Of a DNA stretch of 64,000 bases, positions 1 to 64,000 are shown in pieces. Both the position numbers and the translations under genes were made by a program. Below the pieces are notes generated by a model that did not search any database, was not told the origin of the DNA, and saw only the letters and a program-made list of their open reading frames with translations. This DNA is from Ypsolopha sequella (taxonomy: Eukaryota > Arthropoda > Insecta > Lepidoptera > Ypsolophidae). Numbering within the stretch: position 1 is the stretch's first letter; the number at the start of each line of letters is the position of its first letter. Location: positions 17,124,339 through 17,188,338 of the forward strand of contig OW204011.1 of the NCBI GenBank assembly GCA_934047225.1, read 5' to 3'.

Positions 1-686
1 CCTCCGAAAACGATGTTTCTGTAATGGCGCTGGTCACGTGACACGCGTGACGTCACACGCTAGTAAACAAGTTCACATAACCTCAACAAAACAGTGCACC
101 TAAGTGAATTCTCATTACAAAATTTATCCAAAATTGACCGAAAAGTGCTTCACAGATCGAATTTAACACTCAGAAAACATAAAATGCAAACAACAATCAG
201 TCTAGGAATCCATGTTTACTTGCATGTGACGTCACCATGAGTTGCCACCAATCACAGAGCGTTCGCGGCACATTGCCATCACAGATAAGATATTTTAAAA
301 TATTATATTTTATTTCGCGTAATTTGCAAAAAATATGCGTAATTTAGTTTAAATAACGTGAAATATGTCTTTTTTAGGCTATTATCTGATAGGATGACCA
401 CAATTTGTAATGTATTTTCAATGTTGTCAAATAGCCTATTCAATATTTACATATTTTCTGATGGCCAAATTAGTTACAAAATTCTTCAATGACACTGTCA
501 TAATTAACGGGATTTGTCAAGTCAGCTTCTATAGGTATTAAGAATAGCTAATTCTTAATTGCTTGTGCCGCCCCTCGCAGCCTGCCACCCCTCGCAACCT
601 GCCGCCCCGGGCCATGGCCCTTTTGGCCCTACGGTAAATACGCCACTGATTGTATGTAACTCATACATCCCATGTTACATTTACAG
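1..686. other. probable intron of the left-edge gene; no feature recognised
   Basis: AT-rich sequence without a convincing coding frame. It precedes a plausible splice acceptor (TTTACAG at 680-686), so it is most likely the last intron of the plus-strand gene whose final exon follows. The Met-initiated frame that begins at 559 reads through this stretch but its first 43 residues look non-coding. Confidence 0.4.
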
Positions 687-900
687 AGCTTACTGCATCG
701 GGTTGAGGAATGGTGAAATGGAAATGAAACTGTCAGCTTGCTTCATAGAGAAGACGAAGCCCAGGGTCAGGCAACTCATTCTGGACATCGACAACGGACA
801 GTACTTGAACTTAGACCACTTTGAAGTAGAATTCGGCAGAAAAGTCTTGGACACTAATACTACCTTAGTTGAGAAACCGATTGAAAGGGTTTTCTGGTAG
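687..900 (+). CDS. 3'-terminal coding exon of an unrecognised gene
   Basis: I do not recognise the protein. The exon starts after a good acceptor (CATTTACAG) and contributes about 70 residues, with mixed charged and hydrophobic composition (motifs ACFIEKTKPRVRQL and DNGQYLNLDHFEVEF) and ends at TAG. Codon use and composition look like a real conserved protein rather than a random frame, and an AATAAA signal follows 117 bp after the stop. The rest of the gene lies left of the window. It converges tail-to-tail with the ionotropic receptor gene that ends at 5969. The phase is such that one base at the exon start completes a codon from the upstream exon. Confidence 0.55.
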
Positions 901-1016
901 ATTTTAGTTGTTTAGGTTAAGTTTTTAACTTATTAGATAAAGTTCTGTCGAAGTAAGACTTCGAAAAGCGCGTAATTGTTCGCCGACTTTCTCTGTAAAT
1001 AGATGTTTTGTTTATG

Positions 1017-1022
1017 AATAAA
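1017..1022 (+). promoter_or_regulatory. polyadenylation signal AATAAA
   Basis: A canonical AATAAA lies about 117 bp after the stop at 898-900. It is the likely 3' processing signal for the left-edge gene. Confidence 0.5.
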
Positions 1023-1584
1023 AGACAAATTCAAATACATGATTCTAATTTTATTCGTCTATAACCTAATTCTAAACGTATTTCCAAGTTGTGTCAGCTA
1101 AAAAAAACGGTGAATTTACCAGACATCAATTTCAACAAATATTTATTTATAATATATGTATTTTCACACCACCTGCTCGACAATGTCCAATTACATATCA
1201 TGCAACCTCAACGTAAAGTTTATATCTCAAGGGATATAAAGTTATATGAAAATCCCTATTAAAGTGATTTAAATTTGGAACGTCAAATTCGTGTGGAAAC
1301 TCGTGGAAAACAAATGCCCATATGGGATTGTAAAGAGGTTTGTTCGAAAATCGAACTGGCCACAATTCAACAAAAAGAAAAAAAGCGTTTACAAAGAATG
1401 TGAAACAAAAGACGGTGTTTGGTGCTGTGATTGTCAGTGAATTTTATTGAATTATTAATGTTGATAAAAAATGTCGAGCTTTTTATTGTCTCGCAGAAGG
1501 TGTGAAAAGTAGAGTATGCTCCTCTGGAATAAAGCCTGTCTTTGTCTTGGGCAGCTTGAACCCCTCGCTTTACTCAGGACTCTA
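1023..1584. other. intergenic, nothing recognised
   Basis: AT-rich spacer between the end of the left-edge gene and a long-inverted-repeat element. No open frame or repeat family could be supported. Confidence 0.4.
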
Positions 1585-2594
1585 CAGGGTGGAAAAAATG
1601 AAAGGGCCCTGGAGGGGAACTACCTTAAATCGTTTAGTTAGCTCATTTTACTGAAAGGAAACATTCCTTTATTTTTTAAAAGAAACAAAACTGCATTCAA
1701 AGATATTCTGAAATTCGCTTGTCTCATCCGGGAATCGAACCAACTAAAAATTAAAAAAATAAAACCTCGCTATTTTATCATACGAATCGGTAGGATTATT
1801 GTTCAGGATAAAATTTGTCTACTAAACTAAAGTCTTACACTCATCTGTTGTACGAGATACCCATGAAATTGAATATTTATTACAAGTTCTTTATTAACAA
1901 TACCTAGTACTGTTCGCTTGTAAAGTAATAATTATACGCCATTATTACACAATGACAGCACGGAATGAAAGCAAAACAAAACAAAATTTTAATTTCGAAC
2001 GAAATTTATGGTTCGAACTTCAAATTTGTTGCTCCGCGTTGCAAAAAAAATACATTCCTTTTTTAAATTTTTCGTCAGTACGCCTAGTGCAAGAAGTAAT
2101 TGTGCTTTGCATACATTTATTATTACCATTTAACGATTTTCTTATTGAAGTCTTCAACAAAGTACTTAAGATAAATAACATTAGCAAGCTTGTACTTCAT
2201 ACGATGTCTTTGGATGTAAGAGAGATAAGAAAATTAGAACGTTTCATTTACTTGTTACAAGTGAACAGTACTAGGTATTGTTAACAAAGAACTTGTAATA
2301 AATATTTAATTTCATGAGTATCTCATACAACAGATGAGTGTAAGACCAAATGTTTATTAGACAAATTTTATTCTGAACAATAATCCTACCGATTCGTATG
2401 ATAAAATAGCGAGGTTTAATTTTTTTTATTTTTAGTTGGTTTGATTCCCGGGTGAGACAAGCGAATTTCAGATTATCTTTGAATGCAGTTTTGTTTCTTT
2501 TAAAAAATAAAGGAATGTTTCCTTTCAGTAAAATGAGCTAACTAAACGATTTAAGGTAGCTCCCCTCCAGGGCCCTTAAATTTTTTCCACCCTG
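1585..2594. mobile_element. DNA element with ~340-bp terminal inverted repeats
   Basis: The ends read CAGGGTGGAAAAAA and its complement TTTTTTCCACCCTG, flanked by TA on both sides, which fits a Tc1/mariner-type TA duplication. The left arm (about 1585-1924) and right arm (about 2255-2594) are nearly exact reverse complements over 340 bp. The 330-bp centre carries a 110-residue frame (1952-2284) that I do not recognise and would not call a gene. Each arm contains a sequence like a tRNA/SINE B box (GGTTCGATTCC and GGTTTGATTCC). No transposase is visible, so the copy is non-autonomous. Confidence 0.8.
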
Positions 2595-2639
2595 TATATA
2601 ACTCCTTACGCTCAGGGTTCAATATGCCGCCCGTGACGT

Positions 2640-2990
2640 GACACTGCTTTATTCCCTTAGTGCACTTTTTATGCATCAAAACCGAACAGAAAGTCGATTA
2701 TTTTGCCCTAGGGCTTTATTATTATTTATTTTTTTAATTTATTTACAATGGTTGGCTAACCTGCAGCCTTTCCTGTGTACCATAAATGTTATACTTTTTT
2801 TCCACTGTTTAACGGCTCTGGATACAGTCCTTTTAAGCCAATTATAATTTAAAGTTCACAAGATTGATTTCAAGTGATTTCCTCACACTATGCATTGAAA
2901 AACGTAGTATGATACACGGGCGTAAGAGCAATAAATTACTCGGTTACGTTTAAAACACGAGCTACGCTACGCTCGTGTTTTAAATCGTCT
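2640..2990 (+). repeat. single arm of a foldback repeat family
   Basis: This sequence (core ACCGAACAGAAAGTCGATTA, then GCCCTAGGGCTTTATTA) recurs as both arms of the palindrome at 24954-25600 and again at 54905-55122. It ends with a short internal palindrome around 2955-2985 (AAAACACGAG ... CTCGTGTTTT). It is a dispersed non-coding repeat. Confidence 0.7.
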
Positions 2991-3157
2991 TCGTGATTCA
3001 TTCCTTTGCGCCCTTGTAGCATAAACTACTAGTACGTAAGCATTTCAGCTCCGCACCCGATCATATCAGTTTATATAAGGTTTGTAGTGGCTAAATTGAT
3101 CACAAACCCTAATGCATTATGGAATGATGAACTATGGCGTAGCCAGGTAGGAGCAGG

Positions 3158-3317
3158 GGCTCTACCGCGTAATTCTCATTTGTATCAACTTCAAGCAAAT
3201 GCATGCGAAATTCAACGCGTGCAAAAGAGATAGCATGTTAGGCGGGCGTCGTCGCACGCACGTCAAATTTCAATCTCAAGTTGATGTTGATGAAAATGAG
3301 AATTACGCGGTAGACCC
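3158..3317. mobile_element. small MITE with inverted ends
   Basis: The left end TCTACCGCGTAATTCTCATT is repeated as its reverse complement at about 3296-3315, giving an element near 160 bp. The inner parts of the arms also pair (TTCAAG / CTTGA). No coding capacity. Family not recognised. Confidence 0.6.
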
Positions 3318-4077
3318 GCTGGGTGGGCAAAGCCCTCCAGAAAAACCGGTGCCCACCCCAGAAAAATCGATCAAATATCGATTAATTAAGTAACAACCAA
3401 GCAGCATTAGCCTGACCTATTTAAAAGAAAATTCATATGTTTTATGTGTTGAGTGATTTTTGATTCCAATAGAAATTCCATTTTAATAAACCATAGCTTT
3501 GAACTAAACCAATTTTGTGTCAGGCTGGCCCTCTCCATAACAAAACGCTGGCCAATGAATGACGGAGGTTAATAAATTTTAACAATACCTATGTTGGTTC
3601 GGTTCATGGACTGGAATGCATTAAGCGTTTTGTGTAATGTTCCTTCTGACATTCTTCGTACAAAACCCAAGTGATTGTGGTTTGCGATGGTTCGGATTCT
3701 TTGTGGTTTTAAAATAAAGTAACGCAGTTTTTGTCAAAGATTTCAAAAGTAAAGATAAGCCTTTGCCGTAGTATGACAGCACCAAAATGTTTTCACCTTT
3801 AAATGGGTGACGCTCACACGTTTGGAATCAGTACTCATCTAAACACAGTGATAGTTGGACGCCTTAAGTGCACTTGAAGTTAATCATTTTAACAACTTTA
3901 TTAGTCTGATCAGTTTGCTGACCGTAGGTAGACAGATTGCGCACTCATAAGTGTGCGCGCGTCGGCATTATGTTAACACACGCATTCAAAAACAATGCAA
4001 TAGATTTTAGGTGCCAGGGCTCATCTAAACTTTTGAAATCTTTGGTTTTTGTGTTTTATAGAGAATTGTACAGAGTA

Positions 4078-4196
4078 ATGTACATTTATTATTTTATTAC
4101 ATATATTTTTATAAGATTAAAATTTGACTTGTGAAACGTGTATTATATATACCTACTTTGCAAAATGAACTTTTTGAATTTTGAATTTTGAATTGT
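4078..4196 (+). repeat. 3' tail of a CR1-like non-LTR retroelement
   Basis: About 120 bp match the 3' ends at 9960-10097, 20542-20660, 26043-26160 and 55123-55232: TACATTTATTATTTTATTAC, then a TGCAAAAT box, then a run of TTTGAAT units. A short-tandem tail of this kind is typical of CR1/L2-type elements. The flanking stretch 3318-4077 shows nothing I recognise. Confidence 0.65.
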
Positions 4197-4477
4197 CATC
4201 TACAATAAAATCATGTTTATAACGCTGCTTCAATGTCTGGTATCTAGTAAATAAACAGTATTTGAACCGCAAATTGCACAAAGAAACCAAAGGACAAGAC
4301 GAAAAATACTGTTATTAAAAAAAACTGCGACCAGCAATCCCGGTAATTTTTTTTTTATGTAATATTTATTGTTAGCGTTCAATAAAACTGAAAACCATAT
4401 ACTATTTAGTTTTCTTGTAATATTTATTTAAACCCAAGGATAGTTTGTTTATACACTCGACTCGCGTTTAGCATATA

Positions 4478-4733
4478 CAACGTGTAACAGAAAGCTGTAA
4501 GTTGAAGAGCTTATTCAGTCAATGGTATAGAACAACTTTTACTATGGAGCCAAACCTGAAACCTCGAAAAAAAATCTGCCTTCCATACATTTCAGCCGAT
4601 CGGCTTTGCATTTTTCTATGAAACAGTAATTTTTTTTTTTCGATATACAGATTTTGTTCCATAGTAAAAGTTGTTCTATACCATTAACTGCATACGCTCT
4701 TCAAATATGGTTACACCTTTCTGTTACACGTTT
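4478..4733. mobile_element. 255-bp MITE with ~85-bp inverted repeats
   Basis: Ends read AACGTGTAACAGAAAG and CTTTCTGTTACACGTT. The arms continue pairing through GGTATAGAACAACTTTTAC and its complement at 4660-4683. Flanking TATA on both sides suggests a TA target duplication. Non-coding. Confidence 0.75.
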
Positions 4734-4780
4734 TATATAAAACAATAAAAAATACATGTTTTTTTTTTTAGTTCGTTGTC

Positions 4781-5206
4781 TTAAGGGGCTATACCGTGAA
4801 AATTGTCACTTTTTGAAGTTATTTATCTGCTCTTTTAATGAAGTTCCAAGTAAATCAAATTAGTATACCAATTTTGGGACCTTTTACTAGATTTTGGTCT
4901 ATCAGAAACGCGATAGGAGGAATTTCATTCGATAGAAATAATTATTGAAATTTACATTTATTTATTTACACTTTTTTGATATTCTGACAAATTAGGATAG
5001 CATACAGACTTGAAAAATATTTATTTAGATGGGTTTTAACTACACCTAAATTACTGGTTATGGAATTTTTTGTAGCTATTTTAGTTAATTTTGCATTAAT
5101 TTAAAACCGACTTTTTGACAATTTTCCCCGATTCCGTCCCTTTCGCACTGCGGATCTTTCTGCCTGGAGTAACGGGGACCTTTGCTAGCACGGTATATCA
5201 CCTTAA
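4781..5206. mobile_element. piggyBac-type MITE (TTAA target site)
   Basis: TTAA at both edges (4781-4784 and 5203-5206) encloses inverted ends GGGGCTATACCGTG and CACGGTATATCACC. Inner sequence resembles 13140-13574. TTAA duplication is the hallmark of piggyBac-superfamily insertion, and the copy has no transposase. Confidence 0.7.
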
Positions 5207-5930
5207 GAGCGGTATCGCAGCCGGATTGTGAAAATCCCGCCTTTTTCTAATTAATCGAGACAAAACACTTGAATTCAAAATTCACTTAATAGTTATTCAA
5301 CAAAACCTTAATACCTATGTATTGTGTATGTTGCCAACGGCAAGTTTCCATTGGCTTCCGTAAATTAGAAACTCGATAATTTTGAATTAAAGGTTTTTTG
5401 AAATTCTAATTTCAAAAAACTAATGGAATATTTGCGATGGCAGCATACGCAATACATAGGTAATAAGGTTTTGAATGTAAGTGTTCTATTTCGATTAAGA
5501 GGCTATGGGAATTTTATTTTTGTCACTGTCACTCCTAGCGAAAAATCAGGGGCGGATTCAGGGCAAAAGGGAAAAACCATATTTTTAATGAAAAAAACTA
5601 AAATAGCTAGCAAAATATCAAATCTCTAGATATTGTTGAAACACACCTAATAAAATATATTTGAGTTCTGTATATGGTTCCTATTCGTCAAACGAGGAGA
5701 AAAAGTGTGTTTGAAGACCACATTTCAACAATTATTTCTATCGAGGAAAATTTATCCAAACATGTTTTCCAATTTCAAAACCCTAGATTATATAGTCAAA
5801 ATGCATATACCAGAAATTTATTCAATCCGTGTATTTCATGAAATACACAGAAAAGAAACATCCGTATTTTTTTCTCATATCGCCTTAATTAGAAAACGGT
5901 ATTTTTGACAATCCGGCTAATAAACCGCTC
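5207..5930. mobile_element. foldback element with 3-bp TAA duplication, interrupted by a MITE
   Basis: Inverted ends GAGCGG...CCGCTC are flanked by TAA (5204-5206 and 5931-5933), as in PIF/Harbinger elements. The arms carry GCCGGATTGT and its complement, and further in CCTATGTATTG with its complement near 5450. A second MITE (5495-5888) is inserted in the right arm. The right edge lies only about 35 bp beyond the receptor stop codon. Confidence 0.6.
5495..5888. mobile_element. piggyBac-type MITE nested in the foldback element
   Basis: Bounded by TTAA on both sides, with ends GAGGCTATGGGAATTTT and its imperfect complement ending ATATCGCC. It is closely related to the copy at 10798-11214. It splits the right arm of the surrounding element exactly at a TTAA. 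Confidence 0.7.
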
Positions 5931-5943
5931 TAATGTCCTATGG

Positions 5944-5949
5944 TTTATT
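5944..5949 (-). promoter_or_regulatory. candidate polyadenylation signal of the receptor gene
   Basis: AATAAA on the minus strand lies about 20 nt after the TGA stop of the receptor. The stretch between stop and the next transposon is only about 35 bp, so the 3' UTR is either very short or runs into the transposon. Confidence 0.4.
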
Positions 5950-5968
5950 TGGTAAATCAACAGTTACT

Positions 5969-6303
5969 TTAGGGTTGATAGCTGTCCTTAGGATAAACAC
6001 TAATATAAGAAACATTCGTCACGTCCGCCGCTGGCCTAAATGTATCGCCGATGGTAACACTTCCTAGATTTTTCTTCCCGCCCTTTTTGTCGCGTTTTCT
6101 TAGCTTCGCGACGCCTTCGGCCATCTTTGTTTCTAGTATGCTCTTTTTATTGCCAACAAAAGCTTCTCTAGGTTTAAGCTTCTCTACGGTCGCATCCATT
6201 GTTTTCACTTTATTTTTCTCTTTTCGCTTGTAATAGAAAACTTCCCAGGCCAATGTTAGCATTGCTAAGCCTAATCCAAAGAGTGTTGCTATGAAAACGC
6301 CAC
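5969..6303 (-). CDS. Ir8a: Ir8a exon 17 (last): M4 and cytoplasmic tail
   Basis: Starts after acceptor TTTTCAG and ends with a stop at 5969-5971. It encodes the fourth membrane segment (GGVFIATLFGLGLAMLTLAW) followed by a long lysine-rich cytoplasmic tail (KRKEKNKVK, KLRKRDKKGGKK) and the terminal YISVYPKDSYQP. It contributes 110 residues. Confidence 0.9.
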
Positions 6304-9300
6304 CTGAAAAACGTTAGGAAAGTTTTGAATGCATGGTAGTGGCCTTGCCAAGTTTAGCGGAACAAGCATAATTATAAGCTTTTGTTGACCGCACAGTATG
6401 CGCGCGAACTGATGCAGCTCTGAGGAATGAGCTAAATATATATATACAGGTTGATAATGAAACCCCTAGCTTTATTGAAATCTATGAATCCAAATCACTA
6501 ATAGAACACAGAATCGTAAAAAAAAAAGGTTTTTTTTCCCCCATATTTTTATCGGGAAAAGTTTCCAAATTGCGAATAAAATGGCTATCCTACGCGACTA
6601 GCCGCCGGGCCCCAACCATCAATGAAAAACATTCCCGTACACCTGTGTACCACCTACCCCCGCCCCGGCCCGCGGGCGCGATCGCCAGTCGCCGGCGCAC
6701 CGACGTCATGAGTGCATGCGCAAATACAATAAAAATGCATATTTTCTCTCCCGCCGCGCAACTATTTTCGAGTCGTCACGATGCCGATGTACTCTTCTCG
6801 CGAATATTACGAAATGGTGCGAGTGTACTTACATCCTCAGTGGAGAAAATCTTTACCGAGCGAGAACATTGTACGAAGAGGAGAACATTCCTCGGCTTCG
6901 TGCTCAAGGACTTGTCAACGCCACGGTTCCACATCGTCAAACGATTTTAGCGGTAAACCAGCGGCTACTGGATTATGGTCAGTTTACCGTGCCAAGCCAT
7001 GCACAAGGGGCTGGCGCGCCACGTCTGGCTATTGAGGTAGAAGATGCTGTGTTCGACTTCTTTGAGCGGCACCCCCGAGCCAGTACGCGAGACGCAGCTC
7101 AGCGGTTTGAAATTAGCCAACCAACAGTGTGGAAATTGTTGCACTATGCTGGACTTCATGCATATCATTTTCAGACAGTGCAGCACCTGTATGAGGCTGA
7201 CGCGCAAAATCGTCGCACGTTTTGTGAGTGGTTCCTTCAGAACCAAAACAAAAACATTTTACGGACTGACGAGTCAATGTTTTCACGTGTGGGTCTGTAC
7301 AATTGCCACAATGAACACTGGTGGTCGTACAGAAACCCACACATGATTCGCGAACATCACCATCAAGTGCGGTTCAGTGTTAATGTGTGGGCCGGTATTA
7401 TTGGTGACAAAGTGCTTCAGACCTCACGCCCTGTGTTTTTTTTTGTGGGGAGAAATCAAACGCCGCGTATACTCGGAGGAGTCTCAAAGCCGCGAAGAAC
7501 TGAAAGACCGTATTATCAGTGCATTTAACGATGTAAAAAGTGACTTTGTAGTGCTGAGAAAACTGAGAAGGAATGCAGTGAAACGTGCTAGACTCTGTTT
7601 AGAGAAACGGACTGCATTTCGAACAATTGCTGAAGTACAGCTAATGTTAGTTTAGGTATACAACTTCGTTGATTTCAATTACTTGTACATAAGTTGATTT
7701 CAATTTTTTAAGTACGCCTGAATACAGAAGTGACTAAGTACTTACCTAACGATTTCGTAATTTAGGTACCTACTTGCTGTTTGTAAATTATAAATCCTAT
7801 TCTTAGCGCAATCTAAACAACTTCTGTATTTTGACGGTCCTAAGCCCGTAAAAGTATGAAGGGAAAATTGCAACTTATGATCGCTGATTTCTCCTTTCAG
7901 AGCGGCATGCAAAACAAAAACGGTGTCCTTTGGTGGCTCGGATAAAGAATACTTACTTGTCGGCTCGCGACAAAGGGTAATTTGCCGACAACGTTTGGAA
8001 GCCGGCCGGTCGTGGCGAGGCGAGGCGGTGACGCGCGTCACGTGTCTAGCTTGACAGTGATATGACAACGCTATTCGGTTTTTGTAGGAAAACTTTGACA
8101 GTCGATATCTTTTGTTTTTAGTATGAAACAAGACAAAAGTAACAAAACATATATTTTCTAATTCGAACATAGAATAGGTTTCTTGAATATAGCTAGAGGG
8201 ATCATTATCAACCTGTATATATGTCGCGTAAATTGTCAGAGTCGTGTCACTAGTGAAATTATAATTTCACGGCTTTGACAATCTATTTGCGACATATACA
8301 CACACACATAGCTCTGTTATCTCTACGCAAAATTTTAAATGAGTTAGGGTAATAAAGCGACGTAAATTTTTTTTGTGTTACCGATGTCCCCGAGTTAATT
8401 ACTAAGAAAGGTCTACATTTTATTTTGCGAAATTAGGAAAAATGATTATCGATCCGTAATACCGATCACTTAACAATCCTCCAGTATGAATTTTGCTGGA
8501 AAAAATAATGTCACCTTATATACGTAATGAACTAATATTCTGTTAGTCATGTATTTATGCCATTTTGAGCAGGGCTAGTTGTTACAACATCTAACAATAT
8601 CATCGATGTATTATATCTTTTTCCGAACTTTCATCACTCACCTAAACTTTCTAAAGTTATCCCTTCTGATTCATCAGCGTCAGGACAAGCTTGCTTTGCT
8701 GATTCGTTCCAGTATCTGAAATTATAATAGTTATTTACTTCCAGCAGTGAATAATTCAGTATCGAAAAGCTTTATATTTTTATGGACGTGAGGATTTCGA
8801 AGAGAGGTGCACCAATCTGAGTTCAGTATTTTCTAGCGCCATTATTGGATGCGGGCAGGGATATAAGGGTGAACCTGCGAACGAAAACAATAGCTTTCTA
8901 CTTTTTTATAATCATCTTGCAATAGTAGTCGGAACCAACGCCTTACGTGTTTTCAGATTTGAACCGGCGAACACCGCATTAGTAAGTCTAAACTTGGACT
9001 TTTTTATACAATTTGTGTGCAGGCGTCCATAAGATCTAGGATGAAAGTGGGAGAGTTATAGCAGGCGAGGTATTGATCAGTCCATCCCGAGACTTTTGCA
9101 AAATCTGCGGAAATCGGTAACGGACGAATTACTTTACGGGAACGAATATAATGACCACCAAAATAAACTTTGATATCATATACATTTATACCAAAAGTAA
9201 TAGTGAACAACCAAATTAGTAAATGAGCACCAAATCTAGCCTTAGATCCTTCAATCCGGAAATCGGAAATCCTTCAGCGCAGAAGAGAGCCAGTAGGTTA

Positions 9301-12300
9301 TGTAAGATATGGCCATACATAACCTTCGTGGTTATTTTTTTATGACAGGCTTTCCCCCGCTTTTATCGTAAAGTATGAAACTTCTAGAGAAGGGTTCCTG
9401 GTGGCAGCCATTTGCTGAACTTGGCAGGGCCACTACCGTGACCCCTAATATCTTACTTGGAAGCGAGTTGCTCTAGAAATCTCTCCTTCTGCAAGTCCAG
9501 AAGCGCTTTAGAGAGGTCCTCTTGTAGCCGCGACCCTTGCTGCACCGCTATCGCGTACGGCTGTTCCGCGAAAACCTCGCCCACTTCCGTTAAGTTACAG
9601 TTTCTTGTCACCTCGTATCTGTGAATTAGTACAATAGAAATGGGTTTGCAACCACGTTCAATTCACGAGTCGCTTTTTTCAGTTATAATTGGTATTGTTG
9701 ACCATGTTGAAGTGGATATTAATGTTTTCTAACCGATCTTGGTCGTGCGCTCGGTATTTGTAAGCGATGTGAATAACGCCGAAATTTGGTCGGCCGCCTG
9801 GATTCGTGCTGGGGGCTCGGTTGGTGATCATTGAACCTTGTTCCTGGTCCCTGGCCGGGTCTCCGGTATGGGTTCGGGCGGCTGATTGGATTTTACCTTG
9901 TATAATATATATTTTACCTATCATTTTAATCGTAAATATATTGCTACATAAATTAAATAAACCTTTAATTTAGTTCATGTACATTTATTATTTTATTACA
10001 TATATTTTCTTTATTAGATTAAATTTGACGTGTAAAAAGTGTATATATCTATACCTGCTTTGCAAAATAAACTATTTGAATTTGAATTTGAATTTGACGT
10101 CATTGTGTAGTCTTGCAATAGTGACTGTGTGACGAGCGTCGCTTGCACGCACAAGTTTTGTGGTACAGGCTCGCAGCTGTTATCAAGCGCTAGGCGATAG
10201 AATGCGCTTCAAAAGTGTCTTTTGGCCGCAAATTCAAATTCAGAATTTAATATCAAATATTAAAAAAAATTATGTTCAACTTAAATTGTAAGTTACAAAA
10301 CTTACTTGATCTCAGCAGAGTCGTGAATAAATGCGAAATCCGCGTCTGTGTGTTCGTTAACTTGTTCAAATCCAACTTTTGCGTCCGTCACAGGACCTGA
10401 AACAGGCATTTATAAACCGACTAAGTTAACTTGAGACTGCGCTTTCATTGACCAGTCTGCGATCGCTTATAAGTAGTACAGAGAGCTAAGCGCGGGTTGC
10501 CTAAAACATATCGAATAACTTTATTATAGCGTGAATCTAATCATATATTTATTATATTTTATTTTTATTTTATTTTATTTATTTTTATTCAGGAAACACA
10601 CAGTCACAAACATAACGGATAACAATATAGAAGACACACAAACAGACCTACAGTTCATTAAAAGATAGTTAACAAAAATAATGTGGGAAAAAAAGCGAGG
10701 GCGATTTTGATAACATAGAGAAACATTAAAGACACACTGACAACATTTACATTATTAAACCTTAAAGATTAAACAATATTTTGCCAGTCCCTTTTTTAAG
10801 AGGCTATGCGAATTTTATTTTTGTCACTGTCACTCCAAGCGAAAAATCGCGCAGTGCGAGAGGGGCGGATTCAGGGTAAAAGGGAAAGAAGTTGGTTTTA
10901 TAGTTTTATTAAAAAAACTAAAATAGCTAGCAAAATTTCAAATATCAAATCTCTAGATATTGTTGAAACACACCTAATAAAATATGTTTGAGTTTTTTAT
11001 ATGGTTCCTATTCGTCAAACGAGGAGGCAAAGTGTGTTTGAAGACCTCATTTCAACAATTATATGAGGAAAATGTATCCAAACATGTTTTCCAATTTCAA
11101 AACCCTAGATTATATAGTCAAAATGTGTACTAGAAATTTATTAAAATTTTCCGTGTATTTCATGAAATACACAGAAAAGAAACACCCGTATTTTTTTCGC
11201 ATATCGCCTTAAACGCGCCCAAGGAAATATTAAAAATATCTACATCACCAAGGCCTTTATTGTAGAGATACAGAGTTCGCCAGAAAAATGAATGTTTTGT
11301 CACATTTTGTTTATACGAGTATGTATTGCATATATTTATAATATAATTTATTCCTTATTCCTATATTTTTATATTATTCAAGTGTATTTTTTTTGTAAAT
11401 TTAAGTAAACCAAACCTTTATTATTCCCCTGCATATTTCCCCATATTATTATTTATGACATAAAACTATTACCTATACACACAGATTATTTAATTACTTA
11501 TATAACATTAAAACTGACCTGTAATAAGTGTATCTGTTATACCTACATTACATCAATAAATATATTTCATTTCATCTAGTTTTAGTCGTGTTGGGCACAA
11601 AACATTACCCAAAAGCTGCTATACACAAAACATTGTTTCGCTACTTACATAATATTGTTGATAAGCCTGGTCTCCTGCATGTCTTTTACAAAAATGTGAA
11701 ACAAACAAAAACTGTGAAACCAGTGCGTCCTTCCAGTGATGACGTACGGCGCTGAGACGTGGTCTATTACCAAAGGCTTGATCCGCCGGTTGAAGGTCGC
11801 TCAACGAGCTATGGCGTGGGCTATGGTTGGGATATCTCTGATGGATAAAATACGAAACGAATATATCCGTCAGAGATCGAAGGTGACTGACATAGCCTGC
11901 CGAATCAGTAAGTTGAAGTGGCAGTGGACTGGCCATATTTGTCGCTGACGTGATGACCGTTGGGGCCGTAAGGCATTGGAATGGAGACCACGTACAGCAA
12001 AGCGTAGCGTAGGCCGCCCTCGTGCCCGCTGGACTGACGATCTGAAGGACGTTGCGGGTGGCGACTGGATGAGGATGACTGAGGACCGCCAAGAGTGGCG
12101 TAATATGGGGGAGGCCTTTGTCCAGCAGTGGACGAATACGGGCTGATGGATGGAGTGTTTTGTGTAGCAGTTTATGTATATACGGTAAAACACACGCAGA
12201 AGATCCGGCCTAAACTAGATTCACGCTATAGTAAAGTTATTCGATATGTTTTAGGCAACTCGCACTTCAGGTTATATTTAATTTTGCCTATCGCTCGCTA

Positions 12301-15300
12301 GGTCTCAAGTTAACTTGGCCGTTCTGTAGGTTGGCTAAATTTAAATGCGAAAATATTGTTATATTTTTTATTTTCGCAGGTTCTTTAAGAAAATTATTAA
12401 GTACAATCAGTATAGCATATGGTTTAATTAAAATATATATGTCACTTTTCCTATACCACAACTTTAATTTAGTTAATGTAAGCATACAGAACTTAATTTA
12501 ATTAGTATTTTCCCGTTTTAAATGTTAAATAAACAAGTCGAAACGTGCCTCGGGACACCCGTTTGGAACGAAGTTCCTTTCGATACTGACGAGCAAGCTG
12601 TCGCCGCCCACACTTCTATACTACAGTAATGTCCACCCTGTACTATAAAACGTGGTAGGAAGCGTTAACGATAAAGAAGTGTATGAAAGCGATACGATGA
12701 AAATGTAACGGTCGAAATGTTACAGTTTTTTCTGAGCGTCTGGAGTATAACGTGGGATAAGGAACTTGGTTCCAAAATTGCACGTAATAAAAAGTACAAA
12801 GTACACCTTTACAGCTGATATCTGACAAACCCTACAAAATTAATGAGCCTTCTGTAAGTGTAAATAAATGAGAACATTACCTGAAGCGTTGATGGCTAAC
12901 AGGATATGCCCGTACTGCTCCCTGATTGGGTAATCCCAAACTCTGTATTGAGCTTGGTCCGATGTTGCGTTCAGAGTTATTTCTTTCCATACCCTGGAAT
13001 ATTTCAAAGATTTGGTTAATTTTACTTCAATTAAAATGTTCTAAAATGTAAATATCGAATACGTGATAGAGACAAAACTGACACCACATATATCAAGAGA
13101 TATGGTAAGTGGGCGTGGCGCTTCGCGAACGCATCTGGCTTAAGGCACTACGGAAAAAAAATCGACACTTTTAGAACTTGCATATCTACTTCAGTAAAGA
13201 ATGTATTATTTTGATAAAATTGTATATTATTTTTGGAATATTTTTGTTGTGATCTGCTAAAACAGAAACGCGATTGGAGAAATTCGGCTCAATACAAATA
13301 TTTATTGAAATGAGATGTTTTTCAACACCAATTCCCCTGGTTTGACTATTTAGAATGATATATGGACTGCGATTATATTTTATTAGATGAGTTTTAACAG
13401 TATCTAAGACCTGGTTAAATGAGGTTTTGATAGCAAATTTGGTACATTATATTAATAAAAAACCGACTTTATGCTATTTTTCCTCGAATATGTCCCTCTC
13501 GCACTGAGGATTTTTTTGCATATGGAGTAACAGAGACGCTAAAACTTTTGCATATCGCAAAAATAAAGGCTTAAAATAGGCTTGATTCGAGACTCAATTT
13601 CGATAGAGATGTGATGTGTTATGTTCTTCCTGGAAAATTCACGTTGAACTTTGAAAAGTGGTGAAGATCTGGCATTAGCTAAAAACGCAAATATTAAAAG
13701 AAATTCTTGAAGTACCTATACAAGGTGTCCTCAGCGAACTTCATGTTGATGAAGTATTGATGGATGGTGGAACTCTCGACCACCGTGTAGTTGATACGGG
13801 ACTGCCTCGCTAGCTGCTCCAGGGACGATACTGGCGTCTGTGTCACAAATATCACATTCATTTATTTATTTATTTTATTTATTGGAATGCGGAGTAAAAA
13901 CAGAAAACGGTACAGATTTTGTTAGGTGGAACTAATACAGATTGTTATATAAGTATACCAGTTTCCTCAACATACTCACAAATACATTAATATTTTTAAA
14001 AAGACGCAAACATGAGATACATAAGGATATAATCAATTGTTTAGAAGAAGAAAGAAAGAAAGAAAAGTAATTTATTTTAAAATACCACAGACACGCGAAA
14101 GAACATACAAACTTACAAAATAACAAACAATACAAACTAACAAACAGAACGAGTAAATATAACATTAAGTAAACAGTGGTAAATAAAAAAGGATTACAGC
14201 TCAGCTTAATGCTGCAGTAGGGGCTACAGCGCTGATATTCTGCTGAACCCTGACTTAAAATTAATATTAAAAGTTAACCTATACCTATGCTAGGTGGCTT
14301 ATATTTAAATACACATAAAGATAAGAAGAATGTGCAGGAGCTATATATAAATAAATAATTATATTTATATAAAATATAATTTATGTTTATCTACATAAAA
14401 GTATGAAATTCTGAACTGTACACAAATTACACACAACCCAAACATTAAACGTAAAACTAACATGCACATGCACACAACTTGGGTTAGTAAAATAGTTGTA
14501 CGATTGCTTTGATAAGTTACATTATTGTTAGACACTACTGTTAGAGAGCGCTTTCTTCAATTCGTTTCTGTATCGATTATACGAACAATTAAACAATTTA
14601 GTAAATCCGTTAAGTGGTTCTCGAATTAAAACTGAACAAACAGACAAAATTGTAGTTTTGGCCTCAGTTTACTAATAAAATAAGTGAATAATATCCCATT
14701 TCAGATAAGACTTCTATGCTGCAAATCGAGAGAGCTCAGAGAGCAGTCCTGAAGGTGATGACTTTTAAGCCATTTCTCTATCCTACGCAGCAATTATTTG
14801 CCAACTGTCAAGTCTTAACAGTACGACAGCTGTTTATCCTTAACGTAATTCTAAGACAACAAAGACTTTTGCCATATAATCCTAACCTTCTCAAGTCTAA
14901 GCGTAGAAAGGATCGAGTTTGTGACAATAAACAATATAATACATCATTTTACTCTCGCTTTTTCGGTGTACTCGGTCCCTATTTGTACAATAGACTCAGC
15001 AAAATTGTATCTCTTTACGATTTATCACAGCTGGAATGTAAAAAGGGTATGATTAGTATGCTGAAAACATTTACCTACAACCAAACAGAAGATCTTCTAA
15101 AAGTCTCCGAATAGATTTTAATTACGTATGACGTAAAAACATATAATTTTTTTTTTTTTTTTGTAAACGCTCTCTGTTTCTTTTCTCTTCTCACACACTC
15201 ATACTTACATTTACACACCCTCTCACATATACACACACATACTTACATACACTCATGTTAATTTTTATATAATTTTTGTAAATTTAAATACGCTTTAATA

Positions 15301-18300
15301 AATTGCATGCTTTTCTTTTTTTCGGCTACCTGTATTAACTAAACTGTGTCCCTACGAGCAGAAGCAACTGACTCTTAAATGACAGGCTTTGCCTTACTTA
15401 AGTTTCAGTTGAACACATAATTTTGTGAATACCTTAGCCTTAACATTGTAATTTTTAGGTTAAGATTTTTTGATCCAATAAATAATTTTGTATTTGTATT
15501 TGTATTTGTATTTCATTTAAAATTTCGCTAAAATATTCAATATACAGATACGACCTTTTTACTACTTTAAAGTACTTTATAGTTTAGTATAGTATATACG
15601 TATAAATAAGGTTTTTAATCGTTTATTATAATTATGCTATTTATTCGTTATTATTCACAATAGATAAGTTGATCGGAATAATAAGAATGTTGAAATTTTA
15701 TTGACCTCGTAAGCGAATGCGCTGTCATTACTTACATTATATAGGTATATTATGACAGATATGGCCGCATTAGATTCCTTTCTCTGTTACTGGATAAAGA
15801 GGAAACATATCAAGTACCCACGTAAATAATTTACGGTTGTATCTGTGACACAACTCGCTGCTTTAAAATCGTCAGAATAAATGACGTACCTGCATCCTCT
15901 CCACGGTAAGGAACGCGGCCAAGTTGGCAGTGAAAGTGGCCAACATTAGCACCACGAAGAGCCAATAAGCCGCTACCAACGTCCTTCCAGAGAGAGCCTT
16001 AGGCGCCTCGCCACCACCTTGCGGCGTGAACGAAGTCAAGGCGAACCAGAAGCTCTCTTTTAGAGTGAATTCCCTGGATTAAACCAACGAAAAACATTAG
16101 AATGTTGATGGTTGTGATTGTCCACACTTGGTGGAACTTATGTAACTTTGTTATAATAAAAAACTTGTGCTTACTTGTCCACAAAACATTTGCATATGTT
16201 GTTACACCCAACCGGTTTCGCGTATAAGCGTTTTCAGGGTTATTTAATTAATATTACATATATTGAAATTTTACATTAGAATCAGGAAATTACTTGTACT
16301 ATCCCACATAATAATTTAGAACTTCCTGACCGGTTTCACCTTTATGGCATTATCAAAGTGTAGCATTGCAAATTTTGTAGTTGCGGTTATCACAACTTGA
16401 TGGTAAATTTCGGTTTACCCTCTTTTCTAGACATGAAGATAATCGCGTGTCTGCTGCAATTCCGAGGAGTTTTTCTCGTTCTTTTGCCAACCGGAGTTGT
16501 TGCCGACAGCTCGTGTTGAGTTATTTTTTATTTTTTAATGGCGGTTGTGCCAACAGGAGTTGTGTTTTTAATAATATAGGAAGATTATTCTTTTGGATGA
16601 TGTAAAAAAAAGGATTTTTTTTCGTCGGGTTGGAGGGAGTTCTGACTATCTTCAGATCATGGTTTTTGTTTTCAAGATCTTCGTGTTTTCAAGATCTTCA
16701 TGTTTTCGAGATTTACCAGATTTTTTCAAGTCTGAAGTTGTATTGCCTCGTTGGTGATTATTCGGCTGGCAGAGGTATGATCGCCGCGTGGTGTACGCAG
16801 TAAGCAGTTCCTTTTGTCTGCGTGGACGTGGATCGTTGACCTTGAAGGGGGCAGCGGACGGCGTGTCATTTCCGTGGAGTTTAATGGAAAAATTCAAGTA
16901 GGTGTTGGGATTTTTACTTTTATCCACACACAGTTAAGATACCTAGGACGGTATGTTTTCAGGACTCTTGGTTATGTGTCCTATTAGTATCCAAGGTTAA
17001 ATTCTTCTTCCTGTCTCACCGAATAACCCAAACTGTAAAATTTAATGTTCCGTAATATTTTTTTTACCTGGTAGAACTGAATGGTGTACCAGACGATTTG
17101 GTTTAAAGTGTATGTACGACAAATATTTATTGTTTGTAGGATCTACGGCTCCCCTGAGCTAGATTTATTTTTGGAAATTAATTCCCTTGTATGTTTTCAA
17201 GTATTGTTACCCTTAAAGTTTTTTTTATGTAATTCCACAAGTTTCCATGTAATCTAGTTACCTTTGGTTAAGGCGGTAACAAACACATCTAGTTATCACT
17301 TAATTGTTTATTTTTTTGTCATGGCAATACTAATTCCAATGTAATATTACTACCTGATGTTAAGGCGGTCCCTGACACAACTCTTTAAAGGTCTTTAAGG
17401 TTTAGTAAAGTCTTGGCAAGATATTTGTCAAATGAAGGTCTTGGCCAAAAACTTGTAACTAAGATATTTTTTCCGTTAACACCTTTCCTTTGACTTGTGA
17501 AATTTAGACATTTTGTTTTGGTAAAATTAAATAAACTTAATTGTATAGTACCACGAAGTTTTCTTCAGAACCTTTTACCAACGATTAGGTTACAATTAGG
17601 TCACTGTATAATTTTATCTTGTCCAGTTGCATGACCGGTGGAAAGACCGGGTACCCGCTGGTAGTGCTATCTGACAAAAGGAATTATTATAAGATATTAA
17701 TTACACAATAACTAGTTTCCATCAGCCAGTGCGATCTACACGCACTAACACATATTAACAATTTGCAATTTTATAATTTGAAATTTTACAAAATGGCACG
17801 CACTAAATATGTTTACAAAATTATTAAACTTCATGTAATTTTAATCAAATGACCCTTGAAAATGCTTATACGCGAAACCGGTTGGGTGTAACAACATAAA
17901 AATATACAAACGTTTTGTGGAAAAGTAAAAGTGTTTTATTAAAAAAAAGAATAAAAAAATTGAATTAAATATTTTTAAGACGTAGGCATACAAAGTGAAA
18001 CTTGATCAACCGCCCGAATTCATACTGGAGACTCGATTAGTGATCAGGAAGGTTCAATGATCCTTTTTTTCGAAATCAAAAAAAATATATGTTCCAATAC
18101 GAACTGGACTAGTTCAAATACTATTCACACTTCTATACGGAGCACTGTCATGAACTTGGCTATAAACTTGGCAAGCCGCTGCCGTGCTCGCAACTCACCT
18201 GCACGGGTACGGGTAAGCGTCAGGGTTATTCCTGGCGGAGTAAGGCGAGTACTTGTCCAGCAGCCAGATCATGAATCCGGTCAGCACCAGCGCAGCCACG

Positions 18301-21300
18301 ATGCTGAGCCACACTTCTGTGCGCAGCACTGTCATGAACTTGAAGAGGGAAGTCTTGCGAGTTGGTTTGCGTATCACTGGAATTATGACGTCATATAAAT
18401 ATAAAGAATATCGTCATGACTTGAATCGTCGTGTCAGAGGTGTTGCCAAGTTTGATCTGTCAAATGCAAGTCACAGTCACCCGCCTTTCACCAACGATTA
18501 TTACGTCCCAATACGTAATGGGTAGTAAGCCCTATCTCCGTACTTCGGACACAAATACACGGTTCACTCACGATGGTTTCCTTCACCGTTCAGCAAGTTG
18601 TAATTATTAGGTAATATAAATACTACCCAAATAGCGTTTTACTCCATTTAAGAGTACACATTTAGTTCCCAGGTGTACTTGAAGCATTATTACAGTTCAC
18701 TCGTGATGTATAAGCTGCATTATTGCGATTAATAACACCTATACCTGTCTAAGGGACTTATAGGAGTGTAGAGTTATACTTTTATACGATTGTTGGTGTT
18801 ATAATACTCTAACAACTATCCTTTAATCAGCCGTCTGACTAAGAGCATTATAGGAGGGTAGAGAAACGGCAACCGCTGTTTAACGGCCTACTTGTACGAT
18901 GTTATAGAGCTATCATTTTAATAGAACACACGTAGTCATTTATAAAGCCAAAGGCTGTTATTTTTACTTGTTTTAGACTGTTATACAGCTACTAGCTGTA
19001 GTAGGACTTGTTTGTGATCATTAAAATAACCTTTTTTTACTATGTGTACAGAAGTGTTTAGATGGTTCGCATGAAGGACTATATGTGTTGTCCATTAACA
19101 TCAATAGCAGTTTATTTGTCCACAAGTACTACTGTTATCTGCTGTAAGCTGAACATGAATGTGAATGTGATATTCTATTACACTTATCCCAATGCACATA
19201 AATTCCAAATAACTCATTGGTGCATACCCGACCGGAGATCGAACCTGGGACTCGAGATTGAGATGCCAGCTCTACCACCGCTTTTTTGTTTTTATTTAGT
19301 TAGATGTATATTGAAACAATGGGACTGCGCTCAATCAATTCAAATCCTGCTGGTCGATCATTCACCAATGAGTTCTTCGGAGGATGTAAATATTCTAAAA
19401 AAAGGTATACAATATTGTGACCAAAGTATTACGATAAGGAAGAAAGAAAGAAAGAAAGAAAAGGCGTTTATTTTGAGAACTACACCATTACAAAAAACCA
19501 AATACTCTAAATAATAAACAGTTTAAGGCTAATACATATAATTATTATACAGCCTTAGGTAGTTTATAAGATGCAGCCAACGAAAAGGTCTCTGACTCAG
19601 CAAAATGCCACAGCAGAACTGTGACGCTGATCTTCCATCAGAGGCCACGAGTTGCGACACATGCGATGTAACAAAATTTAATGATGAAACGAAGATTGTC
19701 TCTGTGTGACATAAGAAAATTTAATAATTTACAGACATAAGAAAATTCACTACAAGAAAATGTGTTTTATTTGGTCAATAATATAATTTAATATAAAAAA
19801 GAGGAAAAATATATATAAATAAATTGAAAAATACTTACGTCAATAAATGAATAATTTATATATAAAATAATAAACAGGTAAGTGTTTTAAGAATTCTTAA
19901 ATTAAACCGGCACAATTTAGTTTTGGTTTTGAATTTGAGCCTGTAACAAATATAATTTTAGTTTTGTTTTAAAAGTAGACATATAATACTCATGTAGGGA
20001 CGTTTTAATCGTTTTACCCGATATGTGGCACCGAATCGACACCAATATCTAGTTTAGTAAGTAAACACAGAGTCTTGCGTCTTTTTCTTAGTATTGTTTT
20101 TTACAAACTGATAATCATGTTAGTTCCTAGTGTTACATTATGTATATTTATTGTTTAGCATAGTAAAATACGTTATTGGCACTATTAGCTGATGTAATAT
20201 TTAGTTAATTTTTACTGTATTTGCTGTGGATTTTTGTTCATAAATGAAATTTAAAAAAAATGAAAAATAAGAGTTGTTACGAGAGTTGACTGATACCTAT
20301 GTCCTAGCGATGTTTTTTTTTTATATAAATTATTATTCTGTATGATAAGTGGACCATTTGGTATATCCTTATCTAGAAAACGGAAACGAAATGAGGGGTC
20401 CACCCACAGGGGTTTCTTAATAGTTATTTAGTAAACAGATAAAGGGACTTTGATTCTTACAGCAAAATTCATACTCTAGATTCAGTAAGTTTTCAGAAAA
20501 AAATTCAGAAGATAATATCTTGACGTTAGTTCTCACTAATTCAATTCAAATTCAAATTCAAATAGTTTATTTTGCAAAGCAGGTATAGATATATACACTT
20601 TTTACACGTCAAATTTAATCTAATAAAGAAAATATATGTAATAGAATAATAAATGTACATGAACTAAATTAAAGGTTTATTTAATTTATGTAGCAATATA
20701 TTTACGATTAAAATGATAGGTAAAATATATATTATACAAGGTAAAATCCAATCAGCCGCCCGAACCCATACCGGAGACCCGGCCAGGGACCAGGAACAAG
20801 GTTCAGTGATCACCAACCGAGCCCCCAGCACGAATCCAGGCGGCCGACCAAATCCCATCCTATATACTACATACTAATAGGTTACATATATAAATACATG
20901 CCTACCTCCGCCCATTCGATTAGTCTTGCTAAGAAGAAGGGCAAGAAACTTAGCAAGATCATGTCTTTTTTTCAACATAAAACTTATACTATACAATATA
21001 TGACTTATATCTACTTTAACCAAGGGATAAGAAAATACAAGACAGTAGGAATTCAGGTTAATGAAAAAAAGAAAAACATATATATCTTTGTCTACCTGTC
21101 TCATATAGTCCTTTTCCTTTTACAGTCTATAATCAATTAATGTTTACACCTTAGAGGAATCATAAGTTAAGAAATTATACTATTTAATTAAATTATAACT
21201 TACTACGAGTATCATTATCACTGTAACACCATGCTTCACCATCATCCAAATATTCATTTATTTTATAATATGCCTTTTTCAATAGGCCCTGCTTAATATA

Positions 21301-24300
21301 CAGTTTAAACTTATTCTCTGACAAAGTAAGGACCTCCTTTGGAAGTTTATTGTAAAATCTTATACCATGTCCTACAAAAGAGGTACTCACCTTAGCGAGT
21401 CTGATTTTTGGAAAAGCCAGTTTATGCTTATTTCTGGTCTCCTTACAATGTTGCTTACCAAGCCTTGGGAAAGACTCAACATTTTTTCTGACATATCTAA
21501 GGACTTGGTAAATATATTCACAAGGAACCGTTAATATATTAATTTCTTTGAACTTTTGTCTTAATGAATCCCGGTGCTTCATATTATAAATAGCCCGAAT
21601 TGCTCTCTTCTGCAAAACAAAGACTGCGTCTGTATCCGCGGCTCTACCCCATAACAGCATGCCGTATGACATAATGCTGTGAAAGTAACTAAAATAGACT
21701 AGTCTAATCATCTGCCTCTTACCTATTAGAATTCCAGTTTGTTCATAATATGGAGCCACGAAATCGATGACCTCTTCTCTTTCAGCTGTCATTGTTAAGG
21801 CGCCTACAGCCAGCTCTGTTTCCTAAAAATAAATGAAATATCAATAAACACTGCGGTAAACTTAGAAATACGATCCAGTTAAATTCAATTTTGAAAATTG
21901 TTATGTACTACCCATCCAAGACAATTAGGCCAATGAGCCTATCAATCATCGCCTCAATCAAAAGCTAATAAGTCATTAGCTAATTTGGGTTGGTCACGTT
22001 TCATCCATCAGCCTAGGTGCGAGGTTCCAGCACCGCGCTCACCAACCCGCCTGCCCAGCGTGTGTGAGTATGAGAATTTTTTCTTGGAAAGGCAGTGGAC
22101 GAACCAGGCTGATGGATTAATGGTATACAAATTAATAAAAATAAATGTCAGCATTTGTTTTATAGTTAAATAGTTGAAGCACGCACCCCTTTCATGAGAT
22201 CACCAACAACTCCGTCCCAAGTACCGTTTGGTAGTTTTCTACCGAATGTGCCAACTTTAGGTGTCACTATCTCGTAGTCGAATGCCATTACCTGAAAAAA
22301 TATATACATACTTTTGTTTACAAAGTCAAATTCATACAGTCTTGTATGTGATCAGGGGATCTAAAAAGGCTGACTTGGGTGAATCATAAAATAATTAGAA
22401 AGTAACGCGTGCAAAAGAGACGGCATTAGAACGGAATCATAATATGATTCACAAAGCGGCCTTTTTAAAAGACCTGGACCAACGTTCAATGACCTTTTTT
22501 GCAGAACACGAAAAAAATGTTTGTGCCTATACTAATTTACGAACACCGCTGAGCTAATTAGTAAAGAAAGCATAAATTTTATTTTACGTTTTTCACATCA
22601 TCATCATTGAATCTTGATCCTGATCACTTATTGACTCCCCAGTATGAATTTGGCTACATAAACAAAAGTCAGTATCTTATATTATCCCCGAACAAAAGAA
22701 TAAAAGAATTGTATATGTCTTTTTGAAGAACTTGGCTAAAAGCTCTACCGTGCTCTCAGAAATATATATCTAAAATCTACTTTATATGTGTTTATATAGA
22801 TAAGTGTTAGTTAAGATGTACGTTTGTTGTCAAACCAACAAATAAATAAATTAACGGCGACTTAAAATGAAAGACACTTAATATATGAGTCACATAACGC
22901 ATATAATATATAATAATAGATTCCATTTTTTATGGTTTTTATGGTCTGTCTGTCCATCCGTATGTCACGGGTCTCCAGCTCTTTGACGGAATGAAATAGA
23001 AACCTGAAATTTTTATGTTGTGTAAAATGTTGACCCAAAACCAAATATTGAATTAAACATATAATTAAATTATGACAGAAATAAATTTCTATGTTTGAAC
23101 ACTTGGCGATTTATCCATCGCAAGGAGATAAAAATTAACATTATATCATTGCAGTATAGAAACGCAGAAAGAAAAGTAAATCTGGATGTGAGGAGCTCTG
23201 ACCCGGGATTCGAACCCGGGACCTCTCGCTTACCGCCTCTCGCAGTATGGGAAAGCACATCGGTAAATTCACGAGTTGTTTTGAGATCTGGATAGCTCAG
23301 TTGGTAGAGCAATCGCCCGGTAAGCGAGAGATTCCAGGTTCGTCCAGATTTACTTTTCTTTCTGCGTTTCTATACTGCAATGATATAATGTTAATTTATA
23401 ATTAAATTATTTTTCATGAAGGGCCTCATGTGAAAATGTATAATAAAAAAAAATGTTTTACCTGCCCTGTCATGTGCGGTATTATGTACTATAAAATTAT
23501 GCTGTATTTAAACAACTAAAATGCTGATAAAATATAAAAATATAGGAATAAGGAATAATAGTAGTTTATGCTACAAGGGCGAAAAGGAATAAATTACGAG
23601 GACGATTTAAAACACGAGTGTAGCGAGTAAGAAAATTTTCTCTTACTTGTGATAACTTCTCAATGAGGTCGATGCAGTAACCCTCGTAGACTGGCTGTCC
23701 ATCCTCTGTGACCATCGGCTGTCCACTCTCAGGGTCCAGCTTCGGCATCGTCCAGGGCACAGCCTGGAATACAACGTAAGTCAATGAGGTCGATGCAGTA
23801 ACCCTCGTAGACTGGCTGTAAATCATCCGTGACCATCGACTGTCTATTGTCAAGGTTCAGCTTCGGCATCGCCCAGGGCACAGACTGAAAAACAACTACT
23901 TAGGCCATTGCGACGGAGTTAGCCGCAGCGCAGAATAGGGTTGTAAATAACATTCTTATAATAACGCTGCTTTTAGATAAATAAGCATGATAACGGGTTG
24001 TGAATTTTGATCCCATTAAAAATAAATAGCATCACATTAATATTATACGTGAATTTTAAATAAACTATAGCGACATAGACACCGGGCATGTCCCGCTAGC
24101 GACCGCGGGCCGGATTGGTGGTGCTCACGGGCCGATCTTGGCCCGCGGGCCATAGTTTGGAGACCCCTGGTCTAGAACATTCGCTTGTACATCTGTATCG
24201 TCACGACATGGATCCCAAAGGGGGTGTCTGATGTTTTCCCAAGTGTGAACTATGAAATACAACTCACAGTTTACACTCCGTATACCAGCGAAAGAGCTGT

Positions 24301-27300
24301 CGAGTACTAATTATCAATTATCAAGACATCCGTCCTGTCAAGTTGGAACACTATGTCAATAACTATCTATATAACTTTGTCAACAAAAGGGGTGAAAAGA
24401 CTTCTTAATTCGAGATTTTTTAATCAATAATGTGTCAAGTAATTAACTTCAAACAGAACCAGTTTTTGTATTTCAAGTTTAATTTGTGGATATATTAATA
24501 ATTTGCAATATTCCGCTAAATACTCTTACCATGCTATTCAAAATGCAGACTCAAAGCAAAGCAAGCAGTACGAGCACAAAATAAAGCAATCTTAAATAAC
24601 AAGCAAGAAAACTTATCCACACGTGTTTCGCCTCTAAACGAGGCATCCTCGGGATGTGTAGTCCACCCGACCGCTCGACAGCAAAAATTATTGCAAATTA
24701 TTAATATATCCACAAATTCATGATGGACTTCCGCAAAGTAACGCCTTTTTCAATAAATTTTATTCAAGTTTAATTGTTATACCTAGTATGTACTCTTATT
24801 TGTAATTTTAAGCAGGTAAAGCCAATTAATCAAGTTGTTACTACTTTTGGACTTTTAAATTACTTTTTATTATATATTTCAAATTCATTAGGTTAAGTTT
24901 TTTATAAGTTGATATGATAGTCTTCCTAAAAATGCAAAATAATAGTAGTTTTATACGTAACCGAGTAATTTATTGCTCTTACGCCCGTGTATCATACTAC
25001 GTTTTTCAATGCATAGTGTGAGGAAATAAAACAAATATAATCTTGTGAACTTTAAATTATAATTGGCTTAAAAGGACTGTATCCAGAGCCGTTAAACAGT
25101 GGGAAAAAAAAGTATAACATTTATGGTACACAGAAAAGGCTGCAGGTTAGCTACCCATTGTAAATAAATTAAAAAATTAATAATAATAAAGCCCTAGGGC
25201 AAAATAATCGACTTTCTGTTCGGTTTGATGCATAAAAAGTGGGCCTTTACCAGCACTTGCATTGAAAAATAAATAAATATTTTTTCAATGCTTGTGCTCG
25301 TAAAGGCCCACTTTTTATGTATCAAAACCGAACAGAAAGTCGATTATTTTGCCCTAGGGCTTTTATTATTTATTTTTTTTATTTGTTTGCGATGGTTGGC
25401 TAACCTGCAGCCTTTCCTGTCTACCATAGATGTTATACTTTTTTTTCCACTGTTTAACGGCTCTGGGTTCAATCCTTTTGAGCCAATCATAATTGAAAGT
25501 TCACAAGATTATATTTATTTTCATTTCCTCACACTATGCATTGAAAATTGTAGTATGATACACGGGCGTAAAAGCAATAAATTACTCGGTTACGTTTAAA
25601 ACACTCGCTACGCTCGTGTTTTAAATCGTCCTCGTAATTTATTCCTTTTCGCCCTAGTAGCATAAACTACTAAATTTCATTTGTTTTTGGCTGGATGTAA
25701 CTTATAAAAATGGTCTCTATCTCTTGTTGTATCTTATCGCGTAAAGCGATTTCTTACAGCATATAACTTACAGGAGTTGTCCCAATCCTGAAGAACATCC
25801 GGAGAGGCTCGAGCGTGACGCCCGGCAGCAACTTGAGCTCCTCGTCAGACGACCAGCTAGCGACCGACGTCGTACCCTCCTCGGGGGAGAAGCACGAGAG
25901 GAGGAGGCGGGACCGGAGGAGCAGACCTGACCTGGATAAGGCCATACTTACTGAAATTTGTGCAACTGACATTGCGACACGAGGGCTTGTTTATGAAACG
26001 AACGAAGTGAGTTTCGTAATAGACTGCACGAGTGTCCTAATTCAAAATTCAAAATTCAAAAAGTTTATTTTGCAAAGTAGGTATATATAATACACGTTTC
26101 ACAAGTCAAATTTTAATCTTATAAAAATATATGTAATAAAATAATAAATGTACATGAACTACTTAGATTAAATGTTTATTTAATTTAAGTAGCAATATAT
26201 ATACAATTAAAATTATAGGTAAAATATTATTATACAAGGTGAAATCCAATCAACCGCCCGAACCCATACCGGAGACCCGGCCAGGGACCAGGAACAAGGT
26301 TCAATGATCACCAACCGAGCCCCCAGCACAAATCCAGGCGGCCGACCAAATCCCATCCTATATACTACATAGTAATAGGTTACGTATATAAATACATGCC
26401 TACCTCCGCCCATTCGATTAGTCTTGCTAAGAAGAACGGGCAAAAAACTTGGCAAGATCATGTCTTTTTTTTGACATAAACTTAAACTATACATTGAATT
26501 ACTTATATCTACTTTAACCAAGGGATAAGACAATACAAGACAGCAGGAATTCAGGTTAATGAAAAAAGAAAAACATATATATATTTGCCTACCTGTCTCA
26601 TACAGTCTATTTCCTTTTACAGTCTGTAATTAATTAATGTTAACTCTTAAGAGGAATCAAAAGTTAGGAATTTATATTAATTAATTAAATTATTACCTAC
26701 TATCATCAAAATCAGTATCACTATAACACCATGCTTCACCATCATCCAAATATTCATTTATTTTATAATATGCCTTTTTCAGTAGGCCCTGCTTAATATA
26801 CTGTTTAAACTTATTCTCTGACAAATTAAGGACCTCTTTTGGAAGTTTATTGTAAAATCTTATACCATGTCCTACGAAAGAGGTACTCACTTTGGCGAGT
26901 CTCTCTGTCTAATTATGTTCAGTTATTGTAATTATGTTAATGTCTAATTATGTTCAGTTGCACACAATACTTTATCTACGACCATCAAAACATCGTCTTC
27001 ACGTGACATTATTTATTTATAATATTTTCAACTAACAATTTCACGAAAAATTTCGCCTGTATCTATCTGTATATCTTTTAATGTATTATATGTTTTAACT
27101 GCTTTTCTGTGTACATTAAAGAATAAAGGAAAAATGAGAAAAAGTCTTGATATTGTCATGATATGGTGTTGCTGCCTGAACATGGAACCAGTATGTACAT
27201 GCCTGAGACCAATCAGAAACAAGAACGAGTGAAGAGGGTGTGGCTTAAGAAATTGAGACAGACGTTATCGCTTGTTATTGGTTCTCTAGCGGTGTTATAA

Positions 27301-30300
27301 TAAATTACAGCAATCACAGAGCAGAATTGTGGAGTTATAATGTAATATTATAACATCGGTCAAAAAATGTAGGTACGGTTGAATTTTTTGTAAGGTATCC
27401 CCCACAACCTCATATGTCGTTACTTAATTAATCATTAAAACAAAATAATACTCAAATAACATTAAAAACCTACCTACAAAATGAAATTTTCCTAAAACAA
27501 AACACTAACCTAAAACCCTATCTAAATATATAAAACAAAGTCGTGTTAGTTACACCACTTATAACTCAAGATCGGCTGGATCGATGTTAGTTATCTCTTT
27601 TTTGGTGTATTCTTATCCGCTCCGAATAGCAGAATAAGTAATAAAGTATCGGATAAGTTATCGAATAACAATAAATAAATTAATTAATTTTACGAATGCA
27701 AACAGCATGTGGTGCCATCTGTTGACAAAACTACGCATATAAAAGAAACCTATTTATCTAGCGTTCTGATATCATAACATAACATCTAAACCCCAAGTTT
27801 TAAAAATCGCTTAGTTATTCCAAGAACTACTATTTCTGCATATATTCAATACCCTACGCTAAGCCTAACAACGGTACTGAAACTACTACATGGGTCCCTG
27901 CCATTCTTCTTTCGCAATGGCAAGCAATAAAACATTTATGTATTTGCAAAAAAGTTGTATTAATGTAATACCTTAATTAAATCGTTAATTAAGTTTAACT
28001 AAAGTTAACACGATATTTTTAGACTGTTAGGCGGAACGAAGTTCGCCGGGTCAGCTATAGTACGTTATAAAAATAAACTAAACTAAATAAAAAATCCTAT
28101 CTAGATCGCCACCGTCATGTGGAAGGGTACCTAGAAGGCTGGTAGCGTTTCCTCTTTGAAAGGCCAGACTGATTCTCTGGGCAAGATACACGCCAGCCTT
28201 CGGGTCCCCACAAGCGTCGATCAACCGTGAAGATAACTCTTTAAAAAGGAGCTTAGCATCAGGACCCCACGGCCCGAGGGTCTCGACCCCCCAAGACGCA
28301 AATATGCAGTCCGATTTAAGGGCTGCATACCTGCGCCTCTTATTTCCCTCAGCCGGTGGCACAGCCGCACCAGCCCTGATGCGGGACTGTGCTAGTGTGT
28401 CGACACACGTTGCGGCCCACACCAAGGCTCTGCCATTCTTCCATGGAATGGAATTAATATGAAATACTATTATTTTACTTATTCAAATATGTGCAATGTG
28501 CCTGAGTCAACCACATAATCCTAGCTGAATAAAAAGTATGTAATCATTGTTATTGATTTAAAAATCAATGACATAGACGAAACTGTGGATATTATAGATA
28601 TTGTGGTATTATGGATACCTCACTTGATCAACATACCTACCTTACTTACAAAGCCGCTTCTGATGTTACCTTATACAGGTTGTAATCGTTAAGTGTGACC
28701 AGGCGATTATTCCGTAACTAATACAGATATCAAAAAAATTTAAACTGATATCGAAAGTACGTTACCTATTCAGTAAAATGACATCAATAACTTTTTGAAA
28801 ATAAAACGAAAAGTGTCCAAAATTTTGACATTAAACATTCCCGTACATTTAGTATGAGATTAGTAGAATATTGGAATATGCCATTTTTCAATCAATAAGC
28901 AACCCGCGATAAAGGTTTTGAATTTAGAACGAACACACCAAAGAGTATTTTTTTTAGTGTGTTGCTTTTCAGCCAGTTCAAATTAATGCGATATTGAAAC
29001 AAGGTTTATTACTAATTTGAAGTGGTAACATAATTAATGTACACGTGTATCTACTAGAAAATTATTATTATCATATCATACGTCATCATAAAATGAGATT
29101 AAGGTAAAATGAGTACTAGACCACTTAAAATAAGGAAACTAAAACCTTTCTACTAATCTCATACTAATAATTGTATGGGAATGATTAATGTCAAAATTTT
29201 GGATACTTCTCGTTTTATTTTCAAAAAGTTATTGATGTCATTTTACTGATTAGGTAACGTACTTTCGATATCAGTTTAATTTTTTTTGATATCTGTAATA
29301 GTTACGGAATAATCGCCTGGTCACACTTAACGATTACACCCTGTATACGGGAGTAAATAAAAGCCTGTACAAAACCACAAACCTTCCCTCGTCCCAATAA
29401 AACAGAGAATCATTGCTGACCGCGGCATCCTCCCCGAACTGCCGGTAGACTCGTGCTCGCGTAACGTTCATGTCTGACGACTGAGGGCTGTCGCAGTCCA
29501 CCCGGGAGGTCAGGGTCGGGAGCTCGTTCTCCAGCTTTATGTACGTGTCCGCTATGTAGGACAGTAGGGCGATCAGGATGTGCTGCGATCTCTGAAAGAA
29601 GTATAAAGCTCTTTGGCCTCTCGCAAACGACAGACTTTGTTGCGCGTCCCTGTCCGCGGCTTTCTATGAATTTTGTTATTCCACGCACAAAAAGAATAGT
29701 GTGCCCGAACAACGCTGTATGTAGCAAATTGGCAAAATCCATCTAATGATGGAACAACGTTGTATGGCTATACCGGCATCGTTCGCAATGAATGTGGTTA
29801 TGAAAATCAAAACCGTTGTGAAGTTAGCGGCAATCAAAACTGGCATACAGTTGAACAATGCTGTATGTCAAAAAAATGGCGGACGATGGGAGTGTCGTTT
29901 TGACGGAGCGGTCTCAAAAAAGCTAAATAAAGTGGGAAACGGAAGATTTATATACAAGAATGGAAAGATATTAAAAGGAAAAGGGCTCGAGACCACGGGC
30001 AAGACTATGTATCAAAACGAGGTGTACATGTACCTGCAAAAACACCGCCGGACACTGTAAGTAGAACAACGCTGTTTGTCTTAAGTGAGGTTATAAAACC
30101 GACCACATGCTTTGTAAACCTTGTTATATTTGTATATTATTTAATGTGCTCAATTCTATCTTAATCTACCTAGCAATTAGACTGTAGCAGTAATAAAATT
30201 ATTAAGTAAGTTTAGCTTTTAGTATCAGTATAATAAGACATTAAATATGTGGTAAGTATAAAGTTATTATTGTCAAGTTTTTAAGTACATTATAAGACAT

Positions 30301-33300
30301 AAACAGTGTAATACTCGTAGTTCTTAAGGATGATAAATTCATATAATTTTCATAATAAAACAGTATAGTAGCAAATTTATGATGTTTTTTTATGATTTCT
30401 CAAAACTGCAATTTGCTAGCGTTGTTCGGACACACTATTCTGTATAAAACTGCGCGCATGGCGTGGTGCACCGTGTACCTATGAATTTTTAAACTGTGTG
30501 GTACCACTTTCCCTACAATACCTAAACAAATACCGCTCTGTGACGGTTTCTGCAATATATAAGAAGCATAACCAATATGCATAAACAACGAATACAAAAA
30601 AAAATTAAGAAATATTAAATGAACATTACAGAAATTATATACACTGGTGGACATAAAAATCGACTCAAGCATTGTTGTTCTACATTTAAGGAAATAACCT
30701 AATCATACAAACATAAACATATGAAATATATAACATTATCATTTTAAAGGTATAGGCCTCCACCTTTGATTAAATGCATTTTTGTCTTAAAGTATTTGCT
30801 ATACAGGCTGTATTTTTTTTTAAGTGATGAATTAATAAATATTGAAATAATCAAATAGCAAAAAATAAAAATAAAAACCTTCTTTCACAAAATCATTTAT
30901 TCATTAATTAAGTTTAACATTAGTACTTCGTGTTCCCCCCTCTAGCCCTTAAGTGTAGGTGCTTGCAGCCGGTTCTTCATTGACCTAATAAGTTTTTAAT
31001 TAATGAAATGAATTTCACGTCTTGTATAGCGAATACTTTTAAACCAAGCATTTATACCTGGTGTTGCGGAATGCGGGGAATATATAGATATAGGTATAAA
31101 CCTTATATCTGTTATGTAAGCGATATATAATTATGTTTTACCAGAAGTACCGTGTTCACATAAAGATGGAAGATGCCACAAAGGGAGAAAGCACTCACCG
31201 ATAGTTGCCTGGATGATGTCCTCTTGATTCTCGGGCGAACTGGTGATGAAAGCACTCCCAAAGCACAGATCAAGCACAGCACTTAATAAAGTCTCAAGCG
31301 TTCCTGGGGGGGCCCCCCAATTATAATAATAAATAAGAAAGAAGCGGAGGCGTCGGCGGCGGCGGTTGAATCTGATCAGTCTAAGCGACGCGGTGGTTGT
31401 AGCCAATCTGAAGAAGCGTCCGTTGCCTTTTAAACAGTTCGGCAATTTTCGTGAGCCTTCGGATGTTGTCGGGATATCGAACAACAACACTTTGCGGCGG
31501 CAGCAGGAACTAAAGGGTTTACGCATTCCTGCCCTAGATGGCGCTACCGTTATTTATGTGAACAGAAAAAAGGGCACAACCATACTCCCCGGCTTGGAAA
31601 TCCTTAGGATTTTCAAAGAAAAGCAAAAAATGAACAATAACGATATGAGCGAATAAAGCTTTGAATACAAACTTGAGAATTATGAAGGAAATAATTAAAT
31701 AAATAATATATATACATATATTGTAGCCTACATTGCCATATATTATAATAATAAATCGAATATAGGTGCATGCGAATACAACTGTGCCTTAATAACTAAT
31801 AAATGCGAAGAGAAAAAAAAATTATTGAGAAGGAAGGGGACACAATTTCACAACTGGACGTTTAAAGGTTCCAGTTGTAGTACGCACCAACGCGACACGC
31901 GCGATACCATCTTTCCCAGGGTATACCTGGTCAATAACACCTGTAGGCCAACGCAATGGTGGTGTATTGTCCTGATGAATAAGGACAAGCGTTCCCGGTT
32001 CAATTGGTACATCAGGCGTGTTCCATTTTTGTCTCAACTGAAGCGTGTGTAAGTAGTCTACGTGCCACCTTTTCCAATAACTTTGCACTAAACTATCTAA
32101 AAGCTTTTTCCTGTTATAAAGGCCAACCGAATCGTCCAGCTCATACGCAGGTAACGATTGCAATGGTGTTGTATTCAGAAAATGAGCGGGTGTCAGTATG
32201 GTGTGCGGCTGATCAGACAGCAAGCACAGCGGACGTGAATTTAAGAGGCATTCAATTTGAACCAGAACCGTCAGCAATTCTTCATAACACAGTAATTGCT
32301 GACCAATACAGCGATGTAAATGTGTTTTTATGCTTTTTATATTTCCCTCCCATATTCCACCATGGTGGGCTGCTCTCGATGGGATATTGCGCCACGTGAT
32401 CTTATGATTATTTAATTCTGCCTGAAATGCAGTAGACATGTCTTTCGAAGACAAAAATGTGTATAATTCGTTTAAGTGGCGTTTTGCGCCAATAAAATTC
32501 GTTCCATTGTCGGAATAGATGCAAGCGACTGGGCCTCGCCTAGATAGGAAACGTTTAAGAGCATCTAAAAACGTTTCTGAGGTTAAATCAGATGCAATTT
32601 CGATATGTATCGCCTTGGTAGTCAAACACACAAAAAGGCATATGTAAGCTTTCTGACTTTTAACACCCCGTTTACGTGTAAGCGTAATGTTTATAGGGCC
32701 TGCATAATCAATTCCCGTGTGAGTGAAAGCCTTAGCTTCTTGTACACGAGCAGGCGGAAGACTTGCCATCATAGGTGAAGGGTGAGAAGGAGCGCACTTG
32801 AAACAGAAATTACACTGGCGTATGCGTTTTCTAATAATATTTCGCGCGGATATGATCCAGTAGCGTTGTCTTAATAAAGACATGAGAAGATGTGAGCCGG
32901 TGTGACAATTGGAGCGATGATAATCATCAATTAATATATCAACCACGTGATCGCGGCGGGGAAGCAGTACAGGATGTCTATTTTCATAAGGAATGTCAGC
33001 GTTTGTCAATCGGCCACCAACGCGGAGCAATCCATTTTTATCTACAAATGGATTAAGTTTTCTTAAAGAGGGGGAAGGTAAGCCACCTTTTTTTATATTT
33101 TTAATTTCATCAGCGAAGTATTTGTTTTGTAAAGCGCGAAAAATTGCGATTTCAGCGGTTTCAATGTCGGACACTTGGATTGAAGGCGATCGAGGTATTT
33201 TATGTATAAAGCGGAGAATGTAAACAATAATGCGCAACAATTTTTTCCAAGTTGAGACACGAAGAGCAAGTTCAAGAAGCGGCGATGTATTATCATCGTT

Positions 33301-36300
33301 TGTTACAACGGTAAGAGTAACTGACGTTTTTATTTCAGGTATAGTACCTTCAGCGCGGGAGGATTCAAACGGTACAATTGGCCATTCAGCGATCGGAAGA
33401 CGTGCCCATGGTGGACCTTGCCACCAAATCGGGTGGTCAATTAATTGTGAGGGCAATAGTCCTCGCGATACGGCATCACTGGGGTTTTCTACCCCATCTA
33501 TGTGGAAGAAGCGGTCAGGAGCTAAAATCTCCTGTATTTTACTAACACGGTTAGCAACAAATATTTGCCACCGATGTGGAGATGAATGAATCCATGACAG
33601 GGCGATCATGGAATCAGAAAAAGCGTATATATCTTTTATGGGATAATTTTCATTAAATGCAATATGAACTTGTTTAACAAGCTTAGCAAGAAGTACCGCG
33701 GCACAGAGCTCAAGTTTAGCTAGTGTAATTACCTTTAGAGGTGCCACTTTGGATTTTGAACCTACCAACTGAACTGAAATGTCACGATTAGGATGAGTCA
33801 CGTGTAAATATATAACGCAACCATAAGCTTTCATGCTAGCGTCTCCGAATGCGAGTAAGTGTACAACACAGCCTGCCGCGATTCCTAAATGACGAGGTAT
33901 TCGTAGATAAGAAAGGAGCGGTAATTCCTTTTTAAATTCTACAAAGCGTTCAGTCACTGTTTCAGGGGGTTCTTGATCCCACTCCACTTTTGCTAGCCAA
34001 AGGTCTTGCAATAAAAGTTTTGCATATAGTATGACCGGCGCGACTAAACCTAGAAGGTCAAATAAGCGAGCGATGGTCGAGAGTATAGCACGTTTAGTGT
34101 TAGCTACCGACGGTGTTGATATAGTAAACGATAATGTGTCCGTAATTGGTAGCCACTTTAAACCCAAAACCTTTAATGTGTCAGTATCGTTAGTGAACTC
34201 AACCGATGCGCGATGCGAGTCCGGTAAATGAGCGAGAAGTTCCGGTGAATTGCTTGCCCATTTCACGAGATTAAAGCCACCGGCTTTAAATAACTTGATT
34301 AAATCATCAGCCAAATTCACAGCTTCCTCGGTCGACTGTACTGACATGGTTAAATCATCCATATAAAGTTCTTGAGTGGCAACCCTAGCCGCCGCAGGAA
34401 AGCGTTCACGTTCATCCTCTGCTAACTGGCGGATTGTTCTCATAGCCAAGAACGGACTGGAGCGAAGACCGAAAGCTACGGAGTTAAATTGAAAAATGCG
34501 AGTACGTTCAGTTTCATTAAAGCGGTATAATATTTTTTGATATTTACGATCATTCTCGGACAAAAATATTCTTAAATACATTTGTTGCACATCTGCGGTC
34601 ATCGCGATTTTAAAGTAACGAAATTTCAAAAGAAGTGCAAACAAATCTGCCTGTAAGTTAGGTCCGGTATGTAAAAGTTGGTTTAACGAAACACCAGTAT
34701 CAGTTTTAGCGCTTGCGTCCAAACAAATACGCGTTTTGGTCGTCGCTTTGTCAGGACGCACGACAGCATGATGCGGAATAAAGTTACCTTCATTTATAGA
34801 GGTGGGAGAATGCGGTATTTCAGTCAGGTAACCTTTTTCTATATAATCGGCGATGACGTCATTGTAAGCTTGACGTAATGCGGGTAGCGCGTTAAACTTG
34901 CGCTCTAATGCGGTAAATCGACGCTGAGCGTATGTAAAGGAGTGACCTAAAGACTTAGGATCTCCACTAAAGGGCAGTGAAACAGTATAGCGGCCACAAG
35001 AGCTTCTCGTAACTGTAGAGGCGTACAACTGTTCGCAGTCATTATCTTCCGGACTTACAAAATTTAATGCGGACACTTCCTCGAGCTCCCAGAATTTTTC
35101 AATGTTTTTATTTATTTCATCTGTTAAAGGACCGAAGGACCAGACTATATCTTTAGAGTTTATTTGAGGTATCTCCCCCATGACAATATAGCCAAGCGTT
35201 GTCTCGAGAGCGTACGGAGTATTCAAAGTATCAGCTGATGGAGCGGGAGACGGCGGGATCACCTTACCTCCTAGCAAAATGAATGCAAACATCTGAGCGC
35301 CCAGAATCACATCAATATCTCCGGGCGAACTCCAACCCTCATCAGCGAGCGGTAAGTTTTTAAAATAATCTATTACAGGTGCACAAACGACGCGCGTTGG
35401 TAACTGATCAGTAATATGATCGACTACTAACATTGTTAAGTTATATTGCGAGTCCGAAAAACGCGACTGAATTGTAATCATTACGTAGCCTTTAATAGGC
35501 GTGGAGATATTACTCACTGTCTTCAAAGATGAATTTATAAGCGGGTGAATTTCTAATTTTAATTTATTGCAACATGCGAGAGAAATTATATTATTTTGTG
35601 AGGCACTGTCAGCGAGACATCTAATAATAACAGGTTTCTCATTATTAGTAACGTATACTTGCGCGGTAGGCAAAATGATTGTTTTGTCTAACTGGTTGCG
35701 GGAATGTAACGTAAGCGGATTGCTACAAGAAGCGGTAAGCGAATTGCTACAAGAAGCGGTATCTACAAATTTAGGTGTATGTGTACCTATACCGGTATGC
35801 ATACATAAATGTTGTCGTTCTGACGTCGACGCGAGCGAGTGACCGACGGCGGCGGTGGCGGCCGTGGTTCTATTAGAGTCCTTATTCTCAGATCGCATTT
35901 CGTTATTAAAATGTTGCGTTTGATTATTAAAATGCAATAGCGAATGGTGCTTTCTATGACAATGTTTACAAGTATTAGTAGAACCACAATTAAAGGTAGT
36001 GTGTTTTGCACTAAAACAATTAATGCACATTTTCTTATCTTTAATGTAATTAAAGCGTTCTTTCACCGACAGTTTTTTAAATGCCGCGCACTCGTATAAG
36101 TGAGTGTGATGTAAGTTATTACAGAAAACACAAGCAGGTTTGAAAACCTCAGTTTCCGTAATAGCAAAGGTATGCGATAATTTCGGTGTGTAATTGCGAG
36201 ACCGAGCTTGAGAATTGGACCCTTGACTTTGGTTACTCGTCGACCGTACGGTCGGGGCAGTTCGTTCCAAAATTTTAATGCGATGTCGTACAAAACTCAC

Positions 36301-39300
36301 GAGCTCTTCACTGGAAGGTATTTCACTCTGATTCGATGCCTCGAATTTTTCTACTAATATGGAATCAAACTTTTTAAGAGCAAGATGCGTGAAAATGAAA
36401 TCATTAAGATCTTTAATTTCTAACTGTTTTAATGCGGCCCATGAAGAATGAATACGTTCAATAAAGTTACTTAGCTGATCGGGTGAATCAGAAACAGGTT
36501 TTATATCGAGTATATTGTTAAGGTACATAGATCCAAGCGCCCGCTTATCTTGATATTTCGTCACTAGCGCATTCCAAATGGTGGCATAGTTCGCTTCGTT
36601 AGGTACAATTCCTGCGAAAACGTTAAGAGCGGTTCCACTTAATTTGCCTACTAAATACTGAACGCGCTGAGCGTCGGTTAATTGCTTGTTCTCGTGTACA
36701 TTTGTTTTGAAGCATTGATGAAAAAGCGGCCATGATTCTGGATGACCAGAAAAACCTACCAATTTGAGTGGTTCAAGTCCGACAGTACAATTATTCGAAG
36801 CTTTATTTTGTGTCAAACGACGAGATTCCAGTAAACTTGAACGGGCATGTTGGATGAAAGAAAATAATGTTTCAAATGCGTTCCAATTATTGAAATTAAG
36901 CGCGCACTCAGGATCCTGTTCTAACAAGAATGCATTGTGTTGATCACATAAATCGTTAAATTGATTATATAAATTGTCGATATTCGACGAAGCGGCTAAA
37001 AATTCTTGTTTACTTCTAGTATCGATTTCAGACGGTACTAATTTCTTCGCGGTATTATATAAAGTATTAATAAGCGAAAATATTGCCTCCTTTTTAGCAA
37101 TGAGCATTCTTAATTTTGCGTCCGGCTTATCAGTAGTCGGCGCCATCTTGTATGCCTATGCGAGCTTCGGTTGGCGGCACGCGACCGTTACGGAGGAACA
37201 AAGGAATGCAGAAAATATCGAAATTAATCGCGAGTAATACGATCTAAGCGGGTGTTATTGAACAAGTATAATAATATAAGTATTCATAAATTGTAGATCA
37301 AGCGATTACCAAGATAAAAGTTATATTTGCGAGATTCAATGCGTATTATGTGGTATAAATTTATTAAATGCACAGTTGTAAACACGAATACATAAATTAT
37401 AAATAAATATTATGAAAGATGCTAACAAACAAAGGATGTTTGCTAGTAGCGAGGGGCTGGTTTTATCCGGTTCGAATGAACCAAAAATTATGGTGTTGCG
37501 GAATGCGGGGAATATATAGATATAGGTATAAACCTTATATCTGTTATGTAAGCGATATATAATTATGTTTTACCAGAAGTACCGTGTTCACATAAAGATG
37601 GAAGATGCCACAAAGGGAGAAAGCACTCACCGATAGTTGCCTGGATGATGTCCTCTTGATTCTCGGGCGAACTGGTGATGAAAGCACTCCCAAAGCACAG
37701 ATCAAGCACAGCACTTAATAAAGTCTCAAGCGTTCCTGGGGGGGCCCCCCAATTATAATAATAAATAAGAAAGAAGCGGAGGCGTCGGCGGCGGCGGTTG
37801 AATCTGATCAGTCTAAGCGACGCGGTGGTTGTAGCCAATCTGAAGAAGCGTCCGTTGCCTTTTAAACAGTTCGGCAATTTTCGTGAGCCTTCGGATGTTG
37901 TCGGGATATCGAACAACAACACTTTGCGGCGGCAGCAGGAACTAAAGGGTTTACGCATTCCTGCCCTAGATGGCGCTACCGTTATTTATGTGAACAGAAA
38001 AAAGGGCACAACCAATACCTTTAAAATGATATATATATTTCATATGTTTATGTTTGTATGATTGGGTTATTCCCTTGAATGTAGGACAACAATGCTTGAG
38101 TCGATTTTTATGTCCACCAGTGTATTTTTGACGATTTATCAAGGAGATGAAAATTACAGAGTGACCAAACGTCCGCCGACGGAATCGCAATGTAGACGTT
38201 ACTCTTCCGCCGTGAGGCGGATTTTTAAAATGTATTTAATGGAATCCGCTGTAAAGCCGGCCGTTTAGTCAACAATAAATTATAAGTCAATGTTAAAGCC
38301 GTATTTAATAATAATTTCGATTTATTTATGGATTCTCAGTGATTTCGGACTTCGGCTTGTGTTTCATTTGAGATCTAACAGAGCTCGGCCTTCCTCTTCG
38401 CTGGTGAAAGAAAACCCACCTGAACCTCGGTAGGGCAGCTGCAGTCATCAGGCTGTCCCAGCAGCTTGCAGCACTCGACCACATCAGAGCTGAGGATCAT
38501 GGTCGGCAGCGCCATGTTCAGGTCGAGACTGGAGGCCGAATAGTCCGTAAGGACGAGGTTCCAGCGGTACTCGCGACGGACGAGCTTCTCTTTTACGGCC
38601 TAGGGAGGAAATATATATAGGTTAGCAGTTTTTTAAGGCGATTACCGTCGCCAAATTAGCAGCTCAATGTTTGTCTGTATGAATATCGACGGAAACGACA
38701 TTGAAATAACGTTCAAATCAGTGCACAATGCGTGGTGGCTGTTACGACTAATATAACGCTGCGTCCTTGAAAGGGCAAAATAGGAGAAAATAATCTTTTC
38801 ACATGAGCGTCATTGTTAGATTGAATAATTCTATGTTATATTTATAGCTACCATGTTTATCTATTTATCAAAGCATAAATGAGTTAAATCACCTAAGCCG
38901 CTTAGGACCAGTAGGAAATTCAAGCCAAAAAACACCATTCAGTTGAAACAATTTTTCATATAGAAGTTTTGGTGGTACGAAAAAGAAAATTGTTGCATAT
39001 GTTGTCCTAGAGTTGATAATCCATAATACAATTCAATATTTTTGGTTTGGCCATAAAAGAGGAGTAGGCTTTAGAAAGTACCCATTTGGCGATATTAAGG
39101 GCCTTAATGTTCCGTACCCGAAGAGCAAAACGGAGCCCTATTAATATCACACTGCTGTCCGTCTGTCCGTCGGTCTGTCTGTTTCACGTGAATGTAAGAA
39201 CTTAGATATAGACTGACCCGTCGGTAAGTGTCAGTGACGAATGTGTTGTCCCCCACTATGACGTAGAAGCCGGGCTCGGGCCGCATGGTCTGCAGCGCCC

Positions 39301-42300
39301 GCGCAGCGTCCTTCGTGAGCCCGGCGTGCACCCACACACGCACGTTGGACGAGCCGAGTAGATGGTACAGTGTGCGGTCCACATCTGTGTGTGTTCAAAT
39401 GTAATTAATATCAGGTCTTTATACTTATATGAAATTGCTGTTTTCTGCGGCGAATTTGAAGGAAACTCAATTTTCAGTACTAGCATTTTTGCATTTTTTT
39501 TAGGAATGACTAGTTTATTTATTTATTTCAATAAATTAAAATCAACATTGTCAATCAACAAATCAAATTGTGTAATTTCTTTTGTGTATGAATGAGACAA
39601 CATTCAGCTAAGAGCAATATTAATTTAATTTTTTTAAAGTGTCAGCTGTAAGAAATTATTTACGAATCGTATCATGGAAATGGATGGCATTTAGGACGAA
39701 CTGTTTTTGAAATTTTGATTTTCGTTATCAAACTGACAATAAAAGCAAAATTTAATACGTAGATGTAAAACCTTGAAATCAACTTTCAAACAAAAAACAA
39801 ATAATGAAAATAGCTATTGAATTACAGGAACTACGAACTCATGAAACTGTAAGAAAATTTCGGCAATTTTATATGTAAAGACTTATTGTTATCATCAATT
39901 CTGAAATTTTATTGGTGCATGTTCGTGCGCCCAGATGAAGACGAAGTCAGCCACGCCATCGGTCTTAGGACCAGTGTCACTGGCCAACAATAACACTGCA
40001 TCAGTACTCAGCGCTGCTAACAGCTGCCGCACTTGTCACACGGGAGGCAGAGCACAGGTCAGTTACCATAGACACGCCGCCAGTCTTACCAGCCTCACTC
40101 GGCAACAAGAGCGCTGCATCAGTAGCGTTCCTCAGCTCCAAGTAGCTATCCAGCGCTGCTAACAGCTGCTGCGCTCACAGCAGCGTTGTCACCAGGGAGG
40201 CAGAGCACAGGTCAGTTACCATAGACACGCCGCCAGTCTTACCAGCCTCACTCGGCAACAAGAGCGCTGCATCAGTAGCGTTCCTCAGCTCCAAGTAGCT
40301 ATCCAGCGCTGCTAACAGCTGCTGCGCTCACAGCAGCGTTGTCACGGAGGCAGAGCACAGGTCAGTTACCATAGACACGCCGCCAGTCTTACCAGCCTCA
40401 CTCGGCAACAAGAGCGCTGCATCAGTAGCGTTCCTCAGCTCCAAGTAGCTATCCAGCGCTGCTAACAGCTGCTGCGCTCACAGCAGCGTTGTCACCAGGG
40501 AGGCAGAGCACAGGTCAGTTACCATAGACACGCCGCCAGTCTTACCAGCCTCACTCGGCAACAAGAGCGCTGCATCAGTAGCGTTCCTCAGCTCCAAGTA
40601 GCTATCCAGCGCTGCTAACAGCTGCTGCGCTCACAGCAGCGTTGTCACCAGGGAGGCAGAGCACAGGTCAGTTACCATAGACACGCCGCCAGTCTTACCA
40701 GCCTCACTCGGCAACAAGAGCGCTGCATCAGTAGCGTTCCTCAGCTCCAAGTAGCTATCCAGCGCTGCTAACAGCTGCTGCGCTCACAGCAGCGTTGTCA
40801 CCAGGGAGGCAGAGCACAGGTCAGTTACCATAGACACGCCGCCAGTCTTACCAGCCTCACTCGGCAACAAGAGCGCTGCATCAGTAGCGTTCCTCAGCTC
40901 CAAGTAGCTATCCAGCGCTGCTAACAGCTGCTGCGCTCACAGCAGCGTTGTCACCAGGGAGGCAGAGCACAGGTCATTTACCATAGACACGCCGCCAGTC
41001 TTACCAGCCTCACTCGGCAACAAGAGCGCTGCATCAGTAGCGTTCCTCAGCTCCAAGTAGCTATCCAGCGCTGCTAACAGCTGCTGCGCTCCTAGCAGCG
41101 TTGTCACCAGAGGGACGGAGGTCTGGTCAGCGAGTTCAGCGGCAGACTCCCACGGTGACCACGATAAGTCGATGATCATGGATACGCCGTTGGAGACTGA
41201 TGCGCATACTGACAGAAAGAGATATATTAAAAGAAGGCAGGTACGCTTTGTCTATGACTCCAAATTTCTCCAAAAGAATTTTTCATGGCCCTACCTGAGG
41301 CGTAAAATATTGCGCCAAAAATCAATAAATCCTTAATTGTTCTGTTATTTCCATAATCTTCAATTTAAAAGGGTTCCGTACCACAACATTTTAAAAAAGG
41401 AACCCGCTTATAGTATCACTTTGTTGTCGGTCTGTCAAGACCTCTTTCTCGCTTCGCGAGAAATAAAAAAATAAATAAAAAAGATAACGATAATATTGCC
41501 AAAACAAAATAGAGTAAAAAATTAAAATAAAAAATAAAACGAAGATATTATAATACTAACTTAAATTCTAACAAATTAACCAAGAAGGCAAGTAACTAAC
41601 AAAATGAATTACTTATAAATTAAGTGTTACTTACAGTTGATCATTTTGCAGCGGGCTCTTGTAGGTTATTATTGCATAAAATTAACTTTTAAAAATTTTA
41701 CAAATTATAATCCCAATTTTTTTAAGGTATAATTTAATTTAAGCAAGGTTTACATGGCTAAAAGTAGTTATTCATTTGTTTTAAATTGAAACTAATCAAT
41801 TAATTACGGCGTCATAGTTACGCTGAAAAATCATAATTCTAGCTCAACGCGAAAAATTCTTATACAGGAATAAATCAGAAAACTACCGATATTTAATCAT
41901 TCAAGAAGTAATTAATGAAAAACTTAATAAAAACCTTTGGATACATGGATTTTAATAGATAATAGATAAGTTTATTTAGTTATATATTTTTATTTTGATC
42001 TCCTTATTATTTCCCAATTAGTTTTTGCACCTTCCTTGTTATTTTGTTGCTATCAGCAATAAGTGCCGCTTTTGTACACTAGCTATGTTTAATTTTTGCT
42101 TTTTTTTTGTCTTTATCATTGTATAAATGTGCAGTGTTATAAATATAAAATATAAATAAATATATGTACGGACTTGACTGGTTGACTGGTTTTATTTTAA
42201 ACTAGTGTTTTGAATGGCAACGACTGATATGACCTCACGTAATCTGTCACCGTTACTTACACTTCCTGTAGCTTTCCTCCTCATTCTCTCTATCAAGATG

Positions 42301-42407
42301 GACTATGGAGTCTCTGACTTGCAGTTCAGGACGCATGGTCTCTGACACCTTGAGAGCCCGCCCGATCTGCTGCGACAACTCCGGCTCTTGGACTTCTATG
42401 ATGAACA
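5969..42407 (-). CDS. Ir8a: ionotropic receptor, probable Ir8a co-receptor (17 exons, 5' end missing)
   Basis: Ligand-gated channel subunit of the chemosensory ionotropic receptor family. Ir8a is known as a co-receptor that pairs with tuning IRs (IR64a/IR75 type) in cilia of acid- and amine-sensing olfactory neurons. Seventeen exons were joined by GT-AG sites with matching phase, giving 881 codons and a stop with no internal break. Order: amino-terminal domain (residues about 1-340), S1 with LTMTAEREEVIDFVAPYYEQ (conserved Thr and Arg of the glutamate site), M1 ending DKYSPYSARNN, pore ALTSFTPQGGGEAP, M3 ATFTANLAAFLTVERMQ, S2 with ESSTIHQYF and an Asp in AFIHDSAEI, M4 GGVFIATLFGLGLAMLTL, and a basic tail. 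The pore and S2 sequences differ clearly from Ir25a. Ir93a is the less likely alternative. Only the start codon/signal-peptide exon is missing. Confidence 0.8.
6447..8215 (+). mobile_element. Tc1/mariner-type transposon, internally deleted, in the last Ir8a intron
   Basis: Ends CAGGTTGATAATGA and TCATTATCAACCTG pair over about 35 bp, and both flanks are TATATA, consistent with a TA duplication. Inside is a broken transposase gene (6781-7655). The region 7660-8160 holds no supported frame. Confidence 0.8.
6781..7655 (+). pseudogene. broken mariner-like (DDE) transposase
   Basis: The start MPMYSSREYYEMVRVY lies in one frame. A frameshift near 6825 moves the reading to the frame carrying the helix-turn-helix region (DAAQRFEISQPTVWKLLHYA) and the first catalytic motif RTDESMF. 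After NVWAGIIGDKVL, at about 7420, roughly 90-100 residues are deleted, including the other catalytic acids. The remainder resumes in a shifted frame as FFLWGEIKRRVYSEE and ends near 7655. The family is known from many insects as an IS630/Tc1-like transposase. This copy cannot encode an active enzyme. Confidence 0.85.
8219..8310. repeat. 92-bp imperfect palindrome beside the mariner copy
   Basis: ATGTCGCGTAAATTGTCAGAG on the left pairs with TTTGACAATCTATTTGCGACAT on the right, and the centre GTGAAATTATAATTTCAC is a perfect 18-bp palindrome. It looks like a tiny foldback element or a remnant into which the mariner copy inserted at the edge. Confidence 0.6.
8642..8715 (-). CDS. Ir8a: Ir8a exon 16
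   Basis: 74 nt between acceptor TTTCAG and donor GTGAGT. Encodes YWNESAKQACPDADESEGIT and on to LESL, the link from S2 to M4. Phase fits both neighbours. Confidence 0.9.
8716..9456. other. Ir8a intron, nothing recognised
   Basis: 741-bp intron. No transposon family or coding frame could be supported. Confidence 0.6.
9457..9618 (-). CDS. Ir8a: Ir8a exon 15 (S2)
   Basis: 162 nt from acceptor CACAG to donor GTAAGA. Encodes the end of the ligand-binding S2 lobe, including the conserved cysteine in VTRNCNLTEVGEVF and the family-typical EQPYAIAVQQGS. Confidence 0.92.
9781..10097 (+). repeat. 3' end fragment of a CR1-like retroelement
   Basis: Matches the 3' untranslated part of the copies at 20542-21719 and 26043-26900 (core GGCCGCCTGGATTCGTGCTG, then GCCGGGTCTCCGGTATGGG) and ends in TTTGAAT repeats. 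The 5' part is missing, as expected from target-primed insertion. Confidence 0.75.
10306..10396 (-). CDS. Ir8a: Ir8a exon 14 (S2)
   Basis: 91 nt, acceptor TTTCAG, donor GTAAGT. Encodes DADFAFIHDSAEI, where the Asp stands at the position of the ligand-contacting acid of glutamate receptors. Confidence 0.9.
10798..11214. mobile_element. piggyBac-type MITE, copy of 5495-5888
   Basis: TTAA at both ends with GAGGCTATGCGAATTTT and a right end GCATATCGCC. Internal sequence (for example AAATCTCTAGATATTGTTGA) is nearly identical to the copy next to the receptor stop codon. Confidence 0.7.
11734..12146 (+). pseudogene. C-terminal fragment of an RTE-like non-LTR reverse transcriptase
   Basis: The frame reads MTYGAETWSITKGLIRRLKV and then KLKWQWTGHICR, a stop (TGA 11946-11948), and continues after it with RWTDDLKDVAGGDWMRMTED. 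This is the conserved C-terminus of RTE/BovB-type insect elements. 5' truncated and interrupted, so dead. Confidence 0.8.
12881..12993 (-). CDS. Ir8a: Ir8a exon 13 (S2)
   Basis: 113 nt, acceptor ATTCCAG, donor GTAATG. Encodes VWKEITLNATSDQAQYRVWD and YPIREQYGHILLAINAS, part of the S2 lobe, with an N-glycosylation sequon (NAT). Confidence 0.9.
13140..13574. mobile_element. TTAA MITE related to 4781-5206
   Basis: TTAA at each edge. Internal blocks (AAAAACCGACTTT, TCTCGCACTGAGGAT) parallel those of the copy at 4781-5206, but the terminal repeats are poorly kept. Confidence 0.5.
13716..13837 (-). CDS. Ir8a: Ir8a exon 12 (start of S2)
   Basis: 122 nt, acceptor TGACACAG, donor GTACTT. Encodes TPVSSLEQLARQSRINYTVV and ESSTIHQYFINMKFAEDTLY. 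The SST motif aligns with the serine/threonine that contacts ligand in S2 of glutamate receptors. Confidence 0.92.
13860..14699. other. Ir8a intron, low-complexity and minor repeats
   Basis: Contains TTTATTTATT runs at 13861-13885, a GAAA microsatellite at 14046-14066 and AT-rich sequence. No gene is seen. The frame 13932-14165 (minus) is hydrophobic low-complexity sequence. Confidence 0.5.
14700..15513 (+). mobile_element. 5'-truncated CR1/jockey-like retroelement
   Basis: The frame 14716-15114 (IERAQRAVLKVMTFKPFLYP, then FFGVLGPYLYNRL, then LECKKGM) is the C-terminus of a non-LTR reverse transcriptase. It is followed by a 390-bp 3' UTR, a T-run at 15149-15162, and a tail of TTTGTA units ending near 15513. 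Only the last part of the element was inserted. Confidence 0.8.
15514..15889. other. Ir8a intron, nothing recognised
   Basis: AT-rich intronic sequence without supported features. Confidence 0.5.
15890..16073 (-). CDS. Ir8a: Ir8a exon 11 (pore and M3)
   Basis: 184 nt, acceptor AATCCAG, donor GTACGT. Encodes the pore loop ALTSFTPQGGGEAPKALSGR, the second/third membrane segments and the gate motif ATFTANLAAFLTVERMQ, equivalent to SYTANLAAF of glutamate receptors. This exon gives the strongest family assignment. Confidence 0.95.
16155..17942. mobile_element. 1.8-kb element with ~110-bp inverted ends in an Ir8a intron
   Basis: The left end (CCACAAAACATTTGCATATG, then TTGTTACACCCAACCGGTTT) is mirrored at about 17840-17940. 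The interior has a minus-strand frame of 91 residues (16652-16927, with the stretch LNFSIKLHGNDTPSAAPFKV) that I cannot identify. No transposase motif is visible, and the target duplication is unclear. Confidence 0.6.
18126..18160 (-). repeat. partial duplicate of Ir8a exon 10
   Basis: About 33 bp (CACTTCTATACGGAGCACTG, then TCATGAACTTGG on the plus strand) repeat, with about five mismatches, the segment at 18305-18340 inside exon 10. It lies downstream of the exon-10 donor and is not expected to be translated. Confidence 0.6.
18199..18376 (-). CDS. Ir8a: Ir8a exon 10 (M1)
   Basis: 178 nt, acceptor TTCCAG, donor GTGAGT. Encodes VIRKPTRKTSLFKFMTVLRT, then membrane segment M1 (EVWLSIVAALVLTGFMIWLL) and DKYSPYSARNNPDAYPYPC. 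Phase agrees with exons 9 and 11. Confidence 0.94.
18377..19079. other. Ir8a intron, nothing recognised
   Basis: No supported coding or repeat feature. Weak inverted similarity near 18770-18870 was not strong enough to call. Confidence 0.45.
19080..19290 (-). repeat. tRNA-derived SINE-like fragment
   Basis: Read on the minus strand it contains GGTGGTAGAGCTGG (box-A-like) and CAGGTTCGATCTCCGGTC (box B GGTTCGATCTCC), the RNA polymerase III promoter boxes of tRNA-derived SINEs. The body that follows is AT-rich. Confidence 0.55.
19437..20541. other. Ir8a intron, AT-rich with a GAAA microsatellite
   Basis: A GAAAGAAAGAAAGAAAGAAA run at 19439-19461 followed by AT-rich sequence that may be the antisense 3' part of another retroelement. 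Nothing else can be supported. Confidence 0.4.
20542..21719 (-). mobile_element. 5'-truncated CR1-like retroelement abutting a splice donor
   Basis: On the minus strand the frame 21719-21193 encodes the C-terminus of a non-LTR reverse transcriptase (YFHSIMSYGMLLWGRAADTD, KRAIRAIYNMKHRDSL, FVGHGIRFYNKLPKEV), then a 650-bp 3' UTR and a TTTGAAT tail. The truncated 5' end begins within a few bases of the exon-9 donor (GTAAGAGGCAG). The Met-initiated frame that starts at 21792 is a fusion of exon 9 with this element across the splice site and is not a real protein. Confidence 0.82.
21723..21822 (-). CDS. Ir8a: Ir8a exon 9 (S1, ligand-binding Arg)
   Basis: 100 nt, acceptor TTTTAG, donor GTAAGA. 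Encodes ETELAVGALTMTAEREEVID and FVAPYYEQTGILI. The Thr and Arg of LTMTAERE align with the residues that bind the ligand carboxylate in glutamate receptors. Confidence 0.94.
21985..22120. repeat. short RTE-type retroelement remnant
   Basis: The stretch CACCAACCCGCCTGCCCAGC and neighbouring sequence recur inverted at 59240-59290. This motif belongs to the 3' part of RTE-like elements that are common in moth genomes. Non-coding fragment. Confidence 0.5.
22187..22291 (-). CDS. Ir8a: Ir8a exon 8 (S1)
   Basis: 105 nt (35 codons), acceptor TTTTTTCAG, donor GTGCGT. Encodes VMAFDYEIVTPKVGTFGRKL and PNGTWDGVVGDLMKG, the S1 core that precedes the ligand-contact exon. The GTGCGT donor is weaker than the others. 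Confidence 0.92.
22292..23130. other. Ir8a intron, nothing recognised
   Basis: AT-rich intronic sequence without a supported feature. Confidence 0.45.
23132..23397. repeat. foldback pair of tRNA-derived SINE heads
   Basis: The outer arms (AAATTAACATTATATCATTG ... CAATGATATAATGTTAATTT) pair, and pairing continues through AGAAAGAAAAGTAAATCTGG and the sequence CTCTCGCTTACC. The left arm carries a good box B on the minus strand (GGTTCGAATCC). The right arm contains a tRNA-like sequence (23287-23348). It looks like two SINE copies head-to-head or one foldback element. Confidence 0.65.
23287..23348 (+). repeat. tRNA-like sequence (SINE head, not a functional tRNA)
   Basis: TCTGGATAGCTCAGTTGGTA has a perfect box A (TAGCTCAGTTGG). 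The end GTCCAGA can pair with the start. Box B reads GGTTCGTCC, missing two bases, and the anticodon loop lacks U33, so it is a degenerate tRNA-derived sequence. Confidence 0.6.
23551..23634 (-). repeat. tip fragment of the foldback repeat family, beside the exon-7 donor
   Basis: Reverse complement of 25605-25675 (core AAATCGTCCTCGTAATTTAT). It ends about 12 bp from the exon-7 splice donor at 23646. Confidence 0.65.
23647..23763 (-). CDS. Ir8a: Ir8a exon 7 (S1 start)
   Basis: 117 nt (39 codons), acceptor ATTCCAG, donor GTAAGA. Encodes AVPWTMPKLDPESGQPMVTE and DGQPVYEGYCIDLIEKLSQ. The stretch between PW and GYCIDL is longer than in ordinary iGluRs, as expected for the extra loop described in IR co-receptors. 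Confidence 0.94.
23776..23887 (-). pseudogene. decayed tandem duplicate of Ir8a exon 7
   Basis: Immediately upstream of exon 7, preceded by its own acceptor-like TTTTTCAG, the sequence reads SVPWAMPKLNLDNRQSMVTD and QPVYEGYCIDLI. It lacks the last codons and the splice donor and runs directly into the exon-7 acceptor region. If included in mRNA it would shift the frame and meet a stop, so it is a pseudo-exon. Confidence 0.85.
24100..24171. mobile_element. hAT-like terminal fragment
   Basis: On the minus strand this starts CAGGGGTCTCCAAAC and continues TATGGCCCGCGGGCC, a well-known type of hAT transposon end. The opposite end was not found, so boundaries are partial. Confidence 0.5.
24481..24718. 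repeat. foldback repeat, 29-bp arms
   Basis: AATTTGTGGATATATTAATA at the left is repeated inverted at 24692-24718. The centre holds CACGTGTTTCGCCTCTAAAC and GAGGCATCCTCGGGATGTGT, a motif seen in lepidopteran DNA transposons. Non-coding. Confidence 0.6.
24954..25600. repeat. ~320-bp-arm near-perfect palindrome
   Basis: Left arm about 24954-25268 and right arm about 25286-25600 are reverse complements at roughly 90 per cent or better, with a loop under 20 bp. Single arms of the same repeat occur at 2640-2990 and 54905-55122. The frame 25288-25599 in the right arm is a by-product of the repeat. Confidence 0.8.
25772..25931 (-). CDS. Ir8a: Ir8a exon 6
   Basis: Donor CCT|GTAAGT is clear. The start is less certain: an acceptor TTATCCAG at 25932 fits the phase of exon 5 exactly, giving 160 nt. 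An acceptor after the pyrimidine tract at 25880 would give phase 0 and disagree with exon 5. Encodes SVASWSSDEELKLLPGVTLE and PLRMFFRIGTTP, the link from the amino-terminal domain into S1. Confidence 0.75.
26043..26900 (-). mobile_element. shorter CR1-like copy, sister of 20542-21719
   Basis: Carries the last 65 codons of the reverse transcriptase (STSFVGHGIRFYNKLPKEVL, then INEYLDDGEAWCYSD) plus the same 3' UTR and tail. The 5' truncation point differs from the sister copy, so the two arose by separate insertions. Confidence 0.8.
26901..28077. other. Ir8a intron, nothing recognised
   Basis: AT-rich. The motif ACCCGGCGAACTTCGTTCCGCC near 28029-28050 (minus strand) probably belongs to the 3' end of the retroelement fragment that follows. 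Confidence 0.4.
28078..28458 (-). pseudogene. C-terminal fragment of a non-LTR retroelement protein
   Basis: The frame contains DCIFASWGVETLGPWGPDAK, then LAQRISLAFQRGNATSLLGT, a C-terminal block found in reverse transcriptases of L2/Tx1-like elements and in related uncharacterised proteins. Everything upstream is absent. Confidence 0.6.
28676..29343. mobile_element. MITE with ~200-bp inverted repeats
   Basis: Ends CAGGTTGTAATCGTTAAGTG and its complement CACTTAACGATTACACCCTG, flanked by TA. The arms (28676-28872 and 29141-29343) are close reverse complements and the 270-bp centre is AT-rich without a frame. Confidence 0.78.
29383..29591 (-). CDS. Ir8a: Ir8a exon 5 (amino-terminal domain)
   Basis: 209 nt, acceptor TTCTTTCAG, donor AAG|GTTTGT (weak). 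Encodes RSQHILIALLSYIADTYIKL, ENELPTLTSRVDCDSPQSSD and DSLFYWDEG. Cysteine in DCD is a candidate disulphide partner. Confidence 0.88.
29695..30447. mobile_element. 0.75-kb element with inverted ends and internal copies of the end motif
   Basis: GAATAGTGTGCCCGAACAAC at the left pairs with its complement near 30420-30447. The motif GAACAACGCTGTATG recurs at about 29708, 29752, 29852 and 30063, like subterminal transposase-binding repeats. The internal frame 29746-30060 (NGGRWECRFDGAVSKKLNKV, FIYKNGKILKGKG) is unrecognised. Confidence 0.55.
31059..31582 (-). repeat. BEL-1 3' LTR
   Basis: 524 bp, bounded TG...CA, followed internally (sense strand) by the polypurine-like stretch. The right copy 37491-38014 has the same length and no difference noticed by eye. 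Confidence 0.92.
31822..37146 (-). CDS. BEL-1 Gag-Pol polyprotein, intact
   Basis: 1774 codons, no internal stop. Domain order: DUF1759 gag-like region (about residues 125-300), cysteine/histidine-rich zinc knuckles (about 336-410), retropepsin-like DUF1758 protease with ADSAS in place of D-S/T-G (Asp 513), reverse transcriptase with YMDD at 928, RNase H-like fold (FGDASMKAYGCVIYLH), zinc-binding integrase N-terminus (HRSNCHTGSH), integrase core with Asp in SDNGTNF (residue 1546) and the GGIWEGNIKS glutamate, and a C-terminal DUF5641. The length is normal for a BEL/Pao element. An intact frame plus near-identical LTRs suggests it could recently have been mobile. Confidence 0.95.
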   Translation of the reverse strand: MAPTTDKPDAKLRMLIAKKEAIFSLINTLYNTAKKLVPSEIDTRSKQEFLAASSNIDNLYNQFNDLCDQHNAFLLEQDPECALNFNNWNAFETLFSFIQHARSSLLESRRLTQNKASNNCTVGLEPLKLVGFSGHPESWPLFHQCFKTNVHENKQLTDAQRVQYLVGKLSGTALNVFAGIVPNEANYATIWNALVTKYQDKRALGSMYLNNILDIKPVSDSPDQLSNFIERIHSSWAALKQLEIKDLNDFIFTHLALKKFDSILVEKFEASNQSEIPSSEELVSFVRHRIKILERTAPTVRSTSNQSQGSNSQARSRNYTPKLSHTFAITETEVFKPACVFCNNLHHTHLYECAAFKKLSVKERFNYIKDKKMCINCFSAKHTTFNCGSTNTCKHCHRKHHSLLHFNNQTQHFNNEMRSENKDSNRTTAATAAVGHSLASTSERQHLCMHTGIGTHTPKFVDTASCSNSLTASCSNPLTLHSRNQLDKTIILPTAQVYVTNNEKPVIIRCLADSASQNNIISLACCNKLKLEIHPLINSSLKTVSNISTPIKGYVMITIQSRFSDSQYNLTMLVVDHITDQLPTRVVCAPVIDYFKNLPLADEGWSSPGDIDVILGAQMFAFILLGGKVIPPSPAPSADTLNTPYALETTLGYIVMGEIPQINSKDIVWSFGPLTDEINKNIEKFWELEEVSALNFVSPEDNDCEQLYASTVTRSSCGRYTVSLPFSGDPKSLGHSFTYAQRRFTALERKFNALPALRQAYNDVIADYIEKGYLTEIPHSPTSINEGNFIPHHAVVRPDKATTKTRICLDASAKTDTGVSLNQLLHTGPNLQADLFALLLKFRYFKIAMTADVQQMYLRIFLSENDRKYQKILYRFNETERTRIFQFNSVAFGLRSSPFLAMRTIRQLAEDERERFPAAARVATQELYMDDLTMSVQSTEEAVNLADDLIKLFKAGGFNLVKWASNSPELLAHLPDSHRASVEFTNDTDTLKVLGLKWLPITDTLSFTISTPSVANTKRAILSTIARLFDLLGLVAPVILYAKLLLQDLWLAKVEWDQEPPETVTERFVEFKKELPLLSYLRIPRHLGIAAGCVVHLLAFGDASMKAYGCVIYLHVTHPNRDISVQLVGSKSKVAPLKVITLAKLELCAAVLLAKLVKQVHIAFNENYPIKDIYAFSDSMIALSWIHSSPHRWQIFVANRVSKIQEILAPDRFFHIDGVENPSDAVSRGLLPSQLIDHPIWWQGPPWARLPIAEWPIVPFESSRAEGTIPEIKTSVTLTVVTNDDNTSPLLELALRVSTWKKLLRIIVYILRFIHKIPRSPSIQVSDIETAEIAIFRALQNKYFADEIKNIKKGGLPSPSLRKLNPFVDKNGLLRVGGRLTNADIPYENRHPVLLPRRDHVVDILIDDYHRSNCHTGSHLLMSLLRQRYWIISARNIIRKRIRQCNFCFKCAPSHPSPMMASLPPARVQEAKAFTHTGIDYAGPINITLTRKRGVKSQKAYICLFVCLTTKAIHIEIASDLTSETFLDALKRFLSRRGPVACIYSDNGTNFIGAKRHLNELYTFLSSKDMSTAFQAELNNHKITWRNIPSRAAHHGGIWEGNIKSIKTHLHRCIGQQLLCYEELLTVLVQIECLLNSRPLCLLSDQPHTILTPAHFLNTTPLQSLPAYELDDSVGLYNRKKLLDSLVQSYWKRWHVDYLHTLQLRQKWNTPDVPIEPGTLVLIHQDNTPPLRWPTGVIDQVYPGKDGIARVALVRTTTGTFKRPVVKLCPLPSQ
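37491..38014 (-). repeat. BEL-1 5' LTR
   Basis: 524-bp copy that is upstream on the minus strand. The 344 bp between it and the polyprotein start (37147-37490) is the leader. Confidence 0.92.
38420..38599 (-). CDS. Ir8a: Ir8a exon 4 (amino-terminal domain)
   Basis: 180 nt (60 codons), acceptor CTCCCTAG, donor CAG|GTGGGT. Encodes REYRWNLVLTDYSASSLDLN, MALPTMILSSDVVECCKLLG and a cysteine-rich QPDDCSCPTEVQ. Phase 0 on both sides. Confidence 0.92.
38600..39217. repeat. Ir8a intron with a fragment of a common lepidopteran repeat
   Basis: At 39107-39185 the sequence TGTTCCGTACCCGAAG ... GTCCGTCTGTCCGTCGGTCT matches the family seen at 41370, 42900-43320, 53360 and 55508. The rest of the intron shows nothing. 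Confidence 0.6.
39218..39384 (-). CDS. Ir8a: Ir8a exon 3 (amino-terminal domain)
   Basis: 167 nt, acceptor ACACACAG, donor GTCAGT. Completes an Asp codon split with exon 2 and encodes VDRTLYHLLGSSNVRVWVHA and MRPEPGFYVIVGDNTFVTDT. Confidence 0.92.
39935..41129 (-). repeat. 153-bp tandem array built from the 3' end of Ir8a exon 2
   Basis: Seven clear units with spacing 153, 150, 153, 153, 153, 153, 153 bp (marker AGTTACCATAG at 40061, 40214, 40364, 40517, 40670, 40823, 40976 with one variant) join onto the true exon end. Each holds the last codons of exon 2 (QQLLAALDSYLELRNATDAA), its splice donor (GCTG|GTAAGA) and the start of the intron. A further diverged unit lies at 39935-40040, where the donor is mutated. 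All units except the genuine exon carry TGA in the exon frame, just before AQQLL. The array occupies the 5' part of intron 2. Confidence 0.9.
41005..41208 (-). CDS. Ir8a: Ir8a exon 2 (amino-terminal domain)
   Basis: 204 nt, acceptor TTCTGTCAG, donor GTAAGA. Encodes LCASVSNGVSMIIDLSWSPW and TTLLGAQQLLAALDSYLELR. Its 3' part is the source of the adjoining 153-bp array, so the choice of donor was decided by phase with exon 3 and by the stop codons in the array copies. Confidence 0.9.
41209..42260. other. Ir8a intron, AT-rich with a repeat fragment
   Basis: Contains a fragment of the common repeat at about 41368-41440 (GGGTTCCGTACCACAAC ... TGTTGTCGGTCTGTC). Otherwise no supported feature. Confidence 0.5.
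42261..42407 (-). CDS. Ir8a: Ir8a exon 1 of those visible (amino-terminal domain)
   Basis: 147 nt, acceptor TTTGCAG, donor GTAAGT. Encodes VFIIEVQEPELSQQIGRALK and SETMRPELQVRDSIVHLDRE. The first base of its first codon comes from an upstream exon that I could not locate. That exon should hold the start codon and signal peptide, and may lie beyond the BEL-2 insertion. Confidence 0.88.
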
Positions 42408-42546
42408 CTGCAAAGAGATGAAATAAGTAGAGTAGCCCATCGCTTTCCAGACACAATCCCAGACACAAAATCGATTGTGTCTGGAAAAGATGGAGTACTC
42501 TGCAGCTACTCTGCTGGAAAAGCAAAAAAGAATCTCTAGTATGATT

Positions 42547-43330
42547 AGTAAAAAAACCAGCCAAGTGCGAGTCAGACTCGCGTACCTAGGATATTGTGGA
42601 TGATAAATTTAATGTTGACATTTTTTTTTCGTGAATTTCTTAACTGCTTTATTTTTCCTGAAATTTTTACGTAAACACATATTACCATGATTTTTTTCAT
42701 ATTTTTTGGTCCACCAGTTTTAGAGATAAGGGGGGGGACATAATTTTTTTTATGGTTTTTCAAGGGTTTCTCGAAATAGATTCAATTAAATATAGCCAAA
42801 CTATATATTTTTACAATCCGCTTTTTAATACCTACAATTTGATACCCATATTGTATTTTTATAAAGTATTTTTTTCATTTACTTTGCTTCTTTTTTAGGG
42901 GTCCGTACCCAAAGGGTAACCAACGGGACCCTATTACTAAGACTCCGCTGTCCGTCTGTCACCAGGCTGTATCTCATGAACCGTGATAGTTAGTCAGTTG
43001 AAATTTTCACAGATGATGTATTTCTGTTGCCGCTATAACAAAAAATACTAAAAAACAGAATAAAATAAATATTTAAGGGGGCTCCTATACAATAGACATG
43101 TTTATTTTTCTCACTTTTGTTTTGGAAACATTTTGAACAATTTCAAATTCTTCATATTTTTTTTTACACCGTGATATGTGGACAAATTATGGCTATTTTC
43201 GTGCCAAATTTCATGTCTTTGTCTTTAACGGTGCTAAAGTAATGAGGCTGTGACATACGAACGGACGGACGGACAACGGAGTCTCACCATAAAGGTTCCT
43301 TTGTACCTTTTAGGTACAGAACCCTAAAAA
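42547..43330 (+). repeat. common lepidopteran-type dispersed repeat
   Basis: Begins AAAACCAGCCAAGTGCGAGT and CAGACTCGCG, continues through GGTCCACCAGTTTTAGAGAT and ends near GTACCTTTTAGGTACAGAAC. An inverted partial copy lies at 51330-51640. Non-coding. BEL-2 sits immediately to its right. Confidence 0.65.
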
Positions 43331-43371
43331 TACGAAAATTGTTTAATACCTCTTAAGTATAAAAAGGGTGC

Positions 43372-43783
43372 TGTAATCGCGGGATTACAGAACTGCAGAG
43401 CTGATGATAAAGGGAAAATGGATGGGTTGACACGAGAGAAGAAAAAGATTGTGGGATATAGAATGTGGGTGCGCTGACCTGGTTCGAATGTTTCGATGGG
43501 CCGGCAAATCCGCCGCGTTTCTTCTCCTCTCGTTGGGCTGATTGAGTTGACGGTGATGAGCAGTGATGAGCTGGATGTCTTGGAGTAATGTACACAGCAC
43601 TAGTATGAACACAACACTGTAAATACGCGAGATTGTTTGTATTGGCGGCGCGAACGTGTACACATGTGTCGTTCTGGACGATTCGGACGGAACAGAGCGA
43701 GCGCCGGCGCGCGAGTCGAGTTGGCGCCAGGCGCTGTGTTGCGAAATTACTCATCCGAATGCGTCACGCTTGTGGCGTGAACA
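43372..43783 (-). repeat. BEL-2 3' LTR
   Basis: 412 bp, TG...CA. Overlaps the last 37 bp of the pol frame. The adjoining internal sequence on the sense strand is C-rich rather than purine-rich. Confidence 0.92.
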
Positions 43784-46700
43784 TCCTGGGGGGGCCGGGG
43801 CTGCGACTCCTCTTGAGCTGAATCCAACGGCAGCCTGGCTATCTTGAACACAGGTCGTCGCAGATTTCCATGAGCTGTGTCCAGATCCACAACTCGGATC
43901 ACTCCATCCTTGCCAGGTATCGTGCGGAGAATTCTCCCCAGCTTCCATTGGAGCGGAGGCAAGTCATCCTCTTTGATGAGGACCAGTTCACCCACTTGAG
44001 GAGGGGAAGAAGGGGAGAGCCATTTGGAGCGGGTTTGCAGGGTATGGAGGTAGGATCTGGACCAGAGAGTCCAAAAGCGCTGAGAGAGCGCTTGAATGAG
44101 TTGAAACCGTTTAAGAGCAGATATGGGTCTGTCGTCAAAAGACTGCTCAGGTAGAGCGGTGAGCGGACGACCAATAATGAAATGTCCGGCCGTGAGGGGT
44201 TCAAAGTCCGTAGGGTCGGATGAAATTGGGCAGAGGGGTCTTGAGTTGAGTACAGCCTCAATTCGAGCCAAAAGGGTAGAGAATTCCTCAAAAGTGAGGT
44301 GCTGTTCACCTATCACGCGATAAAGTAGTTGCTTGGTGGATTTTACGTTTATTTCGTGCAGTGCGCCGAACCAAGGCCCTTTAGGCGGGTTTAATAACCA
44401 AGTTATGTGCTGATTCGCGAGTTTGTGAGTGATTGCATCATTGTTTGACCTGAGGAAGTTCTGAACTTCAATGAGTTGATTCCTAGCACCTACATAGTTT
44501 GTGCCGCAGTCTGAACGAATGAGAACCGGAGTACCGCGACGTGAGATAAAACGTTGCAATGCCGCAAAGAACGCTTCCGTTGAGAGTGCAGAGACTGGTT
44601 CCAAATGAACCGCCTTTGTTGCGAGGCAAACGAAAATACAAAAGTACGCTTTAATGAGTTTCGCGTTCCGCAACGTGCTGGATTTAACGAAGAAGTGGCC
44701 AGCAAAGTCCGTCGTGACGTGACTAAAAACTGGCTGAGGAGTAACTCTGTCTGCTGGGAGATCAGCCATGAGCGGAGCCTTAGGCTGAGCGCGGCACCGG
44801 AAACATCTAATACATTTAAACACGCGGTGTCTAATAATACGACGAGCGGACAGAATCCAGTACTGCTGGCGTAATATGGCGTGTAATGTGTCAGCTCCAG
44901 GGTGGCAGTGTATTGTGTGATAGTGATCTATAATGAGATCTACGAGCGGACTGGAGCTGGGTAGAATGAGTGGGTGTTGAGCGTCATACCTAATTGACGC
45001 GTGAGAGAGACGACCACCGACTCTCAAGAGGCCGTCCTTTATGAAGGGCGAGAGACGCTGGAGCCGAACGGGACAAACTTTATCAGTCTGGATACGATTA
45101 ATGTCTTCAGCAAACTCATTGTGCTGAACAGAGCGGACCCAGTGCAACAGAGCGTCCCTGCGTTCACTAGCTGTCAACGGACCAGAGCGCCGTGCATCTG
45201 GGCTGTGCCGACAATTGAATATGAACCTTTTAATACAAGCCGTCACTCCGACGAGCTTATCAAGTGAGCTGTAGCGAGTTAGCAAGTCCAGATCGATATC
45301 TGGGACTGCTATGTGTGCTGGTACCTTTTTGGGCTTAAGGCCTGGGAGAGCATGATGGCCTAGAGCGGGTGGCATCTTGGGCCAAGTGCAGGTAGGTTCT
45401 TTGAGCCAACTGGGTGACCACCAAAGGTCATGAAGTGAGAGAGATTGGGCAGACATGCCTCTGCTTGCACAGTCAGCAGGGTTGAGATTCGTGGGCACAT
45501 GCCTCCACGTATGGCTAGTTGAAATAGCTGTGATCTTAGCCACTCGATTGGCCTCGAAAGTCTGTAATCGGTGAGGTGGGGTATTGAGCCATGCCAACAC
45601 TATTGTGCTATCTGACCAGCATGTGTGTGTTTGAATGTCTATATGAGCTGACAATTGGGCTGACACTCGAGTCATGAGCTGAGATAAAAGAGTCGCGGCT
45701 GACAACTCCAATTTCGGGATTGAGAGACGAGTCTTTATGGGTGCGACCTTGGACTTGCCAATGATTAGGTGTACATTGACATGTCCAGTGATATTGCGCT
45801 CATGAAGGTAGATAGCGGCACCAAAGCCAGCCTCTGATGCGTCCGCGAACCCGTGAAGTGAGTAAGTAGACGTGGGCTTGTACTTACAAATGTGCCGAGG
45901 TAAACGGAGGTTTGAGAGCTGAGGAAGATCCTCTGAGATGTGTTGCCACTCTGTGTGGACTTCTTCAGAGATAGGCTCATCCCATCCTATTTTCAGAAGC
46001 CAAAGCTTCTGGAGAAGAATCTTTGCGCGGAAGATGACTGGAGTGACCCAGCCATTGGGGTCATAGAGAGACGCTACTGTACTGAGAATGGAGCGCTTTG
46101 TGACTTGAGCATGAGTGGGCAGAGAAATGCGATAAGTGAACTCATCAGTTTGAGGAATCCACTGTATTCCCAGAACCTTAATGGAATTAGAGTCGGGACT
46201 GAAGTCAAAGTCCTTGGGCATGTCGCACTGGTCATCTGGGAACCGTTCAAGGAGCTGAGGCGAGTTGGAGGTCCATTTACTGAGCTGAAAGCCACCTAGG
46301 GCGAGTAACTCGATCAGTTCGCTTTGGAGCGACTGAGCAGATTCTACAGAATCTGCACCTGAGAGAATGTCGTCCACAAATATTGATTTGCGGAGGACCT
46401 GAGCAGCGTGGGGGTAGCGATGACCTTCGTCATCAGCCAATTGGAGTAAAGTGCGGATGGCATGGTATGGGCTGGACCTTAATCCATATGTGACGGTATT
46501 AAGGGCATACGTGAGCAGGGGCTGGTCGGGTGAAGACCGCCAGAGAATGAGTTGAAAACGTCTTTGCTCTGGGTGAATGAGTATATTTCGGAACATCATT
46601 CGGATGTCTGTGCTGAAAACTTGTGAGTGGATCCTGAAGGACATGATAATGTCAACAATATCTTGCTGAAGAGCCGGACCTGTATGAAGACAATCATTTA

Positions 46701-47775
46701 GATTGACGCCGTTTGAGCTCTTACAACTTCCGTCAAACACACAGCGTAACTTTTCTGATCCTGGCTTGAATATGCCATGATGTGGGATATAGAAATGGGA
46801 TTTATGAGCAAAGGTATTGGGGTGACACGGCGACATATGGCCCAATTTTATGTAATCTGACATGAATTCTACGTATTTCGAGCGGAAGGGCGGGTTCGCT
46901 TGCAACTTCTTCTCTAAGTTGAGAAACCTGCGCAGTGCAATAGCGTGAGTGGAACCTAATGTCGGTGCGTTGTGCAGAAAGGGCAGTGTAACCACATATT
47001 GACCTGATGGTTCACGAGTAGTTGTGGTGCGGAAAATGTCCTCACACTGATCCTCTAATGGGCTGGTATGCTTGTAGGTTTGGGGTTCCTCGGATTCCCA
47101 AAACCTCTCAAGACTTTTGTGAATGTCATGAGTGGAATGCTCTGAGTCCGTGTGAGAGCCGACAATGTGAACTGAGTTGACCTGATTCGTGGGTGAAGTA
47201 TGTAAACTTTCGAAAGGTCCAATCAATGTAAAATCAAATATCGTGCCGAAGGCTATAGGCTTGCCAGGGCCGAGCGAAACCTTGGTTCCGTCTAACACTT
47301 GACCAAGAACGTCAGATCCTAGTATTAGATCAACCGGAGCTGGTGTGTGATATTCTCGATCAGCAAGAGGAATCGGCGGGTGACCTGTTAACTGAGCGAG
47401 ATCTGGAACCTTTTCCAACGGTAGGTACCCAGTTACGTTCTTCAATATATGGGCTGTGGCCGTGATCATAGGTGTGTCACGGTGAGTAGGTCGGCATACA
47501 ATTGTAATTGATGCCTTTGAGTCTTGTGTGTGCTGATTTCCAACTCCTGCGATTTTTAGAGATGTATGTTTTAATGGTAAATTTAAAATTGTGGCCATGC
47601 GCTGAGAACAAAGAGTCAGCATACTTCCACAGTCTAACAGGGCTCGTGCTGAGTGAAATTGACCATTTACGTCTGCTATTTTAAGTGAGACGGTTGGCAA
47701 CAAAATTGGCGTGTTGGTGACGTTCACTACACGTTGTGCGGAGTTACAGTAATTTTCTGTTGGAGTTGAAGTCAT
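43747..47775 (-). CDS. BEL-2 Pol (protease, RT, RNase H, integrase)
   Basis: 1342 codons from the first Met, though the open frame continues upstream without a stop as far as the TGA at 47887-47889. Domains: DUF1758 retropepsin with LLDCGS (Asp 48), reverse transcriptase with FVDD at 466-469, RNase H-like GFADASEAGFGAAIYLH, integrase zinc finger (DHYHTIHCHPGADT), integrase core with RSDCGTNYVGA (Asp 1089) and LHEINVKS, and a DUF5641 tail. The C-terminus HATSVTHSDE is encoded by LTR sequence. No break inside pol. Confidence 0.94.
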   Translation of the reverse strand: MTSTPTENYCNSAQRVVNVTNTPILLPTVSLKIADVNGQFHSARALLDCGSMLTLCSQRMATILNLPLKHTSLKIAGVGNQHTQDSKASITIVCRPTHRDTPMITATAHILKNVTGYLPLEKVPDLAQLTGHPPIPLADREYHTPAPVDLILGSDVLGQVLDGTKVSLGPGKPIAFGTIFDFTLIGPFESLHTSPTNQVNSVHIVGSHTDSEHSTHDIHKSLERFWESEEPQTYKHTSPLEDQCEDIFRTTTTREPSGQYVVTLPFLHNAPTLGSTHAIALRRFLNLEKKLQANPPFRSKYVEFMSDYIKLGHMSPCHPNTFAHKSHFYIPHHGIFKPGSEKLRCVFDGSCKSSNGVNLNDCLHTGPALQQDIVDIIMSFRIHSQVFSTDIRMMFRNILIHPEQRRFQLILWRSSPDQPLLTYALNTVTYGLRSSPYHAIRTLLQLADDEGHRYPHAAQVLRKSIFVDDILSGADSVESAQSLQSELIELLALGGFQLSKWTSNSPQLLERFPDDQCDMPKDFDFSPDSNSIKVLGIQWIPQTDEFTYRISLPTHAQVTKRSILSTVASLYDPNGWVTPVIFRAKILLQKLWLLKIGWDEPISEEVHTEWQHISEDLPQLSNLRLPRHICKYKPTSTYSLHGFADASEAGFGAAIYLHERNITGHVNVHLIIGKSKVAPIKTRLSIPKLELSAATLLSQLMTRVSAQLSAHIDIQTHTCWSDSTIVLAWLNTPPHRLQTFEANRVAKITAISTSHTWRHVPTNLNPADCASRGMSAQSLSLHDLWWSPSWLKEPTCTWPKMPPALGHHALPGLKPKKVPAHIAVPDIDLDLLTRYSSLDKLVGVTACIKRFIFNCRHSPDARRSGPLTASERRDALLHWVRSVQHNEFAEDINRIQTDKVCPVRLQRLSPFIKDGLLRVGGRLSHASIRYDAQHPLILPSSSPLVDLIIDHYHTIHCHPGADTLHAILRQQYWILSARRIIRHRVFKCIRCFRCRAQPKAPLMADLPADRVTPQPVFSHVTTDFAGHFFVKSSTLRNAKLIKAYFCIFVCLATKAVHLEPVSALSTEAFFAALQRFISRRGTPVLIRSDCGTNYVGARNQLIEVQNFLRSNNDAITHKLANQHITWLLNPPKGPWFGALHEINVKSTKQLLYRVIGEQHLTFEEFSTLLARIEAVLNSRPLCPISSDPTDFEPLTAGHFIIGRPLTALPEQSFDDRPISALKRFQLIQALSQRFWTLWSRSYLHTLQTRSKWLSPSSPPQVGELVLIKEDDLPPLQWKLGRILRTIPGKDGVIRVVDLDTAHGNLRRPVFKIARLPLDSAQEESQPRPPQDVHATSVTHSDE

Positions 47776-47878
47776 TGAGTGACAATGAGCTGAGTGTGTA
47801 TGTGATGAGTGAATGTGTGATGAGTGTGCTGAGTGTGCTGAGTGCTGGTCGTCCTCGCCTTCATAGTGCTCTGTTATT

Positions 47879-47904
47879 GTAGGTAGTCACTGTTGACTAC
47901 CTAC
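47879..47904 (-). promoter_or_regulatory. perfect hairpin containing the gag stop codon (TGA CTA context)
   Basis: On the sense strand GTAGGTAGTCA-ACAG-TGACTACCTAC forms an 11-bp perfect stem with a 4-nt loop. The TGA that ends gag is the first triplet of the 3' arm and is followed by CTA, the UGA-CUA context known to favour stop-codon readthrough. Downstream the frame stays open into pol. Confidence 0.7.
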
Positions 47905-49506
47905 CCGAGACCTACTTGGCGATCGCGATTGAGTGGGCGAGTTGGGATGGGACGTATATGCCTGTGTAGCATGCGCCGAATGGTATTGAGGCTCATGCGC
48001 TGAGCGCTGTCTGGGCTGCTCACGTAGAGACGGAGGCAGCAAATGAGCAGATGAGCGTGTCGGAGACATGGCCCCATGGCGATGCAGTGAAGTATGGTGG
48101 TCAGACCGCCCACACTCCTTGCATGCACGTGTAGACCTGCACTCGTTCTCATAATGAGGACCCAAACAGCGTCGGCACCGGTTGCGTGAGTTCACAAAAT
48201 CCCACCGACCTTGAATCGGCTGGTTGTTGAACTCTGGGCAGGCGATGAGTTTGTGTCCCCTATTCCTGCAGTATGGGCATGGCATACTACCAGTAGGGGA
48301 AGAAGGTTGAGCCGAATAATTCTGTCGGCGAGTGGGTGATGGGGATGATCGGGCCGAATAAACTGGCTGACGAGCGGATGATGAGGACGGTTGGGCCGAG
48401 TAGGTTAGGGCGTCACCGAATGCCAAGAACGGCCTATGTGGAGCAGGTTGAGGAGAGCGATATTCTTGCCGGCTCCTAAGCGGAGCTATGGGGCGGAATT
48501 CTCGAGTAGCCGTATAAGTCTGACGGGAACGTCGAGTGGGCTGAACTAGCTGATTGAGCTGAGCGAGCCTTTCTGACGGGCCGAGCCGTGCTGAAGAAGG
48601 AGCCTCCTGTGACGCAAGGGACGATGACTCATTCTCCTTGCAGCGTGCGTGCTCTTCCAAAAACTCAATGAGGTTCTTGAGCGTGGGCAGAGTTGCACGA
48701 GATCCGTACTTCCGCTCGAAAAGAGTGCGGAGCTCGCCTTGTAGTTTTCGCACTACCATGGACACGAAAACATAGTCAGAATCTTTCATGGGCAGATCCA
48801 GATTGCGCAGAGCGCTTTGCGCTGAGATAAGCGGAATTAAGAACGATGTGCGGATATCCGAGCGCATGTGGATGTGCGGAAGGTTCATGATGATGTCCAC
48901 AAACCGGTCAATGAGTACACGACGATTGTCGTAACGCTTGGTTAGAATTTCCATGGCTATGGGATAATTCTCGTTGGTAGGGTAGAGGTGTTTCACCATA
49001 TCATGTGCCTCACCCTTTAGGGCGCCTAACAAGTAATGCAGTTTGACAGCATCCGAGACTGTAGCCATCTCACTGACGAGGCTCCTAAAAACGGCAATAA
49101 ATGAGGGCCATTCTTCAACGTTCGAATGAAACTCCGGTATGGGTATTTTTGGTAGAACACCAACGGGTGTACCTGAGCTGATGGGTTGCGTCTTGTCCGG
49201 AAGAGCTGATTTTACTTTTAAATTTTCGAATGCCACTAGTATAGCATCATAATTGCTAAGTGCCGACTGAAAATTTTTTGTGTAGGTTGCCTCAGTTTCG
49301 TCGGACAAATCCTCATCGTCAAGGATCTCATAATATACGCTCTCTAACTTAGTTTTAACGCTTTGTATGTTTGCGTAACGAGCGGTGAAGTCCGCCACAG
49401 AATAAGTTTTTCTGTCGCCTGCCTCGACCGCCGCACCGATCTCCTTTAACAGAGCTATCGCCTTTACGGCCTCACGAAACATCGCGGCTTGTGATTTCGA
49501 AGGCAT
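47887..49506 (-). CDS. BEL-2 Gag
   Basis: 539 codons. Contains a DUF1759 region (about residues 120-290, with IPIPEFHSNVEEWPSFIAVF), a serine/proline/arginine-rich linker, and a zinc-binding region (CPYCRNRGHKLIAC, then CRRCLGPHYENEC and CKECGRSDHH at about 415-480). It ends SRVGSQQ at the TGA in the hairpin. Position and frame relative to pol suggest the two were, or are, expressed as one product by readthrough. Confidence 0.92.
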   Translation of the reverse strand: MPSKSQAAMFREAVKAIALLKEIGAAVEAGDRKTYSVADFTARYANIQSVKTKLESVYYEILDDEDLSDETEATYTKNFQSALSNYDAILVAFENLKVKSALPDKTQPISSGTPVGVLPKIPIPEFHSNVEEWPSFIAVFRSLVSEMATVSDAVKLHYLLGALKGEAHDMVKHLYPTNENYPIAMEILTKRYDNRRVLIDRFVDIIMNLPHIHMRSDIRTSFLIPLISAQSALRNLDLPMKDSDYVFVSMVVRKLQGELRTLFERKYGSRATLPTLKNLIEFLEEHARCKENESSSLASQEAPSSARLGPSERLAQLNQLVQPTRRSRQTYTATREFRPIAPLRSRQEYRSPQPAPHRPFLAFGDALTYSAQPSSSSARQPVYSARSSPSPTRRQNYSAQPSSPTGSMPCPYCRNRGHKLIACPEFNNQPIQGRWDFVNSRNRCRRCLGPHYENECRSTRACKECGRSDHHTSLHRHGAMSPTRSSAHLLPPSLREQPRQRSAHEPQYHSAHATQAYTSHPNSPTQSRSPSRSRVGSQQ

Positions 49507-50761
49507 TTTAATCTTGTTAAAGTAGGTGGTTGATTACTAAGATAAAATACTCAACGAGTTTGAGCTAAACTATAAGAGCGGACGTACAACTAAAACAATT
49601 GATGAGATCGATGAATAGAGCTGAGATACTTGCGCGGATGAAGTAACAATGACTATGTTCAAACGGAATACGGAACTCTTAAATAAACACGAAAGAGAAA
49701 AAAAAAAAAAATTTTTCTTTTTAAACAACCTGTATATGAGCTGATAAACCAACGTGGAACACCCTATATGTGTACCACAAACAACAAGATCAGAGATGAG
49801 AAGAGAAAAAAAAACAAATTGTTTACTATATTTGTGCTATATATATATACCCGGGTAAAAAAGGCAGACAATAACACAAATAAACGGTCCGGCAATATAT
49901 TACTGCGACGTGAGATTACCGCAACACAAAAATATCGAAAAGGGCTGATGAACCTGTTCACTTTTATGTTATTTGCCTTGAAATCACGTGCCGACAATAC
50001 GCTTTGGTTCTTGTTTACACGAAAGTACCTTTACAACAACAACATCAGTCGTCGAAAATTCTATTTATAGAATAAAATACCTACCTACAAGCCTCGAACG
50101 CGTAAACAAACAAAGAATGCGTTCACCTGGCAGAAATCGTATCTAAATGTGCGGACAATCCAATGATGCTAATCAAGCTTTAATCAACGTAATAATACGT
50201 AACCGTATAACGTGTGTACTTATGTACTCAACACACGTAACTTACGTATATATGTGACGTATATAAGTGCACGAAATAAAGCAAATTTATACTCGTTCCG
50301 AAAAAAAAAATATCTCGCAAAATCTCGTAAAATTTGGGTTTAATAAAGAAGTATAGTGGACTGTAATAAACAATTGGGCTGAATGAATATAATTATATTA
50401 TCTGAGCTGAATAATAATAACAAACTGAGTTTATTCTGTAAAGGGGCGTGGGGGGGGCCGTTTCTATACCGATAAATGGAATTTTCTAGGCGGCGGTTCT
50501 AATTACCTACCCGCCATAGGTATTCGAGACCACAAAATATTTTTTGCCGGGAAAGGGGGCAAAATATTTAACCGGGTGAAAATGGACTGTAAATCGACGG
50601 GGGCTGGTTCAAACAAAGTTACGGGCCGGCGGGGGGGAGACGGGGGGTGATATAAACCAAAAATTTTCCGCTCGACCAAATTTTTTCTTGTATTGAAAAT
50701 GGACTGTAGTAAATCGAGGGGGCTGGGGGGGCCGGGGTTTCACGGCTCGAAGTGACCAAAA
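49507..50761 (-). other. BEL-2 leader with G-run clusters on the plus strand
   Basis: Non-coding leader between the 5' LTR and gag. The part nearest the LTR has G runs on the plus strand (about 50446-50460, 50628-50648, 50719-50737), that is C runs in the RNA sense. Small frames here are not supported as genes. Confidence 0.6.
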
Positions 50762-51173
50762 TGTAATCGCGGGATTACAGAACTGCAGAGCTGATGATAA
50801 AGGGAAAATGGATGGGTTGACACGAGAGAAGAAAAAGATTGTGGGATATAGAATGTGGGTGCGCTGACCTGGTTCGAATGTTTCGATGGGCCGGCAAATC
50901 CGCCGCGTTTCTTCTCCTCTCGTTGGGCTGATTGAGTTGACGGTGATGAGCAGTGATGAGCTGGATGTCTTGGAGTAATGTACACAGCACTAGTATGAAC
51001 ACAACACTGTAAATACGCGAGATTGTTTGTATTGGCGGCGCGAACGTGTACACATGTGTCGTTCTGGACGATTCGGACGGAACAGAGCGAGCGCCGGCGC
51101 GCGAGTCGAGTTGGCGCCAGGCGCTGTGTTGCGAAATTACTCATCCGAATGCGTCACGCTTGTGGCGTGAACA
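50762..51173 (-). repeat. BEL-2 5' LTR
   Basis: 412 bp, same length as the 3' copy and no difference noticed by eye, indicating a recent insertion. Confidence 0.92.
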
Positions 51174-51329
51174 GGTGCTAACAGGAAAACTACAACAATT
51201 TAAAAAAGTTTAAACAAATGAGAAATATAAAAAAAGTTTAATAAATAAAAAAACTATTTTATTAAAATACAATATGGGTATCAAAAATAAATAAATTAAA
51301 AAAATATGTTATTAAAATACAAGAGTATT

Positions 51330-51640
51330 AAATTGTAGGTATTAAAAAGCTGGTTGTAAAAATATACAGCTCGGCTATAGTTACTTGCTTCTATTTCGAG
51401 AAATCCTTGAAAAACCACAAAAAGAATGTAGGTATGTCCCCTCTTATCTCCAAAACTGGTGGACCGACAAATATGAAAAAAATTATGGTAATATGTGCTT
51501 ACATAAATATTACAGGAAAAATATAGCGGTTGAGAAATTCACGAAAACAAAATGACAAAATTGAAATTTCTGTTCCCAAAACTTTCGAAACACGGGACCC
51601 CAGGTACGCGAGACTGACTCGCACTTGACTGGTTTTTTTA
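51330..51640 (-). repeat. inverted partial copy of the repeat at 42547-43330
   Basis: Shares CTCCAAAACTGGTGGACC and, at its end, GACTGACTCGCACTTGACTG with the copy left of BEL-2, in opposite orientation. Confidence 0.6.
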
Positions 51641-51847
51641 TTCAGTTGTTTGAGCTTTCTATTTTTATTTGTTTTATTTCTTCCTTAATTATGAATTTCG
51701 GTACACTTACACGGTAATCGCAAAATATCGAAAATTTCCTCTGAATATATTTTTTATCCCTTACTTTTCTGCAGTTTTGATGCCAGTTTTTAAGCGTCTT
51801 CACCTCGGTTTTTCATTTTATTTTATTTTGGCGCCCAGCACGGGGCC

Positions 51848-51977
51848 CAAAATACTTACCAAATTTCAGACTCAGCCCCAAAATACTCACCAAATTTCAG
51901 ACTCAGCTCCAAAATACCTACTTGCCAAATTTCAGACTCAACTCCAAAATACTTACCAAATTTCAGACTCAACTCCG
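51848..51977. repeat. short tandem array, ~30-35-bp units
   Basis: Four copies of a unit built on ACCAAATTTCAGACTCA and CCAAAATACT. The open frames on both strands here are by-products. 51978-53658 otherwise holds AT-rich sequence with a hAT-like CTAGGGTTGCCAACCG at about 52985 and a repeat fragment near 53360-53440. Confidence 0.65.
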
Positions 51978-53658
51978 AAATTACGCATCCCAGATTAAAA
52001 AGAAATATTAAAAAAAACAAAACTGAAAACTCCATGTTCAAAAATTTCCGCAAGACTTCAATTTACAGTTTTTCTTTACCGTCGAAATCAATATTGCAGA
52101 TATGTATTCTTGCAACAAGTACGGTATGAATAAAGTTAAGAAAAGATAAAATAAAATTCGAAGCTTTTCAAACATAATATAACTAAGCTGAATCCATGTT
52201 GTTCTACTTTTTTTTTAACTTTTTTTTTGAGTTCCTTTGCCGATTACATATCCGATGTAAAAGGCCTGACTCTAGACATTGAAATCAAAATCAAAATCTA
52301 GTTAATTCTTCATTCAGTAAATAATTTAGTATTTGAGTTGAGTAATGATGCTTAAACAATGGCTAACCCGATGGTTGGTGGACCGATATTAACAGGAAAA
52401 TTGTGGGTTACGTGGATACAGTCGCGAATAAAAGTGTCAAATGAAGGAGATTTTGAAGTCACGAATGTTGGGGATCCAACAATAACGCTCGAAATTGCTC
52501 CCAGCTAAAATACCGGTATCAAAAATATATTTTTTACAATAATTTTCGGGTACCGAGAAATTTTAATATGTTATTCATCGCATTGTCCCAAACAACTTTG
52601 CTCTTTCGATGGGTTAATATTTTTCAGATTTTAAAAACCGTCCAAGTGCGTGTCGGGCCACTATTAGAAGACAGGCGGACTTAGAAGGTTCATAAACTTA
52701 TATTTACTACAAGTTTTACACAACTAACAACTTTATCTAAGTAATTTTCAAAAGAATTTGTACGAAACGTCAATTTTAAGTATGTAGGTCGACTATTACT
52801 CGTTAACTACGTTATTTAAACTACTGCTGTGAATTTTTCCACATATCGAAAAACAACCATTTAGCACAATATAGCTAAATTAGCACTTTAAAGCTTAATA
52901 TTTCGCAAACGGATTCCTGAATCGAAAAATGGTTTTCAAACACCCGCAATATTTTTAAACGACCTATCCAACGACGGCTCACACCTAGGGTTGCCAACCG
53001 TACTTTAAAATAAAGTATTTTTCGTTATTTTCGGTCCCTGTACTTTATACTTTTGAATACCATTAAAGTACGTGAAAATACTTTATTTCAATATTTACGT
53101 AAAATTAGACTTAAACTGACAACACCAGCCAGCGAAAACATAGCCGTAAATAAATCTGAGGAAAATGTATGACTTGTTTTCTTCTAAAAAAAGTTTGCAA
53201 CCACTCACACTTGTGTCGTCGATAACTGTCGTCGTCTCTACTCGTGGGGGAAGCAAACAAAAAAAATTTTTTTTCAACATTTTACCACTTCGGCGGCGTG
53301 ACTAATATGTATATTCATGCCAAATTACAGCTTTTTAGTACCAAGAGTATCTGAGCTAAGCCCCGGACAGACAGACAGACGGACGAACATAGCGAAATTA
53401 TAAGGGTATCTTGTTGACTACAGAACCCTAAAAACATACCGTCGAGAAATTAAAGAGCAGACGCTATTTATTCAAACCTTTCATAAATTCTTCTTAAGAG
53501 CAGGCATCATGACGCGACCAACTCAGTTGTGGGCGTGGCCAAATGTCATGCTGTTTCATTTCACTATAAGGTGCACGCTCCATGAAACTTGCGAGGGCAA
53601 TACTTCGTCGCGGGCAAATATAGAAACATGATTTTGGAAAGACTGCGGATGTTTTCAA

Positions 53659-54648
53659 AAATTACTTTTGCTTATTATTACTCTAAATTACTTTTGCTTA
53701 TTATTAATCTAAATTACTTTTGCTTATTATTAATCTAAATTACTTTTGCTTATTATTAATCTAAATTACTTTTGCTTATTATTAATCTAAATTACTTTTG
53801 CTTATTATTAATCTAAATTACTTTTGCTTATTATTAATCTAAATTACTTTTGCTTATTATTAATCTAAATTACTTTTGCTTATTATTAATCTAAATTACT
53901 TTTGCTTATTATTAATCTAAATTACTTTTGCTTATTATTAATCTAAATTACATTTGCTTGTTATTAATCTAAATTACTTTTGCTTATTATTAATCTAAAT
54001 TACTTTTGCTTATTATTAATCTAAATTACTTTTGCTTATTATTAATCTAAATTACTTTTGCTTATTATTAATCTAAATTACATTTGCTTATTATTAATCT
54101 AAATTACTTTTGCTTATTATTAATCTAAATTACTTTTGCTTATTATTAATCTAAATTACTTTTGCTTATTATTAATCTAAATTACTTTTGCTTATTATTA
54201 ATCTAAATTACTTTTGCTTATTATTAATCTAAATTACTTTTGCTTATTATTAATCTAAATTACTTTTGCTTATTATTAATCTAAATTACTTTTGCTTATT
54301 ATTAATCTAAATTACTTTTGCTTATTATTAATCTAAATTACATTTGCTTATTATTAATCTAAATTACTTTTGCTTATTATTAATCTAAATTACTTTTGCT
54401 TATTATTAATCTAAATTACATTTGCTTATTATTAATCTAAATTACTTTTGCTTATTATTAATCTAAATTACTTTTGCTTATTATTAATCTAAATTACATT
54501 TGCTTATTATTAATCTAAATTACTTTTGCTTATTATTAATCTAAATTACATTTGCTTATTATTAATCTAAATTACTTTTGCTTATTATTAATCTAAATTA
54601 CATTTGCTTATTATTAATCTAAATTACTTTTGCTTATTATTAATCTAG
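53659..54648. repeat. 26-bp satellite, about 38 copies
   Basis: Unit AAATTACTTTTGCTTATTAT plus TAATCT, repeated head-to-tail with almost no length change. A T-to-A variant (TACATTTGC) appears at 53951, 54081, 54341, 54419, 54497, 54549 and 54601, that is at multiples of the unit. Stops in all frames make it non-coding. Confidence 0.95.
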
Positions 54649-54718
54649 ATTTTTCGATGTTTGATATGAACTTCAACACGCTCATGACACCTTTTCTAAT
54701 TTAAATATCCTTTCTTAG

Positions 54719-55232
54719 CCTGGATTCGTGCTGGGGGCTCGGTTGGTGATCATTGAACCTTGTTCCTGGTCCCTGGCCGGGTCTCCGGTATGGGTTCGGG
54801 CGGTTGATTGGATTTTACCTTGTATAATATATATTTTACCTATCATTTTAATCGTAAATATATTGCTACATAAATTAAATAAACCTTTAATTTAGTTCAT
54901 GTACATTTATTATTTTTCAATGCATGTGCTCATAAAGGCCCACTTTTTATGCATCAAAACCGAACAGAAAGTCGATTATTTTGCCCTAGGGCTTTATTAT
55001 TTTTTTTTTATTTATTTACAATACTTGGCTAACCTGCAGCCTTTCCTGTGTACCATAAATGTCATACTCTTTTTACCACTGTTTAACGGCTCTGGATACA
55101 GTCCTTTTGAGCCAATGACAATTTAAAGTTATTACATATATTTTCTACTATTATTACATATATTTTCTTTATTAGATTAAATTTGACGTGTAAAAAGTGT
55201 ATATATCTATACCTGCTTTGAATTTGAATTTG
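54719..55232 (+). repeat. CR1-like 3' end interrupted by a foldback-repeat arm
   Basis: 54719-54904 matches the CR1-like 3' UTR (GCCTGGATTCGTGCTGGGGG). At about 54905-55122 an arm of the repeat at 24954-25600 is inserted, and the CR1 tail resumes at 55123 with TTACATATATTTTCT and ends in TTTGAAT units. Confidence 0.75.
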
Positions 55233-56123
55233 GATGCTGCTTCTTAGCTGTATGATTGTGCAAAACGTGGGCAAATTAAACTTGAATCCACGCGCCAAAA
55301 GACCCTTGTCGTACTGTAGATAATAGTGACAGCGACTGTACTTGTGATAAATATTGATGCGTCCAAGTAGCTTGTAAACACACGGTCCCATTTCTTGTAC
55401 AATATCGTGGGACCAGACACACGTGCCTCTTTCTTCAGACATGCGATTGGTTGATAGAATAAGTACAGTAATGTTGGCACGTTATGATACGATATTTAGT
55501 AAATTTTTAGGGTTCCGCACCCATACATAAATGGTAAAAGGGACCCATTATGGTGAGACTCCGATGTCCGTCCGTCCGTTTGTCACAGTCTCATAATATC
55601 TACATTTGAAATGTGGCACAAAAATAGCATTAATTTGGCTAATAATAAAGCCAATTCTGAAGGCTTTAATTTTAGTTTTAGTGCTGTCAAAACTAAATTT
55701 TCTTCGATACAAAATAGTCCTTAAGAGTTAGGATTGGAAGCTAAATTTCTTTAGAAAATTTTAAGCTTTGACAGCACTAAAACTAACATTAAAGCTTCAC
55801 TTTTACGGGACTTTAGGTCTGTTTGTTATCGTCTATTTATTTCTTATTATACGTAGATGACTGTTTGTTTCCTAAATAAAATAAAATAAAAATAAAAATA
55901 AAAGCCTTCAGAATTGGCTTTATTAACATATTAAAATGGCATTAACTACAAGAAAATGTATGCCCCTCTTTATCGTCGAAAATAGGGAATCAAAAAAATT
56001 AATAAGTAATTTAGCTAATGAGGATAAGTCACATAACGGGAGAATCCAATTTTGACTATTACATTGCATGTGTTATGATTTTCTGAGTACACTACTTTTT
56101 GATTTTTTGAAATCCGTCCATAA
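55233..56123. other. intergenic, repeat fragment and AT-rich sequence
   Basis: A common-repeat fragment at 55508-55600 (AGGGTTCCGCACCC ... GTCCGTCCGTTTGTC) and an inverted pair around 55650-55925 (AAGCCAATTCTGAAGGCTTT and AAAGCCTTCAGAATTGGCTT). The two overlapping minus-strand frames at 55083-55480 are not recognised. Confidence 0.5.
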
Positions 56124-56321
56124 ATGGCAAAGTTATTTAATATTTTATCGGGCTTGATTTTAAAACGCGCGCCTCCCGCCCGTGGATACCGATGTCGTCA
56201 TCACACACAGACCCCGCGCGATCGCAGTCGTCCAGTACGCACATTCGTGATTAGTAGCGAACACTCGGTTTTTTTTCGAGTTTTATGCATTATCGGTTTA
56301 TTGTTTCGGTGTTCTGTAATA

Positions 56322-57837
56322 ATGAGCAACAAATTGGAAGATGGATTCGAAAAAGGACAGTCAGATAATCTACCTAAAGTGGATTCTTTCATGGTTTTTG
56401 AATACTTAAACAATCATGTGAAGTATACCAGCGCTGAAATCCGAGGTTGGAAGCTTCAACGGTAAGTACCTACCAAATTTAATGTGTTAGTTAGTGAGTT
56501 TAGGCCTAGGTACTTCTTCCCATGGCTGTTGCGGTAGGTAATGTGAAAATAATAAAATAACCTGGGTAAAAAGGTACATGGACAGCATAACACACTCCAT
56601 CATAAAAACGTTAGTCAAGTCAAGTACCTACATTATTTCTTCCTACGGAGTTCGAGTTGATGTTTTTGTAAGCAGGCAACTGCAGGCATGATTCATTGCG
56701 ATTTAGTAAGTGCCGGTTTCAAGTTCACCTAAACATTATAGACCGGGAGCGCGCCGTAGATTAACTAACATTAGCGGATACCTACCATGTTTTTTGTTTC
56801 GATGCACTTAAATGGTGCAACCGCATCAGGTAATGTGATGTAGGTATTTAATGCTGTATGATTATTACAGGTCTGTACGAGAGTCATATGGCGACGATGC
56901 CGTAGGGTATGTCCAAGTCCAAAGAAATGGAAATGTGTGCACAGTAAAGGCAAGAATAACACCGGAGCATAAAGTAAAAACTAAAGGTTATAGCTGCACT
57001 CTCAAATGTGAAGAAAATGATAAAACTATTATTGATGTTACTTGTCATGATTGTGCTGCACAAAAAGGAGGTTGCAAACATAGTGTAGCATTTCTTATGT
57101 GGATACACAGACGCAGTGAAGAGCCTTCTCCAACTGAAAAAAAATGTTATTGGGCCAAACCAAAACTGGCCACAGTGGGCACAACCTTGAAATTTATAAA
57201 AGCCAAAGATATCGGTTCCAGCGCTGGAGATATTGACGATAACGCTAATGTAAGAAGTGAACAATTTTTTAACAAACTGGTGCACAATATACAGTTAAAT
57301 TCTATTAGGATTCAGTTAACAAGTTACGTTACACAGAATGAACTTACGAAATTATCATTGCATAACTTGATAAATGATTATAAAAAAGAAGGTAACGACA
57401 CGAACAGTGCACAATGCTTCATCGATTATTGTACAACAAAACAAACACCAGAAAAGTGTTCAAAAATAGAACAAGAAACTCTATCTCAAGCTCAGTCTCC
57501 TTTATGGCATGAGATGCGATATTGCAGAATAACCGCGTCAAAAATACACGACGCCGCCCATTGCAAAACCCCTGATGGTTCATTAGTTGAGCAAATATTC
57601 GGTGCAACCATACCAGAAACTCCTGCAATGCGAAGAGGCAAAGTACTGGAACCTGATGTTAGGGCAAAAGTAGCAAAATTGAGAAAATTTGTAATCGAAA
57701 ATGGTGGGCTGTTTTTGAAAAGTGATTGGCCTATTTTAGGTGCATCTCCTGATGGCTTAACACAAGAATATGTCATAGAAATAAAATGTCCCATGACCAC
57801 ACAAGGCAAAGAAAGCTTTATTAAAAATAATTATTAA
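56322..57837 (+). CDS. SWIM-like / YqaJ-type nuclease domain protein (two exons)
   Basis: Exons 56322-56461 and 56871-57837 join by CG|GTAAGT and TATTACAG|G to give 368 residues. Met 56322 is preferred over the open upstream Met at 56124 because the extra segment looks unconserved. A SWIM-like zinc motif (CHDCAAQKGGCKH, residues 105-117, spaced CxxC rather than CxC) is followed by a YqaJ/lambda-exonuclease fold from about residue 259: RRGKVLEPD (Glu 307), GASPDG (Asp 341) and EIKCP (Glu 350-x-Lys 352), the PD-(D/E)xK catalytic pattern. Family members of this architecture occur in insects with unknown function. The frame stops 16 residues after EIKCP, shorter than expected, so the C-terminal helices of the domain seem lost. 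Confidence 0.75.
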
Positions 57838-58665
57838 AATTATTAAAAATAAATCGTTAAAATAATCGTCTTTTCACCATAAGTCATGTTTTTTTTACTG
57901 TCATCGATCTACATACTTAACAAAAATCGTGACTCTTCCTCATTGTGAGTCGGACTCGCGTACAAAGGGTTTCATCCCACCACACAATGCTGGTACGGAA
58001 CCCTAAAAACATGGTAAATTACAATAATATTGATGACACAGCCTCTGAGCCACCTTTGTCAATGGTCTGACCGTGTCCCCGGTCGGTCACTCTCTGGTTT
58101 ATTCGTCCAAGGCTTGGACGAATAAACCAGGTCCAAGGTCACTCTTCGTAAGTTTGCGCACATTTCTGATTTTAGGTCACAACTTCAGTGGCTCTCAATT
58201 CGCCTTGGGCGTGACGCCCACATTCTCTCTCTTCTTTATTCTGTACTGTTCAATCCTTCAACTCTATCTTAAAGATTGCTTTAAATTCCTGCACTCCACC
58301 CATGACGACCGTACTCTACATCTCACAGTACAAATTTTTACGGTAATTCTTTGCTTTTAAAGCTGTCATATTGTGGAATAACTTGGCTTTCTCCCTCGTT
58401 GCCTGTCTTCAAAAGATATCTTAAGGATATTTTTCTTTCTTCGTGAATATTTGTTAAATCCATCTACTTCTGCCACTAATATTTATTTACTTTTGGTTTA
58501 CGTATTATATTAATTTTATTTTTGTTATATATTAGTGTATATATTTATTATATTCTAAGTATTTGTATGTACAATGTTATACTTGTGTATTTATTTTAGG
58601 TATTTGCTATCCATTTAAGTATTATTATTTATTTTGTGCACCACCTTCGCGTTATTTTTTCCAAC
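57838..58665. other. intergenic; repeat fragment and a perfect palindrome
   Basis: 57948-58012 is a fragment of the common repeat (GAGTCGGACTCGCGTAC ... TACGGAACCCTAAAAACATG). A perfect palindrome lies at 58094-58130. Nothing else supported. The frame 58073-58360 is not recognised. Confidence 0.5.
58094..58130. repeat. 37-bp perfect palindrome
   Basis: CTGGTTTATTCGTCCAAG, one G, then the exact reverse complement CTTGGACGAATAAACCAG. 18-bp arms with a 1-nt centre. Confidence 0.9.
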
Positions 58666-58739
58666 AATTAATTTCCACCCAAAGGTTGTCTGGAAGAAAT
58701 CGCTATAAGTGATAAGGCCGCCATTGTCAAGTTTGTTCT

Positions 58740-58998
58740 GTTACCTGATTTATTTATTTTGGTGTACAATACAGAGTATTTGTCTTGTCTTGTCCCTGTC
58801 CGAGTCCAGAGTTGAGGACTCTCGGCGTCGCCGCTTGTTCCTACTGCCGGGACTTCCCAAAACGCTGGTTTCCACACCTGAACCCAAGAGCAAGGTCTTA
58901 TATGGTCTAAGAACGCCAGCCGTCGAAGGCAACGTCGGGGGACTTCGTCGATAGTCCAGTCATGTCGCAGAACCATCATCCACTCCTGCAGCGGACGC
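58740..58998 (-). other. unrecognised open frame, possibly repeat-derived
   Basis: Minus-strand frame with VMTRPLQEWMMVLRHDWTID, then RRLAFLDHIRPCSWVQ. A preceding TGCAG and a following CAG|GTGTGG would allow an exon. It continues toward AATAAATAAAT on the minus strand, which looks like a retroelement 3' end. I cannot decide between an exon and a repeat. Confidence 0.25.
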
Positions 58999-59139
58999 GT
59001 CATAACCTGCACTTAAAGTTAGCTCCCGAGTTGAATGGAGACTTGCGCTATCTATACTATAGTAAAAACAGAATAGTAGAATATACTATATTATATTCGT
59101 AATAATTTTTTACAGCTTACACTTTTCAAAAATTTAATT

Positions 59140-59475
59140 AATGTTCCATCCATCCATCCATCAGCCCAGTTCGTCCACAGCTGGACATAAGCCTTTCCAT
59201 GACTTTGCCACTCCCGGCGGTCATCCTGGAAGAATTGCCCATACTGACACACGCTGGGCAGGCGGGTTGGTGAGCGCGGTGCTGGAACCCTCGCACCAGT
59301 GACGACGCTACCGTCACCAGTCTGTCCCATATAAAGCCCGGCTATTAGGGATGGATATACCGCCATCCATCGGTCCCAGGCATGGTGGACCTCCTAGTTT
59401 TTTGCCTGTGAGCTGTCCTCTTACTCTACCCCGAATTACTTCGAGGGGGGCATCAGCTCTACCACCAAATTAATA
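59140..59475. repeat. RTE/SINE-type remnants
   Basis: CATCAGCCCAGTTCGTCCAC and GGCAGGCGGGTTGGTGAGCG match the remnant at 21985-22120 in inverted order. CATCAGCTCTACCACC near 59450 echoes the SINE at 19270. Confidence 0.5.
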
Positions 59476-59761
59476 TTGCTGTTAGTTTAATGTTGTCTCA
59501 CTCATACACAAAAGAAATTACATAATTAATATTTGTCAATCCTAAAAAAAAATGCAAAAATGTTAATACTGAAAATTTAGTTTCCTTCAAATTCCCTATA
59601 GAAAACGGCAATTTCATATTATGTAATGCCTATTATATATACAGTGTGTCCCTCGTTCAAGAGCACATCCGAAAGTGGGTGAAACTAGATCTAAATATAT
59701 CGACAAAAACAAAGAAAAAATTTTTTTGTTTTTTTTTTATCTTGAAAAAATACTCCACCAG

Positions 59762-60222
59762 CGGGCCTATTATGTATCTCTAGTTGCCTTCAGCGGGCCT
59801 ATTGTGTATCTCTAGTTGCCTTCTGGACTGGGTGTCTATCATCAAAAACATAGATATACTATCGAATTCCGATGTCCTAAGGATATTTTCGCACTTGAAG
59901 TGACGACACAGATTGTTAATAGTTCAATACCCACTAAAGGCAATTTTGAAATTTCAGTTTTTAGCTATGTTTTTGATGATAGGCACCTCGTGCAGTTGGC
60001 AACTAAAGATACACAATAGGGGGGCTGGACTGGGTGTCTGTCATCAAAAACATAGATATACTATCGAATTCCGATTGTCTAAATGCATGTTAGCACTTGA
60101 AGTGACAACACAGTTCGTAAATATTTCAATACCCACTAAAACCAATTTTGAAAGTTTTTATCTGTCTTTTTGACGATAGCCACCCTGTCCAGTTGGCAAC
60201 TTAAGATACAGAATAGGGGGGC
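59762..60222. repeat. ~200-bp direct duplication
   Basis: 59825-60018 and 60028-60222 are two copies starting GGACTGGGTGTCT and sharing AACATAGATATACTATCGAA, about 85-90 per cent alike. A 35-bp direct repeat (GCGGGCCTATTATGTATCTC) precedes them. No coding role seen. Confidence 0.7.
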
Positions 60223-60849
60223 TGGGTATCTTTGTATGGGACGCGAGCGCAGTGCCTTTGGTTAACCGCTCGTAGAAAATATTGTACACGACGCATAGAA
60301 TAAGTTAAATTGATTTATAAATACTAGGCTAAGAAAACAAATAATAAATAATATACAACCTAGTAGATTAAGTTAGATAATAAGATTAATTTACAAAATG
60401 ACTAGCATTCCAAAGTAGTTTACTAATAATTAAAGCGCCCTCTCTAGAAAGAGTGAGAGCATAGCAATAGTTGCTATTCATAGTTGTTGTGTCTCTCTCT
60501 TTTTGATTGTGCAACTCGTTTACACTTAGGGAAAATTTCTGGGTATTTTCCATTGACATATGTAAATTTATAATAGTTATGTTATAGCACTTGAAATTAA
60601 AGCTCTTCCCCCTCACTTCATTCCCCTCAGACGATCATATCGCTATTATACGCACACAATAAAATAGATTAGAATAGGATAAAAATAGGTCCAATTTCAA
60701 GGGAATTATTCCAGTTCCAGTTCAGTTCCAGCTAGTAAATCAAGACCAGTAATACTTATACCAGTGTAGTGCAGTAGTGACAGTACCTATATATATAGTA
60801 ATATCTATGAGCCGGAACCTATGCTCAATCGCAGTGCCAATAGGAATCT
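60223..60849. other. nothing recognised
   Basis: AT-rich. Possibly the outermost leader of the retroelement to the right, but the 5' boundary of that element could not be placed. Confidence 0.35.
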
Positions 60850-61112
60850 AGGATTGCATGCACATAGGAGTGCAGTGAAATAGTGCATTTAGAAAATGCA
60901 GCTTTAGTGCACCTAGGCATTCAGTGAGGTACTGCATTTAGGAAATGCAGTTTTAGTGCATCTAGGGTTTCAGTGAGATACTGCATTTAGGAAATGCAGT
61001 TTTAGTGCATCTAGGGTTTCAGTGAGATACTGCATTTAGGAAATGCAGTTTTAGTGCATCTAGGGTTTCAGTGAGATACTGCATTTAGGAAATGCAGTTT
61101 TAGTGCATCTAG
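60850..61112. repeat. 49-bp tandem repeat, about five units
   Basis: Unit spacing is exactly 49 bp for the last three units (CAGTGAGATACTGCATTTAG then GAAATGCAGTTTTAGTGCAT). Each unit contains the small inverted repeat CTGCATTT-AGG-AAATGCAG. Confidence 0.85.
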
Positions 61113-61439
61113 GTAGAAACCTTGTGCGAGACAGAATAGCGAGCTATCCGTGCGCGGCTATAGATACCTACATATGTATATACTAGGATAGAGTAGGCTT
61201 ATTTTATTGTTATAAGTTGATTATTTTGTAAGACGTGTCCTGATCTCAATTTTATAGCTGTATGTGATTTGATTAAAGTTTCTGCTTCCTTGTGTTTTAA
61301 TGAACCTAGATATATAGGAAAATAGTATATAGAGTATATAAATACATAGTAATTCTCGATAATTGTAAATAAAATAGGTTTGATTAAATAAATAATAGTG
61401 CAGTTGGGCTCTGTCAGGTATTGCCGCGTTAGGGGGTAT

Positions 61440-61560
61440 AAAAATCAGTCCGTCTCGCTCACACATTTCCTTATTCCCTCGCACAGTATAAATATACGGA
61501 AATTCTATAGAGAGCGAACAGTATAAATATAGACGCGCTCCAGAGCGGTCATTGATTCCG
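61440..61560 (+). promoter_or_regulatory. candidate promoter region of the right-edge retroelement
   Basis: Three TATA-like boxes (GTATAAAAATC, CAGTATAAATATACG, CAGTATAAATATAGACG) occur within 100 bp, followed by TCATTGATTCC. They lie about 1.2 kb before ORF1. The assignment is positional only. Confidence 0.3.
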
Positions 61561-61629
61561 CTCAGCACACCCGTGCCGAACGGTCGCCTCACCGTGCTCT
61601 CCGCTCTGCAGCCCGCAGAGCCACCTCGC

Positions 61630-61720
61630 GCCGACGAGCGGAGCTGCCCCGCAGCTACCGCCGCCGCCGCCGCCATCGGCCGCCGCCGCCATCGGCCGCC
61701 GCCGCCATCGACGCAAGCAA
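61630..61720. repeat. CCG-rich microsatellite
   Basis: CCGCCGCCGCCGCCGCCATC followed by two GGCCGCCGCCGCCATC units. It lies in the presumed leader of the retroelement. Confidence 0.8.
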
Positions 61721-61818
61721 GCGTCAGTCACCTCTGACGTCACGTAAGAGATCATCACACCCACTCACCCCCCCCTGCCACTGACGGCAGGGAGGTCACT
61801 CACTCGCCCCCTGCATTA

Positions 61819-62760
61819 GTGCTCTTAGTCCCCCCCTTTTTTATTTTGTACCCACACCCCCTCACCCCCTGTCCACTTCACCCCTGTCCACTTCACCCCC
61901 GTCCACTTCACCCCGTCCACTTCACCCCGTCCACTTCACCCCGTCCACTTCACCCCGTCCATTTCACCTCGTCCACTTCACCCCGTCCACTTCACCCCGT
62001 CCACTTCACCCCGTCCACTTCACCCCGTCCACTTCACCCCGTCCACTTCACCCCATCCATTTCACCTCGTCCACTTCACCCCGTCCACTTCACCCCGTCC
62101 ACTTCACCCCGTCCACTTCACCCCGTTCACTTCACCCCGTCCACTTCACCCCGTCCACTTCACCCCATCCACTTCACCCCGTCCACTTCACCCCGTCCAC
62201 TTCACCCCCGTCCACTTCACCTCGTCCACTTCACCCCGTCCACTTCACCCCGTCCACTTCACCCCGTCCACTTCACCCCGTCCACTTCGCCCCGTCCACT
62301 CCGCCCCGTCCACTTCACCCCGTCCACTTCACCCCGTCCACTTCACCCCGTCCACTTCACCCCCGTCCACTTCACCTCGTCCACTTCACCCCGTCCACTT
62401 CACCCCGTCCACTTCACCCCGTCCACTTCACCCCGTCCACTCCGCCCCGTCCACTTCACCCCGTCCACTTCGCCCCGTCCACTTCACCCCGTCCACTTCG
62501 TCCACTCCGCCCCGTCCACTTCACCCCATCCACTTCGCCCCGTCCACTTCGCCCCGTCCACTTCGCCCCGTCCACTTCACCCCGTCCCACTCACCCCGTC
62601 CCATTCACCCCGTCCCGAGTCACCCCGTCCCGAGTCACCCCGTCCCGAGTTACCCCGTCCCGAGTTACCCCGTCCCGAGTCACCCCGTCCCGAGTCACCC
62701 CGTCCCGAGTCACCCCGTACTGAGTTACCCCCGTCCCGAGTTACCCCCACTCTTTCCTAG
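61819..62760 (+). other. minisatellite-derived upstream frame ending 2 bp before ORF1
   Basis: A 313-codon frame runs through a C-rich minisatellite (unit TTCACCCCGTCCAC, 14 bp, about 61870-62600, then 15-bp units CGTCCCGAGTCACCC to about 62750). Because 14 is not a multiple of 3 and the unit has no stop in any frame, the predicted peptide repeats every 14 residues (SPRPLHPVHFTPST). The frame ends at TAG 62758-62760, two bases before the ORF1 ATG. It is more likely leader sequence or an upstream ORF than a protein gene. Confidence 0.7.
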
Positions 62761-62762
62761 CC

Positions 62763-64000
62763 ATGGATTACGGTCCATGGATAGCGTTTACAAAAGACTT
62801 CTTCCAATCCCAAGGCCTCGTCTTCAACGAGAATGCCTTTGCAAGCCTCATCAAGGCTTCCTCGGAGGTCACGAACCCCCAAAGGTTCGAGACAGAATCC
62901 CCTGCATCTCCATCCCAGAGCATGGAGGTTTCGGACAACTCGTCCACCAATTCTGACCGTAAGAGGTCCGCCCCCCCCTCGATCTCCTCGAGTTCAAACA
63001 GTTCAAACTCTTCGGACAAAATGTCCAATGATGGAACCCTCACAGGTTCCATCAACAACGACGAGATCAACCCTTTCACCAGGGTTGAAAGTCGCAAAAA
63101 GAGGGTAAAGAAGGGAAAAGCCTCCCCTCCCCTCTCCCCCACAGAGGAAACCCCTGCCCCCACCCAGGCCACCCAGACTGCCCCTCCCCCGGCCACCCAG
63201 ACTACCCCTAAGGTAGCCTCCCGCTGCGAGCCTCGCCTCGCAAAGAAGGAAACCCCCCCCGCCGTCTTGTTGCGAGACAAGTCCAAATGGTCGGCCCTCT
63301 CCAAGCTTTGTAGCGAGGAAAAAATCATCTACACACAAGCCACCAATACCGGCGTGGCCATCAAAATCATGACACCAACGATCGTTGACTTCAGGAGTCT
63401 CATTAAGCTCCTACTTCGCACAGGGTTCCCCTACCACACGCACGCCCTCGAAGAAGAGCGCAAAGTCCGCGCTGTCCTTCGGGGGATGCCGTTCGAGGTA
63501 TCCAATGACGAGATCTTGGATGATCTAAAAAACCAGGGGTTCCCTGTTGAAGCTGTGCACAAGATGCACAGCAGCTCAGGGAAGAGATTCCCCCTGGCCC
63601 TGGTCATTATGACCAACACCCCGGCCGCTAAGGCACTCTTTAAAGAGGACCGCACAATCTGCGGGCTCTCTCGCATTAAAATAGAAAAACCCAACCGTCG
63701 CGGGTACCCCGCCCAATGCCGCCGCTGCCAACTCTATGGCCACGCAGCTGCAAACTGCACAGCCCCCCCAAGGTGCGTTAAGTGCCTAGACCCCCACAGC
63801 ACTAAAGAGTGCCCAAGGTCCCTAGAAGACCTAACCCCTCCAGCCTGCGTTCTCTGTAACCAGGTTGGACATAAAGCCAATTACAGAGGCTGCCCCCGTG
63901 CCCCACGCTCCACCCTACCCAAGCCAAACAGGGTAACCAAACCTAAACCACTACCCCTATTACCCCCACCTAATAACCCAAACCACTTCCCTAGCCTTCC
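62763..64000 (+). CDS. ORF1 (Gag) of a jockey-clade non-LTR retrotransposon, runs off the window
   Basis: Open for 412 codons from ATG 62763 (context TAGCCATGG) to the window edge. The N-terminal half is low-complexity and charged (KRSAPPSISSSSNSSNSS, VESRKKRVKKGK). The central PRE_C2HC-like region carries FRSLIKLLLRTGFPYHTHAL and VLRGMPFEVSNDEILDDLKN. It ends in three CCHC knuckles: CRRCQLYGHAAANC (from residue 319), CVKCLDPHSTKEC and CVLCNQVGHKANYRGC. This is the nucleic-acid-binding gag of jockey-like elements. An ORF2 with endonuclease and reverse transcriptase should follow beyond 64000. The minus-strand frames here are shadows. Confidence 0.92.
   Translation, partial: MDYGPWIAFTKDFFQSQGLVFNENAFASLIKASSEVTNPQRFETESPASPSQSMEVSDNSSTNSDRKRSAPPSISSSSNSSNSSDKMSNDGTLTGSINNDEINPFTRVESRKKRVKKGKASPPLSPTEETPAPTQATQTAPPPATQTTPKVASRCEPRLAKKETPPAVLLRDKSKWSALSKLCSEEKIIYTQATNTGVAIKIMTPTIVDFRSLIKLLLRTGFPYHTHALEEERKVRAVLRGMPFEVSNDEILDDLKNQGFPVEAVHKMHSSSGKRFPLALVIMTNTPAAKALFKEDRTICGLSRIKIEKPNRRGYPAQCRRCQLYGHAAANCTAPPRCVKCLDPHSTKECPRSLEDLTPPACVLCNQVGHKANYRGCPRAPRSTLPKPNRVTKPKPLPLLPPPNNPNHFPSL

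What the first reader, a model, noticed from the sequence alone, without database searches (positions are those of the whole stretch)
47879..47904. gag-pol boundary of BEL-2 is a single TGA inside a perfect hairpin with a leaky CTA context
gag and pol are in the same frame. The only interruption is TGA followed by CTA, and it lies in the 3' arm of an exact 11-bp stem with a 4-nt loop. The 37 codons between the TGA and the first pol Met are open. Most BEL/Pao elements encode one continuous polyprotein, so a programmed readthrough element would be an unusual way to set the Gag:Pol ratio. UGA-CUA is a known readthrough context. The hairpin role is inference.
Basis: partly seen in the sequence, partly recalled or inferred. 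Interest (0 to 1): 0.75.

Follow-up and report, generated by a model that had tools for sequence, protein, structure and literature searches.

The report
In-frame stop between moth retrotransposon genes
A very abundant jumping element, probably of a moth or butterfly, keeps one leaky stop signal (TGA followed by CTA) between its shell-protein and enzyme genes, so ribosomes probably read past it now and then to make a little enzyme; the eye-catching hairpin around the stop is only partly conserved and is probably not the key.

Summary
On the minus strand of a young, complete BEL/Pao element (LTRs 412 nt, 100% identical, 5-bp target duplication), gag ends at TGA 47889-47887 and pol follows in the same frame after 37 open codons. 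TGA-CTA begins the 3' arm of a perfect 11-bp stem with a 4-nt loop. Sister copies support a working stop: the host genome has 793 near-matches to the junction, and 100 of 100 listed carry TGA although the pattern left that triplet free. Of 40 copies picked by gag or pol similarity, 39 read TGACTA; the other lost the junction by deletion. Gag frames close there in 84 of 85 scored copies and pol frames open just after it in 34 of 34. Linker lengths differ only by whole codons. Six of 14 Gag homologues (source organisms unnamed) end at the homologous place, and split gag/pol marks one clade whose named members are Lepidoptera. The hairpin fares worse: 17 of 39 junctions have an uncompensated mismatch opposite the A of TGA. 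Best reading: context-driven UGA-CUA readthrough, as in fission-yeast Tj1, with a dispensable hairpin. No expression data were available.

The parts
50762..51173 (-). 5' LTR of the element (BEL-2), 412 nt; flanked by target duplication GGTGC (51174-51178)
   Evidence: 412 nt identical to the other LTR
43372..43783 (-). 3' LTR, 412 nt; flanked by target duplication GGTGC (43367-43371); the pol stop lies inside it
47887..49506 (-). gag ORF, 539 aa, DUF1759 region and Cys/His motifs (motif reading mine), C-terminus RSPSRSRVGSQQ
47887..47889 (-). TGA stop codon of gag, in frame with pol
   Evidence: TGA in 100 of 100 listed sister sites of 793, 39 of 40 copies picked by gag or pol
47884..47886 (-). 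CTA codon directly after the stop (UGA-CUA readthrough context)
47879..47904 (-). perfect 11-bp inverted repeat with ACAG loop; TGA is the start of its 3' arm; the outer 8 bp are unchanged in all 39 intact junctions picked by gag or pol
47850..47924 (-). 75-nt stretch predicted to fold as one long irregular hairpin (z -6.55)
47776..47886 (-). 37-codon linker, in frame with gag and pol; Ser-Ala-His repeats; length varies by whole codons between copies
43747..47775 (-). pol ORF from its first ATG, 1342 aa: Peptidase_A17, integrase zinc finger, rve, DUF5641 by Pfam; protease and RT by alignment to relatives
47623..47634 (-). Asp-Cys-Gly-Ser, taken as the protease active-site motif of pol
   Evidence: position; DCG/DSG motif of Pao-like proteases in PMC554778
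47862..47864 (-). out-of-frame ATG, the first ATG after the gag stop; its frame ends in an ATGA overlap at the pol ATG

Best explanation
The element expresses Pol by occasional readthrough of the gag UGA. Most ribosomes stop at UGA and release Gag. A minority insert an amino acid at UGA, helped by the following CUA and perhaps by the CAA-CA(G/A) codons before it. They continue through the Ser/His linker into protease, RT and integrase, giving a Gag-Pol fusion in small amounts. This is the gammaretrovirus layout (stop between nucleocapsid and protease), probably reached separately in one BEL/Pao clade of Lepidoptera. Shown here: the stop, its position, its constancy in the copies read, the kept frame, and the clade distribution of split gag and pol. 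Inferred: that readthrough happens, at what rate, that the short context rather than the hairpin drives it, and that relatives' stops are of the same kind.
For: TGA in 100 of 100 listed of 793 genomic junction sites, triplet left free. TGACTA in 19 of 20 copies picked by gag similarity (20 of 85 rows, chosen by me from the 39 best, the one odd row included) and 20 of 20 picked by pol similarity (first 20 of 34 rows). Gag open frame 516-548 aa in 84 of 85 copies scored (of 5111 candidates); pol open frame 1373-1385 codons in 34 of 34 scored (of 9149 candidates), none running into gag. 61 of 70 copies (all picked by the exact 27-nt core) have no other in-frame stop within 900 nt on either side. 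Variants shared by at least 3 of 68 copies fall on third codon positions in gag (60 of 101) and pol (24 of 33), a sign that both frames were under protein selection while copies were made. The distance from TGA to the pol ATG is 90, 105, 114, 120, 123 or 135 nt, divisible by 3 in 19 of 19 measurable rows, window included; four linker indel types in 6 of 68 copies are also multiples of 3, whereas all 5 frame-breaking indels lie outside the linker, each in one copy. Gag homologues P0002-P0006 and P0014 (6 of 14; Logan or ENA sources, organism not named) end at the homologous place, P0004 one residue longer. RT tree: the split group is one 14-row clade at 100/100, with one fused member, P0025; its named members are Lepidoptera. 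UGA-CUA alone gives 1.5% readthrough in human cells (PMC4132726, passages). Fission-yeast Tj1, Tosmo1-3 and Tcry1 conserve GAA-TGA-CT at the same boundary, and the Tj1 stop is reported essential for transposition (PMC10085805, passages).
Against: No RNA, protein or ribosome data. The sister copies are a recent burst and its subfamilies, so constancy partly reflects youth; only the best-scoring or exact copies were read. In the linker only 2 of 5 shared variants are at third positions, so protein selection on the linker itself is not shown. Linker indels lie in tandem repeats of codon-sized units, which bias them to multiples of 3. For relatives outside this genome only proteins could be read, so their stop codon, following codon and frame relation are unknown. 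Of the other 8 Gag homologues, P0007, P0009, P0010 and P0011 end close by, P0008 and P0013 run on about 25 and 80 residues, and P0012 and P0015 (gene models) diverge before the end. One fused relative (P0025, a partial gene model) and one fused deletion copy in this genome (L098) exist. The similar Candida Tca2 gag-UGA-pol junction showed no readthrough in S. cerevisiae (PMC2194720, abstract and passages).
Confidence: 0.8

Rival explanations
1. Programmed readthrough that depends on the stop-containing hairpin: the structure around UGA slows or disturbs termination.
For: 75 nt fold at z -6.55. In 68 copies no variant shared by 3 or more copies falls between -48 and +40 around the TGA, though -12 to +14 was fixed by the way copies were picked and rarer variants occur at -26, -25, +20 and +32. 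The outer 8 bp are unchanged in all 39 intact junctions picked by gag or pol.
Against: 17 of these 39 break the pair at the A of TGA without compensation. The CUC/GAG helix of the longer fold varies in 4 of 20 rows (codons at -21 and -18). Relatives' Gag ends imply altered or shifted 5' arms (VGGQQ, RGSQQ, EGSKQQ, VGGPQ). No marked structure is left 3' of the ribosome. A tested Drosophila stimulator, dfr, is a stem-loop 3' of the stop, and adding 3-9 nt after position +9 lowers its effect (PMC13170385, passages).
Confidence: 0.15
2. Termination and reinitiation: pol is translated from its own ATG at 47775 after ribosomes finish gag, perhaps through the small out-of-frame ORF that starts 25 nt after the stop and ends in an ATGA overlap at the pol ATG.
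For: The ATGA overlap exists and the pol ATG is present in 18 of 19 sister junctions (the 19th, L091, has other sequence there).
Against: The pol ATG has U at -3 and is preceded by an out-of-frame ATG with A at -3. In 7 of 13 split-clade relatives the predicted pol protein begins at the Met just after the protease Asp, and in 2 more at a later Met, so a conserved upstream pol Met is not seen (start choice by gene callers is uncertain). The linker keeps the gag frame, which reinitiation would not need.
Confidence: 0.08
3. The TGA is bypassed at RNA level: by a short in-frame splice around it, or by ADAR editing of UGA to UGI (read as UGG) because the A sits paired in the stem.
For: AG-GTAGTC and AACAG-AGC flank the stop 30 nt apart (my reading); the A of TGA is paired in the window copy.
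Against: 30 nt is far too short for a normal insect intron (recalled). UGA has a 5' G, a poor ADAR context (recalled), and 17 of 39 copies unpair that A.
Confidence: 0.04
4. The stop is a disabling mutation carried by copies that move with enzymes from a helper lacking it.
For: One copy with a continuous frame exists (L098).
Against: No sense codon among the 100 listed of 793 sites nor among 40 copies picked by gag or pol; L098 is a deletion of the whole junction. Pol shows third-position bias in shared variants. Six Gag homologues stop at the same place. Not every one of the 793 sites was read.
Confidence: 0.03

Closest known systems
Gammaretrovirus gag-UAG-pol (murine leukaemia virus)
   Same: gag and pol in one frame, one stop between them, readthrough makes Gag-Pol (PMC4178896 and PMC5778647, abstracts in the search listing)
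   Different: UAG rather than UGA-CUA; downstream pseudoknot (recalled; general rule in PMC3835772, listing abstract), while here no marked downstream fold is found (pseudoknots not modelled); different retroelement family
Fission-yeast Ty3-type elements Tj1, Tosmo1-3, Tcry1
   Same: in-frame TGA followed by CTA or CTG at gag/pol, conserved within a clade whose relatives Tf1 and Tf2 are single-ORF (PMC10085805, passages)
   Different: Ty3 chromovirus with GAA before TGA; here BEL/Pao with CAA-CA(G/A) before TGA; a separate origin is inferred from the different family
BEL/Pao elements with one continuous or two overlapping genes (ICTV Belpaoviridae profile, PMC8742986, whole text)
   Same: LTRs, gag and pol, pol domain types
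   Different: an in-frame stop between gag and pol is not among the layouts that profile lists; BEL-type Achilles, for one, has no intervening stop (PMC4580426, passages)
Candida Tca2 gag-UGA-pol
   Same: single UGA between gag and pol (PMC2194720, abstract and passages)
   Different: has a potential downstream pseudoknot; its junction gave no readthrough in S. cerevisiae reporters
Kamikaze (Bombyx mori, Pao-like)
   Same: protease motif DCG as here (PMC554778, passage)
   Different: its gag/pol layout could not be read (original paper not held); it may belong to this clade

Membership tests
BEL/Pao LTR retrotransposon | LTRs and short target duplication | tested here: met
   412-nt identical LTRs, GGTGC duplication
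BEL/Pao LTR retrotransposon | Pao-type peptidase A17, DUF1759 gag, DUF5641, integrase | tested here: met
   RT groups with other A17-bearing proteins
Programmed stop-codon readthrough | gag and pol in one frame with a single stop | tested here: met
Programmed stop-codon readthrough | stop kept in sister copies and frame kept beyond it | tested here: met
   (samples as stated, not all copies)
Programmed stop-codon readthrough | stop kept in related elements outside this genome | tested here: inconclusive
   6 of 14 Gag homologues end at the homologous place, but codon and frame cannot be read from proteins
Programmed stop-codon readthrough | known permissive context (UGA-CUA) | tested here: met
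   context from PMC4132726
Programmed stop-codon readthrough | measured readthrough product | not testable with these tools
   no expression data
Structure-stimulated readthrough (MLV type) | stable structure or pseudoknot a few nt 3' of the stop | tested here: inconclusive
   nested folds z -0.34 to -1.28; pseudoknots not modelled
Structure-stimulated readthrough (MLV type) | stem conserved with compensatory changes | tested here: not met
   17 of 39 with an uncompensated mismatch, no compensatory pair seen; the outer 8 bp do not vary and so test nothing

The most novel reading that the evidence does not exclude
A BEL/Pao clade of Lepidoptera evolved, once, a clade-wide recoded gag stop in which the UGA is itself part of an RNA hairpin: a stop-containing stem that tunes recoding (by folding behind or ahead of the ribosome, or by exposing the A to editing), unlike the known downstream stimulators. 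The 8-bp core that survives in every junction read would be the working part.
Probability: 0.1. Interest if true: 0.75.

Novelty: new variant of a known kind. Interest (0 to 1): 0.5.

Why it matters
Most BEL/Pao relatives seen here look like one continuous polyprotein and must set the Gag:Pol ratio some other way. A clade that fixed an in-frame stop and still left about 800 junction copies in one genome (793) is a natural comparison for why some retroelements need recoding, and a candidate source of a short UGA-CUA readthrough context in insects. It adds a further retroelement lineage to those with a gag stop, such as gammaretroviruses and fission-yeast Ty3 elements.

Tried and rejected
Rejected: a stop unique to this copy; a sense-codon helper family (none in the 100 listed of 793 sites or in 40 copies picked by gag or pol); a simple downstream stem (pseudoknots not modelled); a frameshift (gag and pol share a frame); a known Rfam element (only EBv-sisRNA-1 at 17.5 bits against a threshold of 58, E 0.29). 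Compensatory changes in the stem: none found. The apparent variant-free island (-48 to +40) is suggestive only: the copies were chosen by a 27-nt core, are young, and the sister subfamilies vary in the codons at -21, -18, -9 and -3.

Led nowhere: relatives' DNA in viral contigs and genome contigs, no relative confirmed; a sister-family pattern in the host genome (0 hits); host-genome searches with P0013, P0031 and P0036, never answered, so other split lineages in this genome were not examined; literature on BEL/Pao in-frame gag stops, none found. The Kamikaze/Yamato paper is not held, so prior notice of the stop there cannot be excluded. Rows dropped: L048 and L054 from the variant counts (upstream sequence unrelated); L055 missed by the junction regex because of a variant at +20; L091 has no pol side; 7 of 122 proteins, P0020 among them, lacked enough RT for the tree.

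Full report
What is there. On the minus strand, 51173-43372 is a complete BEL/Pao element: 412-nt LTRs that are 100% identical and a GGTGC target duplication. Gag (539 aa, DUF1759) ends in TGA at 47889-47887. Pol (Peptidase_A17, integrase zinc finger, rve, DUF5641) begins at ATG 47775 in the same frame, after 37 open codons. The stop is followed by CTA. TGA forms the first three bases of the 3' arm of an 11-bp perfect stem with an ACAG loop. Such repeats are rare by chance (mean 0.5 per 64 kb in 12 simulations), though the window has 5. The 75-nt surround folds unusually well (z -6.55). Downstream of the region a ribosome would cover, no notable nested fold is found.

Sister copies. The host genome (866.8 Mb, 151 contigs, unnamed) holds 793 sites within 3 mismatches of the junction pattern, with 0 for the reversed control. 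The pattern left the stop triplet free, and 100 of 100 listed sites have TGA. To avoid choosing copies by the junction, I used gag protein P0010: 85 matches scored of 5111 candidates, 84 with a frame of 516-548 aa and one of 1285. I read 20 of those junctions, all from the 39 best rows: 19 have TGACTA, and the 1285-aa copy (L098) has lost the junction by an in-frame deletion. With pol protein P0028, 34 matches were scored of 9149 candidates; 34 of 34 have a frame of 1373-1385 codons, i.e. it opens just after the gag stop. The first 20 junctions read are all TGACTA. Together, 39 of 40.

Frame and selection. In 70 copies picked by the exact junction core, 61 have no other stop within 900 nt on either side. 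Variants shared by three or more of 68 copies favour third codon positions in gag (60 of 101) and pol (24 of 33), but not in the linker (2 of 5). From TGA to the pol ATG the distance is 90-135 nt in six sizes, all multiples of three in 19 of 19 measurable rows. Four linker indel types, in 6 of 68 copies, are also multiples of three; the 5 frame-breaking indels lie elsewhere, each in one copy. The linker repeats have codon-sized units, so this is support, not proof, that the linker is translated in the gag frame.

Hairpin. Among 39 intact junctions picked by gag or pol, 17 (14 of 19 by gag, 3 of 20 by pol) have G for T in the 5' arm opposite the A of TGA; no row compensates. The predicted stem then has the 8-bp outer core, a G-A mismatch and two inner pairs, and the energy of the longer fold rises from -31.3 to -26.2 kcal/mol, or to between -24.4 and -22.9 where the CUC/GAG helix also varies. 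The last gag codon varies silently (CAG/CAA), and the codons at -21 and -18 vary in 4 of 20 rows. The outer 8 bp never vary in these 39, but neither do most nearby bases, so the test has little power. Relatives' Gag ends (VGGQQ, RGSQQ, EGSKQQ, VGGPQ) show that the protein over the 5' arm changes or shifts. I judge the hairpin probably incidental or at most auxiliary.

Relatives. The protein search with Gag found 14 homologues; three are named, all Lepidoptera (Arctia, Choristoneura, Bicyclus). P0002-P0006 and P0014, whose organisms are not named, end at the homologous place (P0004 one residue longer); P0007, P0009, P0010 and P0011 end within about 15 residues of the RSP-like motif; P0008 and P0013 run on further; P0012 and P0015 diverge before the end. 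Only proteins 0.55-1.75 times the query length are candidates, so fused ones were invisible there. The pol search (333 found, best 120 listed, lengths up to about 2400 aa) could show them. Of the 14 nearest (P0016-P0029), 4 start at most 94 residues before the protease Asp, 9 start just after it, and one, P0025, a partial NCBI gene model, carries gag. P0025 lacks most of the stop-flanking stretch, as if a gene model had skipped it (inference). In an RT tree of 115 of 122 rows, the window element, 12 split relatives and P0025 form one clade at 100/100; named members are Lepidoptera (Euphydryas, Choristoneura, Arctia, Scirpophaga). The next group (P0031, P0032, P0036, P0040, P0047) also starts near the protease, with weak joint support (100/56). 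I labelled 90 rows fused by the length before the protease, including the neighbouring BEL-1 of this window (1774-aa single ORF); 12 rows, these five among them, start short. Their DNA could not be read, so stop identity and frame are unknown.

Mechanism. Readthrough of UGA-CUA needs no special structure: in human cells UGA-CUA alone gave 1.5% (PMC4132726, passages), and fission-yeast Tj1-group elements conserve TGA-CT at gag/pol, with the Tj1 stop reported essential (PMC10085805, passages). Reinitiation is less likely: the pol ATG has a poor -3 base and follows an out-of-frame ATG with A at -3. Tca2 warns that a gag UGA can look right and still not be read through in a reporter (PMC2194720, abstract and passages).

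Novelty. The ICTV profile lists one continuous or two overlapping genes for this family (PMC8742986, whole text). My searches of the held library found no report of an in-frame gag stop in BEL/Pao. Kamikaze, with the same DCG protease motif (PMC554778, passage), may be a member whose original description I could not read. Verdict: a new variant of a known kind; real, kept in the copies read, and moderately interesting.

Noticed in passing
31059-38014 (-): A second BEL/Pao element (BEL-1) with 524-nt identical LTRs and one continuous 1774-aa gag-pol ORF; a single-ORF contrast in the same window.
   Followed up: partly
47776-47886 (-): The linker encodes Ser-Ala-His/Ser-Ser-His repeats that expand and contract by whole codons between copies; similar SAH/SAQ motifs occur in Gag and just before the protease of some relatives.
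   Followed up: partly
47864-47862 and 47775-47772 (-): The first ATG after the gag stop is out of frame and its ORF ends in an ATGA overlap with the pol ATG.
   Followed up: partly
L098 (G000:C18:1893416-1893866): One sister copy has gag and pol fused by an in-frame deletion that removes the stop region.
   Followed up: partly
43747-43783 (-): The pol ORF ends 37 nt inside the 3' LTR.
   Followed up: no
58094-58130: A 17-bp perfect inverted repeat with a 3-nt loop.
   Followed up: no
60931-61098: Four copies of a 21-nt hairpin sequence spaced 49 nt apart, in a GC-rich, strongly skewed end of the window.
   Followed up: no
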